A DNA stretch of 46,093 nucleotides, taken from assembly GCA_021801355.1 (NCBI GenBank), contig JAJYYB010000011.1, positions 1 through 46,093 of the forward strand. Reading direction: 5' to 3'. The notes beneath the pieces were generated by a model that had not been told where the DNA came from, did not search any database, and saw only the letters and a list, made by a program, of their open reading frames with translations. A program made the position numbers and the translations under genes. This document shows positions 1-46,093 of the stretch, piece by piece; position 1 is the stretch's first letter; each line of letters starts with the position of its first letter. This DNA comes from Microcaldota archaeon (GTDB lineage Archaea; Micrarchaeota; Micrarchaeia; Micrarchaeales; Micrarchaeaceae).

Positions 1-1763
1 GAAACATAAGGTTCTATCAGGGCTCCACCGAGTTGCACAGCTGGTGCGAGTCAGGATGCACGAACACATCGTCAAGCGCTACGTTCTGGGTGCTCATGCC
101 GAACGGTGTGCCTTCAGGACCCAGCAGCATAAATATGACTTTTCTGCCCGTCGGTACAACTTACGATGACAACTATGCAGGCGAGGCGCCCCAACTCAGC
201 CCATCATATGCGGAGTATGACAACGGCGCGAGTGTGTTCAGCTTCTATGACGACTTTGCGGGAAATTCTTTAAATGCAACTAAATGGGATGCTTCCATAA
301 GCAGTGGGGGTAGCGTTTCTGTGGATAACGGGCTCACAATAGTAGCGGATGGCAGTGATACCACGATATTATCACAGGCTGGCGAAGTGGCTACCTCTAC
401 TAGTCTATACGTCGAATTGTTAGGTGAAGTGCAATTCAACGGTCCTGAACAGGATTTGCACCTAGAGACGCCCAATGGTGGATCTGTCGGTAGCTCAAGG
501 GACAGCAGCACATTTTTTACATACACGTATTGCAATGGATACACTGACGGCGGTTCCACAACAGTTAATCAGAATACTTTGTACTTATTCTCGCTATACT
601 CAAATTCTACTTCCAGCACAACAAACATTTACACACCCAATAATTATTATGTTAATTATGAATCCCCAACAACATCTTCCTCGGTAGGTGTAGGTACATC
701 TTGCTTTGGTTCTATCGATGCCGTTGACATACAGGATGGGCATACGGCCATATGGATTCGCACAAGAGCCTACCCGCCGAACAATGTGATGCCAGGCGCG
801 ACTCTTGGAACATTGGTCACGCCACAGGCGACTCCGTCTACGTTCCAGCAGATGGTGAACGTCAGCGCCGACTATTCTTCAAGCGGCGAGGACGCGAACC
901 TTTCGAACGTGGAGTTCACGGCTGATGAGCCTGCTACAACGGCTGGTAATGTGCCATTGTACGCATGGTGCGAGTCAGGGTGCACAGCGTCTTCCACGTC
1001 AAAATGGTGGGTGAAGCTTACGGGCAGCATAGAGGCAAACTCCAACGCTGTCATATACATGAACTTCATGCCGTCTAACATTATGTCAGGCCCTACAAGT
1101 TACACTGGAGAAGCGCCCCAGCTCTCTCCGATTTATGCTCAGTACGACAACGGTGCAGGCGTGTTCCAATATTATCAAAAATGGGGCAACTTAACTAGTT
1201 TGCCTAGTGGATGGTCCAACTTAGGTAGTGCTACTACATCGGAAAGTTTTCACACAACGTATACTGTATTTAATTCTGCACCAAACGCAGGCGGTGTGGC
1301 GTACACCACAGCTCCAGTTTCTTTGACATCTTATCCATTCATATTCGAGTTATATGGAAACATGTACCAACCAAGTAATGTGGGAGGTGGCAATGGTTAT
1401 GGCGTAGGGCCCCAAGCCAACCCATCAGGTTCGGATAATGGCGTCTGGTTATCTGTCGGAATCGCAACGACGCCGCCTCAAATGAGTTGGTGGGGTGGGC
1501 AGACTAATGTGGTACCATCTCCTGCGTATTACGATGTCAATTCTAACAAAATATATACAATAACCGCGCTTTCAAGCACAAGAGTCGCAGCGTATGAAAA
1601 CTATGCGCTAGCTTTCTCGAGTACTATAGGAGCTATTTCAGGACTGTCTGATATTTCAATAGTACCGAACAACCCCGGTCCAATTACAGTTTATTGGATT
1701 CGCTCGCGTACCTACCCGCCTAACGGCGTCATGCCAACGGTCAGTTTAAGCGCGGTGCAATAA
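1..1763 (+). CDS. DUF2341-repeat surface protein, 5'-truncated by window edge
   Basis: The frame is open to base 3, so the true start lies upstream; the TTG at 33 is internal. The visible ~587 residues hold two copies of one module. Each has a DUF2341-type beta segment with a WCESGC motif, a W-V strand and IYMNFMP-like strand, then a YDNG..VF.(F/Y)Y segment leading into a ConA/laminin-G-like stretch, and closes with R(S/T)..YPPN(G/N)VMP. The first module is missing its beginning. Composition is rich in Ser, Thr, Asn and Gly and almost free of Lys, as in secreted archaeal adhesins. No C-terminal membrane anchor is present. The last ~17 residues and the DNA beyond the stop match the next gene. 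DUF2341 proteins are known as extracellular, often pilin- or agglutinin-like. Role here (adhesion or sugar binding) is inferred. Confidence 0.8.
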   Translation, partial: NIRFYQGSTELHSWCESGCTNTSSSATFWVLMPNGVPSGPSSINMTFLPVGTTYDDNYAGEAPQLSPSYAEYDNGASVFSFYDDFAGNSLNATKWDASISSGGSVSVDNGLTIVADGSDTTILSQAGEVATSTSLYVELLGEVQFNGPEQDLHLETPNGGSVGSSRDSSTFFTYTYCNGYTDGGSTTVNQNTLYLFSLYSNSTSSTTNIYTPNNYYVNYESPTTSSSVGVGTSCFGSIDAVDIQDGHTAIWIRTRAYPPNNVMPGATLGTLVTPQATPSTFQQMVNVSADYSSSGEDANLSNVEFTADEPATTAGNVPLYAWCESGCTASSTSKWWVKLTGSIEANSNAVIYMNFMPSNIMSGPTSYTGEAPQLSPIYAQYDNGAGVFQYYQKWGNLTSLPSGWSNLGSATTSESFHTTYTVFNSAPNAGGVAYTTAPVSLTSYPFIFELYGNMYQPSNVGGGNGYGVGPQANPSGSDNGVWLSVGIATTPPQMSWWGGQTNVVPSPAYYDVNSNKIYTITALSSTRVAAYENYALAFSSTIGAISGLSDISIVPNNPGPITVYWIRSRTYPPNGVMPTVSLSAVQ

Positions 1764-1798
1764 AATGGTAGCATGCATCAAAGCCTATGGACACATTC
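1710..1798 (+). repeat. Direct repeat copy A spanning 3' end of DUF2341 gene
   Basis: About 89 bases starting acctacccgcc run from the last codons of the first DUF2341 gene, through its stop, to ~35 bases downstream. They match 3518-3606 with only a few mismatches, mostly A/G or C/T transitions. Because similarity continues past the stop codon, it reflects recent duplication or gene conversion of DNA and not just protein constraint. Confidence 0.85.
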
Positions 1799-1903
1799 GG
1801 CGTCTTCATCGCTTGACGCCCCCCACGTAACATTATTAAGCGCTCGCAGCGCTATACTATAGAAGAGCTGACATAATCGCATTGCCGCAGTGGTGTACGC
1901 CCT

Positions 1904-3571
1904 ATGCGCAACCGTCCTGAGAATATTATCAGAGCTCAGTCATCGATGGAGTACCTGATGACATACGGGTGGGCAATCCTTATAATCGCGATCGGTGTTG
2001 CCACACTCTCTGCACTTGGCATATTCAACGGAGGGTCAGGGGCGACGAACGGGTGCTCAACTCAGCCTAACTTCAGCTGCACAAATCCTATCTACTCAAC
2101 AAACGGAATAATTGCGACTATCAGCCAGGACTCCGGCCAGGAATACTACGATTCATGGGTCTTCGTCGCCTCGGCGGCGCAGGAACTTGGGGGCGATGGG
2201 CTGCCCCAGAACATGAGCACGGCCAACATGGTCAACACAGGAGAACTGCCATCAAGCCAGCCCGAGACCTTCTACTTCGTCTCCAACACTGAAACTACTG
2301 CAGGAGGCATACCTACAACAAACATCCCAGTGGGGACGCAGTTCACAGGCAGCATCTGGCTTGCCTATTGCACGGTGCCAGATTGCAGCTCGCCTACTGG
2401 TTACGCGAAAATTGGGGAGATAAGTGCGAAGGAAGATGGCGCGAGCGCAGGTTATAGCTTATCCTCTTCTATATCGACCTCCACGTCTTCCACCTCGACC
2501 TCCACGTCCTCTACAACGACTACTTCGAGTTCCACTACATCAATACAATACGTTCCGATAACACTCACAAACACCCAGCCATCAGCGACTGGGGCCAACT
2601 TCCAGCAGATGGTTCAGATAGGCGTCAGTTACACGGCCAACGGTGAAGCGGCAAACCTCAACAACATTGAATTCACTACGGGCCCGGGTGCTGCAGGTAC
2701 GCCCCTGTACGCATGGTGCGAGTCAGGGTGCACCAGCTCGTCCACGTCAATATGGTGGGTTAATTTAAGCACTGATACTATGTCCGCAGCACCGGGGCCG
2801 GGCAACTCGATCACGATATACATGAACTTCATGCCGACACCTATAATGACCACAAACACCGCGTACACGGGCGAGGCGCCGCAGCTCTATGGCGGCAGCT
2901 ACGCGCAGTCCAGCTACGCGCAGTACGATAACGGGCCGAGCGTTTTCCTTTATTACAACGTTGATCCGACTTCAACTGCTGGTTGGACGATAACACAAAG
3001 TGGTGTAGGTCAAATCGGCTCTGCGCCTTCAGGTAGTTATTTCGGAACGACTAACGCACTCTATACTACTATATGTCAGGGCGGCGCGTCAGGGCTTTTT
3101 GAAACTGCAATTCCTGATCTGGGCTACAATGAGATTATAACATATTGGACCTACGCATCTTCAGGGAACGACGGTGGCAATTTTTACTTTTTGGATAGTT
3201 CTGCGCAGTCAGGTCCGATGGCCTTGTTTGGCGTTCTTGGTTACGGCTCCGGATTGCTTAGCAGTGCTGGGCCATGCGGCTATACTAATCCAAGCGGTCC
3301 ACTTTTTAGTTCTGGAACGTGGTATAAAAATGATATTGTAATCGCAGGGACAACTGCGACGTACTACGTTGGCGCCAACTCTAATAAAATTGCCACTTTG
3401 GGAAGCATGATAAATTCTGTAAGTATATCATCAAGTGGCGATTATATAGGGCTTGATACAAACTACGATTTTGGTAGCGGGAATGGTAACACTTACTACA
3501 ATGGGTTTCTTATCCGCACCTACCCGCCTAACGGCGTCATGCCAACGGTCAGTTTAAGCGCGGTGCAGTAA
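1904..3571 (+). CDS. Pilin-like (class III signal) DUF2341 surface protein
   Basis: This 555-residue protein begins with a class III/type IV pilin-like leader: basic start, then RAQSSMEYLMTYGWAILIIA, the usual archaeal pattern with Q-S and Glu before a hydrophobic helix (about residues 10-40). An archaeal prepilin peptidase would be expected to cut just before QSSMEY. Residues ~45-180 form a beta-rich head domain. Residues ~185-212 are a Ser/Thr linker, likely glycosylated or flexible. The C-terminal ~340 residues are one DUF2341 plus ConA-like module, homologous to the modules of the preceding gene (WCESGC, IYMNFMP, YDNGPSVF). The ATG at 1904 is chosen because it directly precedes the leader. 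Probable pilus- or surface-tethered adhesin; the ligand is unknown. Confidence 0.85.
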   Translation: MRNRPENIIRAQSSMEYLMTYGWAILIIAIGVATLSALGIFNGGSGATNGCSTQPNFSCTNPIYSTNGIIATISQDSGQEYYDSWVFVASAAQELGGDGLPQNMSTANMVNTGELPSSQPETFYFVSNTETTAGGIPTTNIPVGTQFTGSIWLAYCTVPDCSSPTGYAKIGEISAKEDGASAGYSLSSSISTSTSSTSTSTSSTTTTSSSTTSIQYVPITLTNTQPSATGANFQQMVQIGVSYTANGEAANLNNIEFTTGPGAAGTPLYAWCESGCTSSSTSIWWVNLSTDTMSAAPGPGNSITIYMNFMPTPIMTTNTAYTGEAPQLYGGSYAQSSYAQYDNGPSVFLYYNVDPTSTAGWTITQSGVGQIGSAPSGSYFGTTNALYTTICQGGASGLFETAIPDLGYNEIITYWTYASSGNDGGNFYFLDSSAQSGPMALFGVLGYGSGLLSSAGPCGYTNPSGPLFSSGTWYKNDIVIAGTTATYYVGANSNKIATLGSMINSVSISSSGDYIGLDTNYDFGSGNGNTYYNGFLIRTYPPNGVMPTVSLSAVQ

Positions 3572-3606
3572 AATGGTAGCGTGCATCAAAGCCCATGGGC
3601 ACGTTC
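3518..3606 (+). repeat. Direct repeat copy B spanning 3' end of second DUF2341 gene
   Basis: Second copy of the repeat at 1710-1798 (offset 1808 bases), again crossing the stop codon of a DUF2341 gene. The two copies could act as a recombination track for shuffling or converting the adhesin modules. Confidence 0.85.
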
Positions 3607-3629
3607 AGCACACAGAAGGCGCTAACTGC

Positions 3630-3908
3630 TCACTCCAATAGCTTCATCCCTTCATCTATCGGTATCGCAGGCAGCGTCTCGTGCGTGACCATGTCTGACA
3701 TCGCTATGCTGTACTTCAGCATCGCCTTTGCATCAGGTGCCTCCGCTATTGCCGCGCCATCGAACCTGCCTAGCGTGAAGTACTCAGAGATATACTTTAT
3801 CCCGTTCTTCCGCATAAGTTGCGGCGAGATCCTCATGAACTCCTCCTTCAACTCCTTCGTCGGCTTTTTCCTGAACTTGTACAGAACCAAGAACAAAATT
3901 TTATACAC
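3630..3908 (-). CDS. GYD-domain protein
   Basis: A 92-residue protein resembling the GYD family (PF08734): an N-terminal beta strand (YKILFLVLYKF), a helix, a YFTLGRFDGAAIAEAPD core carrying the family's G-(Y/F)-D motif, a helix rich in Ala/Met, and a THETLPA strand. The family is a small dimeric alpha-beta barrel fold with no settled function. The start is GTG at 3908; a TATA-like AATTTATACC lies ~25-30 bases upstream, consistent with a leaderless transcript. It converges with the DUF2341 gene, ending 58 bases from its stop. Confidence 0.7.
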   Translation of the reverse strand: MYKILFLVLYKFRKKPTKELKEEFMRISPQLMRKNGIKYISEYFTLGRFDGAAIAEAPDAKAMLKYSIAMSDMVTHETLPAIPIDEGMKLLE

Positions 3909-3961
3909 TGTTTAGCATTCATAACCAAGGTATAAATTGCTTCTGTGTAGGTGAAAAAGTA

Positions 3962-4060
3962 TGCCGCAAGCAGGATTTGAACCTGCGACATTCCGGTTTC
4001 TGCTCTTGATCAGCGATCAAAAGTCTTCAGCCGGACGCTCTCCCACTGAGCTATTGCGGC
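3962..4060 (-). tRNA. tRNA-Phe (GAA) with intron
   Basis: Read on the minus strand: acceptor GCCGCAA pairs fully with TTGCGGC, D-stem GCTC/GAGC, anticodon stem TCCGG/CCGGA, T-arm GCAGG-TTCAAAT-CCTGC, discriminator A, no encoded CCA. The mature loop is CTGAAGA, giving anticodon GAA (Phe). Mature length 72 once the 27-base intron is removed. An AT-rich TATA element at 4079-4092 lies ~25 bases upstream of the 5' end. Confidence 0.93.
3998..4024 (-). other. tRNA-Phe intron (27 nt, position 37/38)
   Basis: Removing these 27 bases restores a 7-base anticodon loop. The intron contains CTTTTGATC/GATCAAGAG (9 pairs, one G-U) with a GCT loop. A short CTG/CAG helix flanked by AAG(A) and AAA bulges fits a bulge-helix-bulge, the substrate of the archaeal splicing endonuclease. 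Confidence 0.85.
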
Positions 4061-4119
4061 ACATCAAGTAGATTGCTGTTTAAAATTTAAATATCAATCG
4101 TTCGCGCGCTCCTTATGCA

Positions 4120-4127
4120 TATAAATT
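4120..4127 (+). promoter_or_regulatory. TATA box for helicase gene
   Basis: The sequence tataaatt begins 30 bases before the ATG at 4150. That spacing would put the transcription start at or just before the start codon, i.e. a leaderless mRNA. Confidence 0.6.
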
Positions 4128-4149
4128 ACTTTATCGGCAATCCTCATAT

Positions 4150-5709
4150 ATGGTTCCCATCTGGGACGAGCTTGGCCCTTACGTAAGGCTTGTACATACG
4201 GAGCTGGTCGAGCCGAGAAGCTACCAGCTAAACATAGCGAGCAGCATCTCAACCGGCAAGAACACCCTCGTCGTTCTGCCCACCGGGCTCGGTAAGACGC
4301 TCATCGCAATACTTGCAATAGCCCAGGCTATAAACGAAGGCCGACGCGCCATCCTCCTCGCCCCAACTAAGCCATTAAGCGAGCAGCATCACGGGTCATT
4401 GGTCCGCCTGCTCAACATAAATCCTGAATCAATTGCACTGCTTACCGGCACTTCTGGGAAGTCCGCCAGAAGGGACCTCGAAGCCAACGCCAAGGTCATA
4501 GCAGCCACCCCGCAGACAATCGCCAACGACTTGAAGTCCGGCGCCCTCTCGCTTGACGGCTTCGGCATAATAATATTCGACGAATGCCACAAGGCGGTCG
4601 GAAAGTACGCCTATACTTACATAGCGGACGAGGCCAAGCTAAAGCGCATCCAGCTACTAGGCCTGACTGCTTCACCCGGGAGCAACAGGAAAAAGATAGA
4701 CGCGCTCATAGACGTGCTTGGGATAGAGAACATAGAGATAAGGATATCGGTAGATCCTGACGTGGAACAGTACGTGATGGACAAATCAATGACGGTTGTT
4801 TATGTGGAGAAGGGTCCGACGATAAACACTATACTCGGCACGCTTAAGCCTGTGATAGACAAGCACCTGGGCAACCTTTACCACAGCGGCCTGAGCCCAT
4901 TCAACAGGTTCGAGAACATGCCAAAGGGCAGGCTGATAGAGATCGGCAGGAACATAGACAAGATACAGGCAAGGAACTACAAGTTCAACGCCCTATTCAA
5001 CTATGTCTATGTGCTAGACCTGCTGCACGCTTACGAGCTTGTCAGCTCCGAAGGGATAAATCCTTTCGTAAAATATTTCGAGGGTCTCCAGAACAGGCAG
5101 CCGCAGAGCAGAGCTGCGAAAAGCATACTCAACAACGAGGAGGTCGGCAAGGCTTTAAGGGTGGCAAGGGAGGCGCTAGAGCGCGGCGAGGAGCACAACA
5201 AAGTCATAGAGCTGGTCAAGCTCCTAAAGACGCAGCTTAATGGCAAGAGCGTGATAGTGTTCGCGCAGTTCCGTTCTACGGCGAAGATGATATCGGATAT
5301 ACTTGGGGCGAACGGCATAGACTCGAGGACTTTCATGGGCAAGAAGGAAGGCCTGACTCAGGCCCAGCAGCAGCAGACCATAGCTGAATTCCGTGAGAAC
5401 AAGTTCAGGGTGCTTGTCGCTACATCGATAGGGGAGGAGGGTCTCGACATACCGTCGGTTGATGCCGTGGTATTCTACGAGCCGATCCCGAGCGAGATAA
5501 GGAGCATACAGAGGAAGGGTCGTGCCGGAAGGCTGAAGTTCGGGGAGGTGATAACGCTCGTCGCCAAGGACACGAAGGACGAGATGTATCTTATGGTTTC
5601 TCGCATGAGGGAGAAGAGGATGCGCGACATACTGATGAAAATAAAGGCATCGATGGCAGCCGCAAGCCTGACGAGGCGGAATGAGAATCTGGGTCAGCGC
5701 ACCCTTTGA
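4150..5709 (+). CDS. Hef/FANCM-like SF2 DNA helicase without nuclease domain
   Basis: A 519-residue superfamily 2 helicase. Walker A PTGLGKT is at residues 44-50, motif II DECH at 144-147, motif III TASPG near 175, and the C-terminal RecA domain carries VIVFAQFR, a TSIGEEGLDIP motif V and QRKGRAGR motif VI. A helical insert between the two RecA lobes is as in Hef/FANCM/Mph1. The protein stops soon after the helicase core, so the ERCC4/XPF nuclease and HhH part of euryarchaeal Hef is missing. The family unwinds and remodels stalled forks and Holliday-like junctions. Hjc resolvase is the next gene, 103 bases downstream, so a separate nuclease may act with it. The ATG start lies 30 bases after a TATA box. 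Confidence 0.85.
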   Translation: MVPIWDELGPYVRLVHTELVEPRSYQLNIASSISTGKNTLVVLPTGLGKTLIAILAIAQAINEGRRAILLAPTKPLSEQHHGSLVRLLNINPESIALLTGTSGKSARRDLEANAKVIAATPQTIANDLKSGALSLDGFGIIIFDECHKAVGKYAYTYIADEAKLKRIQLLGLTASPGSNRKKIDALIDVLGIENIEIRISVDPDVEQYVMDKSMTVVYVEKGPTINTILGTLKPVIDKHLGNLYHSGLSPFNRFENMPKGRLIEIGRNIDKIQARNYKFNALFNYVYVLDLLHAYELVSSEGINPFVKYFEGLQNRQPQSRAAKSILNNEEVGKALRVAREALERGEEHNKVIELVKLLKTQLNGKSVIVFAQFRSTAKMISDILGANGIDSRTFMGKKEGLTQAQQQQTIAEFRENKFRVLVATSIGEEGLDIPSVDAVVFYEPIPSEIRSIQRKGRAGRLKFGEVITLVAKDTKDEMYLMVSRMREKRMRDILMKIKASMAAASLTRRNENLGQRTL

Positions 5710-5812
5710 AGGAATTTACCATCTGGAAGCGCCAAAATACGCCTTGAAGCAATTCTTCCGCTAAACAGAAACGTCTTAAACCCTTTCCTGTAATATAGAT
5801 ATTGGCGATTCA

Positions 5813-6283
5813 GTGACGAGGTACGAAAAGGGTGCTAGAGGTGAGAGGGAGCTCTTGAACGAGTTCTATGTGCGCAAGTACTCAGTGATGAGGAGCGCGG
5901 GAAGCGGTGTGAATTCTGTCAGCCCTGACATAATAGCCCTCAAGGGCGGGAAAGGCTTCGCTTTCGAGTGCAAGGCCTGGGACAACACCAGCCTTTCGAT
6001 AGAGCCTGACAAGTACGAGGTACTCATGGAGTGGGAGAAGAACACCGGGATGGAGACGTTCATAGCCTGGCGCATGAACGGCAAGGGCTGGTTCTTCATG
6101 AGGCTGAACGAGCTTAAGAAGACCGAAAAGAACTACACCGTTACTAGGAACACTGCCATGCAGATATCTAGGACTCTTAAGGAGATACTTGAGGAGGAGA
6201 TGCTGGCAACTGCGGAAGAATCAGTCCTTGAGGAAGAGGGCGAAGAGGATGAGGGAGCTGAGGTAGAACTTGAGATCGCATGA
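5813..6283 (+). CDS. hjc: Holliday junction resolvase Hjc
   Basis: 156 residues; the first ~110 match archaeal Hjc (PF01870). Nuclease-fold residues visible: Glu11 in GARGERE, Asp39 in SPD, and Glu52-x-Lys54 in FECK, the PD-(D/E)XK active site. The enzyme cuts four-way junctions symmetrically during recombination and fork repair. The start is GTG at 5813, which places the conserved R-x-E-K-G-A-R-G-E-R-E helix at the N-terminus as usual. Residues ~130-156 are an extra, strongly acidic tail not typical of Hjc; it might contact a partner such as PCNA or the helicase just upstream, but that is a guess. Confidence 0.9.
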   Translation: MTRYEKGARGERELLNEFYVRKYSVMRSAGSGVNSVSPDIIALKGGKGFAFECKAWDNTSLSIEPDKYEVLMEWEKNTGMETFIAWRMNGKGWFFMRLNELKKTEKNYTVTRNTAMQISRTLKEILEEEMLATAEESVLEEEGEEDEGAEVELEIA

Positions 6284-6337
6284 GCAGGAGCATAGCAGGC
6301 TTTACGACGGTAAGGCGCCTGACTTGGAAATAGGCAC

Positions 6338-6349
6338 CTTTATATATTA
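6338..6349 (+). promoter_or_regulatory. TATA box upstream of dnaG
   Basis: ctttatatatta is a strong archaeal TATA match in the hjc-dnaG gap. It would start transcription near 6370, about 180 bases before the dnaG ATG. Confidence 0.55.
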
Positions 6350-6364
6350 TTTGAATCATATAGC

Positions 6365-6551
6365 TACTGTATAGTCATTAAGGTTTCGGTGATTCAATAG
6401 AGGATCATGCTTCATGCTTTACTATTCTTAACACGGTTAAGCGATTAGCCGTGCAAAAGAGGCCTAAGTAAGACACAGCATAAGCCCTTTTCCTGATCCG
6501 AATAGGATCCTTCGTGACTATGCAATTTGATTCACAAAAAGGATTGATAGC
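6365..6551 (+). other. Long dnaG leader or small noncoding RNA with hairpins
   Basis: No credible ORF lies between the TATA box and dnaG. Two hairpins are visible: 6432-6453 (cacggtta/tagccgtg, 8 pairs with one G-U, 6-base loop) and 6495-6509 (gatcc/ggatc with 5-base loop). The stretch may be an untranslated leader, or a separate small RNA followed by a weaker proximal dnaG promoter. I did not find convincing C/D or H/ACA boxes. Confidence 0.35.
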
Positions 6552-8030
6552 ATGGCAAAAACATACATAGACATAGTAAAATATATGGTAGAGGCTAGAT
6601 TTGACATCTCTGGGATGGTCGACAAGCCTGACATAATAGGCGCGGTGTTCGGTCAGACAGAGGGCCTTCTTGGCAGCGACCTCGACCTGAGGGAGTTGCA
6701 GAAGAACGGCAAGATAGGCAGGATAGAGATAGAGGCTTCAACTTCAGGCAACAAGACCTACGGGAAGCTGTTCCTCCCTTCATCACTGGGCAGGGTCGAA
6801 ACGTGCATACTAGGTGCAGCGATAGAATCCGTTGATAGGGTAGGCCCTTTTGAAACTACGTTCAAGATAACCAAGGTAGAGGACACAAGGAGCGAGAAGA
6901 GAAAGAAGATAGTGGACAGGGCCAAGGAGCTCGTCAAGACGCTCATAACCACAGAGATGCCGGATAGCAAGGAGATAAGCGATCTGGTAGAAGCTGACGT
7001 CAAGTCAAGCGTGGTAACGACTTACGGTCCGGAAAGCTTACCTGCCGGTCCTGAAATAGACAAGAGCGAGGACGTGATACTTGTGGAAGGGAGGGCAGAC
7101 GTAGTCAACCTCCTTAGGAACGACATAGCCAACTGCGTTGCAGTTGGCGGTGCTGCAGGAACTATACCGCAGACGATAATAAACCTCGCAGCTGCAAAAG
7201 AAGCCACGCTCTTCGTTGACGGAGACAGGGGTGGCGACATAATAACAAGGGGCATAGTCAACGTTGCTGAGATAGACTTCATAGCCAGGGCTCCTGACGG
7301 TAAGGAGGTCGAGGAACTGACTAGGAAGGAGATAATAAAGGCGCTAAGGTCAAGGGTACCTACTGAGCAGATATTCCACAATCTAAAGAACAGGGGCGGT
7401 GACCAGAAGCAACCTCCTAAGCTTGAGACTGCAAATGAGATGCAGGAGAACAGGCAGCAGATCGAGCGCGCGCAGGAAAGGCAGCAGGCGCAGGCCCAGC
7501 AGAGGCCGCAATTCCATCCAGTACCGAGCCCTTCAGAGATATCAACGCGCCTTATGTCAAGGGAACAGCCGAGGAGGCCCGAGATTAATCAGGAACCGCA
7601 GCGCCAGGAACAGAAGCTACATGATTCAGTTCCTAAAAGCGGAATTGCTGATGCAAAACCGCCTGCTTCGCCGCAGATAGACGTTCCATCGATAAATGGC
7701 GATGAGGGGACCACCACGCCATCAGAGCAGAAAGAGTCCGCTGATCAGAATATGATAGCAGCTTTAGGTGAGCTTCATGACACGCTGAGGGGCAGGATAT
7801 ATGATTCTGAAGGCAACTTCACAGAGGTTCCGATACGCGAGCTGATTCAGACTGTGCAGAACTTCAACAAAAGCATACGCTCTGTAGTGTTCGATGGTAT
7901 AATAACCCAACGCCTTATAGAAGTCGCTTACAGGAAAAATATCAAGTCGATATACGGGCTGAGGGCAGGCCAGGTATCGAGGACGTACAATGAGATGCTC
8001 CTGTACACCACGGAAAAGGGAGAACTCTGA
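6552..8030 (+). CDS. dnaG: Archaeal DnaG (TOPRIM) protein
   Basis: 492 residues. The N-terminal ~150 residues are the archaeal DnaG-specific region. The TOPRIM domain follows, with Glu179 in ILVEGRADV and Asp223-x-Asp225 in LFVDGDRGGD. Residues ~285-400 are a Gln/Pro/Glu-rich low-complexity linker, and the last ~70 residues form a folded C-terminal domain. Archaeal DnaG has primase activity in some species and is a stable subunit of the RNA exosome, where it favours poly(A)-rich substrates. ATG start. The gene stands alone between hjc and the export cassette, behind a long leader. Confidence 0.92.
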   Translation: MAKTYIDIVKYMVEARFDISGMVDKPDIIGAVFGQTEGLLGSDLDLRELQKNGKIGRIEIEASTSGNKTYGKLFLPSSLGRVETCILGAAIESVDRVGPFETTFKITKVEDTRSEKRKKIVDRAKELVKTLITTEMPDSKEISDLVEADVKSSVVTTYGPESLPAGPEIDKSEDVILVEGRADVVNLLRNDIANCVAVGGAAGTIPQTIINLAAAKEATLFVDGDRGGDIITRGIVNVAEIDFIARAPDGKEVEELTRKEIIKALRSRVPTEQIFHNLKNRGGDQKQPPKLETANEMQENRQQIERAQERQQAQAQQRPQFHPVPSPSEISTRLMSREQPRRPEINQEPQRQEQKLHDSVPKSGIADAKPPASPQIDVPSINGDEGTTTPSEQKESADQNMIAALGELHDTLRGRIYDSEGNFTEVPIRELIQTVQNFNKSIRSVVFDGIITQRLIEVAYRKNIKSIYGLRAGQVSRTYNEMLLYTTEKGEL

Positions 8031-8066
8031 CAGATATCGCCTTCCCCTAAGTTTTGCGAAGCTTTA

Positions 8067-8102
8067 AATAGTTTAAATATAAACTATTTTAGTTTTAAAC
8101 TA
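8067..8102 (+). promoter_or_regulatory. Paired palindromic operators at PadR-like gene promoter
   Basis: Two dyads sit directly before the regulator gene. At 8067-8088, aatagttta and taaactatt are perfect 9-base arms around AATA. At 8090-8102, tagttt and aaacta flank a single T. Both share the half-site tagttt. They cover the only TATA-like sequence, so a bound dimer would block the TATA-binding protein. Autoregulation by the downstream PadR-like protein is the natural inference. Confidence 0.65.
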
Positions 8103-8114
8103 TAAAGTGGCTGG

Positions 8115-8471
8115 ATGAAGGGGCAAAACGGCTATGTCAACAAGGAGCTCAGGCACGTCATACTAAAGCTAATAATACTCAAACGAATAAAGATGAACCG
8201 CGGCGGCCTCTATTCCTATGCCATAATCAAGCGCCTGTCAATATTCGACAGCTCTGGATTTTGTGTAACAGATCCTAGTGAGGTCAAGAACGATGTCTAC
8301 AATACAATAGCGTCGCTCGAAAAATCTGGTTACATAAGGATGGTAAGGAAAGGCAGGGGTGGAAGGCCGAAGAAATACTATTTTATAACTGCTTTAGGCG
8401 TGTCCGCGCTTAAATCCGCGCGCAAAGATATGATGGGTGCCATAAGCGCAATAAAGGAAACTTTGGGGTGA
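8115..8471 (+). CDS. PadR-like winged-helix transcriptional regulator
   Basis: 118 residues with the PadR layout: ELRHVILKLIIL first helix, YSYAIIKRL recognition region, then YNTIASLEKSGYIRM and a wing with RGGRPKKYYFITALG, followed by a C-terminal helix for dimerisation. PadR proteins are usually repressors of exporters next to them, and an ABC exporter follows with its SD inside this gene's end. The ATG at 8115 lies 12 bases after the second operator. The inducer is unknown; the dyads at 8067-8102 suggest self-repression and control of the whole cassette. Confidence 0.8.
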   Translation: MKGQNGYVNKELRHVILKLIILKRIKMNRGGLYSYAIIKRLSIFDSSGFCVTDPSEVKNDVYNTIASLEKSGYIRMVRKGRGGRPKKYYFITALGVSALKSARKDMMGAISAIKETLG

Positions 8472-8475
8472 ATAG

Positions 8476-9465
8476 ATAGCCGATAATATAATAGAGGTAA
8501 AGAACCTTGTCAAGAAGTTCGGCGACTTCACTGCGGTAAACAATGTCAATTTGGAGGTGAAGAAGGGCGAGATATTCGGCCTCCTCGGGCCGAACGGCGC
8601 CGGCAAGACTACAACAATAAACATGATGCTAACTCTGCTTACTCCAACCGCTGGAAAGATATTCGTTGATGGGCTCGACGTTTCAAAGAACACAGAGAAG
8701 GTGAAGCAGAAAATGGGTCTGATGACGCAGGAAACGGTCGTCGAAGCCGACCTGACTGCAAGGCAGAACCTTAACCTATTCGCCCACCTTTATCATATAC
8801 CTAAGGAGCAGGTATCTGGCAAGATAGAAGAAGCCCTGAATGAGTCTGAGCTGCAGAAGTTTGCCGATGTCAAGGCAGGTACGTTCTCGGGAGGTATGCA
8901 AAGAAGGCTTGGCTTGGTCCGTGCAATGATACAGGATCCGAATATATTACTTCTTGACGAGCCAACCACTGGCCTGGATGTGCAGAACAGGAGCACCATG
9001 TGGAGCAGGCTGAAATTGCTCAACAAGGAAGGTACGACGATACTGCTGACTACGCAGTACCTTGAGGAAGCAGACGAGCTGTGCGACAGGCTTGCGATTA
9101 TAGACCACGGCCGTGTCATAGCAATAGGCACGCCTTCAGAGATAAAAAGGATTGCAGGGACTGGCAGAGTGCTAGAAGTCATAGTAAAGCCTGATGACGT
9201 GAGCAAGGTCGTATCCCTGCTTAAATCAAAATTCGGCCTTGCCAGCGTAGCAAAAGGCGACAAGATAACAGCAGAGCTAGACAGGGATGGCGAATCTGAG
9301 TTCACCAAGATATCGGCCATGCTGGACAAGGAGGGGATAACTGCGCTTTCCATAGGCGCACACTTACCGACGCTTGATGATGTATTCATGAAACTGACAG
9401 GCGCAGGCCTACGCGATTCCTCAGGTGAGATGCGTGGCGGCAGGACAAACATCAGGTGGAGATGA
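8476..9465 (+). CDS. ABC transporter ATPase (DrrA-like), apparent AUA start
   Basis: About 330 residues with Walker A GPNGAGKTT, signature FSGGMQRRLG, Walker B ILLLDEPTTGLD and D-loop. The H-switch is Gln (LLTTQYLEEAD), typical of the DrrA/multidrug subfamily. Starting at the TTG at 8551 would delete the first strands and the A-loop aromatic. In frame upstream the protein reads ADNIIEVKNLVKKFG, a standard N-terminus, back to ATA at 8476. No ATG, GTG or TTG exists between the preceding stop (TAG 8473-8475) and 8551. SD-like GGGGTGA ends 5 bases before that ATA. So initiation is probably at AUA, or an ATG has been misread or mutated. Its stop overlaps the permease start. Confidence 0.88.
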   Translation: MADNIIEVKNLVKKFGDFTAVNNVNLEVKKGEIFGLLGPNGAGKTTTINMMLTLLTPTAGKIFVDGLDVSKNTEKVKQKMGLMTQETVVEADLTARQNLNLFAHLYHIPKEQVSGKIEEALNESELQKFADVKAGTFSGGMQRRLGLVRAMIQDPNILLLDEPTTGLDVQNRSTMWSRLKLLNKEGTTILLTTQYLEEADELCDRLAIIDHGRVIAIGTPSEIKRIAGTGRVLEVIVKPDDVSKVVSLLKSKFGLASVAKGDKITAELDRDGESEFTKISAMLDKEGITALSIGAHLPTLDDVFMKLTGAGLRDSSGEMRGGRTNIRWR

Positions 9466-10589
9466 TGGGGCTGATAGAAGACTCAATAGCGCTCTACAAC
9501 AGAGAGATGCTGATTTTCATGGCCAACATCAGGACAAATGCTGCGAGAACCGCAATATTTCCGCTTGTGATACTCATCTTCTTCAGCTTCCTCGGCGCAG
9601 CGATAACGAATGTTCCGGTCGTTGTGGTCAATTACGCTAACAATCCACAATCCCTCCAGTTCATAAGCTCGCTAAACGCGCAAAGCTTAATGCAGGTACA
9701 ATCCGTATCTACGCAGAGCCAAGCACTGCAGTTGCTCAACTCCGGGCAGGTTGACTTTGTCATAGTAATACTGCCTACGTTCCCTTCTTATGATGGCAAT
9801 CCTTCTGTACAGGTATATTACAATAATGTGCAATACAGCGTCACTTCGGCCGTGCTTCCTGCGATACAAGGGCACATGGAGGAATTTGCGCCAGGATCAA
9901 ATTTCGAGAGCCAGGCATATCTGCCTACATCATCAGCTCCTATAACCGCCGTTGCAACGCCCATAACCGGTGCCAACGGGAATTATGAGGACTTCCTGTT
10001 CTCCGGAGTAATAGGGATGATAATAGTTTTCAGCGCACTGTTCGGCGCCGGTCTCTCAATAATGTCAGACAGGCAGGGCGGCAACATAAAGGCGTTCCTC
10101 ATAACGCCAATAAACAAGTCGTCCATACTGCTTGGTAGGATAGGGGCAAGCGCTGTGCAATCAATTTTCTCCATACTCATAGTTATTGCTATAGGTCTTG
10201 CGCTAGGCAACTCTGTGCAGATGGGCATAATCGGTGTCGTTTGGATAATAGTACTCGGCGTGCTACTTGCGGTTTGCATGACCTCTATATCGCTTATAAT
10301 AGGTTCGCGCCTGAAAAACCTTCAGGCGTTTCAGGTCTTCGGACAGGCAACCGCGCTGCCACTGTGGTTCATATCTGGCGGCATCTTCCCAGTGTCAAGC
10401 TTCCCACCAATACTGCAGTTAATAAGCGTCTTCGACCCGATGACATACGCGCTTAATGGCTTCAGGTATGTGGTTCTAGAGGGTGTATATCCATTCGCCA
10501 GCATGGCGACTGACGTTGGGGTGTTGGTAGTCTTCGGCATCATAACAGCTGCGATAAGCATATACCTGTTCAAGGGCACTATAGAATGA
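9465..10589 (+). CDS. ABC-2 type transporter permease
   Basis: About 374 residues with ABC-2 permease topology: one TM helix near residues 25-50, a ~130-residue external loop beginning VVVVNYANNPQ, then five TM helices in the C-terminal half (first IGMIIVFSALFGAGLSIMSD) with the family's ISGGIFPVSSFPP and DPMTYALNGFR segments. It pairs with the ATPase just upstream. ATG codons at 9462 and 9465 both overlap the ATPase stop; 9465 is preferred because AGGTGGA lies 4-6 bases before it (GTG 9456 is also possible). The substrate is unknown: drug, lipid or surface component. Confidence 0.87.
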   Translation: MGLIEDSIALYNREMLIFMANIRTNAARTAIFPLVILIFFSFLGAAITNVPVVVVNYANNPQSLQFISSLNAQSLMQVQSVSTQSQALQLLNSGQVDFVIVILPTFPSYDGNPSVQVYYNNVQYSVTSAVLPAIQGHMEEFAPGSNFESQAYLPTSSAPITAVATPITGANGNYEDFLFSGVIGMIIVFSALFGAGLSIMSDRQGGNIKAFLITPINKSSILLGRIGASAVQSIFSILIVIAIGLALGNSVQMGIIGVVWIIVLGVLLAVCMTSISLIIGSRLKNLQAFQVFGQATALPLWFISGGIFPVSSFPPILQLISVFDPMTYALNGFRYVVLEGVYPFASMATDVGVLVVFGIITAAISIYLFKGTIE

Positions 10590-10613
10590 ATCATGATTAA
10601 GAAAGGTGTGAGA

Positions 10614-12233
10614 ATGGTACAAAAAATATATCTCCTGGCATTGTGCATCATGGCATTTGCGCTGATGCAAGTTTCATCCGCGCAGTCGCTTGACGGCGCT
10701 CTATCATTGACAAATCTAAGGATAAGTCCACAGCCCGTTGTCGCAGGTAACACTGTATACCTAAGCTTCCAGCTTTACAACTCATATACCAATCCCTTAA
10801 GCAATGTTAACCTCCAGATAATAAGCCAAAATCCATTGATCAATGCGTCACCCACTTACAGTTATATAACCGACACCGTTGGCACCGGACTTTTCGGCGG
10901 GGTAGGATTGGGTGCGCTCCAATACTCGTTCACGGTGCCTAATTCGACACCGGCAGGAGAGTACGTAGTGGACGTAGTGGCTTCTTATGAAGGTACGGAG
11001 GACATAGGTGCAGGTTATACTGCGCAGGAGCCCGGAGTATCGACAATGCCTATCTACATATACGTTTACGGCACTCCGAGCATACAGGTAAACGGCAATG
11101 AAAACGGGGAGATTACCCCGGGTTTACCATTCACTTTCGACCTTTCCGCGATAAATACCGGCACTGATTCAGCGAGGAATGTTTCTATGCAGATACTGAA
11201 CTCAAGCAACTTCACTGTGATAGGAAGCGATTCATTTAACCTCGGCATAATATCCGAAGGCGCATCATCTGGCGCAGTAGCTGAACTGCAGTCACAATCC
11301 AACATATCTACCGGAGTGCACTATCTTAAGATCAGGGTGACTTACACCTCACCTCTTGGCGTAAAGTACAACAAAACGATAAGCATAGCGATAGACGTTC
11401 AGGTCGGTGCTCCTGACATCGTAGCAAGTATAGAAGGATCCGAGCCCCAGCAGCTAAACTCTGGCTCCAACCAGACAATTACTGTGCTTCTTCAAAATAC
11501 TGGCAACGGCGAAGCCAGGAACGTTAGCGCAAAGTTTTTGGGCAACAGCTACATAAGCGTAAGTGGTTCTGCTGACAACTTCTTTATAGGAACCCTGCCT
11601 GCAGGAGGGAGCGCCACAGAGGAAGTTTTTATCGCAGCCTCAAGGAACACAAATTCAAGTAGCTATACAATTCCAGTAGCGCTTAGCTACTATTCCGCCA
11701 ATTATGGAAATAAGATTACGTCATTTCAATCCTTGCCGATAAATGTTGCAGGTACCGCGATATACAACGTTACTTCAGTGGAAGGCCAGCTTTATCCAGG
11801 TGCTACGTACGTACCAGTGACTTTCGAGATCAAGAATGTAGGAAATCAACCTGGGCAGGAGGTCTACATAAATGCCCAATCCGTGTATCCTATATCATTC
11901 ACCAATCCTAATGCATACGAGAGCAACATAGCTCCCGGACAGACGGTAAATGTCACATTCTACGCTAGCGTGGATAGCGCGGGCAACGCAGGTCAGTATC
12001 CGGTTACCTTATATGAGCAATGGAGGCAGCCCAATGGCGCGTTAGAGCAGCAATACTCCGGTTCGGTCGGGTATTACGCGCCTGTTCAGCAGTCCTCAAG
12101 CGCAACGAGCTCGCCTTTGGTATACATAGCTGTGATTGCTGTAATAGTTATAGCAGCGGTTATCATGAGGAGAAGGAGCGAAGGCGCAAAGAATGGGGAA
12201 AGCGGTGACGAAGGGAAGAAGCGTAAGTCATGA
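10614..12233 (+). CDS. Surface-anchored CARDB/S-layer-like repeat protein
   Basis: About 539 residues: a signal peptide (IYLLALCIMAFALMQ, cleavage likely near SSAQS), three or more Ig-like CARDB/COG1361-type units, many N-x-S/T sites, and a C-terminal TM helix (VYIAVIAVIVIAAVIM) followed by a charged cytoplasmic tail. Repeat signatures are L.NTG...A.NVS, LQNTGNGEARNVS and IKNVGNQPGQEV. The ATG at 10614 is preferred over 10593 because AAGGTGTGA sits ~5 bases upstream. It directly follows the ABC permease. Such proteins commonly accompany archaeal exporters; it may be an extracellular partner or cargo. Confidence 0.75.
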   Translation: MVQKIYLLALCIMAFALMQVSSAQSLDGALSLTNLRISPQPVVAGNTVYLSFQLYNSYTNPLSNVNLQIISQNPLINASPTYSYITDTVGTGLFGGVGLGALQYSFTVPNSTPAGEYVVDVVASYEGTEDIGAGYTAQEPGVSTMPIYIYVYGTPSIQVNGNENGEITPGLPFTFDLSAINTGTDSARNVSMQILNSSNFTVIGSDSFNLGIISEGASSGAVAELQSQSNISTGVHYLKIRVTYTSPLGVKYNKTISIAIDVQVGAPDIVASIEGSEPQQLNSGSNQTITVLLQNTGNGEARNVSAKFLGNSYISVSGSADNFFIGTLPAGGSATEEVFIAASRNTNSSSYTIPVALSYYSANYGNKITSFQSLPINVAGTAIYNVTSVEGQLYPGATYVPVTFEIKNVGNQPGQEVYINAQSVYPISFTNPNAYESNIAPGQTVNVTFYASVDSAGNAGQYPVTLYEQWRQPNGALEQQYSGSVGYYAPVQQSSSATSSPLVYIAVIAVIVIAAVIMRRRSEGAKNGESGDEGKKRKS

Positions 12234-12268
12234 CATATTTCTGCGATCGCCAAAATGGGTGGTAATCG

Positions 12269-13171
12269 ATGCCAACAAAAAGCATAATATCCGCTGCACT
12301 GGAGCGCTACGGGATACCCGAATGGATGGAGCCTTACATATACGAATATGCCAAGAGCGATCCGGCCAATGCGATAAAGCGCGCATCAAGCTTCATCGAG
12401 GTAAAGCGTAAGAGGGGAGAGGTCAACGGGAGGTACATAAAGCTCCCGAATGGCATGACCTTCAAGATGGGCTCGGTAGTGCACATACTCAGCTTGCTTT
12501 ATTATTACGAGAGCAACCTTGCGGACATGCGGCGGGATTGGATAAGGCATTACGTACATGGCCAGAATTTCGAATATAATGCTTATCTGGAGAGCATGTC
12601 CGATATCAGCGAAAAGCGAATGCTGGCTGTGAAGAACCTGATAGAGGGCCTAAATTACAGCATAGGCAAGCCATCACCCGAAGTCATCGAGGTATTCAGG
12701 TACGTAAGGGGCATAGAGGGCAACTACTACGATAAAGTCATAGCAATGAACCTGATATTAAGGGATGCCTACGCAAGGCCATTCGGCTTCGTATTTTACA
12801 AGGTATTCTACCCTGTGGCTCCTGAATTCATGCGTTCCTTCGGGAAGGCATTCGGTCGCGTGAATGGGCAGAGCGATTGGGGTTTTGACGAGGCAATGCG
12901 CCTTATAAAGGAAGGGCAGATAAGCCCCGAAAGGCTCGTATCATTGGCCGAAAACGTGCTTTGTAGGACATGCAACTCTATAAACGCTGAGATGAAGCTT
13001 GCCGCCGAGGCAGGCATAGAGCGTGAGGCCAAGATGCTCAGGGACATATCGGTCGCTTATCCTCTGCAGGACCTCAAGAGCCTTGGCGTGCCTATAGATG
13101 TAGAAAGCGAGGTAAAGAAGATAACCGATATGTCAGAATCGCTCGCCGACGGATCAAAAAAGAAAAATTAG
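12269..13171 (+). CDS. Helical protein of unknown function, last gene of export cassette
   Basis: 300 residues, mainly helical and without membrane segments. Family not recognised. Seen: Tyr- and Glu-rich helices (HILSLLYYYES, EGNYYDKVIAMNLILRDAYARP), an aromatic/Pro stretch FGFVFYKVFYPVAPEF at about 172-187, and Cys232-x-x-Cys235 in LCRTC. The helix pattern with scattered Glu and His loosely recalls ferritin-like folds, but the ExxH pairs are not evident and I do not assign it. The ATG at 12269 has a GGTGGT-type SD upstream and lies 35 bases after the CARDB-like gene, so it is probably co-transcribed. It converges with the aIF2-gamma gene. Confidence 0.7.
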   Translation: MPTKSIISAALERYGIPEWMEPYIYEYAKSDPANAIKRASSFIEVKRKRGEVNGRYIKLPNGMTFKMGSVVHILSLLYYYESNLADMRRDWIRHYVHGQNFEYNAYLESMSDISEKRMLAVKNLIEGLNYSIGKPSPEVIEVFRYVRGIEGNYYDKVIAMNLILRDAYARPFGFVFYKVFYPVAPEFMRSFGKAFGRVNGQSDWGFDEAMRLIKEGQISPERLVSLAENVLCRTCNSINAEMKLAAEAGIEREAKMLRDISVAYPLQDLKSLGVPIDVESEVKKITDMSESLADGSKKKN

Positions 13172-13183
13172 CGTACTTCAACC

Positions 13184-14398
13184 TCATTGCAGCATTCCGT
13201 AGCCGGTCAAGCGCCATCTCTGCGCTATGTTCCTCATTATCGCTATCTTGGTGTTCTTTACGATACATATCGGATGCCTCAACTCAAGCTCTATCCTGTC
13301 CTTCTTCGCCTTCTTTATGTAACCAACAACCGTAGCTGTGCCTATCCCGAGTATGAGCGGGTCGTTCTCCTTGATCCCCTGCTCAGGCAGGTCCTTCCTG
13401 TTAAGCTTGAAATAAGTAAGAGCTATAGTGTTGACAGTCTCAGGAAGTTTGCCTACATGGCCAACTATGTTTCCCATAAGCCCGTCGCCCTTGGTGAACG
13501 CAGGGTCTACCTCTGTTGAAATGCCTATGAGGCCTCCGGGCACCGCCTCGCTTATCTTGTTAGCGCCAGTGCTCATGCTTGTTATCTTTGTTATTATTGG
13601 CGTGTAATTCTCCCTCTTCGCATGCTCATCGGTCTTTATCCCTGGCCTCACCTCTATCTCGTCCCCTACCTTGAACCTTCCTTGTACCACGGCACCGCCT
13701 ATCACGCCACCTAATATCGCTGTTGCATCCATGCTGGGTTTGTTCACGTCGAAAGACCTAACTACATACATGAGGGGCGTTGCTTCGGTATCCCTTTTAG
13801 GGACCTCCATGTTGGCTATCTTCTCGAGCACCGCATCCACGTTTATGTTCTGGTTGGTCATGACTGGTACTATCGGCGCGTTCTCTATCGTGCTTCCCTT
13901 AAGGAAGTCCTTTATCTGGTTGTAGTGCTTTATCGCACCCTCCCTCCCGACAAGATCCACCTTGCTTTGCACCACCACGATGTTCTTCAGCCCGAGTATG
14001 TTTATTATCATGAGATGTTCCTTCGTCTGCTGCATCGGGCACGGTTCGTTTGCCGCTATAACGAAAAGTATTCCGTCTATTACGCTTGAGCCTGCTATCG
14101 CTGTTGCCATAAGGGTCTCGTGCCCAGGGGCGTCCAGCATAGATATTCGCATGAACGGCTCCGCCTTGCCATCGCAGCCCTTGCACGTGTCAGTTGTGGT
14201 GTATGCCGATGCTCCCTGGCAGTTGGGGCACTTCTTTATTACCGCGTCGGCGAAGCCCAGCTTTATCGTCATGTTCCTCTTCAGGCTTTCGCTGTGCTTG
14301 TCAGTCCATGTGCCGGTAATTGCTCTTGTAAGCGATGTCTTGCCGTGGTCTATGTGTCCCAGAGTGCCTATGTTAAGAACGCTTTGCTCAAAACTCAA
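13184..14398 (-). CDS. Translation initiation factor aIF2 subunit gamma
   Basis: About 404 residues. The GTPase domain has P-loop GHIDHGKTS, switch 2 DAPGHE, and a G4 motif that reads SKVD where NKxD is usual (archaeal/eukaryotic gamma subunits vary here). The zinc-knuckle CPNC...CKGC follows switch 1, and two beta-barrel domains complete the protein. aIF2 brings initiator Met-tRNA to the small ribosomal subunit. TTG at 14398 is preferred since AGGTG lies 7 bases before it; GTG at 14404 is too close to that SD. It is the third gene of a cdc48 - S6e - aIF2-gamma run with gaps of ~20 and ~15 bases. Confidence 0.93.
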   Translation of the reverse strand: MSFEQSVLNIGTLGHIDHGKTSLTRAITGTWTDKHSESLKRNMTIKLGFADAVIKKCPNCQGASAYTTTDTCKGCDGKAEPFMRISMLDAPGHETLMATAIAGSSVIDGILFVIAANEPCPMQQTKEHLMIINILGLKNIVVVQSKVDLVGREGAIKHYNQIKDFLKGSTIENAPIVPVMTNQNINVDAVLEKIANMEVPKRDTEATPLMYVVRSFDVNKPSMDATAILGGVIGGAVVQGRFKVGDEIEVRPGIKTDEHAKRENYTPIITKITSMSTGANKISEAVPGGLIGISTEVDPAFTKGDGLMGNIVGHVGKLPETVNTIALTYFKLNRKDLPEQGIKENDPLILGIGTATVVGYIKKAKKDRIELELRHPICIVKNTKIAIMRNIAQRWRLTGYGMLQ

Positions 14399-14412
14399 AA
14401 TCACACCTAAAC

Positions 14413-14826
14413 TTACTTCTTTGCCTCATCAGGCTTCGCTTCGCCCTTCGGCTTCGGCGCTTTCGGAGGCAGTATCTCGTCTATGGACCTGCTCCCGTAC
14501 TCGACTATGACTGTGTTCACTTGCGCTGTGTCAGCAGATACAGTGTTGCCCCTAACGGTAGTCCTCTCATACTGGCCCTTGTTCCTTCCGGATTCGGACT
14601 TGAGCGCGAACATCCTGGTCTTTATCGACCCTGTTATCGATGGTATCAGGGGGAATCCGCTCTTGTCGCTACCTCCGGTTATCTTCAGCTTGTAGCCTGA
14701 CATGTCGAGAATCGCGCCGTCAAGCATGTCGCCCACCTTCATGCCTATAAGCATAGCAGCCTTGTTCGCGTCGACCTCAACGTTCGCCGTCCTTCCAGTT
14801 TTCGGATCAGAGTACACCAGTTTCAA
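14413..14826 (-). CDS. rps6e: Ribosomal protein S6e
   Basis: 137 residues matching archaeal S6e: KLVYSDPKTGRT N-terminus, the GDMLDGAILDMSGYKLKITG core, the SGFPL segment, and the QYERTTVRGNTVS strand. A short Lys/Pro/Glu tail follows. It binds 16S rRNA in the small subunit. The TTG at 14826 gives the normal N-terminus MKLVYSDP and has AGGTGA four bases upstream; the longer frame from 14847 (TTG) adds seven residues that are partly the SD itself. It lies between cdc48 and aIF2-gamma. Confidence 0.92.
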   Translation of the reverse strand: MKLVYSDPKTGRTANVEVDANKAAMLIGMKVGDMLDGAILDMSGYKLKITGGSDKSGFPLIPSITGSIKTRMFALKSESGRNKGQYERTTVRGNTVSADTAQVNTVIVEYGSRSIDEILPPKAPKPKGEAKPDEAKK

Positions 14827-14847
14827 TAAATCACCTGTATTATACAA

Positions 14848-17022
14848 TCATCTATACATGTTCTCGGGCTCGTCCTTGAACCTGCTTATGCGCTCGGAAA
14901 GCTCCTTCGGTATTGATGGCTTGACCTCGCTTAGGGCTTTCATGAAGTCCTCCTTCGAGACCGTGCTCCTGTTTGCTCTTATAGCGCTCATGCCGGCTTC
15001 CCTGCATATGTTCTCGATCTCAGCACCCGTGTAACCGTCAGTAGCCCTGGCAAGTTCTTCAACGCTGACATCCTTTGCGAGGGGCATACGCTTGGTATGT
15101 ATCCTGAATATGGCGAGCCTCGCCTCGAGAGTGGGCAGCGGTATCTCTATTATCTTGTCAAATCTTCCCGGCCTAAGCAATGCAGGATCCATTATCTCAG
15201 GCCTGTTCGTAGCTGCTATGACAACTATATTCTTCAGCTCCTGCAAGCCGTCCATCTCTGTGAGCAGGGCGTTGGTTATACTCTCTACAGCAGCTGCCAT
15301 GGCGTCTTCTTCGTCTCCCCTGGCCCTTGTTATGGCATCTATCTCGTCTATGAATATTATGCACGGTGCGGCCATCTTCGCCTTCCTGAATATCTCCCTG
15401 ACGGACTTTTCGCTTTCGCCGACGTACTTGTTCAGGATTTCGGGCCCCTTGACTGATATAAAATTAGACTCGCGCTCCGTTGCCACGGCCTTCGCCAGCA
15501 TGGTTTTTCCCGTTCCCGGGGCTCCTACCAGCAGTATGCCGCGCACGGGCCTTATTCCCATCTTCTCAAATGCCTCGGGATTTTTTATCGGAAGTTCGAC
15601 GGCCTCTTTCAGCTGCGCCTTCACCTCCTCAAGGTCTCCGACGTCGTCCCAGTGGACGTTCGGCTTCTCAACGAAGACCTCACGCAGTGCGCTCGGCTGT
15701 ATGCTGCCTAGCGCCGTCATGAAATCACCCTTCTCAATCTCCAGTTCGTGCATCATGTCATTGCTGACGTCTTTGTTTGCAAGCACTTCCGGCAGTATCT
15801 TCCTCCTTACCGTAGCCATAGCCGCTTCCCTTACAAGTGCGGCAAGGTCAGCGCCTGTATAGCCGTGTGTTATGTTCGCTAGTTCATCTATGTCTACATT
15901 CTTGCTCAGTGGCACGTTCCTTGTGTGTATCTGCAGTATCTCCTTTCTGGAGTTCCTGTCCGGTATGCCTATCTCTATCTCCCTGTCGAACCTTCCCGGC
16001 CTCCTGAGCGCAGGGTCTATGGCATTGGGCCTGTTGGTCGCCCCTATCACGACGACCTGGCCCCTTGATGCAATGCCGTCCATAAGCGTAAGCAGCTGCG
16101 ATACCATCCTCCTCTCGACCTCGTTTGTGGCCTCCTCCCTTTTGGGCGCTATCGCGTCTATCTCGTCCATGAATATTATGGCAGGCGATTTTTCCTGCGA
16201 CTCGTTGAATATGCCCCTGAGCTTCTCCTCGCTCTCGCCAACGAACTTGCTTACCAGCTCAGGACCCGAGATCACAACGAAGTGGGCTACATCGCTTTCG
16301 TTGGCCACAGCTTTTGCCAGCATTGTCTTTCCTGTCCCAGGTGCCCCGTATAGCAGCACTCCCTTGGGCGGCTCTATCCCGAGCCTCTCGAACACTCCGG
16401 GCAGCCTGAGCGGAAGCTCCACCATCTCCCTTATCTTCTGTATCTCGTTCTTCAGCCCTCCTATATCCTCGTAGTGTACGTCGCCTATACGCACCATAGA
16501 CTCGGATACTGGCTCTGCCCTTACCTCAATCTGTGTCTCCCTAACTACGCGCACCACGCCGTGCGGCACGACCTGTGCAACAACAAAGCTTAGCACGTAG
16601 TTGAACATTGCTATAGGAACCACTGCGCCCTTTACCAGCGGTTTGTCTTCAAGTCTGCGTTTTGCATACTCTGAGAAATCCGGCGAAATAGGTAGGTTAT
16701 GGCCCGGAGGAGGAGCAAGTACTATCTTTTCGGCGTTCTTCACGTCTGCTTTAACAACTGATACCTTGTCTCCTATACCTACGCCTATGTTCTGCCTTAT
16801 GTAACCATCTATCCTTATAAAATCGAGGCCTTCATCTTGCTGGTGGGCAGGCCATACGGTAGCCACCGTTGACCTCTTCTTGGCCAGGTTCCTTATCTCT
16901 ATAATATCTCCGGTTGTGAGTCCTCCGAGGAGTTTCCTCGCCTTCGAGTCTATCCTGGCTATGCCTCTACCGTCGTCTGTTACTAGCGCGTTGTTAACTG
17001 TGAGTTCTATAACATCAGTCAT
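14848..17022 (-). CDS. cdc48: Cdc48/VAT-type AAA+ ATPase
   Basis: 724 residues: the N-terminal substrate-binding domain (double-psi barrel plus second subdomain, ~1-175), then two AAA+ rings. Each ring has Walker A GAPGTGKT, Walker B IIF(M/I)DEIDAI, sensor ATNRP and arginine-finger RRPGRFD / LRPGRFD. It unfolds and extracts proteins for degradation. The C-terminus ends Met-Tyr-Arg, which fits the HbYX motif that lets archaeal Cdc48/PAN dock on the 20S proteasome. TATA-like sequences lie at 17086-17116. First gene of the run with S6e and aIF2-gamma. Confidence 0.95.
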
Positions 17023-17085
17023 GTAATCCCTGGTAAATGCGCTGCACCAACATCCGTCTGGCAGGCCGAGGACGCTCCGCAGCGA

Positions 17086-17116
17086 GTTAAATTATACTGT
17101 TTTGTTATTTTTATAC
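17086..17116 (-). promoter_or_regulatory. TATA elements of cdc48
   Basis: On the minus strand GTATAAAAAT (17116-17107) and AGTATAATTTAAC (17098-17086) are two AT-rich candidates. Either gives a leader of roughly 40-65 bases before the ATG at 17022. Confidence 0.5.
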
Positions 17117-17192
17117 TTTTCTCTCCGCTCACGCCGGCATACAGCTGCAAGATTTTACAAAAGTAAAATAGCATAAATGTGATAAGAAATCT

Positions 17193-17213
17193 TAAATAAC
17201 AAAATAAAGCAAA
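17193..17213 (-). terminator. T-rich terminator after acidic microprotein
   Basis: The minus strand reads GCTTTATTTTGTTATTTAAG 12 bases after the TGA of the small acidic gene. T-rich tracts without hairpins are typical archaeal terminators. Confidence 0.35.
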
Positions 17214-17225
17214 GGCTGTCCTTGG

Positions 17226-17345
17226 TCAGGATTCGTCCGTGTCTTCGTCCATGTCGTCGTCTTCGTCCATGTCGTCGTCTTCGTCCATGTCGTCGTCCTC
17301 CTCTTCGGCAGCAGCCGAGAGAATTCCTCTTTCATACAATTTCAT
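17226..17345 (-). CDS. 39-residue acidic repeat microprotein
   Basis: Minus-strand ATG 17345 to TGA 17226 encodes 39 residues. A short head MKLYERGILSAAAEEE is followed by three Asp/Met/Glu hexads (DDDMDE x3) and TDES. Support for a real gene: GTGG/GGT just before the ATG, TATA boxes at 17410-17436 giving a ~50-60 base leader, and a T-rich terminator. About half of the residues are Asp or Glu. It precedes cdc48 on the same strand but has its own terminator. Function unknown; nucleic-acid mimicry, cation binding or a Cdc48/proteasome adaptor are possibilities only. Confidence 0.6.
   Translation of the reverse strand: MKLYERGILSAAAEEEDDDMDEDDDMDEDDDMDEDTDES
17242..17295 (-). repeat. Three tandem 18-bp repeats
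   Basis: Three identical copies of an 18-base unit (plus strand tcttcgtccatgtcgtcg) at 17242, 17260 and 17278. In frame they encode the acidic hexads of the microprotein, so copy number changes would keep the reading frame. Confidence 0.9.
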
Positions 17346-17409
17346 TTTACCACTTTGTCGGTGCACAACAGCGGCCTGTTAAGGCGCAGCCCTGCATCAA
17401 CAATCCTCT

Positions 17410-17436
17410 GATTATATATAATCGCTTATAAATACC
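17410..17436 (-). promoter_or_regulatory. TATA elements of acidic microprotein gene
   Basis: GGTATTTATAAG (17436-17425) and the palindromic gattatatataatc (17410-17423) lie upstream of the 39-residue ORF on its strand. The stretch 17346-17493 holds nothing else recognisable. Confidence 0.5.
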
Positions 17437-17493
17437 TTTCCTATCCGCAAGGTTTTGAAATAAGCGTACTTTTTACAAGAAGCCAATGGCTTA

Positions 17494-18423
17494 TCACACA
17501 GTTGCAGGCAGATTAAGGACAGCCCTAGCATAAAGCCCTATGGCTATAGTTATCGCGTCTATGCCCAGCGATATGAGCAGCGTTTTGGAGACCCTCCCAA
17601 GTATGCTTATCTCCCCTATTATCGCTATCACGGCTGAAGTAATGGCCAGCACTATCGCAGTTATGATTATCGAAAGCGCTATACCTGGATATCCAGTAAT
17701 GCCGAGGAAGAATGGCGAGAGCGGGAAAAGCGTCCCGATGAAATACATAACGCCCACGTAAATTGCAGACATTGAAGCGTCCTTCTTGTCCTTCATCTTG
17801 TTAAGGCTGTTCTCATATTCGGTTGAAAGATACGCTCCGGCACCCATCGAAAGCGTGCCTGAAACGGAAACTATTACACCTCCTAGTATTATTAGAAGTG
17901 GGGTGGTCAGGGCTGCAGCAAGGCCCACTACTACAGCTAGAAGTTCGACTAGGCCGTCATTCATTCCGAATGCCACGTCCCTTATGTTGTTTATTATCCT
18001 GCCCTGGGATACGAGCATCTCTTCCAGTTTGCGCTCATGCAGGTTCTCATCATCGTATACCACTTTGACTATCGCAGCCTCATCCTTATTTAGCGGCATC
18101 GAGTTCTTCACTTCATCAAATTTGCTCTCCAGCCCTTTCTCGAAGTACTCTATCAGCTTTATAGTGAGCGCAAGGCCTATCACCCTTCTCAGCGCTACAA
18201 TGAGTACCGTAGACAGCTTGTAATCTCTCTCTACGGGTTTTATCCCGTTCATTTCGAGCAATCGCTTCCATAGCGACTCATGTCTCCCCTCAATCTCTGA
18301 GAGCTTCCGAAGCGCAGATTTTAATTTAGGACTGCTCTCTACCTCTACTAGCTTGCCGTAAACTATCCTGTGCAAGTTCTCGTTTTCATAAAGGTCCTTT
18401 AGATAAATAAGTTTCTTGTCCAT
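17494..18423 (-). CDS. Ferritin-like domain fused to VIT1/CCC1 metal transporter
   Basis: 309 residues. Residues 1-135 are a ferritin/rubrerythrin-like four-helix domain with candidate di-iron ligands Glu15, Glu45-xx-His48, Glu92 or Glu95, and Glu126-xx-His129. Residues ~145-309 are a VIT1/CCC1 membrane domain: the FGMNDGLVE motif then about five TM helices, with a short cytoplasmic Lys/Asp-rich loop. Such fusions (MbfA-like) sense or oxidise iron and export Fe2+/Mn2+. ATG start at 18423. Single gene; its 3' end is 148 bases from the acidic microprotein gene. Iron specificity is inferred from the family. Confidence 0.87.
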   Translation of the reverse strand: MDKKLIYLKDLYENENLHRIVYGKLVEVESSPKLKSALRKLSEIEGRHESLWKRLLEMNGIKPVERDYKLSTVLIVALRRVIGLALTIKLIEYFEKGLESKFDEVKNSMPLNKDEAAIVKVVYDDENLHERKLEEMLVSQGRIINNIRDVAFGMNDGLVELLAVVVGLAAALTTPLLIILGGVIVSVSGTLSMGAGAYLSTEYENSLNKMKDKKDASMSAIYVGVMYFIGTLFPLSPFFLGITGYPGIALSIIITAIVLAITSAVIAIIGEISILGRVSKTLLISLGIDAITIAIGLYARAVLNLPATV

Positions 18424-18508
18424 AGTAAAACCCAGTAGTTTGCCGTCGCGAATTGCTTAACAGTCAATTCACTGTCGAAACGAAAAGCATCCAATCTCAT
18501 TTCAACAA

Positions 18509-21046
18509 TCAGAATGCCTTCGCTTTCTGCTTCCCGCCCTCCTGGGCCTGCCTGTTCTCTTCCATGAATCTTGTGTTGACCGTTATCCTCTCTATAAGCT
18601 GGCTTACGCTCATTTTTATGTCGTCGCGCATGTTATCGGGGTTTGCGAAGAAGTTCTGCACCTCCCCTAGCAACTGCTTCCCGTAGCCCATGCTCATGTT
18701 ATCCACGAAGTCGGCTAGCATGTGGGTGCCGCTGCCATACCTGGTTACGAAATCCCCCCAGTGAGATTTTGTCCAGCCCCATATCATGTCCTTGCCAACA
18801 GGGCTTACGCTCACTACGGATGGTATGACATGCGAGTCCTGCAGCCTTATCGAGCCTGTGAGCGATAGGTCTAGCGCCCTGTCAAGTAGCTTAGGGTCGC
18901 TGAACTTGCCCAGCGCCGCTATAAGCCTTATCTTCTCGGCAGGATCGGTCTCCGCCTGGTACCTGCTTACGAAAGTGTTGAAAGTATTCTCGTCACCATT
19001 CCATGCAACTATCGAGTAGACTGCAGCCCTCAAGTTGCTGTCTATCCGGCCCTGCGCGAACGAGTCCTTGAATATCGTCTGCGCCATGCTGACAACATCC
19101 TGCTTTCCTGCCCTTCCGAGTTGTGCTATAACAGAGCCCCTGAGCATTGTGTCTATATCGCTTTCCCCCTGCTTGCTTGCCCATCCGAGCCTTGAAAGCA
19201 GCGGAGTACCGACATTTACTATCGTAGCGTTCACATCGCCTTCGATAGGCTTGCCATAACACATCGTGGCGAGCCAGCTAAGGTGCTGTAGAACGTCCTG
19301 ATTAGTCGGATATTCTGCATTGGTGCAGTACTTGTTAACGAAATCGAGATACTGTCCTATGTTCGCCGAGCCTGAGCGTGCGAGCGCGAAAAGATCGTTC
19401 TCTACCCCCCATGCGTCAAGACCTTCGAGCTTACCGGATTGTACGAGCTCTCCAAGCTTTTGCAGAGTGTCCTTGTCGTATGAAGCCCTGTAGATACCGG
19501 ACTGTCCTGAGTTTATCTTTATCCAGTCACTCTTGGTCTTTATCTTCATGCTTTTCTTGTCCATCAGCACCTTGCCCTTTCCTTCGCCTGTCTCGTATGT
19601 AAGAGGTATCGGCCAGACGCTGTTGCTGTTGTCACCTATGAGCGTGAACTTCTTCTGCCTGAGCTCGAACCCATCCTTGACCTTACTGACCTCCACCATG
19701 GGATAGCCGGGCATGTCCACCCACTTCTGCATTATCCTTGAAACGTTCCTGTCGCCGCTCGCAGCCTGTATAGCCATCCACAGGTCAGATTTGCTCGCGT
19801 TGCCGTATGAGTTCTTCTTAAGGTATTCATGCAGTCCCCTCCTGAATGCATCCTTGCCGACATAACTCTCAAGCATGAGTAGCACGCTGCCTCCTTTCTG
19901 GTAACTTATCTCGTCGAATATCTCGTCCACCTCGCCCGGGTTGTCGACTTTTACGTTTATCGGGTGCGTTGACTTCAGCTGGTCTGCAGCAAATGCGGTC
20001 CCCTGCTCGTCATTCGCGTACTGGAGCATGACCTGCCATTCCGGATGCATGCTGTCAAGGGCCTTGTAACTCATGTAAGTTGCGAAGCTCTCATTAAGCC
20101 AAAGATCGTCCCACCATTCCATCGTCACGAGGTCGCCGAACCACTGGTGCGCTAGTTCGTGTGCTATTGTGGAGGCCACATCCTCCTTTGTTGACGCTGC
20201 GGAGTCATTTGTGCATAGCAGGGCCGTTTCCCTAAAAGTTATCGCTCCCCAATTCTCCATCGCCCCAGCTGCAAAATCAGGCACGGCTATCAGGTCTATC
20301 TTCGGCAGCGGATAGTCTATCCCGAAGTAGTCCTGGTAGAACTCCACGGCCTTCTTGGCGTATTCAAGAGGCAACTGTGTATATGCACCTCTCCCGGGCG
20401 GCGTTACCATCCTTATAGTTACATTGCCGACTTTCTCCTCCTTGTATTCGAAGCGGCCAACTCCCATGTAAAGTAAGTAGCTCGACATCTTCGGCGTCGT
20501 ATCAAAAGTGATAACTTCTTTATGGCCTTCTGTGTGCTGCTCCTTGACAGGCATGTTTGAAAGCGCGTCAAGTCCTTTATCAACCGCCATGGTCAGGTCG
20601 TAAGTGGACTTGAATTCGGGCTCATCGAAGCTCGGGAATGCAGCACGCGCATCAGCAGCCTCGAATTGGGAGCTGAGCATCATGTCAGTCTTGTTGCCAT
20701 CCTTGACTTCACTCCTATAGAATCCGTACATCTTGTTGTTGTTCTCCCCATCGAAATCGAGCTTTATTTTGGCATCGCCACGCACAGACTTCTTGAAAGT
20801 GAGCGTAATCTCCTCGTGCTCCTTGTCGTACGAGACTGTGGCATCCTGCTCCACGCCATTCAGGGATACTTTTGCTACCTTTATAGAAAGTTCTTTCGCA
20901 TTAAGCTTTATTGCATTGGTAGAGTTTTTGACCTTCACGTCTATCGTTTCTGATCCTTCGTATCGATATGTATCCATGTCAGGTGTTATGCGAATTGCGT
21001 AATGGCTCGGCACTACGTTATCCCCAAGAGTCCTGTGTGACGGCAT
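18509..21046 (-). CDS. M1 family zinc aminopeptidase (tricorn factor F2/F3-like)
   Basis: 845 residues with the full M1 layout: N-terminal beta domain, substrate-binding GAMEN at 261-265, zinc site HELAHQW with His296, Glu297, His300 and the third ligand Glu319 in LNES, then beta and helical C-terminal domains. No signal peptide, so cytoplasmic. In archaea these enzymes trim peptides released by the proteasome or tricorn protease. A TATA-like CTTAAATATG at about 21075-21083 lies ~30 bases before the ATG, consistent with a leaderless transcript. It is divergent from an M13 peptidase. Confidence 0.93.
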   Translation of the reverse strand: MPSHRTLGDNVVPSHYAIRITPDMDTYRYEGSETIDVKVKNSTNAIKLNAKELSIKVAKVSLNGVEQDATVSYDKEHEEITLTFKKSVRGDAKIKLDFDGENNNKMYGFYRSEVKDGNKTDMMLSSQFEAADARAAFPSFDEPEFKSTYDLTMAVDKGLDALSNMPVKEQHTEGHKEVITFDTTPKMSSYLLYMGVGRFEYKEEKVGNVTIRMVTPPGRGAYTQLPLEYAKKAVEFYQDYFGIDYPLPKIDLIAVPDFAAGAMENWGAITFRETALLCTNDSAASTKEDVASTIAHELAHQWFGDLVTMEWWDDLWLNESFATYMSYKALDSMHPEWQVMLQYANDEQGTAFAADQLKSTHPINVKVDNPGEVDEIFDEISYQKGGSVLLMLESYVGKDAFRRGLHEYLKKNSYGNASKSDLWMAIQAASGDRNVSRIMQKWVDMPGYPMVEVSKVKDGFELRQKKFTLIGDNSNSVWPIPLTYETGEGKGKVLMDKKSMKIKTKSDWIKINSGQSGIYRASYDKDTLQKLGELVQSGKLEGLDAWGVENDLFALARSGSANIGQYLDFVNKYCTNAEYPTNQDVLQHLSWLATMCYGKPIEGDVNATIVNVGTPLLSRLGWASKQGESDIDTMLRGSVIAQLGRAGKQDVVSMAQTIFKDSFAQGRIDSNLRAAVYSIVAWNGDENTFNTFVSRYQAETDPAEKIRLIAALGKFSDPKLLDRALDLSLTGSIRLQDSHVIPSVVSVSPVGKDMIWGWTKSHWGDFVTRYGSGTHMLADFVDNMSMGYGKQLLGEVQNFFANPDNMRDDIKMSVSQLIERITVNTRFMEENRQAQEGGKQKAKAF

Positions 21047-21281
21047 AATAGCACGGATTTATAAGGCGGATAATCATATTTAAGACTTTCCAAAATTTGC
21101 AGCTTTCCTACTAAAATCGTAGATTAAAATCGCTTTAGGAGCAGAGTCGATTAAAGGAGCAACCCAACATCACCTCATATTAGCATGGTTATATAGCAGA
21201 TTTAGCCACAAATTCTGCAATCCAGAGCAGTATAACAAAGGGCTATATATTCGAGGCTTGCAATAAGGTTTTGTGATATAA
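21047..21281. promoter_or_regulatory. Divergent promoter region between M1 and M13 peptidase genes
   Basis: 235 bases without a gene. Minus-strand TATA candidates lie at 21058-21066 (TTATAAATCC) and 21075-21083; the plus-strand TATA GGCTATATATT is at about 21241-21251, ~35 bases before the M13 ATG. Nothing else is recognised. Confidence 0.5.
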
Positions 21282-23327
21282 ATGGTCACGGCCCAGAAGG
21301 AGCGCCCCAAAACAGAGGACGTTCCAGTAGAGAAAGATGACATCCAGAATCAAAAGACGAAAAACAATGCAGGCTTTTCGACAAAGTACATGGACGAGAA
21401 GGCCAATCCTAGGTCAGACTTCTACGAATACGCGGATGGGAAATGGCTTAAGGAGCATCCGAAGCCGCCCAAGGACAAGCCTTCTTGGGATACATTCTCA
21501 GAGCTTAGCGATTACAACCTAAAGCAGCTGCACGAAATAGTAGACGAGTGCGCGGCTGACAAATCAGCACAGCGAGATCCACAAGCGCAGATGGTAGGTG
21601 ACTTCTATAAATCGGCCATGGACACAAAGAGGATAGAGCGGCTCAAGTTCACACCGATAGAGGACATCTGGCAGAGCGTTTCAGGTGCTAAAACAACTGC
21701 AGACATAGTGAACCTGATACCGAAATTGCATATGGCCGGAGTGGGCGCGTTCTTCGGCTCCGGAGCAAGCATCGATGACAAGGACAGCTCAACCTACGCA
21801 TTCTATCTCATGCAGGGAGGCTTATCATTGCCGGACAAAGAGTATTACCTGTCCAAGAATTTCGACAAGCTCCGTTCAGACTACAGAGAGCACATAGCGA
21901 AGATGTTCATGCTCAAGGGCGTATCGGACAAGCAGGCGCATCAATGGGCTGACACAGTCCTCCGAATCGAGACTGACATTGCGCAAGTGAGTAGGAGCAA
22001 GACAGATTTGCGCGATCCTTACAAAAATTATAACAGGCTAGACACGTCCCAGCTAGACGGTAAATACGGTACGCTCGAGCTTTCAAGGTACCTAAACCAG
22101 ATGGGCGTACCATCAACGCAATACGTAGTTGTGGGCCAGCCAGAATTCTTCGACGCTATGAACGCCGAACTTAGCAAGCTAAGCGTGGACCAGCTTAAGG
22201 TCTATCTGTACTGGAAGATCATACACGCATACGCTTCATCGCTCCACAAGGCCGTAGAGAAGGAGAACTTCTCGATGTTCGGCGTGAAGCTGAACGGACA
22301 GCAGAAGCAGAGGGCGCGGTGGAAGCGCGCGATACGCACGATAGACGGTGAGATAGGCGAGGCCCTCGGCAAGATTTACGTGGACAAGCACTTCGATGCC
22401 AACGCAAGGAAGGAAGCTAACGAGATGGTGGGCGACATACTCGCAGCGCTGAGAGACAAGATAAAGACGCTGCCTTGGATGTCCCCGGCCACGCAGCAAA
22501 AGGCCCTAGACAAGCTTGACAAGCTCACTGTAAAGATTGGCTCCCCAGCCACGTTTAGGGACTATTCTGGCCTTTCAATAAGCCCCAAGGACTATGTGGG
22601 CAATCTGCGAAGGTCGATAGAGTTCGAGATAAGGAGGGAGAACTCCAGGATAGGCAAGACTGTAGACAGGAGCGAATGGGATATGACACCCCCAACGGTA
22701 AACGCATACTATTCACCAAATCTGAACGAGATAGTGTTCCCTGCCGGAATACTGCAGCCGCCATTCTTTGACGCGGCTGCCGATCCGGCCGTGAACTATG
22801 GTGCCATAGGGGCAGTGATAGGGCACGAGATAACTCACGGCTTCGATGATCAGGGCAGGCAGTACGATGCTAACGGGAACCTGCAGGACTGGTGGACGCC
22901 TGATGACGCCAAGAAGTTCGACGAGCGCGCTAAAACAGTGGTCAACGCATACGGTTCCCAGGAGGCGGTCTCAAATCCGAAGACTTTCGTGAACGGGGAA
23001 CTCACCCTTGGCGAGAACATAGCTGATATGGGTGGCGTAAAGATAGCCTACGATGCGCTGCAGAGAAGGCTGGCAAAGGATCCGTCGCTCAACAAGGAGA
23101 TAGACGGGCTCACTCCGGAGCAACGCTTCTTCATAGCCTACGCACAGGTATGGCGCGAGGTCATAGCGAAGGAGGCTCTCATAAAGGACCTGATAAACGA
23201 CCCTCACTCGCCTGGTAAGTACAGGGCTACGATTCCGGTGATAAACCATCCCGGCTTCGACAAGGCATTCCCTCCAAAGCCCGGAGAGACCGTAACGCCC
23301 GACATCGACAAGGCCGGAGTGTGGTGA
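21282..23327 (+). CDS. M13 family metallopeptidase (PepO/neprilysin-like)
   Basis: 681 residues, the usual length for bacterial-type M13 enzymes. Substrate strand NAYYSPNLNEIVFPAGIL, zinc site HEITH with His515, Glu516, His519, and third ligand Glu578 in GENIADMGG are all present. The C-terminus ends V-W, as in neprilysins. There is no signal peptide or TM anchor, so it should act in the cytoplasm on oligopeptides, unlike animal neprilysin. The first ~30 residues are a charged, probably disordered extension. Its own TATA box and the divergent M1 aminopeptidase point to a shared peptide-recycling role. Confidence 0.92.
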   Translation: MVTAQKERPKTEDVPVEKDDIQNQKTKNNAGFSTKYMDEKANPRSDFYEYADGKWLKEHPKPPKDKPSWDTFSELSDYNLKQLHEIVDECAADKSAQRDPQAQMVGDFYKSAMDTKRIERLKFTPIEDIWQSVSGAKTTADIVNLIPKLHMAGVGAFFGSGASIDDKDSSTYAFYLMQGGLSLPDKEYYLSKNFDKLRSDYREHIAKMFMLKGVSDKQAHQWADTVLRIETDIAQVSRSKTDLRDPYKNYNRLDTSQLDGKYGTLELSRYLNQMGVPSTQYVVVGQPEFFDAMNAELSKLSVDQLKVYLYWKIIHAYASSLHKAVEKENFSMFGVKLNGQQKQRARWKRAIRTIDGEIGEALGKIYVDKHFDANARKEANEMVGDILAALRDKIKTLPWMSPATQQKALDKLDKLTVKIGSPATFRDYSGLSISPKDYVGNLRRSIEFEIRRENSRIGKTVDRSEWDMTPPTVNAYYSPNLNEIVFPAGILQPPFFDAAADPAVNYGAIGAVIGHEITHGFDDQGRQYDANGNLQDWWTPDDAKKFDERAKTVVNAYGSQEAVSNPKTFVNGELTLGENIADMGGVKIAYDALQRRLAKDPSLNKEIDGLTPEQRFFIAYAQVWREVIAKEALIKDLINDPHSPGKYRATIPVINHPGFDKAFPPKPGETVTPDIDKAGVW

Positions 23328-23422
23328 CAGAGCGAAAGGCTAGCTGGATTGCCTGCGCCTACGCTTGAACGCCAATAAAAAGGGAGATTCAGCTTTGCCG
23401 TGCTAGTTAAAGTTAGTTAAAA

Positions 23423-24226
23423 TTAGCCATGTTCATGGCCGAATCTTTTCTTTGACGCCTCATAGAGCTTCTCAAACGTCTTGGCCAGAATCTTGAATTC
23501 GCTTTCAGTGAACCTGAAGTTGTTTATCCCGTCATCTGTAGCGGCGATTTTAAGGAGATCTCTCTCCTCCTTCGACAGTTTGCTTATTTCTTCATTGATA
23601 AGCCCCTGCTCGTAAGCCGCAAGCACGTAATCCGCATCGGAAAAATCGCGACCGTCAAGATATGCCCATGAGACGTAAGCCCGCTTCGGCGTTACAGTCA
23701 ATAAGCCCTTAGAGCCTCCGGGCTGTATACTTTCCGCAAGCTTCGCAAGCGCCTCCTTCGCGACGGCATATTCCTCAACTGTAAGCGGTTGGTTATCGAG
23801 CGCCTTTGATGCCAACTCCTTGGCCTTGGCCGTTAGCATGCTCATGTCCAGCTGGTTGTTAAGGTACATAAGGCTAAGCTTTGCTCCAACGCCAGTCATC
23901 ATCCCGAAATCTATGTCCTCATTCTCGGCCCAGACCCCGTACGGCTTCCTGCGTTCCGCTTCAATCTCCGCATCCTCAATTGCGGAGCTTAGCACAGATA
24001 TTGCGCTTTTCGCAGCGGCGTATTCGCGTTCAGTAAGAGGTTTGCTGTCAAGCGCTTTCCCAACCGCTTCCCTCTGCCTAGCGGTAAGCATACTCATGTC
24101 AAGCGTATTGTTCGCGCGCGCAATTCCGAGCTTGAGTACTACCTCAATGTCCTCGCCAATACTTTCACTGTCAGAACCGGCCCATTCGCCATACAATTTC
24201 TTGACTACCATCTTAGTGCCAGGCAT
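23423..24226 (-). CDS. Three-repeat protein of unknown family
   Basis: 267 residues; family not recognised. Three homologous units of ~75-80 residues are visible at about 12-91, 96-168 and 184-260. Each starts Y-(G/V)-x-W-A, passes an acidic stretch and a hydrophobic helix, then L-x-x-L-(T/S) (LDMSMLTA in units 1 and 2), and ends with (P/F)-(L/F)-T-x-x-E-(Y/F) and a helix of Ala/Lys. Unit 3 is the most diverged. No signal peptide, Cys or membrane segment; the C-terminus is RFGHEHG. Units suggest a compact helical domain duplicated twice, perhaps for protein binding. Divergent from the 8-TM gene, with TATA-like AT-rich DNA between. Confidence 0.75.
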   Translation of the reverse strand: MPGTKMVVKKLYGEWAGSDSESIGEDIEVVLKLGIARANNTLDMSMLTARQREAVGKALDSKPLTEREYAAAKSAISVLSSAIEDAEIEAERRKPYGVWAENEDIDFGMMTGVGAKLSLMYLNNQLDMSMLTAKAKELASKALDNQPLTVEEYAVAKEALAKLAESIQPGGSKGLLTVTPKRAYVSWAYLDGRDFSDADYVLAAYEQGLINEEISKLSKEERDLLKIAATDDGINNFRFTESEFKILAKTFEKLYEASKKRFGHEHG

Positions 24227-24330
24227 AATGAATCACAATCAATTATTAATGCACCTTAAAAGATATTTAATTGCTCGCTATAAATATAAGATTCGGATAA
24301 AGTAAGCGCCATAGCTGTGCAAGTTAGCCT

Positions 24331-25221
24331 ATGGAAAAGCCACATCCTTATGGTTCGGTGGTACTCATGTTAAGATGGTACGGATATCTTGGCATAGCGC
24401 TTCTCCTGTTCGCAAACCTCAATTTCATACTTGTAATACAGCCGTTCGCGAGCTGGTACATACCCATAGTCTGGTACGGTTACATACTATTCGTTGACAG
24501 CATTGTCTACCGGCTAAGGAAAAGGTCGCTCATAAGCACCTATGCAAAGGAATTCGCTTTCATAGCATTGCTATCAGTGCCGTTCTGGCTGCTTTTCGAG
24601 GGTTACAACACAGTGGCAGTCAACTGGATATACATAAACTACACGTGGCAGGTCCACATAATAGATTTCACCACCATAATGCCGGCAGTGCTTGAGACAT
24701 TTACATTGGTAATGGCACTGGGCATCCTCTCGGACCTGAAAATAAGATTCCCATTTGTAAAACAAAAACAAAACGGCAAAGCCAAGAAGAGGCAAATGAT
24801 TCCGCTCCCCATCACCGCAGTCCTGGCTGTGATAGGCGTACTTGCGGTTCTTGTCCCGCTTCTTATGCCATCACTGGGCTTCCCTTTCGTATGGATAGGG
24901 ATGTTCCTCCTTCTTGACCCTATCAACTACCTCCTGGGCAGGGAGAGCGTGGTTGTCTGGTGCAGCAATGGCATGGGCAACCGCATGCTTCAGCTATTCC
25001 TTTCAGGAATAATAATGGGCTTCTTCTGGGAGTTCTGGAATTATCTTGCTTACCCAAAATGGATCTACACATTCCCTCTCGCGATAGCCATGCCAAAGCT
25101 TTTCGAGATGCCGATAGTAGGTTATCTAGGCTACCTGCCTTTTGCACTTGATGTCTTCCTGTTCTACGAGCTCTTCCGCCCAATAATTTTTAATGGCAAG
25201 AATCCGCTGCTTGGCTTATAG
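24331..25221 (+). CDS. 8-TM membrane protein with internal duplication
   Basis: 296 residues with about eight TM helices arranged as two similar four-helix halves. Half 1 has VWYGYILFVD...YRL and FWLLFEGYN...NWIY; half 2 has VWIGMFLLLDP.NYLLGR and FFWEFWNYL...KWIY. The repeated W-x-G, Asp and F-W-x-x-(F/W)-x-x-(Y/N) residues sit in equivalent helices. A basic loop (KQKQNGKAKKRQ) separates the halves. The pattern suits a transporter or membrane enzyme; function unknown. A TATA box ctataaata lies ~50 bases upstream of ATG 24331; ATG 24367 is an alternative start. It converges with trpS, leaving 15 bases. Confidence 0.75.
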   Translation: MEKPHPYGSVVLMLRWYGYLGIALLLFANLNFILVIQPFASWYIPIVWYGYILFVDSIVYRLRKRSLISTYAKEFAFIALLSVPFWLLFEGYNTVAVNWIYINYTWQVHIIDFTTIMPAVLETFTLVMALGILSDLKIRFPFVKQKQNGKAKKRQMIPLPITAVLAVIGVLAVLVPLLMPSLGFPFVWIGMFLLLDPINYLLGRESVVVWCSNGMGNRMLQLFLSGIIMGFFWEFWNYLAYPKWIYTFPLAIAMPKLFEMPIVGYLGYLPFALDVFLFYELFRPIIFNGKNPLLGL

Positions 25222-25236
25222 ATGCACGGCCAGGAA

Positions 25237-26388
25237 TCAAGAGACAAGTACGCCTGTCCTGTCTATTATGGATTTGAGGTCGATGCCGTCGTTCCGCAGT
25301 ATCGTCCTCTCAAGGTCCTTCTCGGTCACTTTTTCGTATCTCTCCTTAAACTCGACCACACGCTTCATAACGTGCTCAAGAAGCATGGCCTTGAGCTCGC
25401 CACTCAAGAGCCTGCCTTTCCTATAGTCGTTGTAGAGCGCCTCCGATTCCGAAGGCTTGAGGAAATAACTTTTCAGGTATATATATGATATATCGACGTC
25501 AGGATTGCCGCCCAGCTTCCTGTGCTCCTCGATACTCGTCTGTCCACCGCTGAAAGCAGACATTATGTTCTTCTTTATCGCCTCGTTCTTGTCCAGGAGG
25601 AACACGGCATTGCCTTTCGACTTAGACATCTTGCTTCCGTCCAGGCCCGGGAGGTAAACACTGTGGAGCACTGCTGGTTTTGAGTAACCGAACTTGTCGA
25701 CAACGTCTCTGCATATCCTTAGATGGGTATCCTCATCAGGAGCTATTGGCACCAGAACATTCGGTATGCCGTGCAGCTGAGGCAGGACTATGTGCGCCGT
25801 TTGTATAGCCGGATAAAAATGCAGGCCTATGTTCTGGTCGGCCGTATAGCCGTAAGTCGCCTTTATGTTCGATATGTTTATACCTCTGGAAAGCTTTATC
25901 GCCGTGTTATATACATCAGTATAAAGTTGGTCTATAACGAGCTTTGTCTTTGAAAGGTCGAATCCATAGGCTATCAGGCTCCTGGCGAGCATAAGCGAGT
26001 TCTTCAGCCCCTCCTCCTGCGTCCTGACCTTCAGCGAGACATAGCTCTCATCGTCGGATATCGGTATGAAGACATGCATCCCGTATTTCTGCTGGAAGAA
26101 CAGGTTCGTATCGAATACAGCTATATGGCCCAGGTGTATGGAACCGCTTGCGTTTAACCCCGATACTATGGCTGCCCTCTCCCCATTCTTTATCTTCTCG
26201 TAAAGAATATCGAAATCCCTGTGCGAATATATGAGCCCGTTAGTGAACGTGTAAAAATCTGGTATCTCATTAAGTTTGCTCACAGGCGAGGCGCCGAAAT
26301 TCTTTACCAAGTTGATATTGTCCTCTACCAGTTCCTTCGCCGTTAGCTGCTTTTCTGCCGAATACTCGGCTACGTAATCCTCCATCAT
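25237..26388 (-). CDS. trpS: Tryptophanyl-tRNA synthetase
   Basis: About 383 residues, class I synthetase of the archaeal/eukaryotic TrpRS type. The HIGH-like motif is SGSIHLGH, KMSKS is exact in GSKMSKSKG, and the TrpRS-specific segments GGQTSIEEHRKLGGNPDVD and IAPDEDTHLRICRDV are present. It charges tRNA-Trp. ATG at 26388 (or 26385) is preferred to GTG 26394. Monocistronic by spacing: 15 bases from the convergent membrane gene and 74 from the ZIP gene's 3' end. Confidence 0.93.
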   Translation of the reverse strand: MMEDYVAEYSAEKQLTAKELVEDNINLVKNFGASPVSKLNEIPDFYTFTNGLIYSHRDFDILYEKIKNGERAAIVSGLNASGSIHLGHIAVFDTNLFFQQKYGMHVFIPISDDESYVSLKVRTQEEGLKNSLMLARSLIAYGFDLSKTKLVIDQLYTDVYNTAIKLSRGINISNIKATYGYTADQNIGLHFYPAIQTAHIVLPQLHGIPNVLVPIAPDEDTHLRICRDVVDKFGYSKPAVLHSVYLPGLDGSKMSKSKGNAVFLLDKNEAIKKNIMSAFSGGQTSIEEHRKLGGNPDVDISYIYLKSYFLKPSESEALYNDYRKGRLLSGELKAMLLEHVMKRVVEFKERYEKVTEKDLERTILRNDGIDLKSIIDRTGVLVS

Positions 26389-26468
26389 ATCCACGAGGGG
26401 GCAAAATGGATTAGTGTTAATAGATATATAATCTGATTGATTGCAGCTTCTCCGGCTGCAAATAGAGC

Positions 26469-27239
26469 TCAGATAATGTTCACAAGGAAACCGATGAGGA
26501 AGCCAAGGAATATGCCCACATAGGTGATCCTCTGCTTGGAGTTGTCTATCTCCCTGAGCTGGTGCTTCACCATTGGAAGTATCACGTAAACTATGGCTCC
26601 TATGGCCAAGCCGTCAAACATGACTTCGAAAGCAGTAGAATTATAAGTATATCCTATGATTCCTCCAAAGAAGGTTGGCAAGCCGCCCAAAAGGAAAAGC
26701 GCCAGAATTACGCCCCATCGTTTGTCTCCGCGGTTAATGAATGGCGATGCGATTGGGAACCCCTCGGTGATGTTCTGTATTATGAAGCCTATGAGCACTA
26801 CCAAGGCAACGCCTGACAGCCCAAGGCTAGGGCTGTAAAGGCCGAGATTCACCGCAAGCGAACCAAAGACCAGCCCTTCCGCAAGGTTTTGCAGGCCTAT
26901 GCCTGTGGCTATCATAAACGACATCTTTATAGGGGACAGCCCCTTTGGGGTCCTGTCCTCAAAATGATATAGCAGGAAGAAACCTACTGCAAGTGAGACT
27001 GCAAAAATAACGCCTAATGTCAAGTTTGCTCCGTATCCATACAAGCCGCCCGTATAAAGGTTGGGCGCTACGTATGAAAAAATATCAGCGATAAGGAAAA
27101 CGAGTATGCCTATGGCGATCGCATTAAGGAATCTTGTCGTTTTCTCGCTCGTTTTCTTTCGCATAACGATTGGCAGCGACAGATAGATCGAGAGACCCAT
27201 TATCAATGAGGCTCCTGCGACACCCAAGAGGCTAGTCAT
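26469..27239 (-). CDS. ZIP family metal transporter (ZupT/GufA-like)
   Basis: 256 residues, eight predicted TM helices. The two metal-site helices carry GLQNLAEGL and IIQNITEGFPIASP, corresponding to the H-N-x-x-E-G motifs of ZIP transporters, with Gln in place of the first His in both. The His-rich loop common in ZIPs is absent. ZIPs import Zn2+, Fe2+ or Mn2+; selectivity here is uncertain because of the substitutions. ATG start at 27239, with minus-strand TATA-like GCTATATAAAC-type DNA around 27283-27292. Confidence 0.85.
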   Translation of the reverse strand: MTSLLGVAGASLIMGLSIYLSLPIVMRKKTSEKTTRFLNAIAIGILVFLIADIFSYVAPNLYTGGLYGYGANLTLGVIFAVSLAVGFFLLYHFEDRTPKGLSPIKMSFMIATGIGLQNLAEGLVFGSLAVNLGLYSPSLGLSGVALVVLIGFIIQNITEGFPIASPFINRGDKRWGVILALFLLGGLPTFFGGIIGYTYNSTAFEVMFDGLAIGAIVYVILPMVKHQLREIDNSKQRITYVGIFLGFLIGFLVNII

Positions 27240-27462
27240 GTGTATTCCTGATACAGTTTATAACTGGATACGTCTGCACAGCTATATAAACATAGCTAGG
27301 TCATAAAGCACCTTTAATACAACCGCATAGACGATTGCAATGCGCCATAAAAATCTGCGGCAACCTGATACCTTATTATAAAATAAGTAGCAGTTGAAAT
27401 GTTCAAAAATCGGCGCCATAACTTAACTTGCAAATTTAACAGAGAGGCGATAACCGAATTAG
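27240..27462. other. Intergenic region, ZIP and HAD genes
   Basis: 223 bases upstream of the ZIP gene and downstream of the HAD gene. Besides TATA-like ctatataaac it contains a palindrome cttattataaaataag near 27371-27386 (6-base arms, ATAA centre). No ORF or RNA gene is recognised. Confidence 0.3.
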
Positions 27463-28014
27463 TCAGTGCCTCAACAAGTTCATTAGAAGCTTTTCAGCAC
27501 CATCCCAGCTGTCTATCACGGTTACGTTCTTTGGCACATGCAACTTTGCTTCAATCGTATTCCAAGGTCTCTTTATCAGCAGCGCACGCTTGCCATTTGC
27601 TGAAAGTCCGGCCACGACCTCGTAGCTGTCATCGATGAAGACATCGGCATTATAGCCCCACTTTTGTTCGGGTAAGGTCACGTGGACGTACTTGTCGTAC
27701 GGCACGTTGTGATCGGCAAGCCATTTCTTCGCAGTCGCTTCGTCCGCAAAAGTGGATGTCAGTATGTGTATTTCGTATTTACTGCTCAGCGCAGCAAGGA
27801 CTTTTGGGATGTCAGGATCAGACAAAGGTATCTTGCTCGGGTCTGCCCACATAAGCTCAAGCAACTTACGCAACTTTTCAGGAGGCAACTTAACCTCAAT
27901 CCTGTTTTCGACCACCTCCTCCTCGGTAAGCTCTATACCTAGCTCGCTCCTTATAAGCTCTACCAATGGCGCTGCGGTATCAGCTATGGTATTGTCCAAG
28001 TCTATCGCGAGCAC
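27463..28014 (-). CDS. HAD superfamily 5'-nucleotidase-like phosphatase
   Basis: 183 residues. HAD motif I is AIDLDNTIADT near the N-terminus, motif II is ILTST, and motif IV is FIDDSYEVV. The cap insertion and LP-x-x-K-x-G-x-x-x-D spacing recall the NT5C/YorS-like family (PF06941), which removes phosphate from deoxynucleotides. The start is GTG at 28014, the only canonical start in the frame after an upstream stop; no SD is apparent. Standalone gene; the substrate is inferred from family only. Confidence 0.8.
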   Translation of the reverse strand: MLAIDLDNTIADTAAPLVELIRSELGIELTEEEVVENRIEVKLPPEKLRKLLELMWADPSKIPLSDPDIPKVLAALSSKYEIHILTSTFADEATAKKWLADHNVPYDKYVHVTLPEQKWGYNADVFIDDSYEVVAGLSANGKRALLIKRPWNTIEAKLHVPKNVTVIDSWDGAEKLLMNLLRH

Positions 28015-28297
28015 AGGCTTCTGCTGCTTAACTGCTTCCTTCTCAACCGTCCAATCACTTACACCTACTTATACCATACAACATATATTTAGTTGCTTTT
28101 AAGCTTTCGCAGTGGCTGTTGAAAATCCTATCATAGCCCCTATTCGAATCTATTGATTTGAACCTGAAAAACATTCCGCCATAACAGTTTGGTCAATCCC
28201 CTCAATCAGGGTATCTCAGGGCGGAAGAAACCGGCGATGCGACCACGCAGGATACCACCGGCTTCAGCCAGTGGACGAGGCCATCAATACGCAACGC
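28015..28297. other. Intergenic region with transposon-like hairpin
   Basis: 283 bases. The left part carries the HAD gene promoter (minus-strand CTAAATATATG near 28084-28094). At 28255-28274 CCACCGGCT and AGCCAGTGG form a 9-base hairpin with one mismatch and a TC loop, the shape of IS200/IS605-type end hairpins. No transposase ORF is attached. It may be a relic or the terminator of the GNAT gene. Confidence 0.3.
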
Positions 28298-28840
28298 TTA
28301 TTGTGCGACTTTTAGCCTTTTTGATAAAATGTACCATGTGAAATGAAATCTGTTGTTTGTCATTGTTGCTATTATATTATAACCGTTGTGTTTATACAAA
28401 GAAAGCGCAGCTGTGTTCTTTTCATGAGTTTCTAGATAAGCCAAATGGCATTTGTTGAGCTTAGCATAGCTTTCAAATTTTTTGAGGAGTGACGTACCCA
28501 CGCCATGACCTCTCACAGAATCCGAAACTATCAATTGTGATAGATACGCAGTGCCGCCGTTTATCCTTAGACTAACGTATCCAACTATTTTTTTGTTCGC
28601 ATACGCAGCAAACGCGTACTTTTTCGTCTTGTGATTGTACCCATTTTTCTTGACCCATTTGTTCCACTCCATTTCTACAAATGCATTGACGTTTCCCTCT
28701 TTTTTAGGGGTCACTTTTGCTATGCGCAACTCCATAAAATCAATGTTGGGATTGTGACACCCTCCCACCGCTACTATATTGATTTCTCTGACCCAACGGC
28801 AAGAGCCGCAAGGCAAGGATAATGTTCTCGGGTTAATCAT
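28298..28840 (-). CDS. GNAT family N-acetyltransferase
   Basis: 180 residues. From about residue 36 (MELRIAKVT) a GNAT fold is clear: KYAFAAYANKKIVGYVSL strand pair, LSQLIVSDSVRGHGVGTSLL with the acetyl-CoA-binding R-G-x-G-x-G/T loop, and LETHEKNTAALSLYKHNGY. The first 35 residues are an oddity: three Cys (PCGSC...GGC) ahead of the domain. The start at ATG 28840 has GGTGAT five bases upstream and TATA AGTATAAAA ~25 bases upstream, so the extension is probably translated; ATG 28735 is the alternative. Substrate unknown. It borders an IS110 relic whose 3' end meets its promoter. Confidence 0.8.
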   Translation of the reverse strand: MINPRTLSLPCGSCRWVREINIVAVGGCHNPNIDFMELRIAKVTPKKEGNVNAFVEMEWNKWVKKNGYNHKTKKYAFAAYANKKIVGYVSLRINGGTAYLSQLIVSDSVRGHGVGTSLLKKFESYAKLNKCHLAYLETHEKNTAALSLYKHNGYNIIATMTNNRFHFTWYILSKRLKVAQ

Positions 28841-28858
28841 CTATCACCGTTCATCTTT

Positions 28859-29172
28859 TTATACTTTCATATAGTCCTTTTTGTACAGGTCCATTATCAT
28901 ATGCACACCTACCTTATCCGTTTTCTTCACCGATTGCGCAATAAGTTTGACCTTTGCAGGATGTGCAACTGTTATATCATATCCATCAAAAATGTTGGCA
29001 ATCCTGTTTACGGTACTGCTTGCCTCTACTATTATTTTTGGATTTTCCACATGCCAAAGAAAGTAGAGAATCAGGCATTTGTCGTCTCTGTATATCCTTC
29101 CTTTACCACTTTACCGTTGTCTTCCATGACAACATAGCTTTTTCACTTCCCAAGGTCTATTGCGATTTCCAT
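28859..29172 (-). pseudogene. IS110-family (DEDD) transposase relic
   Basis: Minus-strand translation from ATG 29172 gives MEIAIDLGK, stop (TGA), KSYVVMEDNGKVVKEGY, a second TGA, FSTFFG, then a frameshift into VENPKIIVEASSTVNRIANI and KLIAQSVKKTDKV. This matches the N-terminal RuvC-like domain of IS110 transposases: first Asp in DLG, Glu in VEAS, and the KTDK motif. The usual next catalytic Asp of KTDKxD is Gly. Only ~100 of the usual 300-400 residues remain; the reading ends at 28859 where the GNAT promoter begins. It is dead and truncated. Confidence 0.8.
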
Positions 29173-29491
29173 GTTCGCACCTGTTTACACATCACGCCGC
29201 AACATTATCTGACTTGTTGCGGCGTCAGGTGCTAGGAGGAGAAATCAATGATGTCGGTCTAAAGCGTGTGGGCTTCCCGAACCAAACGATGATTGATATG
29301 CAACAAGAAAGCGCTCATACCTTTGTGCCAAAATCATACTACGCGCTGGGACACAGCGGAATCCTAAAGGACAAACTTCGTAGATGGAACGTAAGACGTG
29401 GAATCCAACCACGCAAATCAGACGAAGCGAGAACATACCGAGCCAAACGATATGGTACCAATACGCCTCCGATGGAAAAGGGGAGCATCTC
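29173..29491. other. Noncoding stretch upstream of IS110 relic, hairpin-rich
   Basis: No convincing protein is visible on either strand. Hairpins: 29194-29225 (see separate entry), 29344-29358 (CGCTG/CAGCG, 5-base loop) and 29397-29413 (CGTGG/CCACG, 7-base loop). In IS110 elements the left end, upstream of the transposase ORF, encodes the bridge RNA; this stretch holds that position relative to the relic. A plus-strand open frame with QQESAHTF recalls TnpB tails but is too weak to call. Confidence 0.35.
29194..29225. repeat. Perfect 11-bp inverted repeat
   Basis: acgccgcaaca and tgttgcggcgt are perfect complements around a 10-base loop, 22 bases upstream of the IS110 relic start. It is by far the strongest hairpin of this patch and may be an element end, part of a guide RNA, or a terminator. 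Confidence 0.8.
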
Positions 29492-29620
29492 TTATTTCCC
29501 GCTCACGATGTTAAACATCCTCGCTATCTGACCTGGTGCCACAAACACGTAACCGTCTATGAAATTGCTTGGTAGAATCACGGCAGATACGTCTATCGCA
29601 CCTTCGGTATCCAGGTACAT
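29492..29620 (-). CDS. 42-residue ORF, small protein or gene remnant
   Basis: ATG 29620 to TAA 29492 encodes MYLDTEGAIDVSAVILPSNF followed by IDGYVFVAPGQIARMFNIVSGK. The alternating hydrophobic pattern looks like a genuine beta-alpha protein end and not random sequence. In-frame upstream codons run back to a TAG near 29647. It could be the tail of a gene broken by the neighbouring mobile element, or a microprotein at the end of the upstream operon. No family recognised. Confidence 0.35.
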   Translation of the reverse strand: MYLDTEGAIDVSAVILPSNFIDGYVFVAPGQIARMFNIVSGK

Positions 29621-29669
29621 CAGAGATATTTCCTTGCCTGCAGCCTAGCAGCCCAACCATATGCTCTCT

Positions 29670-30488
29670 CTACCACACTAACAGAAGCGTTGAACCGAGA
29701 ATTGCGAATATGACTATGTGGCCTAGCAAGCCAAATCGCAGCGTGCCCACCACCTTATCGTCCAACTCGCCTTTCCTGTGTTCTGACACCATGCCACGGT
29801 AGATGGATAGATACGCAGTTAGGAAAAGCGCCACAAAGGCTAGCAATGAGTACAGTATGATAGATGGATCCAGTTGGGCTGCAGCGGTAGGGAGATTTGC
29901 TATGTTCACCATCACAAATACTATCGCCAACTGGAATACGCCTTGCACTCCGGCCAACTTCATATTTATCAAGTTTAGCCTAGCTATCTTATCCCTGTTT
30001 GGATTGCGCTTGGCTAGTTCTATGAATATGCGCATGCTGTTTGGCATTAGTATGCCGAGTCCCAGCGCGGTTAGTATGCCGACTATCATTAGCGCAGCTA
30101 TTATCCAGTAGTAGGAGAAATTGAATACGCCCAAGAACATGGCAAGGTATATACCTGCTGTTATAGTGGTGGCAGCAAGTGAAGGTATGATAAAAAACGT
30201 GGATGGGGTAAGCCTCTTTGCAACTTCTACCTTCCCCCCTATATCAAGCGATCTTAGTATTCTTATCATTATTAGAGCCATGAACAGGTCGAAACCGGTC
30301 CACATCACAGCAGACATAACATGGGTGTAAGTAAGCAATGTCAGGTTCTTAAGCAGAATTGCGGCGAACAGGGAAAGCGGCGGCACCAGACCAAGCAAGA
30401 AACTCTGGAATATTAGCTTGTTGGTGTAAGGAGGGAAACTGCTTTGCATTGTGTTGTCTGTATTTCGGAGCTCTTTGCCAGCGTTCAT
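29670..30488 (-). CDS. Integral membrane protein, DUF2269/CopD-like
   Basis: 272 residues, eight or so TM helices. The segment YTHVMSAVMWTGFDLFMALI resembles the H-(x)n-W-x-G helix of DUF2269 and copper-resistance CopD-like proteins, where His may bind heme or metal. Other conserved-looking features are RLTPSTFFIIPSLA and the Arg/Asn-rich loop KRNPNRDKIARLN. It lies 9 bases after the rhodanese gene's stop and is the last gene of a minus-strand operon with the beta-helix protein. Function uncertain. Confidence 0.7.
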   Translation of the reverse strand: MNAGKELRNTDNTMQSSFPPYTNKLIFQSFLLGLVPPLSLFAAILLKNLTLLTYTHVMSAVMWTGFDLFMALIMIRILRSLDIGGKVEVAKRLTPSTFFIIPSLAATTITAGIYLAMFLGVFNFSYYWIIAALMIVGILTALGLGILMPNSMRIFIELAKRNPNRDKIARLNLINMKLAGVQGVFQLAIVFVMVNIANLPTAAAQLDPSIILYSLLAFVALFLTAYLSIYRGMVSEHRKGELDDKVVGTLRFGLLGHIVIFAILGSTLLLVW

Positions 30489-30497
30489 GCAATACCT

Positions 30498-30857
30498 TCA
30501 TTGGCCTGGTTCAACTTTATGCCCCCTTTTACTCCACTCCTCAAACCCTCCGATTAACTCCACTATGTTGTCATAACCGTTTCTCGCTAAGAACAATGCG
30601 GCTTTTGGAGCCCTGAGGCATGTGATATTGTAGCAATAGAGTATGATCTTCTTGTCTTTTGGCAGTTCTGCAAACTTATCACGAAGCTCTTCGATAGGCA
30701 TGCTTATAGCAGTAGGTATATGACCTTCCCTGAATGCATTCCTGCCTCTTGTATCGACTATAATATAGTCTTTGTCCCCAGACTTCATAAGCTCTTCTAT
30801 GCCTGGGGGGTCTATCTCAAACTTCAACTTCTCTCCGAAGTAGTCTACTGCTTCCAT
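30498..30857 (-). CDS. Single-domain rhodanese (sulfurtransferase)
   Basis: About 119 residues, one rhodanese domain: YIIVDTRGRNAFREGHIPTA, then the active-site loop CYNITCLRA with the catalytic Cys, and a C-terminal NIVELIGGFEEW helix. It carries a persulfide on that Cys and passes sulfur to an acceptor. A second Cys in the loop is unusual and could form an internal disulfide. No signal peptide: cytoplasmic. ATG 30857 is used; TTG 30869 would add four residues. Middle gene of the operon with the beta-helix and membrane proteins. Confidence 0.88.
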   Translation of the reverse strand: MEAVDYFGEKLKFEIDPPGIEELMKSGDKDYIIVDTRGRNAFREGHIPTAISMPIEELRDKFAELPKDKKIILYCYNITCLRAPKAALFLARNGYDNIVELIGGFEEWSKRGHKVEPGQ

Positions 30858-30876
30858 AACTATATCCAATGCATCT

Positions 30877-32094
30877 TTATTTGGTGTAATTGCTTGCAGT
30901 TACATTTGCAAATGAATTGCCATGCAGGTTTATGCCAACGCCATTCCTAATCCATATTCCGTAATATTCATTGCTTACATTATTCTCTGCTATAGTAGTA
31001 TTGTAAACTGGCACCACATCCCCTGATACCAAAATTCCGGTCTTGTTTAGGTCTCCAACTTCTGTATCGTTGCCATTTCCGCTAACTTTGTTGAATTCCA
31101 CTATGGTGTTGGACAATGTATCGCCAGGGGTTGTTGCATGTATTATTATACCTGGCAAGAAGTTGTCAATTGCAGTATTATTCTCAATAATATTGTCTAG
31201 GGCCGTAGAATTAGGAGCACCATCTCCTATGACAATGCCAGCTACTCCGAAGCTCACCTTGTTGTTTTCTACTATATTGTTTATCACGCCATCTTTATTA
31301 TATGACGATATAACAATTCCACACCCTCCTTTGTTGTTGGTTACTGTGTTATTGATTATCTTGTTGTTGCTAGACTTAGCGAATATGTTGGTCTGGGCAA
31401 GACTTCCTGGATTAACATACCCCATATCAGAAACGCCTATCCCTCCGTCTGCAAGGTTGTTGACCACAAGGTTATTCTCCACTATAACGTTCTCCGTGCC
31501 TATTAATTCTATTGGCTTGTCTTCTATTATGCAAGGTCCGGTTGGTTTTGCAGGAGGTTGAGGGCATAACGTGGCATCGACCCCATTGTGTATAACTCTG
31601 TTGTGTATCAGCACCACATTGCTTGAATCCTGGACATAAATCCCATGGTTATCCGCGTTCTCGATGGTTAGGTTGCTTATTATAGTACCGTTTGCGCCAG
31701 GGCCTATAACGTCTATTCCGTTCATCTGATCGGAGGCGTTCAGTATTGTCGTATTTGCATCTGTGCCTTCAATCATAACACCATGTGTTATATTTAAACT
31801 GCCTGTGTATACACCTGGTGCCACCATAATAACGGCGCCAGGCTTTGCAAATGCGAGTGCCTGGTTAATTGTCTTGAATGGATCAGAAGGCGAACCGGTC
31901 GCATTAACTTCGTTTGCAGTTGCATTAACATAAACTGGCCCTGACTGGTAGGATACCGTAATTGCAGTGGTAGTAGCCAGCGGGGTCTGTATGCTCCTAT
32001 GGCCACTATTATAAATGGCCATAGCTGCCACTATAACTACAATAATTATAATTAAGCCCAAAACAAGACGCGTCGTATTGTTCTTACCTGCCAT
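30877..32094 (-). CDS. Membrane-anchored parallel beta-helix (NosD/PbH1-like) protein
   Basis: 405 residues. An N-terminal TM anchor (LVLGLIIIIVVIVAAMAIY) leaves the rest outside. A DUF1565-type start (VYVNA...SDPFKTINQALAFAKPGAVIMVAPGVY) leads into about ten parallel beta-helix coils with repeated N-x-I-x-x-N-x-(V/I), as in NosD, pectate-lyase-like and other PbH1 proteins. Many N-x-T/S sites suggest glycosylation. There is a CPQPPAKPTGPC loop that could be disulfide-bonded. TATA-like GTTTTTAAAC lies ~30 bases before ATG 32094. Role: carbohydrate binding or processing, or NosD-like maturation; not decided by sequence. Confidence 0.82.
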   Translation of the reverse strand: MAGKNNTTRLVLGLIIIIVVIVAAMAIYNSGHRSIQTPLATTTAITVSYQSGPVYVNATANEVNATGSPSDPFKTINQALAFAKPGAVIMVAPGVYTGSLNITHGVMIEGTDANTTILNASDQMNGIDVIGPGANGTIISNLTIENADNHGIYVQDSSNVVLIHNRVIHNGVDATLCPQPPAKPTGPCIIEDKPIELIGTENVIVENNLVVNNLADGGIGVSDMGYVNPGSLAQTNIFAKSSNNKIINNTVTNNKGGCGIVISSYNKDGVINNIVENNKVSFGVAGIVIGDGAPNSTALDNIIENNTAIDNFLPGIIIHATTPGDTLSNTIVEFNKVSGNGNDTEVGDLNKTGILVSGDVVPVYNTTIAENNVSNEYYGIWIRNGVGINLHGNSFANVTASNYTK

Positions 32095-32458
32095 AATTAT
32101 GTATGAGCAGATAATGTTTAAAAACCTAGTCTCACCATGACGAACTTAAAGTAACCTATTTTATTGCCAGTGGCATACTGTCATTAATTAACATGAACAG
32201 TATAACGACGCGACCGGGCGGTATATGTGTAGTAGACAAGGCAGAAAAGGATTTCGGTCTGATATCCAAAGTGTTTGGAGGGACCTGCAAACCTCTTGGT
32301 TTGCGTCTTGTGCAATACTGATTGCAGCTCCTGTAACTGGTGCCATGAGACTTTCATGGACACATGCTTGAGGGATTCTGAAAATCCGCCGAAATCATCT
32401 TTTTGGAAGATTTGCTTGCTGGATTTCCGAACCCTGCTTTGCCGTAGTAGCTTGAATT
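32095..32458. other. Gene-free region with hairpins
   Basis: 364 bases between the beta-helix gene's start and the tRNA-Leu 3' end. The left ~35 bases are the beta-helix promoter. Hairpins: 32287-32304 (GCAAACC/GGTTTGC, 7 perfect pairs, TCTT loop) and CCATGA/TCATGG around 32342-32358. The plus-strand frame here holds a Cys cluster (CNTDCSSCNWCH), but it runs on through the tRNA, so it is not a gene. An unidentified small RNA is possible. Confidence 0.3.
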
Positions 32459-32544
32459 TGCAGGGGGTGAGATTTGAACTCACGAACCCGCTAAGGGAAC
32501 GAGCCCTGAACCCGTCACATTTGACCAGTCTTTGCTACCCCTGC
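32459..32544 (-). tRNA. tRNA-Leu (CAG)
   Basis: Read on the minus strand: acceptor GCAGGGG/CCCCTGC, D-loop ACTGGTCAAA, anticodon stem ACGGG/CTCGT with loop TTCAGGG (anticodon CAG), a long class II variable arm with CCC/GGG stem, T-arm GTGAG-TTCAAAT-CTCAC, discriminator A. 86 bases, no intron, no encoded CCA. TATA-like CTTTATATTTT lies ~25 bases upstream. Confidence 0.93.
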
Positions 32545-32614
32545 GCGTATTTACTCATGCGCTCCAAAATATAAAGCTTGTGAAGATCGGCGCGGACGCG
32601 GAGAAACAGGACAG

Positions 32615-32905
32615 CTACTTCTTCTTAATTGCCCGAAGCCGCCTCGCCCTTTCCCTGCGCTCCCTCTCACGTTTAATTCTGGTTGCTATGTCCCCTACGT
32701 AGTAAAAGAAGGCCACTGTCACTACTATCGAAAGCCATCCTGCAATCCCGAATAGCCCGCCAAGTATCGCAGATATGCCACCTATATAAAATATGAAGCT
32801 GTAATCATTCCAGCCTGTCCTTATGGTATCGATTATACTGCTTAGTTTCGAATCTACGGCTTTGCGTGCAAGGCCCTCCCTTAAATTCTCGAATACATCT
32901 AACAT
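32615..32905 (-). CDS. Small two-TM membrane protein
   Basis: 96 residues: an amphipathic N-terminal helix, two TM segments (IFYIGGISAILGGLFGIAG and SIVVTVAFFYYVGDI), and a very basic tail of Arg/Glu/Lys (RIKRERERRERARR). The tail suggests a cytoplasmic helix that may contact nucleic acid or ribosomes. Family not recognised. ATG start at 32905; transcribed away from the APC permease. Confidence 0.6.
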   Translation of the reverse strand: MLDVFENLREGLARKAVDSKLSSIIDTIRTGWNDYSFIFYIGGISAILGGLFGIAGWLSIVVTVAFFYYVGDIATRIKRERERRERARRLRAIKKK

Positions 32906-33029
32906 AAATGTGACTTTGAAACGAATCCATATTTAGCACTTATTATTTCGTTTGGGCCCGATGGATACATGCGCGGTAAATATACCAAACCACTCAACTC
33001 TAAAAGGGTTTACCAGCAATAACTACAAC

Positions 33030-34346
33030 ATGGCAACAAAATTGATAAGTGTGCCTGTCGCAACGGCCATAGGGCTTGGGGCGATAATAGGTGCCGGGAT
33101 ATTCGTGCTCAGCGGTACGGCTATCGCGCTTGCCGGTCCAGAGGCGCTTATCTCTTTCATAATCGTTGGCATAATAGCGCTCCTTATAGCGTTGCAGCTC
33201 GGTGAGCTCGGTTCAATAATGCCCCTCGCGCAGGGCGCCAGCTACTCATACGTCTACAGTGCGCTTGGAAGCGAGATGGGTTTCATAACTGGTCTGCTGT
33301 TCTATTTTAGCTTCGCCACGTCTATATCAGTTGTGGCGCTTGGCTTTGGCTCCTACCTGGCGAGCATACTCGGGATGCAGTCGTCGTCGGCTGTCTACTT
33401 CGCTATCTGCCTTATATTCGCCCTAGCCGCGCTCAACCTCGCCGGCATAGGCAAGGCCGCGAAGGCGGATTCCGCATTGGTCGCGATAAAGCTTGGCATA
33501 CTCATCATATTCATAGCTTTCGCTTTTGCAGTAGCGTTCGTATATGGTCATTTCAGCCAATCTAACTTCCTGATCTACCCGCAGACCAGCGGCATCGCAG
33601 CCATCTTCGCAGCAAGCGTAGTTGTCTTCTTCGCCTACTCGGGCTTCCAGTCGATAAGCACGCTGACCCCGAACATAAGGGGCGGCGCAATTGGGGCAGC
33701 GAAGGCCATACTGGCGGCAGTCTCAATCAGCATGGTCATATACGTACTCGTTGCGCTCTCCCTGATACTACTTGCTCCGGCATCAAGCTACACGGTCTCC
33801 GGCGACCCGCTGTCGTTCGCCCTGCAGTCTTCTGGCGCGCCTGGTTACCTTTTCATACTCGTGAGCATAGGCGCCCTGATTGCCACTGCGTCGGCAACAC
33901 TGGCCATGCTCCTCAGCTCCTCGAGGATAATGCGCCAGATAAGCGCGGATCACCTGCTCCCACATGCACTGAGCAAGTACGACAAGAAGAGCGGGGCGTC
34001 CTATAACGCCATCCTTGTATCTGCGTTCATAGGCATAGTTATGCTTTTCTCGGGGAATATCTACATAATTGCTGCGATAGCCAACTTCGGCCTCCTCTTC
34101 TCATACATAATGAGCAGCGTATCACTAATACATTTCAGGAGGTTGGGCAAGGCAGGCAGCGTAGCGTCACCATTCTATCCGTACCTTCCGATCATAACAA
34201 TAGCCTCGCTTCTGGTGCTTATGTCAGGGATGCCATACGAGTCGCTGCTCATAGGTATAATTTCTGTAATGTGCCTCATAACCGTGTACTACTCACTGAG
34301 GGAGATAAGAGGGAAGAAGGTCATAAGGATAAAGCTGTTCGATTAG
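33030..34346 (+). CDS. APC superfamily amino acid permease
   Basis: About 438 residues and 12 predicted TM helices. The first helix has GLGAIIGAGIFVLSG, the glycine-rich substrate-binding motif of APC transporters, and the sixth has FFAYSGFQ. The ATG at 33030 places this helix right after MATKLISVP as in homologues; the in-frame codons back to TTG 32952 would add 26 polar residues. TATA-like CTCTAAAAG at ~32998-33006 fits a leaderless start at 33030. Likely imports amino acids, in keeping with an organism that depends on external nutrients. The GTPase gene follows after 11 bases. Confidence 0.88.
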   Translation: MATKLISVPVATAIGLGAIIGAGIFVLSGTAIALAGPEALISFIIVGIIALLIALQLGELGSIMPLAQGASYSYVYSALGSEMGFITGLLFYFSFATSISVVALGFGSYLASILGMQSSSAVYFAICLIFALAALNLAGIGKAAKADSALVAIKLGILIIFIAFAFAVAFVYGHFSQSNFLIYPQTSGIAAIFAASVVVFFAYSGFQSISTLTPNIRGGAIGAAKAILAAVSISMVIYVLVALSLILLAPASSYTVSGDPLSFALQSSGAPGYLFILVSIGALIATASATLAMLLSSSRIMRQISADHLLPHALSKYDKKSGASYNAILVSAFIGIVMLFSGNIYIIAAIANFGLLFSYIMSSVSLIHFRRLGKAGSVASPFYPYLPIITIASLLVLMSGMPYESLLIGIISVMCLITVYYSLREIRGKKVIRIKLFD

Positions 34347-34357
34347 GTGTGTGATGC

Positions 34358-35539
34358 ATGCAGATAGGCATAATAGGGGCACCAAATAAGGGGAAGAGCA
34401 CGCTTTTCTCAGCGCTCACGCTGAACGACGTTGCCATAGCAGATTATCCATTCACCACAATAGACCCCAACATAGGCGTTGCATACGCTACCTCGATGTG
34501 CGTCGAAAAGGAACTTTCCGTGAAATGCAGGGCCAGGAACTCCCTCTGCGTTGACGGCACTCGAATGCTCCCTATAAACATAATAGACGTGGCCGGGCTT
34601 GTGGAGGGCGCGCATGAGGGCAAGGGAATGGGCAACCAGTTCCTCAACGACCTCGCCGCTGCCGATGCATATCTAATCGTTGTGGATGCAAGCGGCAAAA
34701 CGGCACCTGACGGCACTCATTCGTCAAACGACAGCAACCCTGTTGATGATGTGATGATGGTGGAGAGGGAACTTACCGCGTGGCTTGGCGGGATGGTAAA
34801 AAAGCACATGAACATCATATCGAGAAACCCAGACGGAGTCGAAGCGCTCTATTCGGTCCTTGCCGGTCTGAAGGTCAGCAAGGAAAGCATATCCACCGCT
34901 ATAGAAAAGAGCTTCCTCACATCAAGCAATATAGCTTGGGGAGACGGCGACATAGAAACCTTCTCGAGAAGGCTGCTTTCCATAGCGAAGCCTGTGCTCA
35001 TCGTAGCCAACAAGTCCGATTCAAAAGAGGCCGAACAGCATACGCGCTCTCTCATCGAGAAGTTCGGCGAAAAGAATGTGGTGGCCTGCTCCGCAGCCAT
35101 AGAGCTTGCATTGAGGAAGGCGGCAAATCGCGGCGTAATCTCATACAAGGCCGGAGACAGGTCATTCGAGCTTCTGAAAGGCGACATAAGCCAAGAGCAA
35201 AAATCCGCTCTTGAATACATGAAGGACTTCGTCGCGAGGAAGGGCACTAATGTACAGGAAGTGATAAATCGCGCTGTTTTCGGGCTGCTCAATGAAATAG
35301 TCGTCTACCCTGTCGAGGACGAAAATAAGTACACTGACCATTTCGGCAACGTCCTCCCTGATGCCATACTTATCCAAAAAGGCGCCACGGCTTACAATCT
35401 CGCAGAGAGGATACATACCGATATAGCGAAAAGCATGCTCTACGCTGTCGATGCGAAGGCAAAGATGAGGATAGGAAAAGACTATTTGTTAAAGAATGAT
35501 GACGTAATAAAGATAGTCACTTCTGCAAGGCCAAAATAA
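34358..35539 (+). CDS. OBG-family GTPase (archaeal YchF/Ygr210-like)
   Basis: 393 residues. P-loop GAPNKGKST, G2 region ADYPFTTIDPN, switch 2 DVAGLVEGAHEGKGMGNQFL, G4 NKSD, and a C-terminal TGS domain (DAILIQKGATAYNLAERIHTDI). The family interacts with ribosomes. The NKSD motif favours GTP, unlike bacterial/eukaryotic YchF/OLA1 where a changed G4 favours ATP; this matches the archaeal/Ygr210 branch. ATG at 34358; likely co-transcribed with the APC permease by spacing. Confidence 0.9.
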   Translation: MQIGIIGAPNKGKSTLFSALTLNDVAIADYPFTTIDPNIGVAYATSMCVEKELSVKCRARNSLCVDGTRMLPINIIDVAGLVEGAHEGKGMGNQFLNDLAAADAYLIVVDASGKTAPDGTHSSNDSNPVDDVMMVERELTAWLGGMVKKHMNIISRNPDGVEALYSVLAGLKVSKESISTAIEKSFLTSSNIAWGDGDIETFSRRLLSIAKPVLIVANKSDSKEAEQHTRSLIEKFGEKNVVACSAAIELALRKAANRGVISYKAGDRSFELLKGDISQEQKSALEYMKDFVARKGTNVQEVINRAVFGLLNEIVVYPVEDENKYTDHFGNVLPDAILIQKGATAYNLAERIHTDIAKSMLYAVDAKAKMRIGKDYLLKNDDVIKIVTSARPK

Positions 35540-35636
35540 TCTGCAGCATCATCATTTCCTGTGCGCTCGGTAAAAACTTCCGCTAATCAAGAAGATTTAT
35601 AAGCACCATCTGATAAATTCGTAACAGGTGACCGGT

Positions 35637-36098
35637 ATGAACGACAGCATTGCGCATCGACTTCCCCAGGTCGTATCGCGCGCCTACATTTTTGACAATG
35701 AGAACAAGATACTGCTCATAAAGCAAGAGGATGACGGCATGAAATGGGAGGTGCCATACGGTACTGTTGCATTCGGCGAGAATGTTCTCGACACTGCGAA
35801 AAGGAAGGCTATGGAGTACACCGGGGTGAAGGTGCATCCCATAGGTACGCTAGCAGTTAGGGAAGGCATAAAGACGAACGAAGAGGCGTCCAAGCAGCAG
35901 CATTCAATCTTCTTTGACGTCATATGCCTGGGCATTGATAACCAAGTTGATGGACCAGATTCTGAAAGGTGCAAGTGGTTCACGCTTGACGAAGCCGTAA
36001 AGTCCATAGAGCAGGACGAAGTTAAGACGATGATAAACTATTGCGCTGAAAAGAACAGGCTCGGTGAGACAGACATCCTCGCCACTGCAGTAAACTGA
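35637..36098 (+). CDS. Nudix-fold protein with degenerate Nudix box
   Basis: About 153 residues with a Nudix fold: ILLIKQEDDGMKWEVPYGTV, then the box region GENVLDTAKRKAMEYTGV, then IFFDVICLGI and CKWFTLDEAVK. The canonical G-x5-E-x7-REUxEE-x-G-U is altered: RE is RK and the last EE is EY, so Mg2+-binding glutamates are partly lost. Hydrolase activity is therefore doubtful; some relatives are binding proteins or regulators. ATG 35637 is chosen because AGGTGA ends 5 bases upstream (GTG 35628 is inside the SD). Confidence 0.8.
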   Translation: MNDSIAHRLPQVVSRAYIFDNENKILLIKQEDDGMKWEVPYGTVAFGENVLDTAKRKAMEYTGVKVHPIGTLAVREGIKTNEEASKQQHSIFFDVICLGIDNQVDGPDSERCKWFTLDEAVKSIEQDEVKTMINYCAEKNRLGETDILATAVN

Positions 36099-36124
36099 TT
36101 AGACCTTTCATATTTGATCGAGGC

Positions 36125-36730
36125 ATGAGCATGATAAAGGAGATAAACGCCGAGGATTGGGATAAGGAAGTGATGAAGCCCGAGGAAAAGCCCGTGATAG
36201 TGGAATTCGCGGGCCTTCACTGCGTATGGTGCAAGAGGCTCGAACCGGTGTATCAGCAACTCTCAAATGATTATTCTGCGGTTAAGATGCTCAAGCTGGT
36301 AATAGACAAGAACGATGACAATATCGATCTTGCATTGAAGTACGCTGTCGACTCAACTCCTACACTCAAAATCTTCTACAAAGGCGTAGTGATAGGGGAG
36401 CTGGTCGGATACGAGGACAAGGAATTCCTTAGAGCGGAGATAGAGCATATAATAAGGCGCAAGGATTCCATCACCGGAAGGAGCACGCGGGCGTCAAGCG
36501 ATGCCGATAAGCATGAGACCAAACAGAAATCCGAGCAGAAGAAGGAATCTAAACCTAAGCATGCCACTCTCGCTCATTTTGTCGGCTCTGAGGCACACCT
36601 TTCAGGCGACAGCCGCCTGGTCGATATAGAAGACATCGATAAAACTTCGGACGGCGATGACGATGAAGAGGACGAAGATATAGAAGAGGAAGACGGCCCC
36701 CTAGACATAGAAAGCATAGAGAAGGAGTGA
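36125..36730 (+). CDS. Thioredoxin-fold protein with long acidic tail
   Basis: 201 residues. Residues 1-115 are a thioredoxin domain with active site Cys33-Val-Trp-Cys36 and the cis-Pro in DSTPTLKIFYKG. The CVWC dipeptide differs from the standard CGPC and would change redox potential. Residues ~115-160 are a Lys/Ser/Glu linker; residues ~165-201 are a strongly acidic tail (DGDDDEEDEDIEEEDGP). No signal peptide. A disulfide reductase role is likely; the tail may recruit basic partners. It follows the Nudix gene by 26 bases with a separate ATG. Confidence 0.85.
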   Translation: MSMIKEINAEDWDKEVMKPEEKPVIVEFAGLHCVWCKRLEPVYQQLSNDYSAVKMLKLVIDKNDDNIDLALKYAVDSTPTLKIFYKGVVIGELVGYEDKEFLRAEIEHIIRRKDSITGRSTRASSDADKHETKQKSEQKKESKPKHATLAHFVGSEAHLSGDSRLVDIEDIDKTSDGDDDEEDEDIEEEDGPLDIESIEKE

Positions 36731-36739
36731 GTGCCTTCC

Positions 36740-37771
36740 CTATTCAGCCATCTCAGGCTGAGTACGCCTGCCGCGCCTTGAATCGGCTATCTCCTTTATC
36801 GACTTGAGAAGCTCCGTTTCCTTCTTGAACATCCTGTCCACGAAGTAGGGAGTGAACGGGCTGTACTTCTTGAACGGGAAGTAAAGGAACACTTTCTTTC
36901 CTGTGCTGTGCGCGTGCATCCTCTCGCTGTCGACTCCGCTCGAATAGACAAGCCTTGATAAGTGTATCACCACCATGTCAGCCTGGTCTATCATGTGGTA
37001 GTCCCTCCTGACGGTCTGGTTGAAAACTATCTCCTTCAGCTTCTTGTCGTAAACGTACCTGTACGCACCGAGGTCTACGCTCCTCGGGTCGAATATTATT
37101 GCAAGCTTCCTGAGCTGTGCTACGAACCTTGTGACGTTGTTGTAGCTCACGTCGCGGTGCTCCATCGAGTAGCTCGCGTATATCTTGGGCATCTCCGGAT
37201 GGTATATTAGGTTGTATAGCGTTATCGGGTCCTCAGAAACGCCTATCGTGTAATTCATCTTCCCCATCGTCTTGCTTATGAGATCGGTAGTGTAAAGCTC
37301 GACTTCCGACCATAGCAGCACCTCGTACAGGTCGACATTCTTGTCAGACCATTCCGACTTCTTCTTCAGCGATTCTGCGAGTTCTCCAGGCGGAGAGACT
37401 ATGGTTATGAATATGTCAGGCCTCAGCTCCTTGAAGTCGTCTATGTCCATGAGGCTTATTGGTCCGCTCTTCCACCAAAATGAGGTATGTCCGTCAACTA
37501 TGTAATCCGTGCCCTTATCGTGCTTTATCCTGTCGCTTATAGCGTGAAGCGCGCCCTCCTTCAGCACATCGAGCACCTTCTTGTCAAGGTTCGGAAGCGT
37601 CGAAGGGTCAAGATCCTTGTTCAGTTCCGCTGCTGCCTTCAGCATCTCATCGACAAGGTTCACTATTACGAGATTCTTGCCTTTGCTCCTCGCCATATTG
37701 ACTGTTTCGGCCTCCAGTTTGGTCCTGTTCGAACCGGCAGTTGCAGAGCTAAAAATTATCATTTTATACAC
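36740..37771 (-). CDS. Degenerate adenylate kinase-like / deoxyribosyltransferase-like fusion
   Basis: 343 residues in two parts. Residues ~1-185 follow the archaeal adenylate kinase pattern (KGKNLVIVNLVDEML, YIVDGHTSFWWKSG, RPDIFITIVSPP), but the P-loop position reads SSATAGSNRT and lacks G-x-G-K-(S/T). Residues ~205-320 resemble nucleoside 2-deoxyribosyltransferases (PF05014): PKIYASYSM start, RRDYHMIDQADMVVIHL, and SSGVDSERMHAHSTGKKVFLY with the Glu in the place of the catalytic residue. It may bind or process nucleotides without phosphotransfer. TATA ATTTATATAG at ~37806-37815. Convergent with the thioredoxin gene. Confidence 0.65.
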   Translation of the reverse strand: MYKMIIFSSATAGSNRTKLEAETVNMARSKGKNLVIVNLVDEMLKAAAELNKDLDPSTLPNLDKKVLDVLKEGALHAISDRIKHDKGTDYIVDGHTSFWWKSGPISLMDIDDFKELRPDIFITIVSPPGELAESLKKKSEWSDKNVDLYEVLLWSEVELYTTDLISKTMGKMNYTIGVSEDPITLYNLIYHPEMPKIYASYSMEHRDVSYNNVTRFVAQLRKLAIIFDPRSVDLGAYRYVYDKKLKEIVFNQTVRRDYHMIDQADMVVIHLSRLVYSSGVDSERMHAHSTGKKVFLYFPFKKYSPFTPYFVDRMFKKETELLKSIKEIADSRRGRRTQPEMAE

Positions 37772-37865
37772 CGATGCACTTCGCTATGCTTACGTATTAT
37801 ATCTATATAAATGTGTTATTTGCTGCAGAGCAGAACCGCATTGTTACGTTCAAAACCGGCGTATT

Positions 37866-38738
37866 CTAGAGGGCCGTACCAAGGATCGAGGGCAACTCGG
37901 CAAGCACTACCGAAATGAACAGTATGGCGGCGAATCCCGCATTATAGAGCTTGAACCTCCTAGCCAGCTCCTTGTCATCCGCCTTTTCCAGGTCCAAGTG
38001 CAGCAGGGCAAGAGAGCAAGACGCGACCACAGCGCCTATTAAGACAGGATAAAGACCGCTGGCCACCGCGAAGGTTACGGCAAGACACGCCGCTATCGCA
38101 TGGAATATCGCTGAGATATCGAGCGCCCCGCTCACGCCGTACTTGACCGGATAGGTCTTCAACCCCTCCTTCCTGTCGAAGTCTACGTGCGTTACGCTAT
38201 ATATTATGTCCGAACCCGCACCAATGAATATTATGGCGGCAACAAGAAGGTACAGAGTTATCGTTACCGGGAAAGCCCCAACGACCCCTATGTACCCCGC
38301 AAGCACATTCAGGCTCTCTATCAGCCCAACGCTGAAATGCCTGCTCGACGTATGCTTTTTGAGCATCGGGTCTGCGACGAATAGAAGCAGTACTATGGGC
38401 GAAAGCGCAAACGCAAGAGTGTTGAGCATGTAGGTGCTCATAACGAAGACAGCGGAAAGGATTACCGCGCTCACCAGCAGCATCTTCTTCGGAACTATGA
38501 GGCTAGCCTCCGTTGCACGCTTCTTCCTGTTTTTCAGATCCACTTCCCTGCCTATGTACCTGTTCAGCAGCAGCGCGGCAAGCCTGGCTGACATGAATGC
38601 AAGCGTTATAAAAAAGAACGCATAAAGCGTCGTCTGCTGCGAGAGCAGCATCCCTATGTAGACGAACGTTATGTTATATACGATCATCCACGGATTGAAC
38701 AATGATGAGAGTACGTCGGCTAACCCAAACTTCGCCAT
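37866..38738 (-). CDS. UbiA-family prenyltransferase (MqnP-like)
   Basis: 290 residues, 8-9 TM helices. The two Asp-rich motifs are recognisable: Asn59-R-Y-I-Gly63-R-E-V-Asp67 in the first, where the usual middle Asp is Gly, and Asp177...Asp186-F-Asp188-RKEGLK in the second. ARLAALLLNR and DIIYSVTHVDFD resemble the 4-hydroxybenzoate/MqnP branch, which moves a polyprenyl chain onto an aromatic ring. It overlaps the ubiD gene by 19 bases and is the last gene of the five-gene operon starting with MfnB. Loss of one Mg2+-diphosphate Asp may change donor use or activity. Confidence 0.87.
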   Translation of the reverse strand: MAKFGLADVLSSLFNPWMIVYNITFVYIGMLLSQQTTLYAFFFITLAFMSARLAALLLNRYIGREVDLKNRKKRATEASLIVPKKMLLVSAVILSAVFVMSTYMLNTLAFALSPIVLLLFVADPMLKKHTSSRHFSVGLIESLNVLAGYIGVVGAFPVTITLYLLVAAIIFIGAGSDIIYSVTHVDFDRKEGLKTYPVKYGVSGALDISAIFHAIAACLAVTFAVASGLYPVLIGAVVASCSLALLHLDLEKADDKELARRFKLYNAGFAAILFISVVLAELPSILGTAL

Positions 38739-40138
38739 TTCCTACCAACTGCGTCGATCAAATCGTTTGACATCGATATCGTCTCAGGCCATTCCCTCCC
38801 GTAGCCCTCACCCTTGCTCTTCTTCGTGGCGTCTATCATTACTTTCGAACCGAACGCAGGAAGGTTCGCCGTATGGTCGAGAGTGTCGGTCGGTGTGCCT
38901 TTTATCACCTGTATGTCGCGTTCAGGCTCCACCCTGCTCGCCATAGCCCAAAGCACCCTGCTCAGGTCCTTTATATCTATGTCATCGTCAAAAGCTACGA
39001 TCATCTTCACGAAGGAGAGCTGGCCGAGCCCGAGCACTGAGAACATCGCCTTCTTTGCCTCGCCCGGGAACCTCTTCTTGACCTTTATGAAGCAGACATC
39101 GGTGAAAAGCCCCTCGGGCGGCAGGTAGATGTCTATTATGCTGTCGTTAACCAGGCTTACCATCGGCTTTAGGTAGTCCATCATGAACAGGCCTATCGCG
39201 CCGTCCTCGCTCCACGGGAATCCCACCACGCTCGCGGCGTAAACCGCGTCCTTTTTCGCGTAGATCTCCTTTATGTGGAAGACGTTCGCCTCTTCCGGTA
39301 TCGAGTAGTAACCGGTGTGGTCGCCGAATGGCCCCTCTGTCCTCTTCTCCCCGGGCTCGACGTAGCCGTTTATTATGATCTCAGAATTTGCCGGCACAGG
39401 CGGATAGCTGCCGTTCTTTGCCAGCAATGTCCTCGCCCTCCTTGCCATGCCCGCGAAAGCGAATTCGTTTATGCCTTGTGGCAATGGGGTGGCTGCCGAA
39501 AGCATGTTGAACGGATCAGTGCCTATCGCTACCGATACATCGAGCTTCTTCCCTCTCTTCATTGCCTCGTATGCATGCAGCGACCCCCCCTTCTGCGCCT
39601 GCCAGTGCATACCCGTAGTCGTATCGTCGAATACCTGCATCCTGTAAACTCCGGCATTGAGCGAGCCGTCCTCCGGACTTTCTGTCACCACTACCGGCAA
39701 AGTTATGAACTTGCCGGCATCCTTAGGCCATACCTTGAGTATAGGGAGCTCGTCGAGGCTTCCGAGCTTTTCGTACCCGCTCCTGCTGAAGCTCACTACC
39801 TTCGGCTTCGAATCGAGCATCGCCTTGGCTCCCTTGAGCATAGACGCTGTGTTAGCGGCATGCTTCGGGTGCATTATGCTTGAAATAGTGTCTGAGATCG
39901 AGAAGCCGTCGAACAGTTCCTTGAGCGTGCTCATGGAGCCGAACAGGTTCGTTGCCACCGGCATGTCATATCCATCGACGTTGGAAAACAGAAGCGCCCT
40001 GCCATCGTACCTCCGCTCCTTGTCCTCCCTGTCAGTGAATGCGGTTATCTCCAGCTCCGCGCTCACCCTGTCCTTTACATGCGCTAGCCTCCTCCTTGAA
40101 GATAAATAATCAAGATAATCGTGCAGATCCTTTATCAT
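38720..40138 (-). CDS. UbiD-family prFMN-dependent decarboxylase
   Basis: 472 residues matching UbiD: the N-terminal HDYLDYLSSRRRLAHV region, GMHWQAQKGG, the PFGDHTGYYS prFMN/metal-binding segment with Glu-Gly before it, and VRVL-like LSRVLWAMASRVEPERD near the C-terminus. UbiD enzymes (de)carboxylate aromatic or unsaturated acids, including hydroxybenzoates, naphthoates and furan-dicarboxylate (HmfF), and need prenylated FMN made by UbiX, encoded at 43076. It starts 10 bases after the aldolase gene's stop and overlaps ubiA. The substrate is unknown but presumably a ring carboxylate made by the upstream enzymes. Confidence 0.92.
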   Translation of the reverse strand: MIKDLHDYLDYLSSRRRLAHVKDRVSAELEITAFTDREDKERRYDGRALLFSNVDGYDMPVATNLFGSMSTLKELFDGFSISDTISSIMHPKHAANTASMLKGAKAMLDSKPKVVSFSRSGYEKLGSLDELPILKVWPKDAGKFITLPVVVTESPEDGSLNAGVYRMQVFDDTTTGMHWQAQKGGSLHAYEAMKRGKKLDVSVAIGTDPFNMLSAATPLPQGINEFAFAGMARRARTLLAKNGSYPPVPANSEIIINGYVEPGEKRTEGPFGDHTGYYSIPEEANVFHIKEIYAKKDAVYAASVVGFPWSEDGAIGLFMMDYLKPMVSLVNDSIIDIYLPPEGLFTDVCFIKVKKRFPGEAKKAMFSVLGLGQLSFVKMIVAFDDDIDIKDLSRVLWAMASRVEPERDIQVIKGTPTDTLDHTANLPAFGSKVMIDATKKSKGEGYGREWPETISMSNDLIDAVGRKWRSLG

Positions 40139-40148
40139 AAGCCCACAT

Positions 40149-41165
40149 TCACTGCTTTATAATCCCCAATTCAACGAGATCCTTCTTTATCGCAGACTTC
40201 TCCTCATCGGTCAGTGGCATGACCGGCGGCCTGGCATCGCCCCCAGCCATTCCCATCAGCTCGCCCCAGTACTTCGCGAGCTGCACCGGAAGCGCCCCGC
40301 CTGTCCTGCCTACTACCTGGGACCACCATTTCCTTGACACCTTCTTTATCGGGTAGACTTTCTTGTAGAGCTCCCTCGCTTTGTCGAACTCCCTGTTTGT
40401 GGCCAGGTCTATGAACTTTACGTAATCATGCTTGTCCTTCGTGTCAAACCTCCAGTCGCTCGTGTTCGCGAACATCACCTGCTGGTGGAAGTTGTAGTAC
40501 TGCTCGAAGAAGAATATCTCCTCGTCAGGGACGCTAACCACAGCGTTGCCGCCAGCGAGCAGGTGCGTGTCTATCGACAGTTGAGTGTTGAAGCTAGCCT
40601 CCTTTATCGCTATCAGGTTCTGTATCTCTGCAAGCTTGGCCAGCCCCTTCGCGGACATGACTATCCCGAACTGCGGCGAGTTGTAGAACGCTATGCCCAT
40701 GTTTATGCTGTCCGCTATCTTGCGTATGAAGCTTATTACCTGGTCCTCGTTCTTTGTCATTATGTAAGGAGGCCCGAGTATGATGAAATCGTATCCCAAC
40801 CCCTCGGCCTTGTTGGCCATCGAGATTATCTCCTTGGTTGAAGTGTCCGTTGTTTGGAACGCGAGCATTGCCCTGCCCTTCACGAGTTCCGGCGCAAGTT
40901 CCATTAGCCTAATCCTCTCTTCATGCGTAAGGCTCCAGAACTCGCCCATGTTCCATGAGAACCCCATCCCCTTTGTGCCGAGAGAGGCTACGTGGTCTAT
41001 GTTGCGCTTCAATCCCGCCTCATCAAGTTCATCGTCCTTTGTAAAAGGCGTGACCATCGTGGTCCATTGGCCGACGAGCTTCTCCCGCGCCCATTGCTTT
41101 GCATCCTTCTTTGAATAGTCCATAGAATCATTTCTGTCTTCAAGACCCACGTAGCGCGGCTTCAA
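40149..41165 (-). CDS. DHDPS/NAL superfamily class I aldolase
   Basis: 338 residues, TIM barrel of the DapA family. Schiff-base Lys188 in LIAIKEAS and Tyr161 in AFYNSP keep the family's spacing. The usual G-T-T-G-E loop that holds the pyruvate carboxylate reads W-N-M-G-E (residues 71-75), so the substrate may not be a simple 2-keto acid. It is longer than DHDPS (~290) with a C-terminal extension, as in hydratase-aldolases. Its ATG overlaps the TusA-like stop (ATGA). Co-transcription with MfnB and UbiD suggests carbon-carbon bond making or breaking on the ring precursor. Confidence 0.85.
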   Translation of the reverse strand: MKPRYVGLEDRNDSMDYSKKDAKQWAREKLVGQWTTMVTPFTKDDELDEAGLKRNIDHVASLGTKGMGFSWNMGEFWSLTHEERIRLMELAPELVKGRAMLAFQTTDTSTKEIISMANKAEGLGYDFIILGPPYIMTKNEDQVISFIRKIADSINMGIAFYNSPQFGIVMSAKGLAKLAEIQNLIAIKEASFNTQLSIDTHLLAGGNAVVSVPDEEIFFFEQYYNFHQQVMFANTSDWRFDTKDKHDYVKFIDLATNREFDKARELYKKVYPIKKVSRKWWSQVVGRTGGALPVQLAKYWGELMGMAGGDARPPVMPLTDEEKSAIKKDLVELGIIKQ

Positions 41166-41398
41166 GCAGTGCGGAGCCCTTTGATGACCGTTATCCTGAA
41201 GTTAACGCCGTCACGCTGCTCCTTCCCTATTGTATGGCCCTTCCTCCTGGCCCAGGCGTAAACGTCCATCTTGTTAGGTATGCCGTAAACTATGGTCTCC
41301 ACTATATCCCCATCCTTGATGGTTACCATGGCCTTCTCCAGCTCAGTTATTACGCCCTTGCAGTTCTTCTTTGTCGCATCGACTAGCATCATGGTCAC
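41162..41398 (-). CDS. TusA-like small protein lacking the CPxP motif
   Basis: 78 residues with the beta-alpha-beta-alpha-beta-beta pattern of TusA/SirA: MLVDATKKNCKGVITELEKA, then VTIKDGDIVETIVY, a DVYAWARRKGHTI helix, and a final FRITVIKG strand. Cys13 occupies the site of the sulfur-carrying Cys, but the following CPxP is CKGV. It could still carry a persulfide or have become a structural/chaperone partner. Placed four bases after MfnB's stop and overlapping the aldolase start by ATGA, so translation is coupled. Confidence 0.7.
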   Translation of the reverse strand: MTMMLVDATKKNCKGVITELEKAMVTIKDGDIVETIVYGIPNKMDVYAWARRKGHTIGKEQRDGVNFRITVIKGLRTA

Positions 41399-41402
41399 AT
41401 GC

Positions 41403-42143
41403 TCATTTTGTCTTGTTGAAGACCTCTATCCTGCCATCGACCCTCATGTCGAGTTCGTTCTTGACGTTGGCCACGGCCTTCGAATCCACCCTGCCCTTGT
41501 ACCTGTCCTCTCCCTTGCATACCGCTCCCCTGACCCCGACTATGTCCGGATTTATCCTTACGAGGGTGTCGAAGTTGCTTATCTTGAGCGCGCCGGAAAG
41601 TGCCGTGCTCATGCCCAAGTCCTTGGCCTCATCCGTAAGGTCCTTCAGCGTCTTCTCGTCCATGAAATCGAATAGGTTCCTCCCGTCCTTGGTGAGCGTG
41701 TCTATAAGTATGCCGTCGCTCCCGCTCTCCTTGGCTAGCTTAACCACGAGCTTTGGGTCTATCCCCTTATAAAGGTGGCTGTCAGCGAAAGTAGCCGCTA
41801 TAAGCTTGGTGTCGAATCCCTTGAGCGCCTTCTTGCACTCCTTCAGGGTCCTCAGAGCGGTCTCGTAATTCATGCTTACGAAGCCGACTTTAACCGAAGT
41901 GGCCTTCAGCGCGGCCGCACCGTAAACCGCAAGCGCGATGGTGCCTACGGCCTCGGGCACGGATCCGAGTGTAACGCTCACATGCTTTTCCTTGGGGAAT
42001 GCCTCCCTGACCTCCTTTATTACAGGAGGATAGTTCGCGCCTATGAATATCTCATCAAGGTTCTTGACGTCCACTATGTCCGCGTTTCCTTCAACTGCCT
42101 CTTTCGCCTCTTCAAGGTTCTGTACGCTAACCATCAGCATCAT
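41403..42143 (-). CDS. mfnB: (5-formylfuran-3-yl)methyl phosphate synthase (MfnB-like)
   Basis: 246 residues closely patterned on methanogen MfnB (PF04476, formerly DUF556). VDVKN places Lys27 and VKVGF places Lys85, the positions I recall for the catalytic lysines of MJ1099. LIDTLTKDGRNLFDF holds the Asp/Lys active-site segment (Asp148, Lys152), and DIVGVRGAVCKGEDRYKGRVD is the family C-terminal signature. MfnB condenses two glyceraldehyde-3-phosphate molecules into 4-HFC-P, the furan of methanofuran. First gene of the five-gene operon; TATA GATTAAATAAG ~30 bases upstream. No other methanofuran gene is in the window, so its product may feed another pathway. Confidence 0.9.
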   Translation of the reverse strand: MMLMVSVQNLEEAKEAVEGNADIVDVKNLDEIFIGANYPPVIKEVREAFPKEKHVSVTLGSVPEAVGTIALAVYGAAALKATSVKVGFVSMNYETALRTLKECKKALKGFDTKLIAATFADSHLYKGIDPKLVVKLAKESGSDGILIDTLTKDGRNLFDFMDEKTLKDLTDEAKDLGMSTALSGALKISNFDTLVRINPDIVGVRGAVCKGEDRYKGRVDSKAVANVKNELDMRVDGRIEVFNKTK

Positions 42144-42170
42144 AAAATCACATTATTATTCTGCATTAGC

Positions 42171-42320
42171 TTATTTAATCCTTTTTCTGTCACTCCGGTA
42201 TGACTGCATAGCGCCCGTCCGAGAGATATGCTCCTCAATTATCGGTACCATCCATTTCTTGCCTATCAGCCGCATAAGGTTAAGCGTAGGGCATCCAACG
42301 GCAGCCATAACCCCATACAT
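42171..42320 (-). CDS. HxlR-type winged-helix fragment (49 residues)
   Basis: ATG 42320 to TAA 42171 encodes 49 residues. GCPTLNLMRLIGKKWMVPII matches the N-terminal signature of HxlR regulators (C-P...L.LIGGKW...I) including the redox-active Cys before Pro. The rest of the winged helix (about 50 more residues) is missing. A TATA-like CCTATAATAAC ~25 bases upstream fits a leaderless transcript. It lies between the divergent DUF981 gene and the MfnB operon, and its end overlaps the mfnB TATA region. Either a truncated relic or a mini-regulator. Confidence 0.5.
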   Translation of the reverse strand: MYGVMAAVGCPTLNLMRLIGKKWMVPIIEEHISRTGAMQSYRSDRKRIK

Positions 42321-42422
42321 TTATTTATACATTTCCCTGTTATTATAGGTTACGCCCAGCTATACTTTAGTATAGTTGCATCTATTTAAACTTCAAAACC
42401 GAAAGGCAAAGTGGTGAGCAAA

Positions 42423-43037
42423 ATGGCTTTTGTGGATGACCTGGCATACCAGCTCTTCGTGATAGGTTTCGCGGCCCTTCTGATAGCCTACCTGTTCACA
42501 TATGTCTACCTGCAGTACAGGAAAAGGTCCAGGGACATAGGCAACGGACTCAAGCAGGCTGCCGTGCCTTTCGGGCTGTTGGGGGCATACATGTTCATAA
42601 TAGGGATCATAGGCCAGATCGCATGGCCATTGCCGAGCGCTTACAACATACTCTTCTTCGACCCGTTCATATCGTTCGGTATACTGCTCATAGCGTTCGC
42701 CATAGCGATACAGCGGGAGATGAAGCTGCAGTTCATAGGCCTTCTGGCCATGTTCTTCGGCTTTATGGTTATATGGTATGGTGTGTCCGGCTACAATCTC
42801 AACTTGACCTCCTCGCCGCTGGCTCTTGGGCTCATGTATTCGCTGTTCGGCATAGCCGGGATATTCTCGTACCCGGCTGCGATAGTCATGGACAGGCTGC
42901 CAGGTTACCAGAAGAATGTATGGCTCGGCTGGCAGGTCATGCTGGTGATATGCTGGCTGGCCTTCATCGGGGCCGGCTTGCTTGCCGTTTACATAGGTGC
43001 GGCCGCATTGCCTGCCCACCTGGCAACGCCTCCATGA
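42423..43037 (+). CDS. DUF981 six-TM membrane protein
   Basis: About 204 residues and six TM helices, matching the DUF981 family (PF06168) of archaeal membrane proteins of unknown function. Notable are a conserved-looking NILFFDPFISFGILLIAFA helix and VWYG-like IWYGVSGYN. ATG 42423 is chosen: GGTGAG lies 4 bases upstream, and GTG 42411 overlaps it. TATA CTATTTAAAC is at ~42380. It lies between the MfnB operon promoter and ubiX, so it may serve the same pathway, e.g. as a quinone-interacting or lipid protein. Confidence 0.78.
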   Translation: MAFVDDLAYQLFVIGFAALLIAYLFTYVYLQYRKRSRDIGNGLKQAAVPFGLLGAYMFIIGIIGQIAWPLPSAYNILFFDPFISFGILLIAFAIAIQREMKLQFIGLLAMFFGFMVIWYGVSGYNLNLTSSPLALGLMYSLFGIAGIFSYPAAIVMDRLPGYQKNVWLGWQVMLVICWLAFIGAGLLAVYIGAAALPAHLATPP

Positions 43038-43045
43038 CGCTCTGG

Positions 43046-43056
43046 TTTATATAAAG
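43046..43056 (+). promoter_or_regulatory. TATA box of ubiX
   Basis: tttatataaag is centred ~25 bases before ATG 43076, giving a leaderless ubiX transcript independent of the DUF981 gene. Confidence 0.65.
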
Positions 43057-43075
43057 CAACTCTCAAAAAGTTATC

Positions 43076-43660
43076 ATGGCGGGCAATGCTAAGGGCAGAA
43101 TAGTAGTGGGCATAACCGGCGCCAGCGGCATCCAGTTCGGTGTCCGCGCCACCGGGGCGCTATCCGCCCTTGGCTATGAAGTCCACACAATAATATCTGA
43201 TGCTGCAAGAAAGACCGCTTCAGCTGAGGGGTTCGCCGATTTCGAGGCGCAGGCAAGGAAGAACTCGGAGCGCGTATATCTCGAGGATGACATAGGTGCC
43301 GACATATCGAGCTCCAGCTACGACGTACGGGGCATGGTAGTGATACCGTGCAGCATAAAGACCCTCGGCGAGATAGCGTCAGGGATAGCTTCCAACCTGA
43401 TAAGCAGGTCCGCGCTCAACACGCTGCGCATGAGGAAGCGGCTTGCCATAGTCCTCAGGGAATCCCCGCTCGGCATGATCGAGCTGGAGAACGCGCTTAG
43501 GATCACCAGGGCCGGCGGCATCATAGTCCCGGCTTCGCCTGGCTTTTACACTCATCCTGAAACGGTAGACGATATAATAGACTTCGTCGTCGGGAAGGCG
43601 CTGGACGCGCTCGAAATAGACAACGAACTCTACAGGAGATGGCGCACCGGGAGGAAGTGA
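43076..43660 (+). CDS. ubiX: UbiX flavin prenyltransferase
   Basis: 194 residues, the normal size. FMN-binding GITGASGIQFG at the N-terminus, VIPCSIKTLGEIASGIASNLISR, the RLAIVLRESPLGMIELENALRI segment with the catalytic Arg/Glu, and a PASPGFYTHPETVDDIIDFVVGK C-terminus are all present. UbiX attaches a dimethylallyl group to FMN, forming prFMN for UbiD enzymes. A UbiD gene lies 3 kb away in the opposite operon, making a functional pair. Confidence 0.95.
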   Translation: MAGNAKGRIVVGITGASGIQFGVRATGALSALGYEVHTIISDAARKTASAEGFADFEAQARKNSERVYLEDDIGADISSSSYDVRGMVVIPCSIKTLGEIASGIASNLISRSALNTLRMRKRLAIVLRESPLGMIELENALRITRAGGIIVPASPGFYTHPETVDDIIDFVVGKALDALEIDNELYRRWRTGRK

Positions 43661-43680
43661 ACTGAAACTGGATCGTCCTA

Positions 43681-44319
43681 TTAGCTGCCGATGCTCCGCC
43701 AGAGGCATACCGTCGCCACGCTGCAGTAAGGATGCCATGGCTTTGCTATCGCCTCAAATCTCTCCCTGCCGGGAAGTTCCCTGAGGCCGTACGCCTTCTT
43801 TACGGCCTTCCTGAGGCCGAGGTCGTCAACCGGCAGCACATCCGTCCTGCCAAGCGTGAATATTAGGAACATCTCCGAGGTCCACCTGCCTATGCCCTTC
43901 ACGGCATCAAGTTCTCCTATTATATCCTCATCATCCATGTCCCTGAACCGTTTGAGCTCCAGCTCGCCCCGTTCTATGCGCTCCGAAAGGTCCTTTATGT
44001 AGCTGTACTTTTGAGGCGATATGCCTGCGCCCCTCACCTTCGCCGTTCCGGTTTTCAGGAAATCTTTCGGTGTGGGCATGCTGCCCCCGTAAAGCGACAG
44101 AAACTTCTTGAAAATAGAATCGCCAGCACGCCCGGATATCTGCTGGTATACTATCGCCTTGACAAGTGATCCGTAATGATTGCGCTCTAGCTTGATTCCA
44201 AATCCCTTGACGTTCCCTACTATAGGTTTCAGCCTGCTGTCGCTGCTGGACAGATGCAGTATGGCCCGCCTCCATAAGGCCCTATCACTTATAGATTCGC
44301 GAGCTTCCTTTTTCATCAA
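43681..44319 (-). CDS. AlkA-type HhH-GPD DNA glycosylase
   Basis: 212 residues. HhH motif LDAVKGIGRWTSEMFLIF, the catalytic Asp in LPVDDLGLRKA, and the helix VYQQISGRAGDSIFKKF are those of DNA-3-methyladenine glycosylase II (AlkA/Mag). No Fe-S cluster cysteines as in Nth/MutY. It removes alkylated purines in base excision repair. The C-terminal WHPYCSVATVCLWR is typical. ATG at 44319, four bases after the transglutaminase gene's stop, so it may be transcribed with it. Confidence 0.92.
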   Translation of the reverse strand: MMKKEARESISDRALWRRAILHLSSSDSRLKPIVGNVKGFGIKLERNHYGSLVKAIVYQQISGRAGDSIFKKFLSLYGGSMPTPKDFLKTGTAKVRGAGISPQKYSYIKDLSERIERGELELKRFRDMDDEDIIGELDAVKGIGRWTSEMFLIFTLGRTDVLPVDDLGLRKAVKKAYGLRELPGRERFEAIAKPWHPYCSVATVCLWRSIGS

Positions 44320-44323
44320 ATAG

Positions 44324-45631
44324 TCATGCCTTTCCTTGCGTTATGGAAGGCTGAGCCTCATAAAAGTAGTCCCTGCCAATATATCCGAAGACCCTTATAA
44401 ACTTGTTATCGTCCCCCCTTTTGCCCGCTATGGCATAAGGTAACGGCGTGGTAGGATCTATCACATAAGTCACCCCATCTACCTCAACCTCAACCCACGC
44501 ATGCAGGCTTGTGCTGTTGCTGCTATTGGCCACTCCGCAAACAAACTTAGGTTTAATATCTGACAGCCCTGCCATCCGCTCGCTTTCCAGAATCTCGTAA
44601 AGTAGCAGCGCATGCTCGAAGCATACGCCACCACGGTTGTTTATGAAATAGTCCAGAGGTATGCTGTTCTTGTTGGCGCTCATATCGGCAACATCTTTGC
44701 TGTAAGATATAGTGTCATAAACGTATTGCGAAAGCAAAGCTACCCTCTCTACCTTATCGGCTGCGGCCTTCCCTATGGCAGCTACAAGTTTATCCAAAGC
44801 TTTATCGGCCAGCCTGTGCGAATCGGAAAACGTCTCTCCATCATCAATATATTTCAGAAGAACGGGATCATTGTCTAGGTCCGGTACCGCTATCGTGTAA
44901 GTGTCATTCTGCAGGTTAAGGCCCTGTTCAACGCGTTCACCGTAACCTTTTGTATCCATCCTCACCTCTGAGCCCGCAGGAAACTTGACGTTGTTCATGC
45001 TGAGCCTCGGCGGCTCCTTGTCGAGTATTATCACGCTGCCGCTTTTTATGTCTGACTGCTGTATGTTCAGGAAAGTCAGCATTAGAGGGTCTGGCACTAT
45101 TATCTGCGTAATCACGTTGCTTCCTACCATTGACCGGCATATGTTCGCGCCGCCCAATCCTAAGTCAAATTTTACTCCGTCATCTATCTTGCTATCCCTG
45201 ATAGTTAGGAAACTTTTGGTGCCTTTCGCCTGAATCGTAACGTCCTTCCCTATGAGGGTACCTGTAATAACATCATCCGAATCCTTGTTCGTGCCAAAGA
45301 ATACGACCGCGCTGCCATCACCTATCTCCGAATCTGTTACCTCCATCTTTCCGCAAATGACTGCATTGCGGCTTATATAGCTTGATGATACCTGTGCTTC
45401 TTTGCTAACAAATCCGCCCAAAGTGCCATCTGGATTTGTATGCCTTGTGAACTCGATATGAATCTGCTGCCCGTCCATTCGGAGTTCTACTTTTGCGCTC
45501 GTTGCATCCTCAAGCTCTTTTGATCCGAGATAGTCCAGCATCCCCTTTACGCTGGTTACATACCCTGATTCCATATCCTTCTTCTGATTCTCGTAATAAG
45601 TTTCAACCATCCAAGCACCCTGAAAATTCAT
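44324..45631 (-). CDS. Transglutaminase-like protein with N-terminal beta-solenoid-like region
   Basis: 435 residues. The C-terminal ~170 residues are a transglutaminase-like cysteine protease fold: Cys in NRGGVCFEHALLLYEIL, His in SLHAWVEVEVDG, Asp in YVIDPTTPLPYA. Residues ~50-240 are beta-rich with short repeating strands (AVICGKMEVTDSEIGDGSAVV, FLTIRDSKIDDGVKFDL, SDIKSGSVIIL) resembling a bactofilin- or polymer-forming-like solenoid. No signal peptide or TM, so intracellular. Its start overlaps the 98-residue upstream gene by ATGA. Possible protein-processing or crosslinking enzyme; the domain pairing is unfamiliar to me. Confidence 0.78.
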   Translation of the reverse strand: MNFQGAWMVETYYENQKKDMESGYVTSVKGMLDYLGSKELEDATSAKVELRMDGQQIHIEFTRHTNPDGTLGGFVSKEAQVSSSYISRNAVICGKMEVTDSEIGDGSAVVFFGTNKDSDDVITGTLIGKDVTIQAKGTKSFLTIRDSKIDDGVKFDLGLGGANICRSMVGSNVITQIIVPDPLMLTFLNIQQSDIKSGSVIILDKEPPRLSMNNVKFPAGSEVRMDTKGYGERVEQGLNLQNDTYTIAVPDLDNDPVLLKYIDDGETFSDSHRLADKALDKLVAAIGKAAADKVERVALLSQYVYDTISYSKDVADMSANKNSIPLDYFINNRGGVCFEHALLLYEILESERMAGLSDIKPKFVCGVANSSNSTSLHAWVEVEVDGVTYVIDPTTPLPYAIAGKRGDDNKFIRVFGYIGRDYFYEAQPSITQGKA

Positions 45632-45924
45632 TCCTTCTTCGGTTTGCCCTCCTTCGGGACTATCATGTCATCCGAGTTTATCCCTGAAAGGACCTCCTCC
45701 TCAAACCCGTGCTCCGCACCTTTGAAAGGGCGGAAGATTATGGCATTCGCTCCATCGTCTATCGTTGCGTGGCCGCTCTTTTTATAAGTCTCAAGGTCGC
45801 TGAGCGCCATTTCAAAATCCTTCGCAAGGTCGAGCATGCCGTCCCTGCGCGCAAGTTCGATGCCGTGCTGCAGTATCTGCATCCCTATAGATATCGGAGC
45901 CCCTGTGTCAGGCATAGTCATCAA
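45628..45924 (-). CDS. Small protein of unknown function, partner of transglutaminase-like gene
   Basis: 98 residues. Helical first half (MQILQHGIELARRDGMLDLAKDFEMALSDLETYKKSG) then a short strand and an acidic/Lys-rich end. No family recognised. ATG codons at 45924 and 45921, with TATA TTAAATATATAG ~20-25 bases upstream. Four-base overlap with the next gene means translational coupling, suggesting the two proteins form a complex or substrate/enzyme pair. Confidence 0.65.
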   Translation of the reverse strand: MMTMPDTGAPISIGMQILQHGIELARRDGMLDLAKDFEMALSDLETYKKSGHATIDDGANAIIFRPFKGAEHGFEEEVLSGINSDDMIVPKEGKPKKE

Positions 45925-45936
45925 TATTTATGCTAC

Positions 45937-45950
45937 TTGCTATATATTTA
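45937..45950 (-). promoter_or_regulatory. TATA box of the 98-residue protein/transglutaminase operon
   Basis: Minus-strand CCTTAAATATATAG lies 13-26 bases upstream of the ATG at 45924, consistent with a leaderless or very short-leader transcript. Confidence 0.5.
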
Positions 45951-45990
45951 AGGATTTCTAAGAGGCGAGTTTGTCCAACAAATAGGTAAA

Positions 45991-46018
45991 AACAAACCTA
46001 CCGGTGTTTAGGTTTGTT
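45991..46018. repeat. 10-bp inverted repeat near window end
   Basis: aacaaaccta and taggtttgtt are perfect complements around the 8-base loop ccggtgtt. Possible terminator for a gene outside the window or a regulatory hairpin; the remaining bases to 46093 show no gene. Confidence 0.7.
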
Positions 46019-46093
46019 CTGACGGTTAGTTCATCACTGCAAATCTGTTCAAGACGTTTATTTTTGCGACAATCTCTTTTTCGATGTTTCGCT

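Follow-up and report, generated by a model that had tools for sequence, protein, structure and literature searches.

The window, a stretch of 46,093 nucleotides, is contig C4 (G000:C4) in the genome of a member of the Micrarchaeota; that genome is 96% complete and consists of 21 contigs totaling 1.07 Mb. The window carries five genes on the minus strand, two genes transcribed divergently from them, and a decayed regulator in between:

37866 to 38738, minus strand: UbiA-family prenyltransferase, nearest to ubiA_other/MqnP
38720 to 40138, minus strand: UbiD-family prFMN decarboxylase, nearest to the MqnL type (TIGR03701)
40149 to 41123, minus strand: keto-acid aldolase of the DHDPS/NAL superfamily, ATG start (Pfam, alignment, structure model)
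41162 to 41398, minus strand: TusA-like sulfur carrier (Pfam TusA), motif Cys retained, with NCKG in place of CPxP
41403 to 42143, minus strand: MfnB-type class I aldolase (4-HFC-P synthase family, PF04476) of the trio subfamily defined below (Pfam, alignment)
42207 to 42308, minus strand: relic of a decayed HxlR-family regulator gene, lying between MfnB and DUF981
42411 to 43037, plus strand: DUF981 membrane protein, divergent (Pfam)
43076 to 43660, plus strand: UbiX flavin prenyltransferase, the prFMN maker for UbiD (Pfam)

The seven genes all have uninterrupted reading frames at these coordinates, and their Pfam matches lie above the curated cut-offs (4HFCP_synth 212 bits; DHDPS 107; UbiA 105; DUF981 168; Flavoprotein/UbiX 132; TusA 33.7 against a gathering cut-off of 28.6). 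The UbiD protein contains three UbiD domains, has a UbiX partner, and retains an intact active site. An earlier note on this DNA had described the same seven genes, order, and divergent placement of UbiX and DUF981, and each of these was found as claimed. Its gaps of +4 (MfnB/TusA), +10 (aldolase/UbiD), and -19 (UbiD/UbiA) also stand, but its TusA/aldolase overlap of -4 depends on a TTG start at 41165. Because the proteins of relatives begin at the residue matching the ATG at 41123, this ATG is probably the start and the longer open reading frame is probably not used, giving a gap of about +38.

The neighborhood is conserved, a point on which the earlier note had staked its reading: the order MfnB-TusA-aldolase-UbiD-UbiA is kept in three congeneric genomes (L002, L003, and L004), which rules out a chance arrangement, and the association with UbiD, UbiA, and UbiX is also found in bacteria. 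In a further congener, the aldolase lies ahead of UbiD-UbiA (L088) and MfnB-TusA occupy a separate locus (L005). The HxlR-family regulator is intact at the equivalent place in L002 and L004. A DUF981 homolog is also found near UbiD-UbiA in one member of the Thermoplasmata (L090).

The window MfnB is encoded by the single PF04476 gene of the host genome. We refer to MfnB, the TusA-like protein, and the DHDPS-like aldolase together as the trio. Catalytic residues D25, K27, K85, D148, and K152 are present in the window protein, and all five (Asp25, Lys27, Lys85, Asp151, and Lys155 of MJ1099) occur in 39/39 trio sequences; the loss of active-site residues that the earlier note had raised as a possible objection was checked, and the site is intact throughout. 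Also retained is R217, proposed to bind the substrate phosphate (PMC11365854). Apart from these, 31 positions are uniformly different between the trio MfnB sequences and MJ1099, and the window protein reaches 227.7 and 208.3 bits against NCBIfam methanofuran equivalogs with cut-offs of 341 and 304, respectively. Judged by its sequence, trio MfnB is a subfamily distinct from methanofuran MfnB.

This bears on the possibility that MfnB serves methanofuran or methylofuran synthesis and that its neighborhood is incidental. The protein shares family, fold, and catalytic residues with MJ1099, and its likeness to methanofuran biosynthesis consists of PF04476, the five catalytic residues, and R217. However, its scores are far under the curated cut-offs, and trio MfnB forms one subfamily that is fused or adjacent to TusA and the aldolase and linked to quinone genes, with no methanofuran-type context seen in the regions read. 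We consider this explanation highly improbable, and methanofuran synthesis was rejected as the main reading on subfamily scores and gene context.

Scanning bacterial and archaeal genomes with MfnB identified 38 MfnB loci, distributed among Micrarchaeota, Marsarchaeota G1/G2, Thermoplasmata, the FK4/YP4 lineage, SAR202/Dehalococcoidia, and Planctomycetota. The TusA-like protein adjoins or is fused to MfnB in 36 of the 38, and a trio-type aldolase adjoins it in 32. In the flanking DNA examined, no aldolase occurs beside MfnB in L006, L019, L020, L021, and L024, and TusA is absent from L022 and L023. The loci of Chloroflexota and Planctomycetota encode an MfnB-TusA fusion protein, and four Dehalococcoidia genomes (G139, G140, G234, and G243) encode aldolase, MfnB, and TusA, in that order, as a single protein of 693–710 aa. 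These triple fusions align over their whole length; a structure model (pLDDT 63) is too low in confidence for reading the domain arrangement. Gene fusion is strong evidence that MfnB, TusA, and the aldolase act together. A conserved fourth pathway enzyme was not found at these loci, where recurrent extra neighbors are mostly shadow frames and housekeeping genes.

The L022 and L023 loci represent a bacterial lineage with MfnB-aldolase but without TusA. In both genomes a beta-lyase of the tryptophanase/tyrosine phenol-lyase family is divergent to MfnB (L022 6441-7814; L023 6436-7809). Pyruvate is among the products that enzymes of this type can release, and some of them liberate sulfide from cysteine.

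The TusA-like protein scores above the Pfam TusA cut-off but differs from TusA sulfurtransferase in lacking CPxP; its Cys is conserved in the aligned sequences within the motif NC[KRA]G. The aldolase shares its fold and its catalytic residues with the DHDPS/NAL class I superfamily: Y147 (the catalytic Tyr) and K174 (the Schiff-base Lys) are invariant in the alignment, and the structure model (pLDDT 89.9), a (beta/alpha)8 fold, matches DHDPS with an E value of 5.8e-20. It differs from DapA proper in its substrate loop, which reads WxMGEFW where DapA has the pyruvate-binding motif GTTGE, and falls under the DapA equivalog score (85.7 bits, cut-off 206).

Linkage of the trio to UbiD extends well beyond the window. 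UbiD is present in 42 of the 43 trio genomes and lies within 10 kb in 3/15 lineages, for which the rough chance is ~0.001 with operon structure ignored; the linkage is seen in three separate lineages. Among bacteria, the order is UbiD-UbiA-UbiX-triple fusion-UbiE in L026/L097 and UbiD-UbiA-UbiX-triple fusion in L178, and in marine SAR202 (L185/L186) the trio lies about 7 kb from UbiD-UbiA-UbiX. Genes for cox adjoin the trio in three bacterial lineages (L174, L029, and L023), and in L174 the triple fusion is situated between ctaB and coxB-coxA. The UbiA match beside the L174 fusion is a heme o synthase and was dropped from the quinone linkage. Two side observations concern the surroundings of UbiD. 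PdxS-PdxT, which together synthesize vitamin B6, are encoded within a few kb of UbiD in Marsarchaeota, the related archaeon YP4, and SAR202/Dehalococcoidia (L091 6462-8026; L094 6144-7807; L095 11778-13353; L097 14984-16475), possibly by coincidence. A second, different DHDPS-family protein is encoded directly downstream of UbiD-UbiA-UbiX in the SAR202 genome G145 (L096 13221-14135), where the trio and a single gene of the MqnA/D family also occur.

These distributions allow an alternative in which the trio makes a separate furan/sulfur cofactor or lipid and the neighboring UbiD, UbiA, and UbiX use an imported aromatic acid for a quinone. The trio and UbiD are at separate loci in most Thermoplasmata and Marsarchaeota, and many Micrarchaeota have a UbiD-UbiA tail without MfnB. 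In our sample of the phylum, UbiD is found in 42/111 Micrarchaeota that have no MfnB, and UbiX-UbiD-UbiA-UbiE occur together in L079 (G044) and L082 (G065), both without MfnB, MqnA/D, COX1, or cytochrome bd I, indicating that a genome can carry the tail and lack the trio. Such Micrarchaeota perhaps import the ring acid or make it otherwise; in another Micrarchaeum, no quinone genes were found and uptake from the host archaeon was proposed (PMC5498576). Against separate roles are the independent linkages in Micrarchaeota, in Dehalococcoidia with their triple fusion, and in marine SAR202, together with UbiE and cox beside the trio and the near-constant presence of UbiD in trio genomes. On balance, we regard separate roles as unlikely.

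The genes flanking the trio in the window resemble those that complete menaquinone. The window UbiD reaches 439 bits against an MqnL cut-off of 495.9 (TIGR03701), and the UbiD proteins of L097, L090, L091, and L178 are above it. Outside the operon, the host encodes a UbiE above the TIGR01934 cut-off, which also matches MpqE below the MpqE cut-off, and, by similarity, a polyprenyl-diphosphate synthase. The host thus has genes for the later steps of a menaquinone-like pathway: UbiA, UbiX-dependent UbiD, UbiE, and polyprenyl-diphosphate synthase. In a trio-bearing relative (L086), UbiX-UbiD-UbiA-UbiE and a polyprenyl-diphosphate synthase lie beside complex I genes.

In the host itself, complex I genes and cytochrome b are found on contig C3 (L123 6526-18281), preceded by an HxlR paralog (L123 5976-6410). 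COX1 and cytochrome bd I were both absent when the host genome was searched, and a terminal-oxidase link in the host was discarded, although cox flanks the trio elsewhere. UbiE and complex I genes are not proof of a respiratory quinone. The earlier note had proposed one pathway to a prenylated ring compound, perhaps a furan lipid or a sulfur-containing quinone, and this is borne out in part. The single pathway is supported by the intact MfnB site and by the link to UbiD, UbiA, and UbiX across domains; as to its product, the MqnL/MqnP-like UbiD and UbiA, UbiE, complex I, and the cox neighbors favor a quinone over a furan lipid.

We then considered the source of the ring. MqnA/MqnD (PF02621) are absent from the host, from 37/39 trio genomes, and from all 116 Micrarchaeota sampled; the exceptions beside MfnB are G137 with two MqnA/D genes and G145 with one. 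MenD exceeds the TIGR00173 cut-off in 0/43 trio genomes. In these searches the futalosine (MqnA/MqnD) and Men (MenD) heads were not found, and they were set aside as the ring source. Among 197 genomes of the class to which G140 belongs, the trio is present in 8 and MqnA in 12 with an overlap of 0, where little overlap is expected. Chorismate synthase is missing from the host, as it is from every other trio-bearing member of the Micrarchaeota tested, and present in 30/39 trio genomes.

The last of these counts is compatible with a known quinone, such as menaquinone, that the trio only modifies (for example by methylthiolation), with a ring that is either obtained from a partner organism or made through a diverged futalosine or chorismate pathway. 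Thermoplasma produces a methylthio-naphthoquinone, and UbiD and UbiA resembling MqnL/MqnP would suit such a product. However, an enzyme that condenses triose phosphates would not be needed to modify a finished ring, MqnA/MqnD and MenD are missing as described, and the host has no chorismate synthase. This explanation appears quite unlikely.

Taking gene content, fusion, linkage, intact sites, and the absence of the known head-group enzymes searched for together, we think it reasonably probable that this is an isoprenoid-quinone operon in which the trio supplies the head-group acid and UbiA, UbiD, UbiX, and UbiE finish the quinone. What each trio enzyme does, which keto acid is consumed, and where sulfur comes in are inferred as follows. 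MfnB would condense two triose phosphates into a C6 furan-type aldehyde phosphate, to which the Schiff-base aldolase would join an alpha-keto acid, probably pyruvate. The TusA-like protein may donate persulfide sulfur or otherwise hold an intermediate. UbiA would then attach a prenyl chain to the resulting ring acid, UbiD would remove its carboxyl group using the prFMN made by UbiX, and UbiE would add a C-methyl group. The product would be a quinol usable by complex I, with a head group formed without chorismate. We know of no established simple mechanism that would turn a 2,4-substituted furan into a quinone ring. As two trioses and pyruvate amount to nine carbons, of which UbiD removes one, a C8 bicyclic head group is possible. 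A more specific version, rather unlikely as it stands, is that archaea and bacteria alike build a C9 ring acid (3+3+3) that, with sulfur from TusA and decarboxylation by UbiD, becomes a C8 bicycle, either a benzothiophene quinone or a benzofuran quinone, to which UbiE adds a methyl group.

To our knowledge, every quinone head group whose biosynthesis has been worked out derives from chorismate or tyrosine, and our literature search found no publication joining MfnB with TusA or UbiD. By its genes, the head-group half of the operon seems new and the tail half menaquinone-like. If the quinone-operon reading is correct, the triose-phosphate route would be a new way of making an aromatic ring, would help explain quinones in small archaea without a shikimate pathway, and would offer a quinone pathway for trio-bearing SAR202/Dehalococcoidia. 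The trio recurs in further acidophilic archaea and in marine and lake bacteria without a recognized quinone pathway. In 2026, a survey of how bacteria make quinones found many Chloroflexota lineages seemingly devoid of known pathways and suggested that quinones remain undiscovered (PMC13386864). Given this gap, the quinone routes of SAR202 and of several acidophilic archaea are now testable through the trio gene set.

The futalosine menaquinone pathway comprises MqnA-E, MqnP, MqnL, MqnM/UbiX, and MenG/UbiE. Trio genomes share with it an MqnP-kind UbiA, UbiX, and UbiE, and have a UbiD resembling MqnL that exceeds the model cut-off in some of them but not in the window, whereas the trio stands in place of MqnA/MqnD in all but two of the 39 genomes and the host lacks chorismate synthase. 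The classical Men pathway requires MenD and a supply of chorismate; in the host no MenD exceeds the cut-off and chorismate synthase is absent. Methyl-plastoquinone of Nitrospirota is a recently described quinone in organisms seemingly without a complete known pathway; it resembles the present case in the sub-threshold MpqE match of the host UbiE, and MfnB, TusA, and the aldolase are not mentioned in the portions of that report available to us (PMC12324825).

Among Sulfolobales, a search of Sulfolobus acidocaldarius as a control genome returned no PF04476 gene, so this organism cannot use the trio route. Its relatives make benzothiophene quinones, and the ring of Sulfolobales quinones derives from tyrosine. 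Caldariellaquinone and sulfolobusquinone, as prenylated bicyclic sulfur quinones, exemplify what a C9 acid and sulfur might yield.
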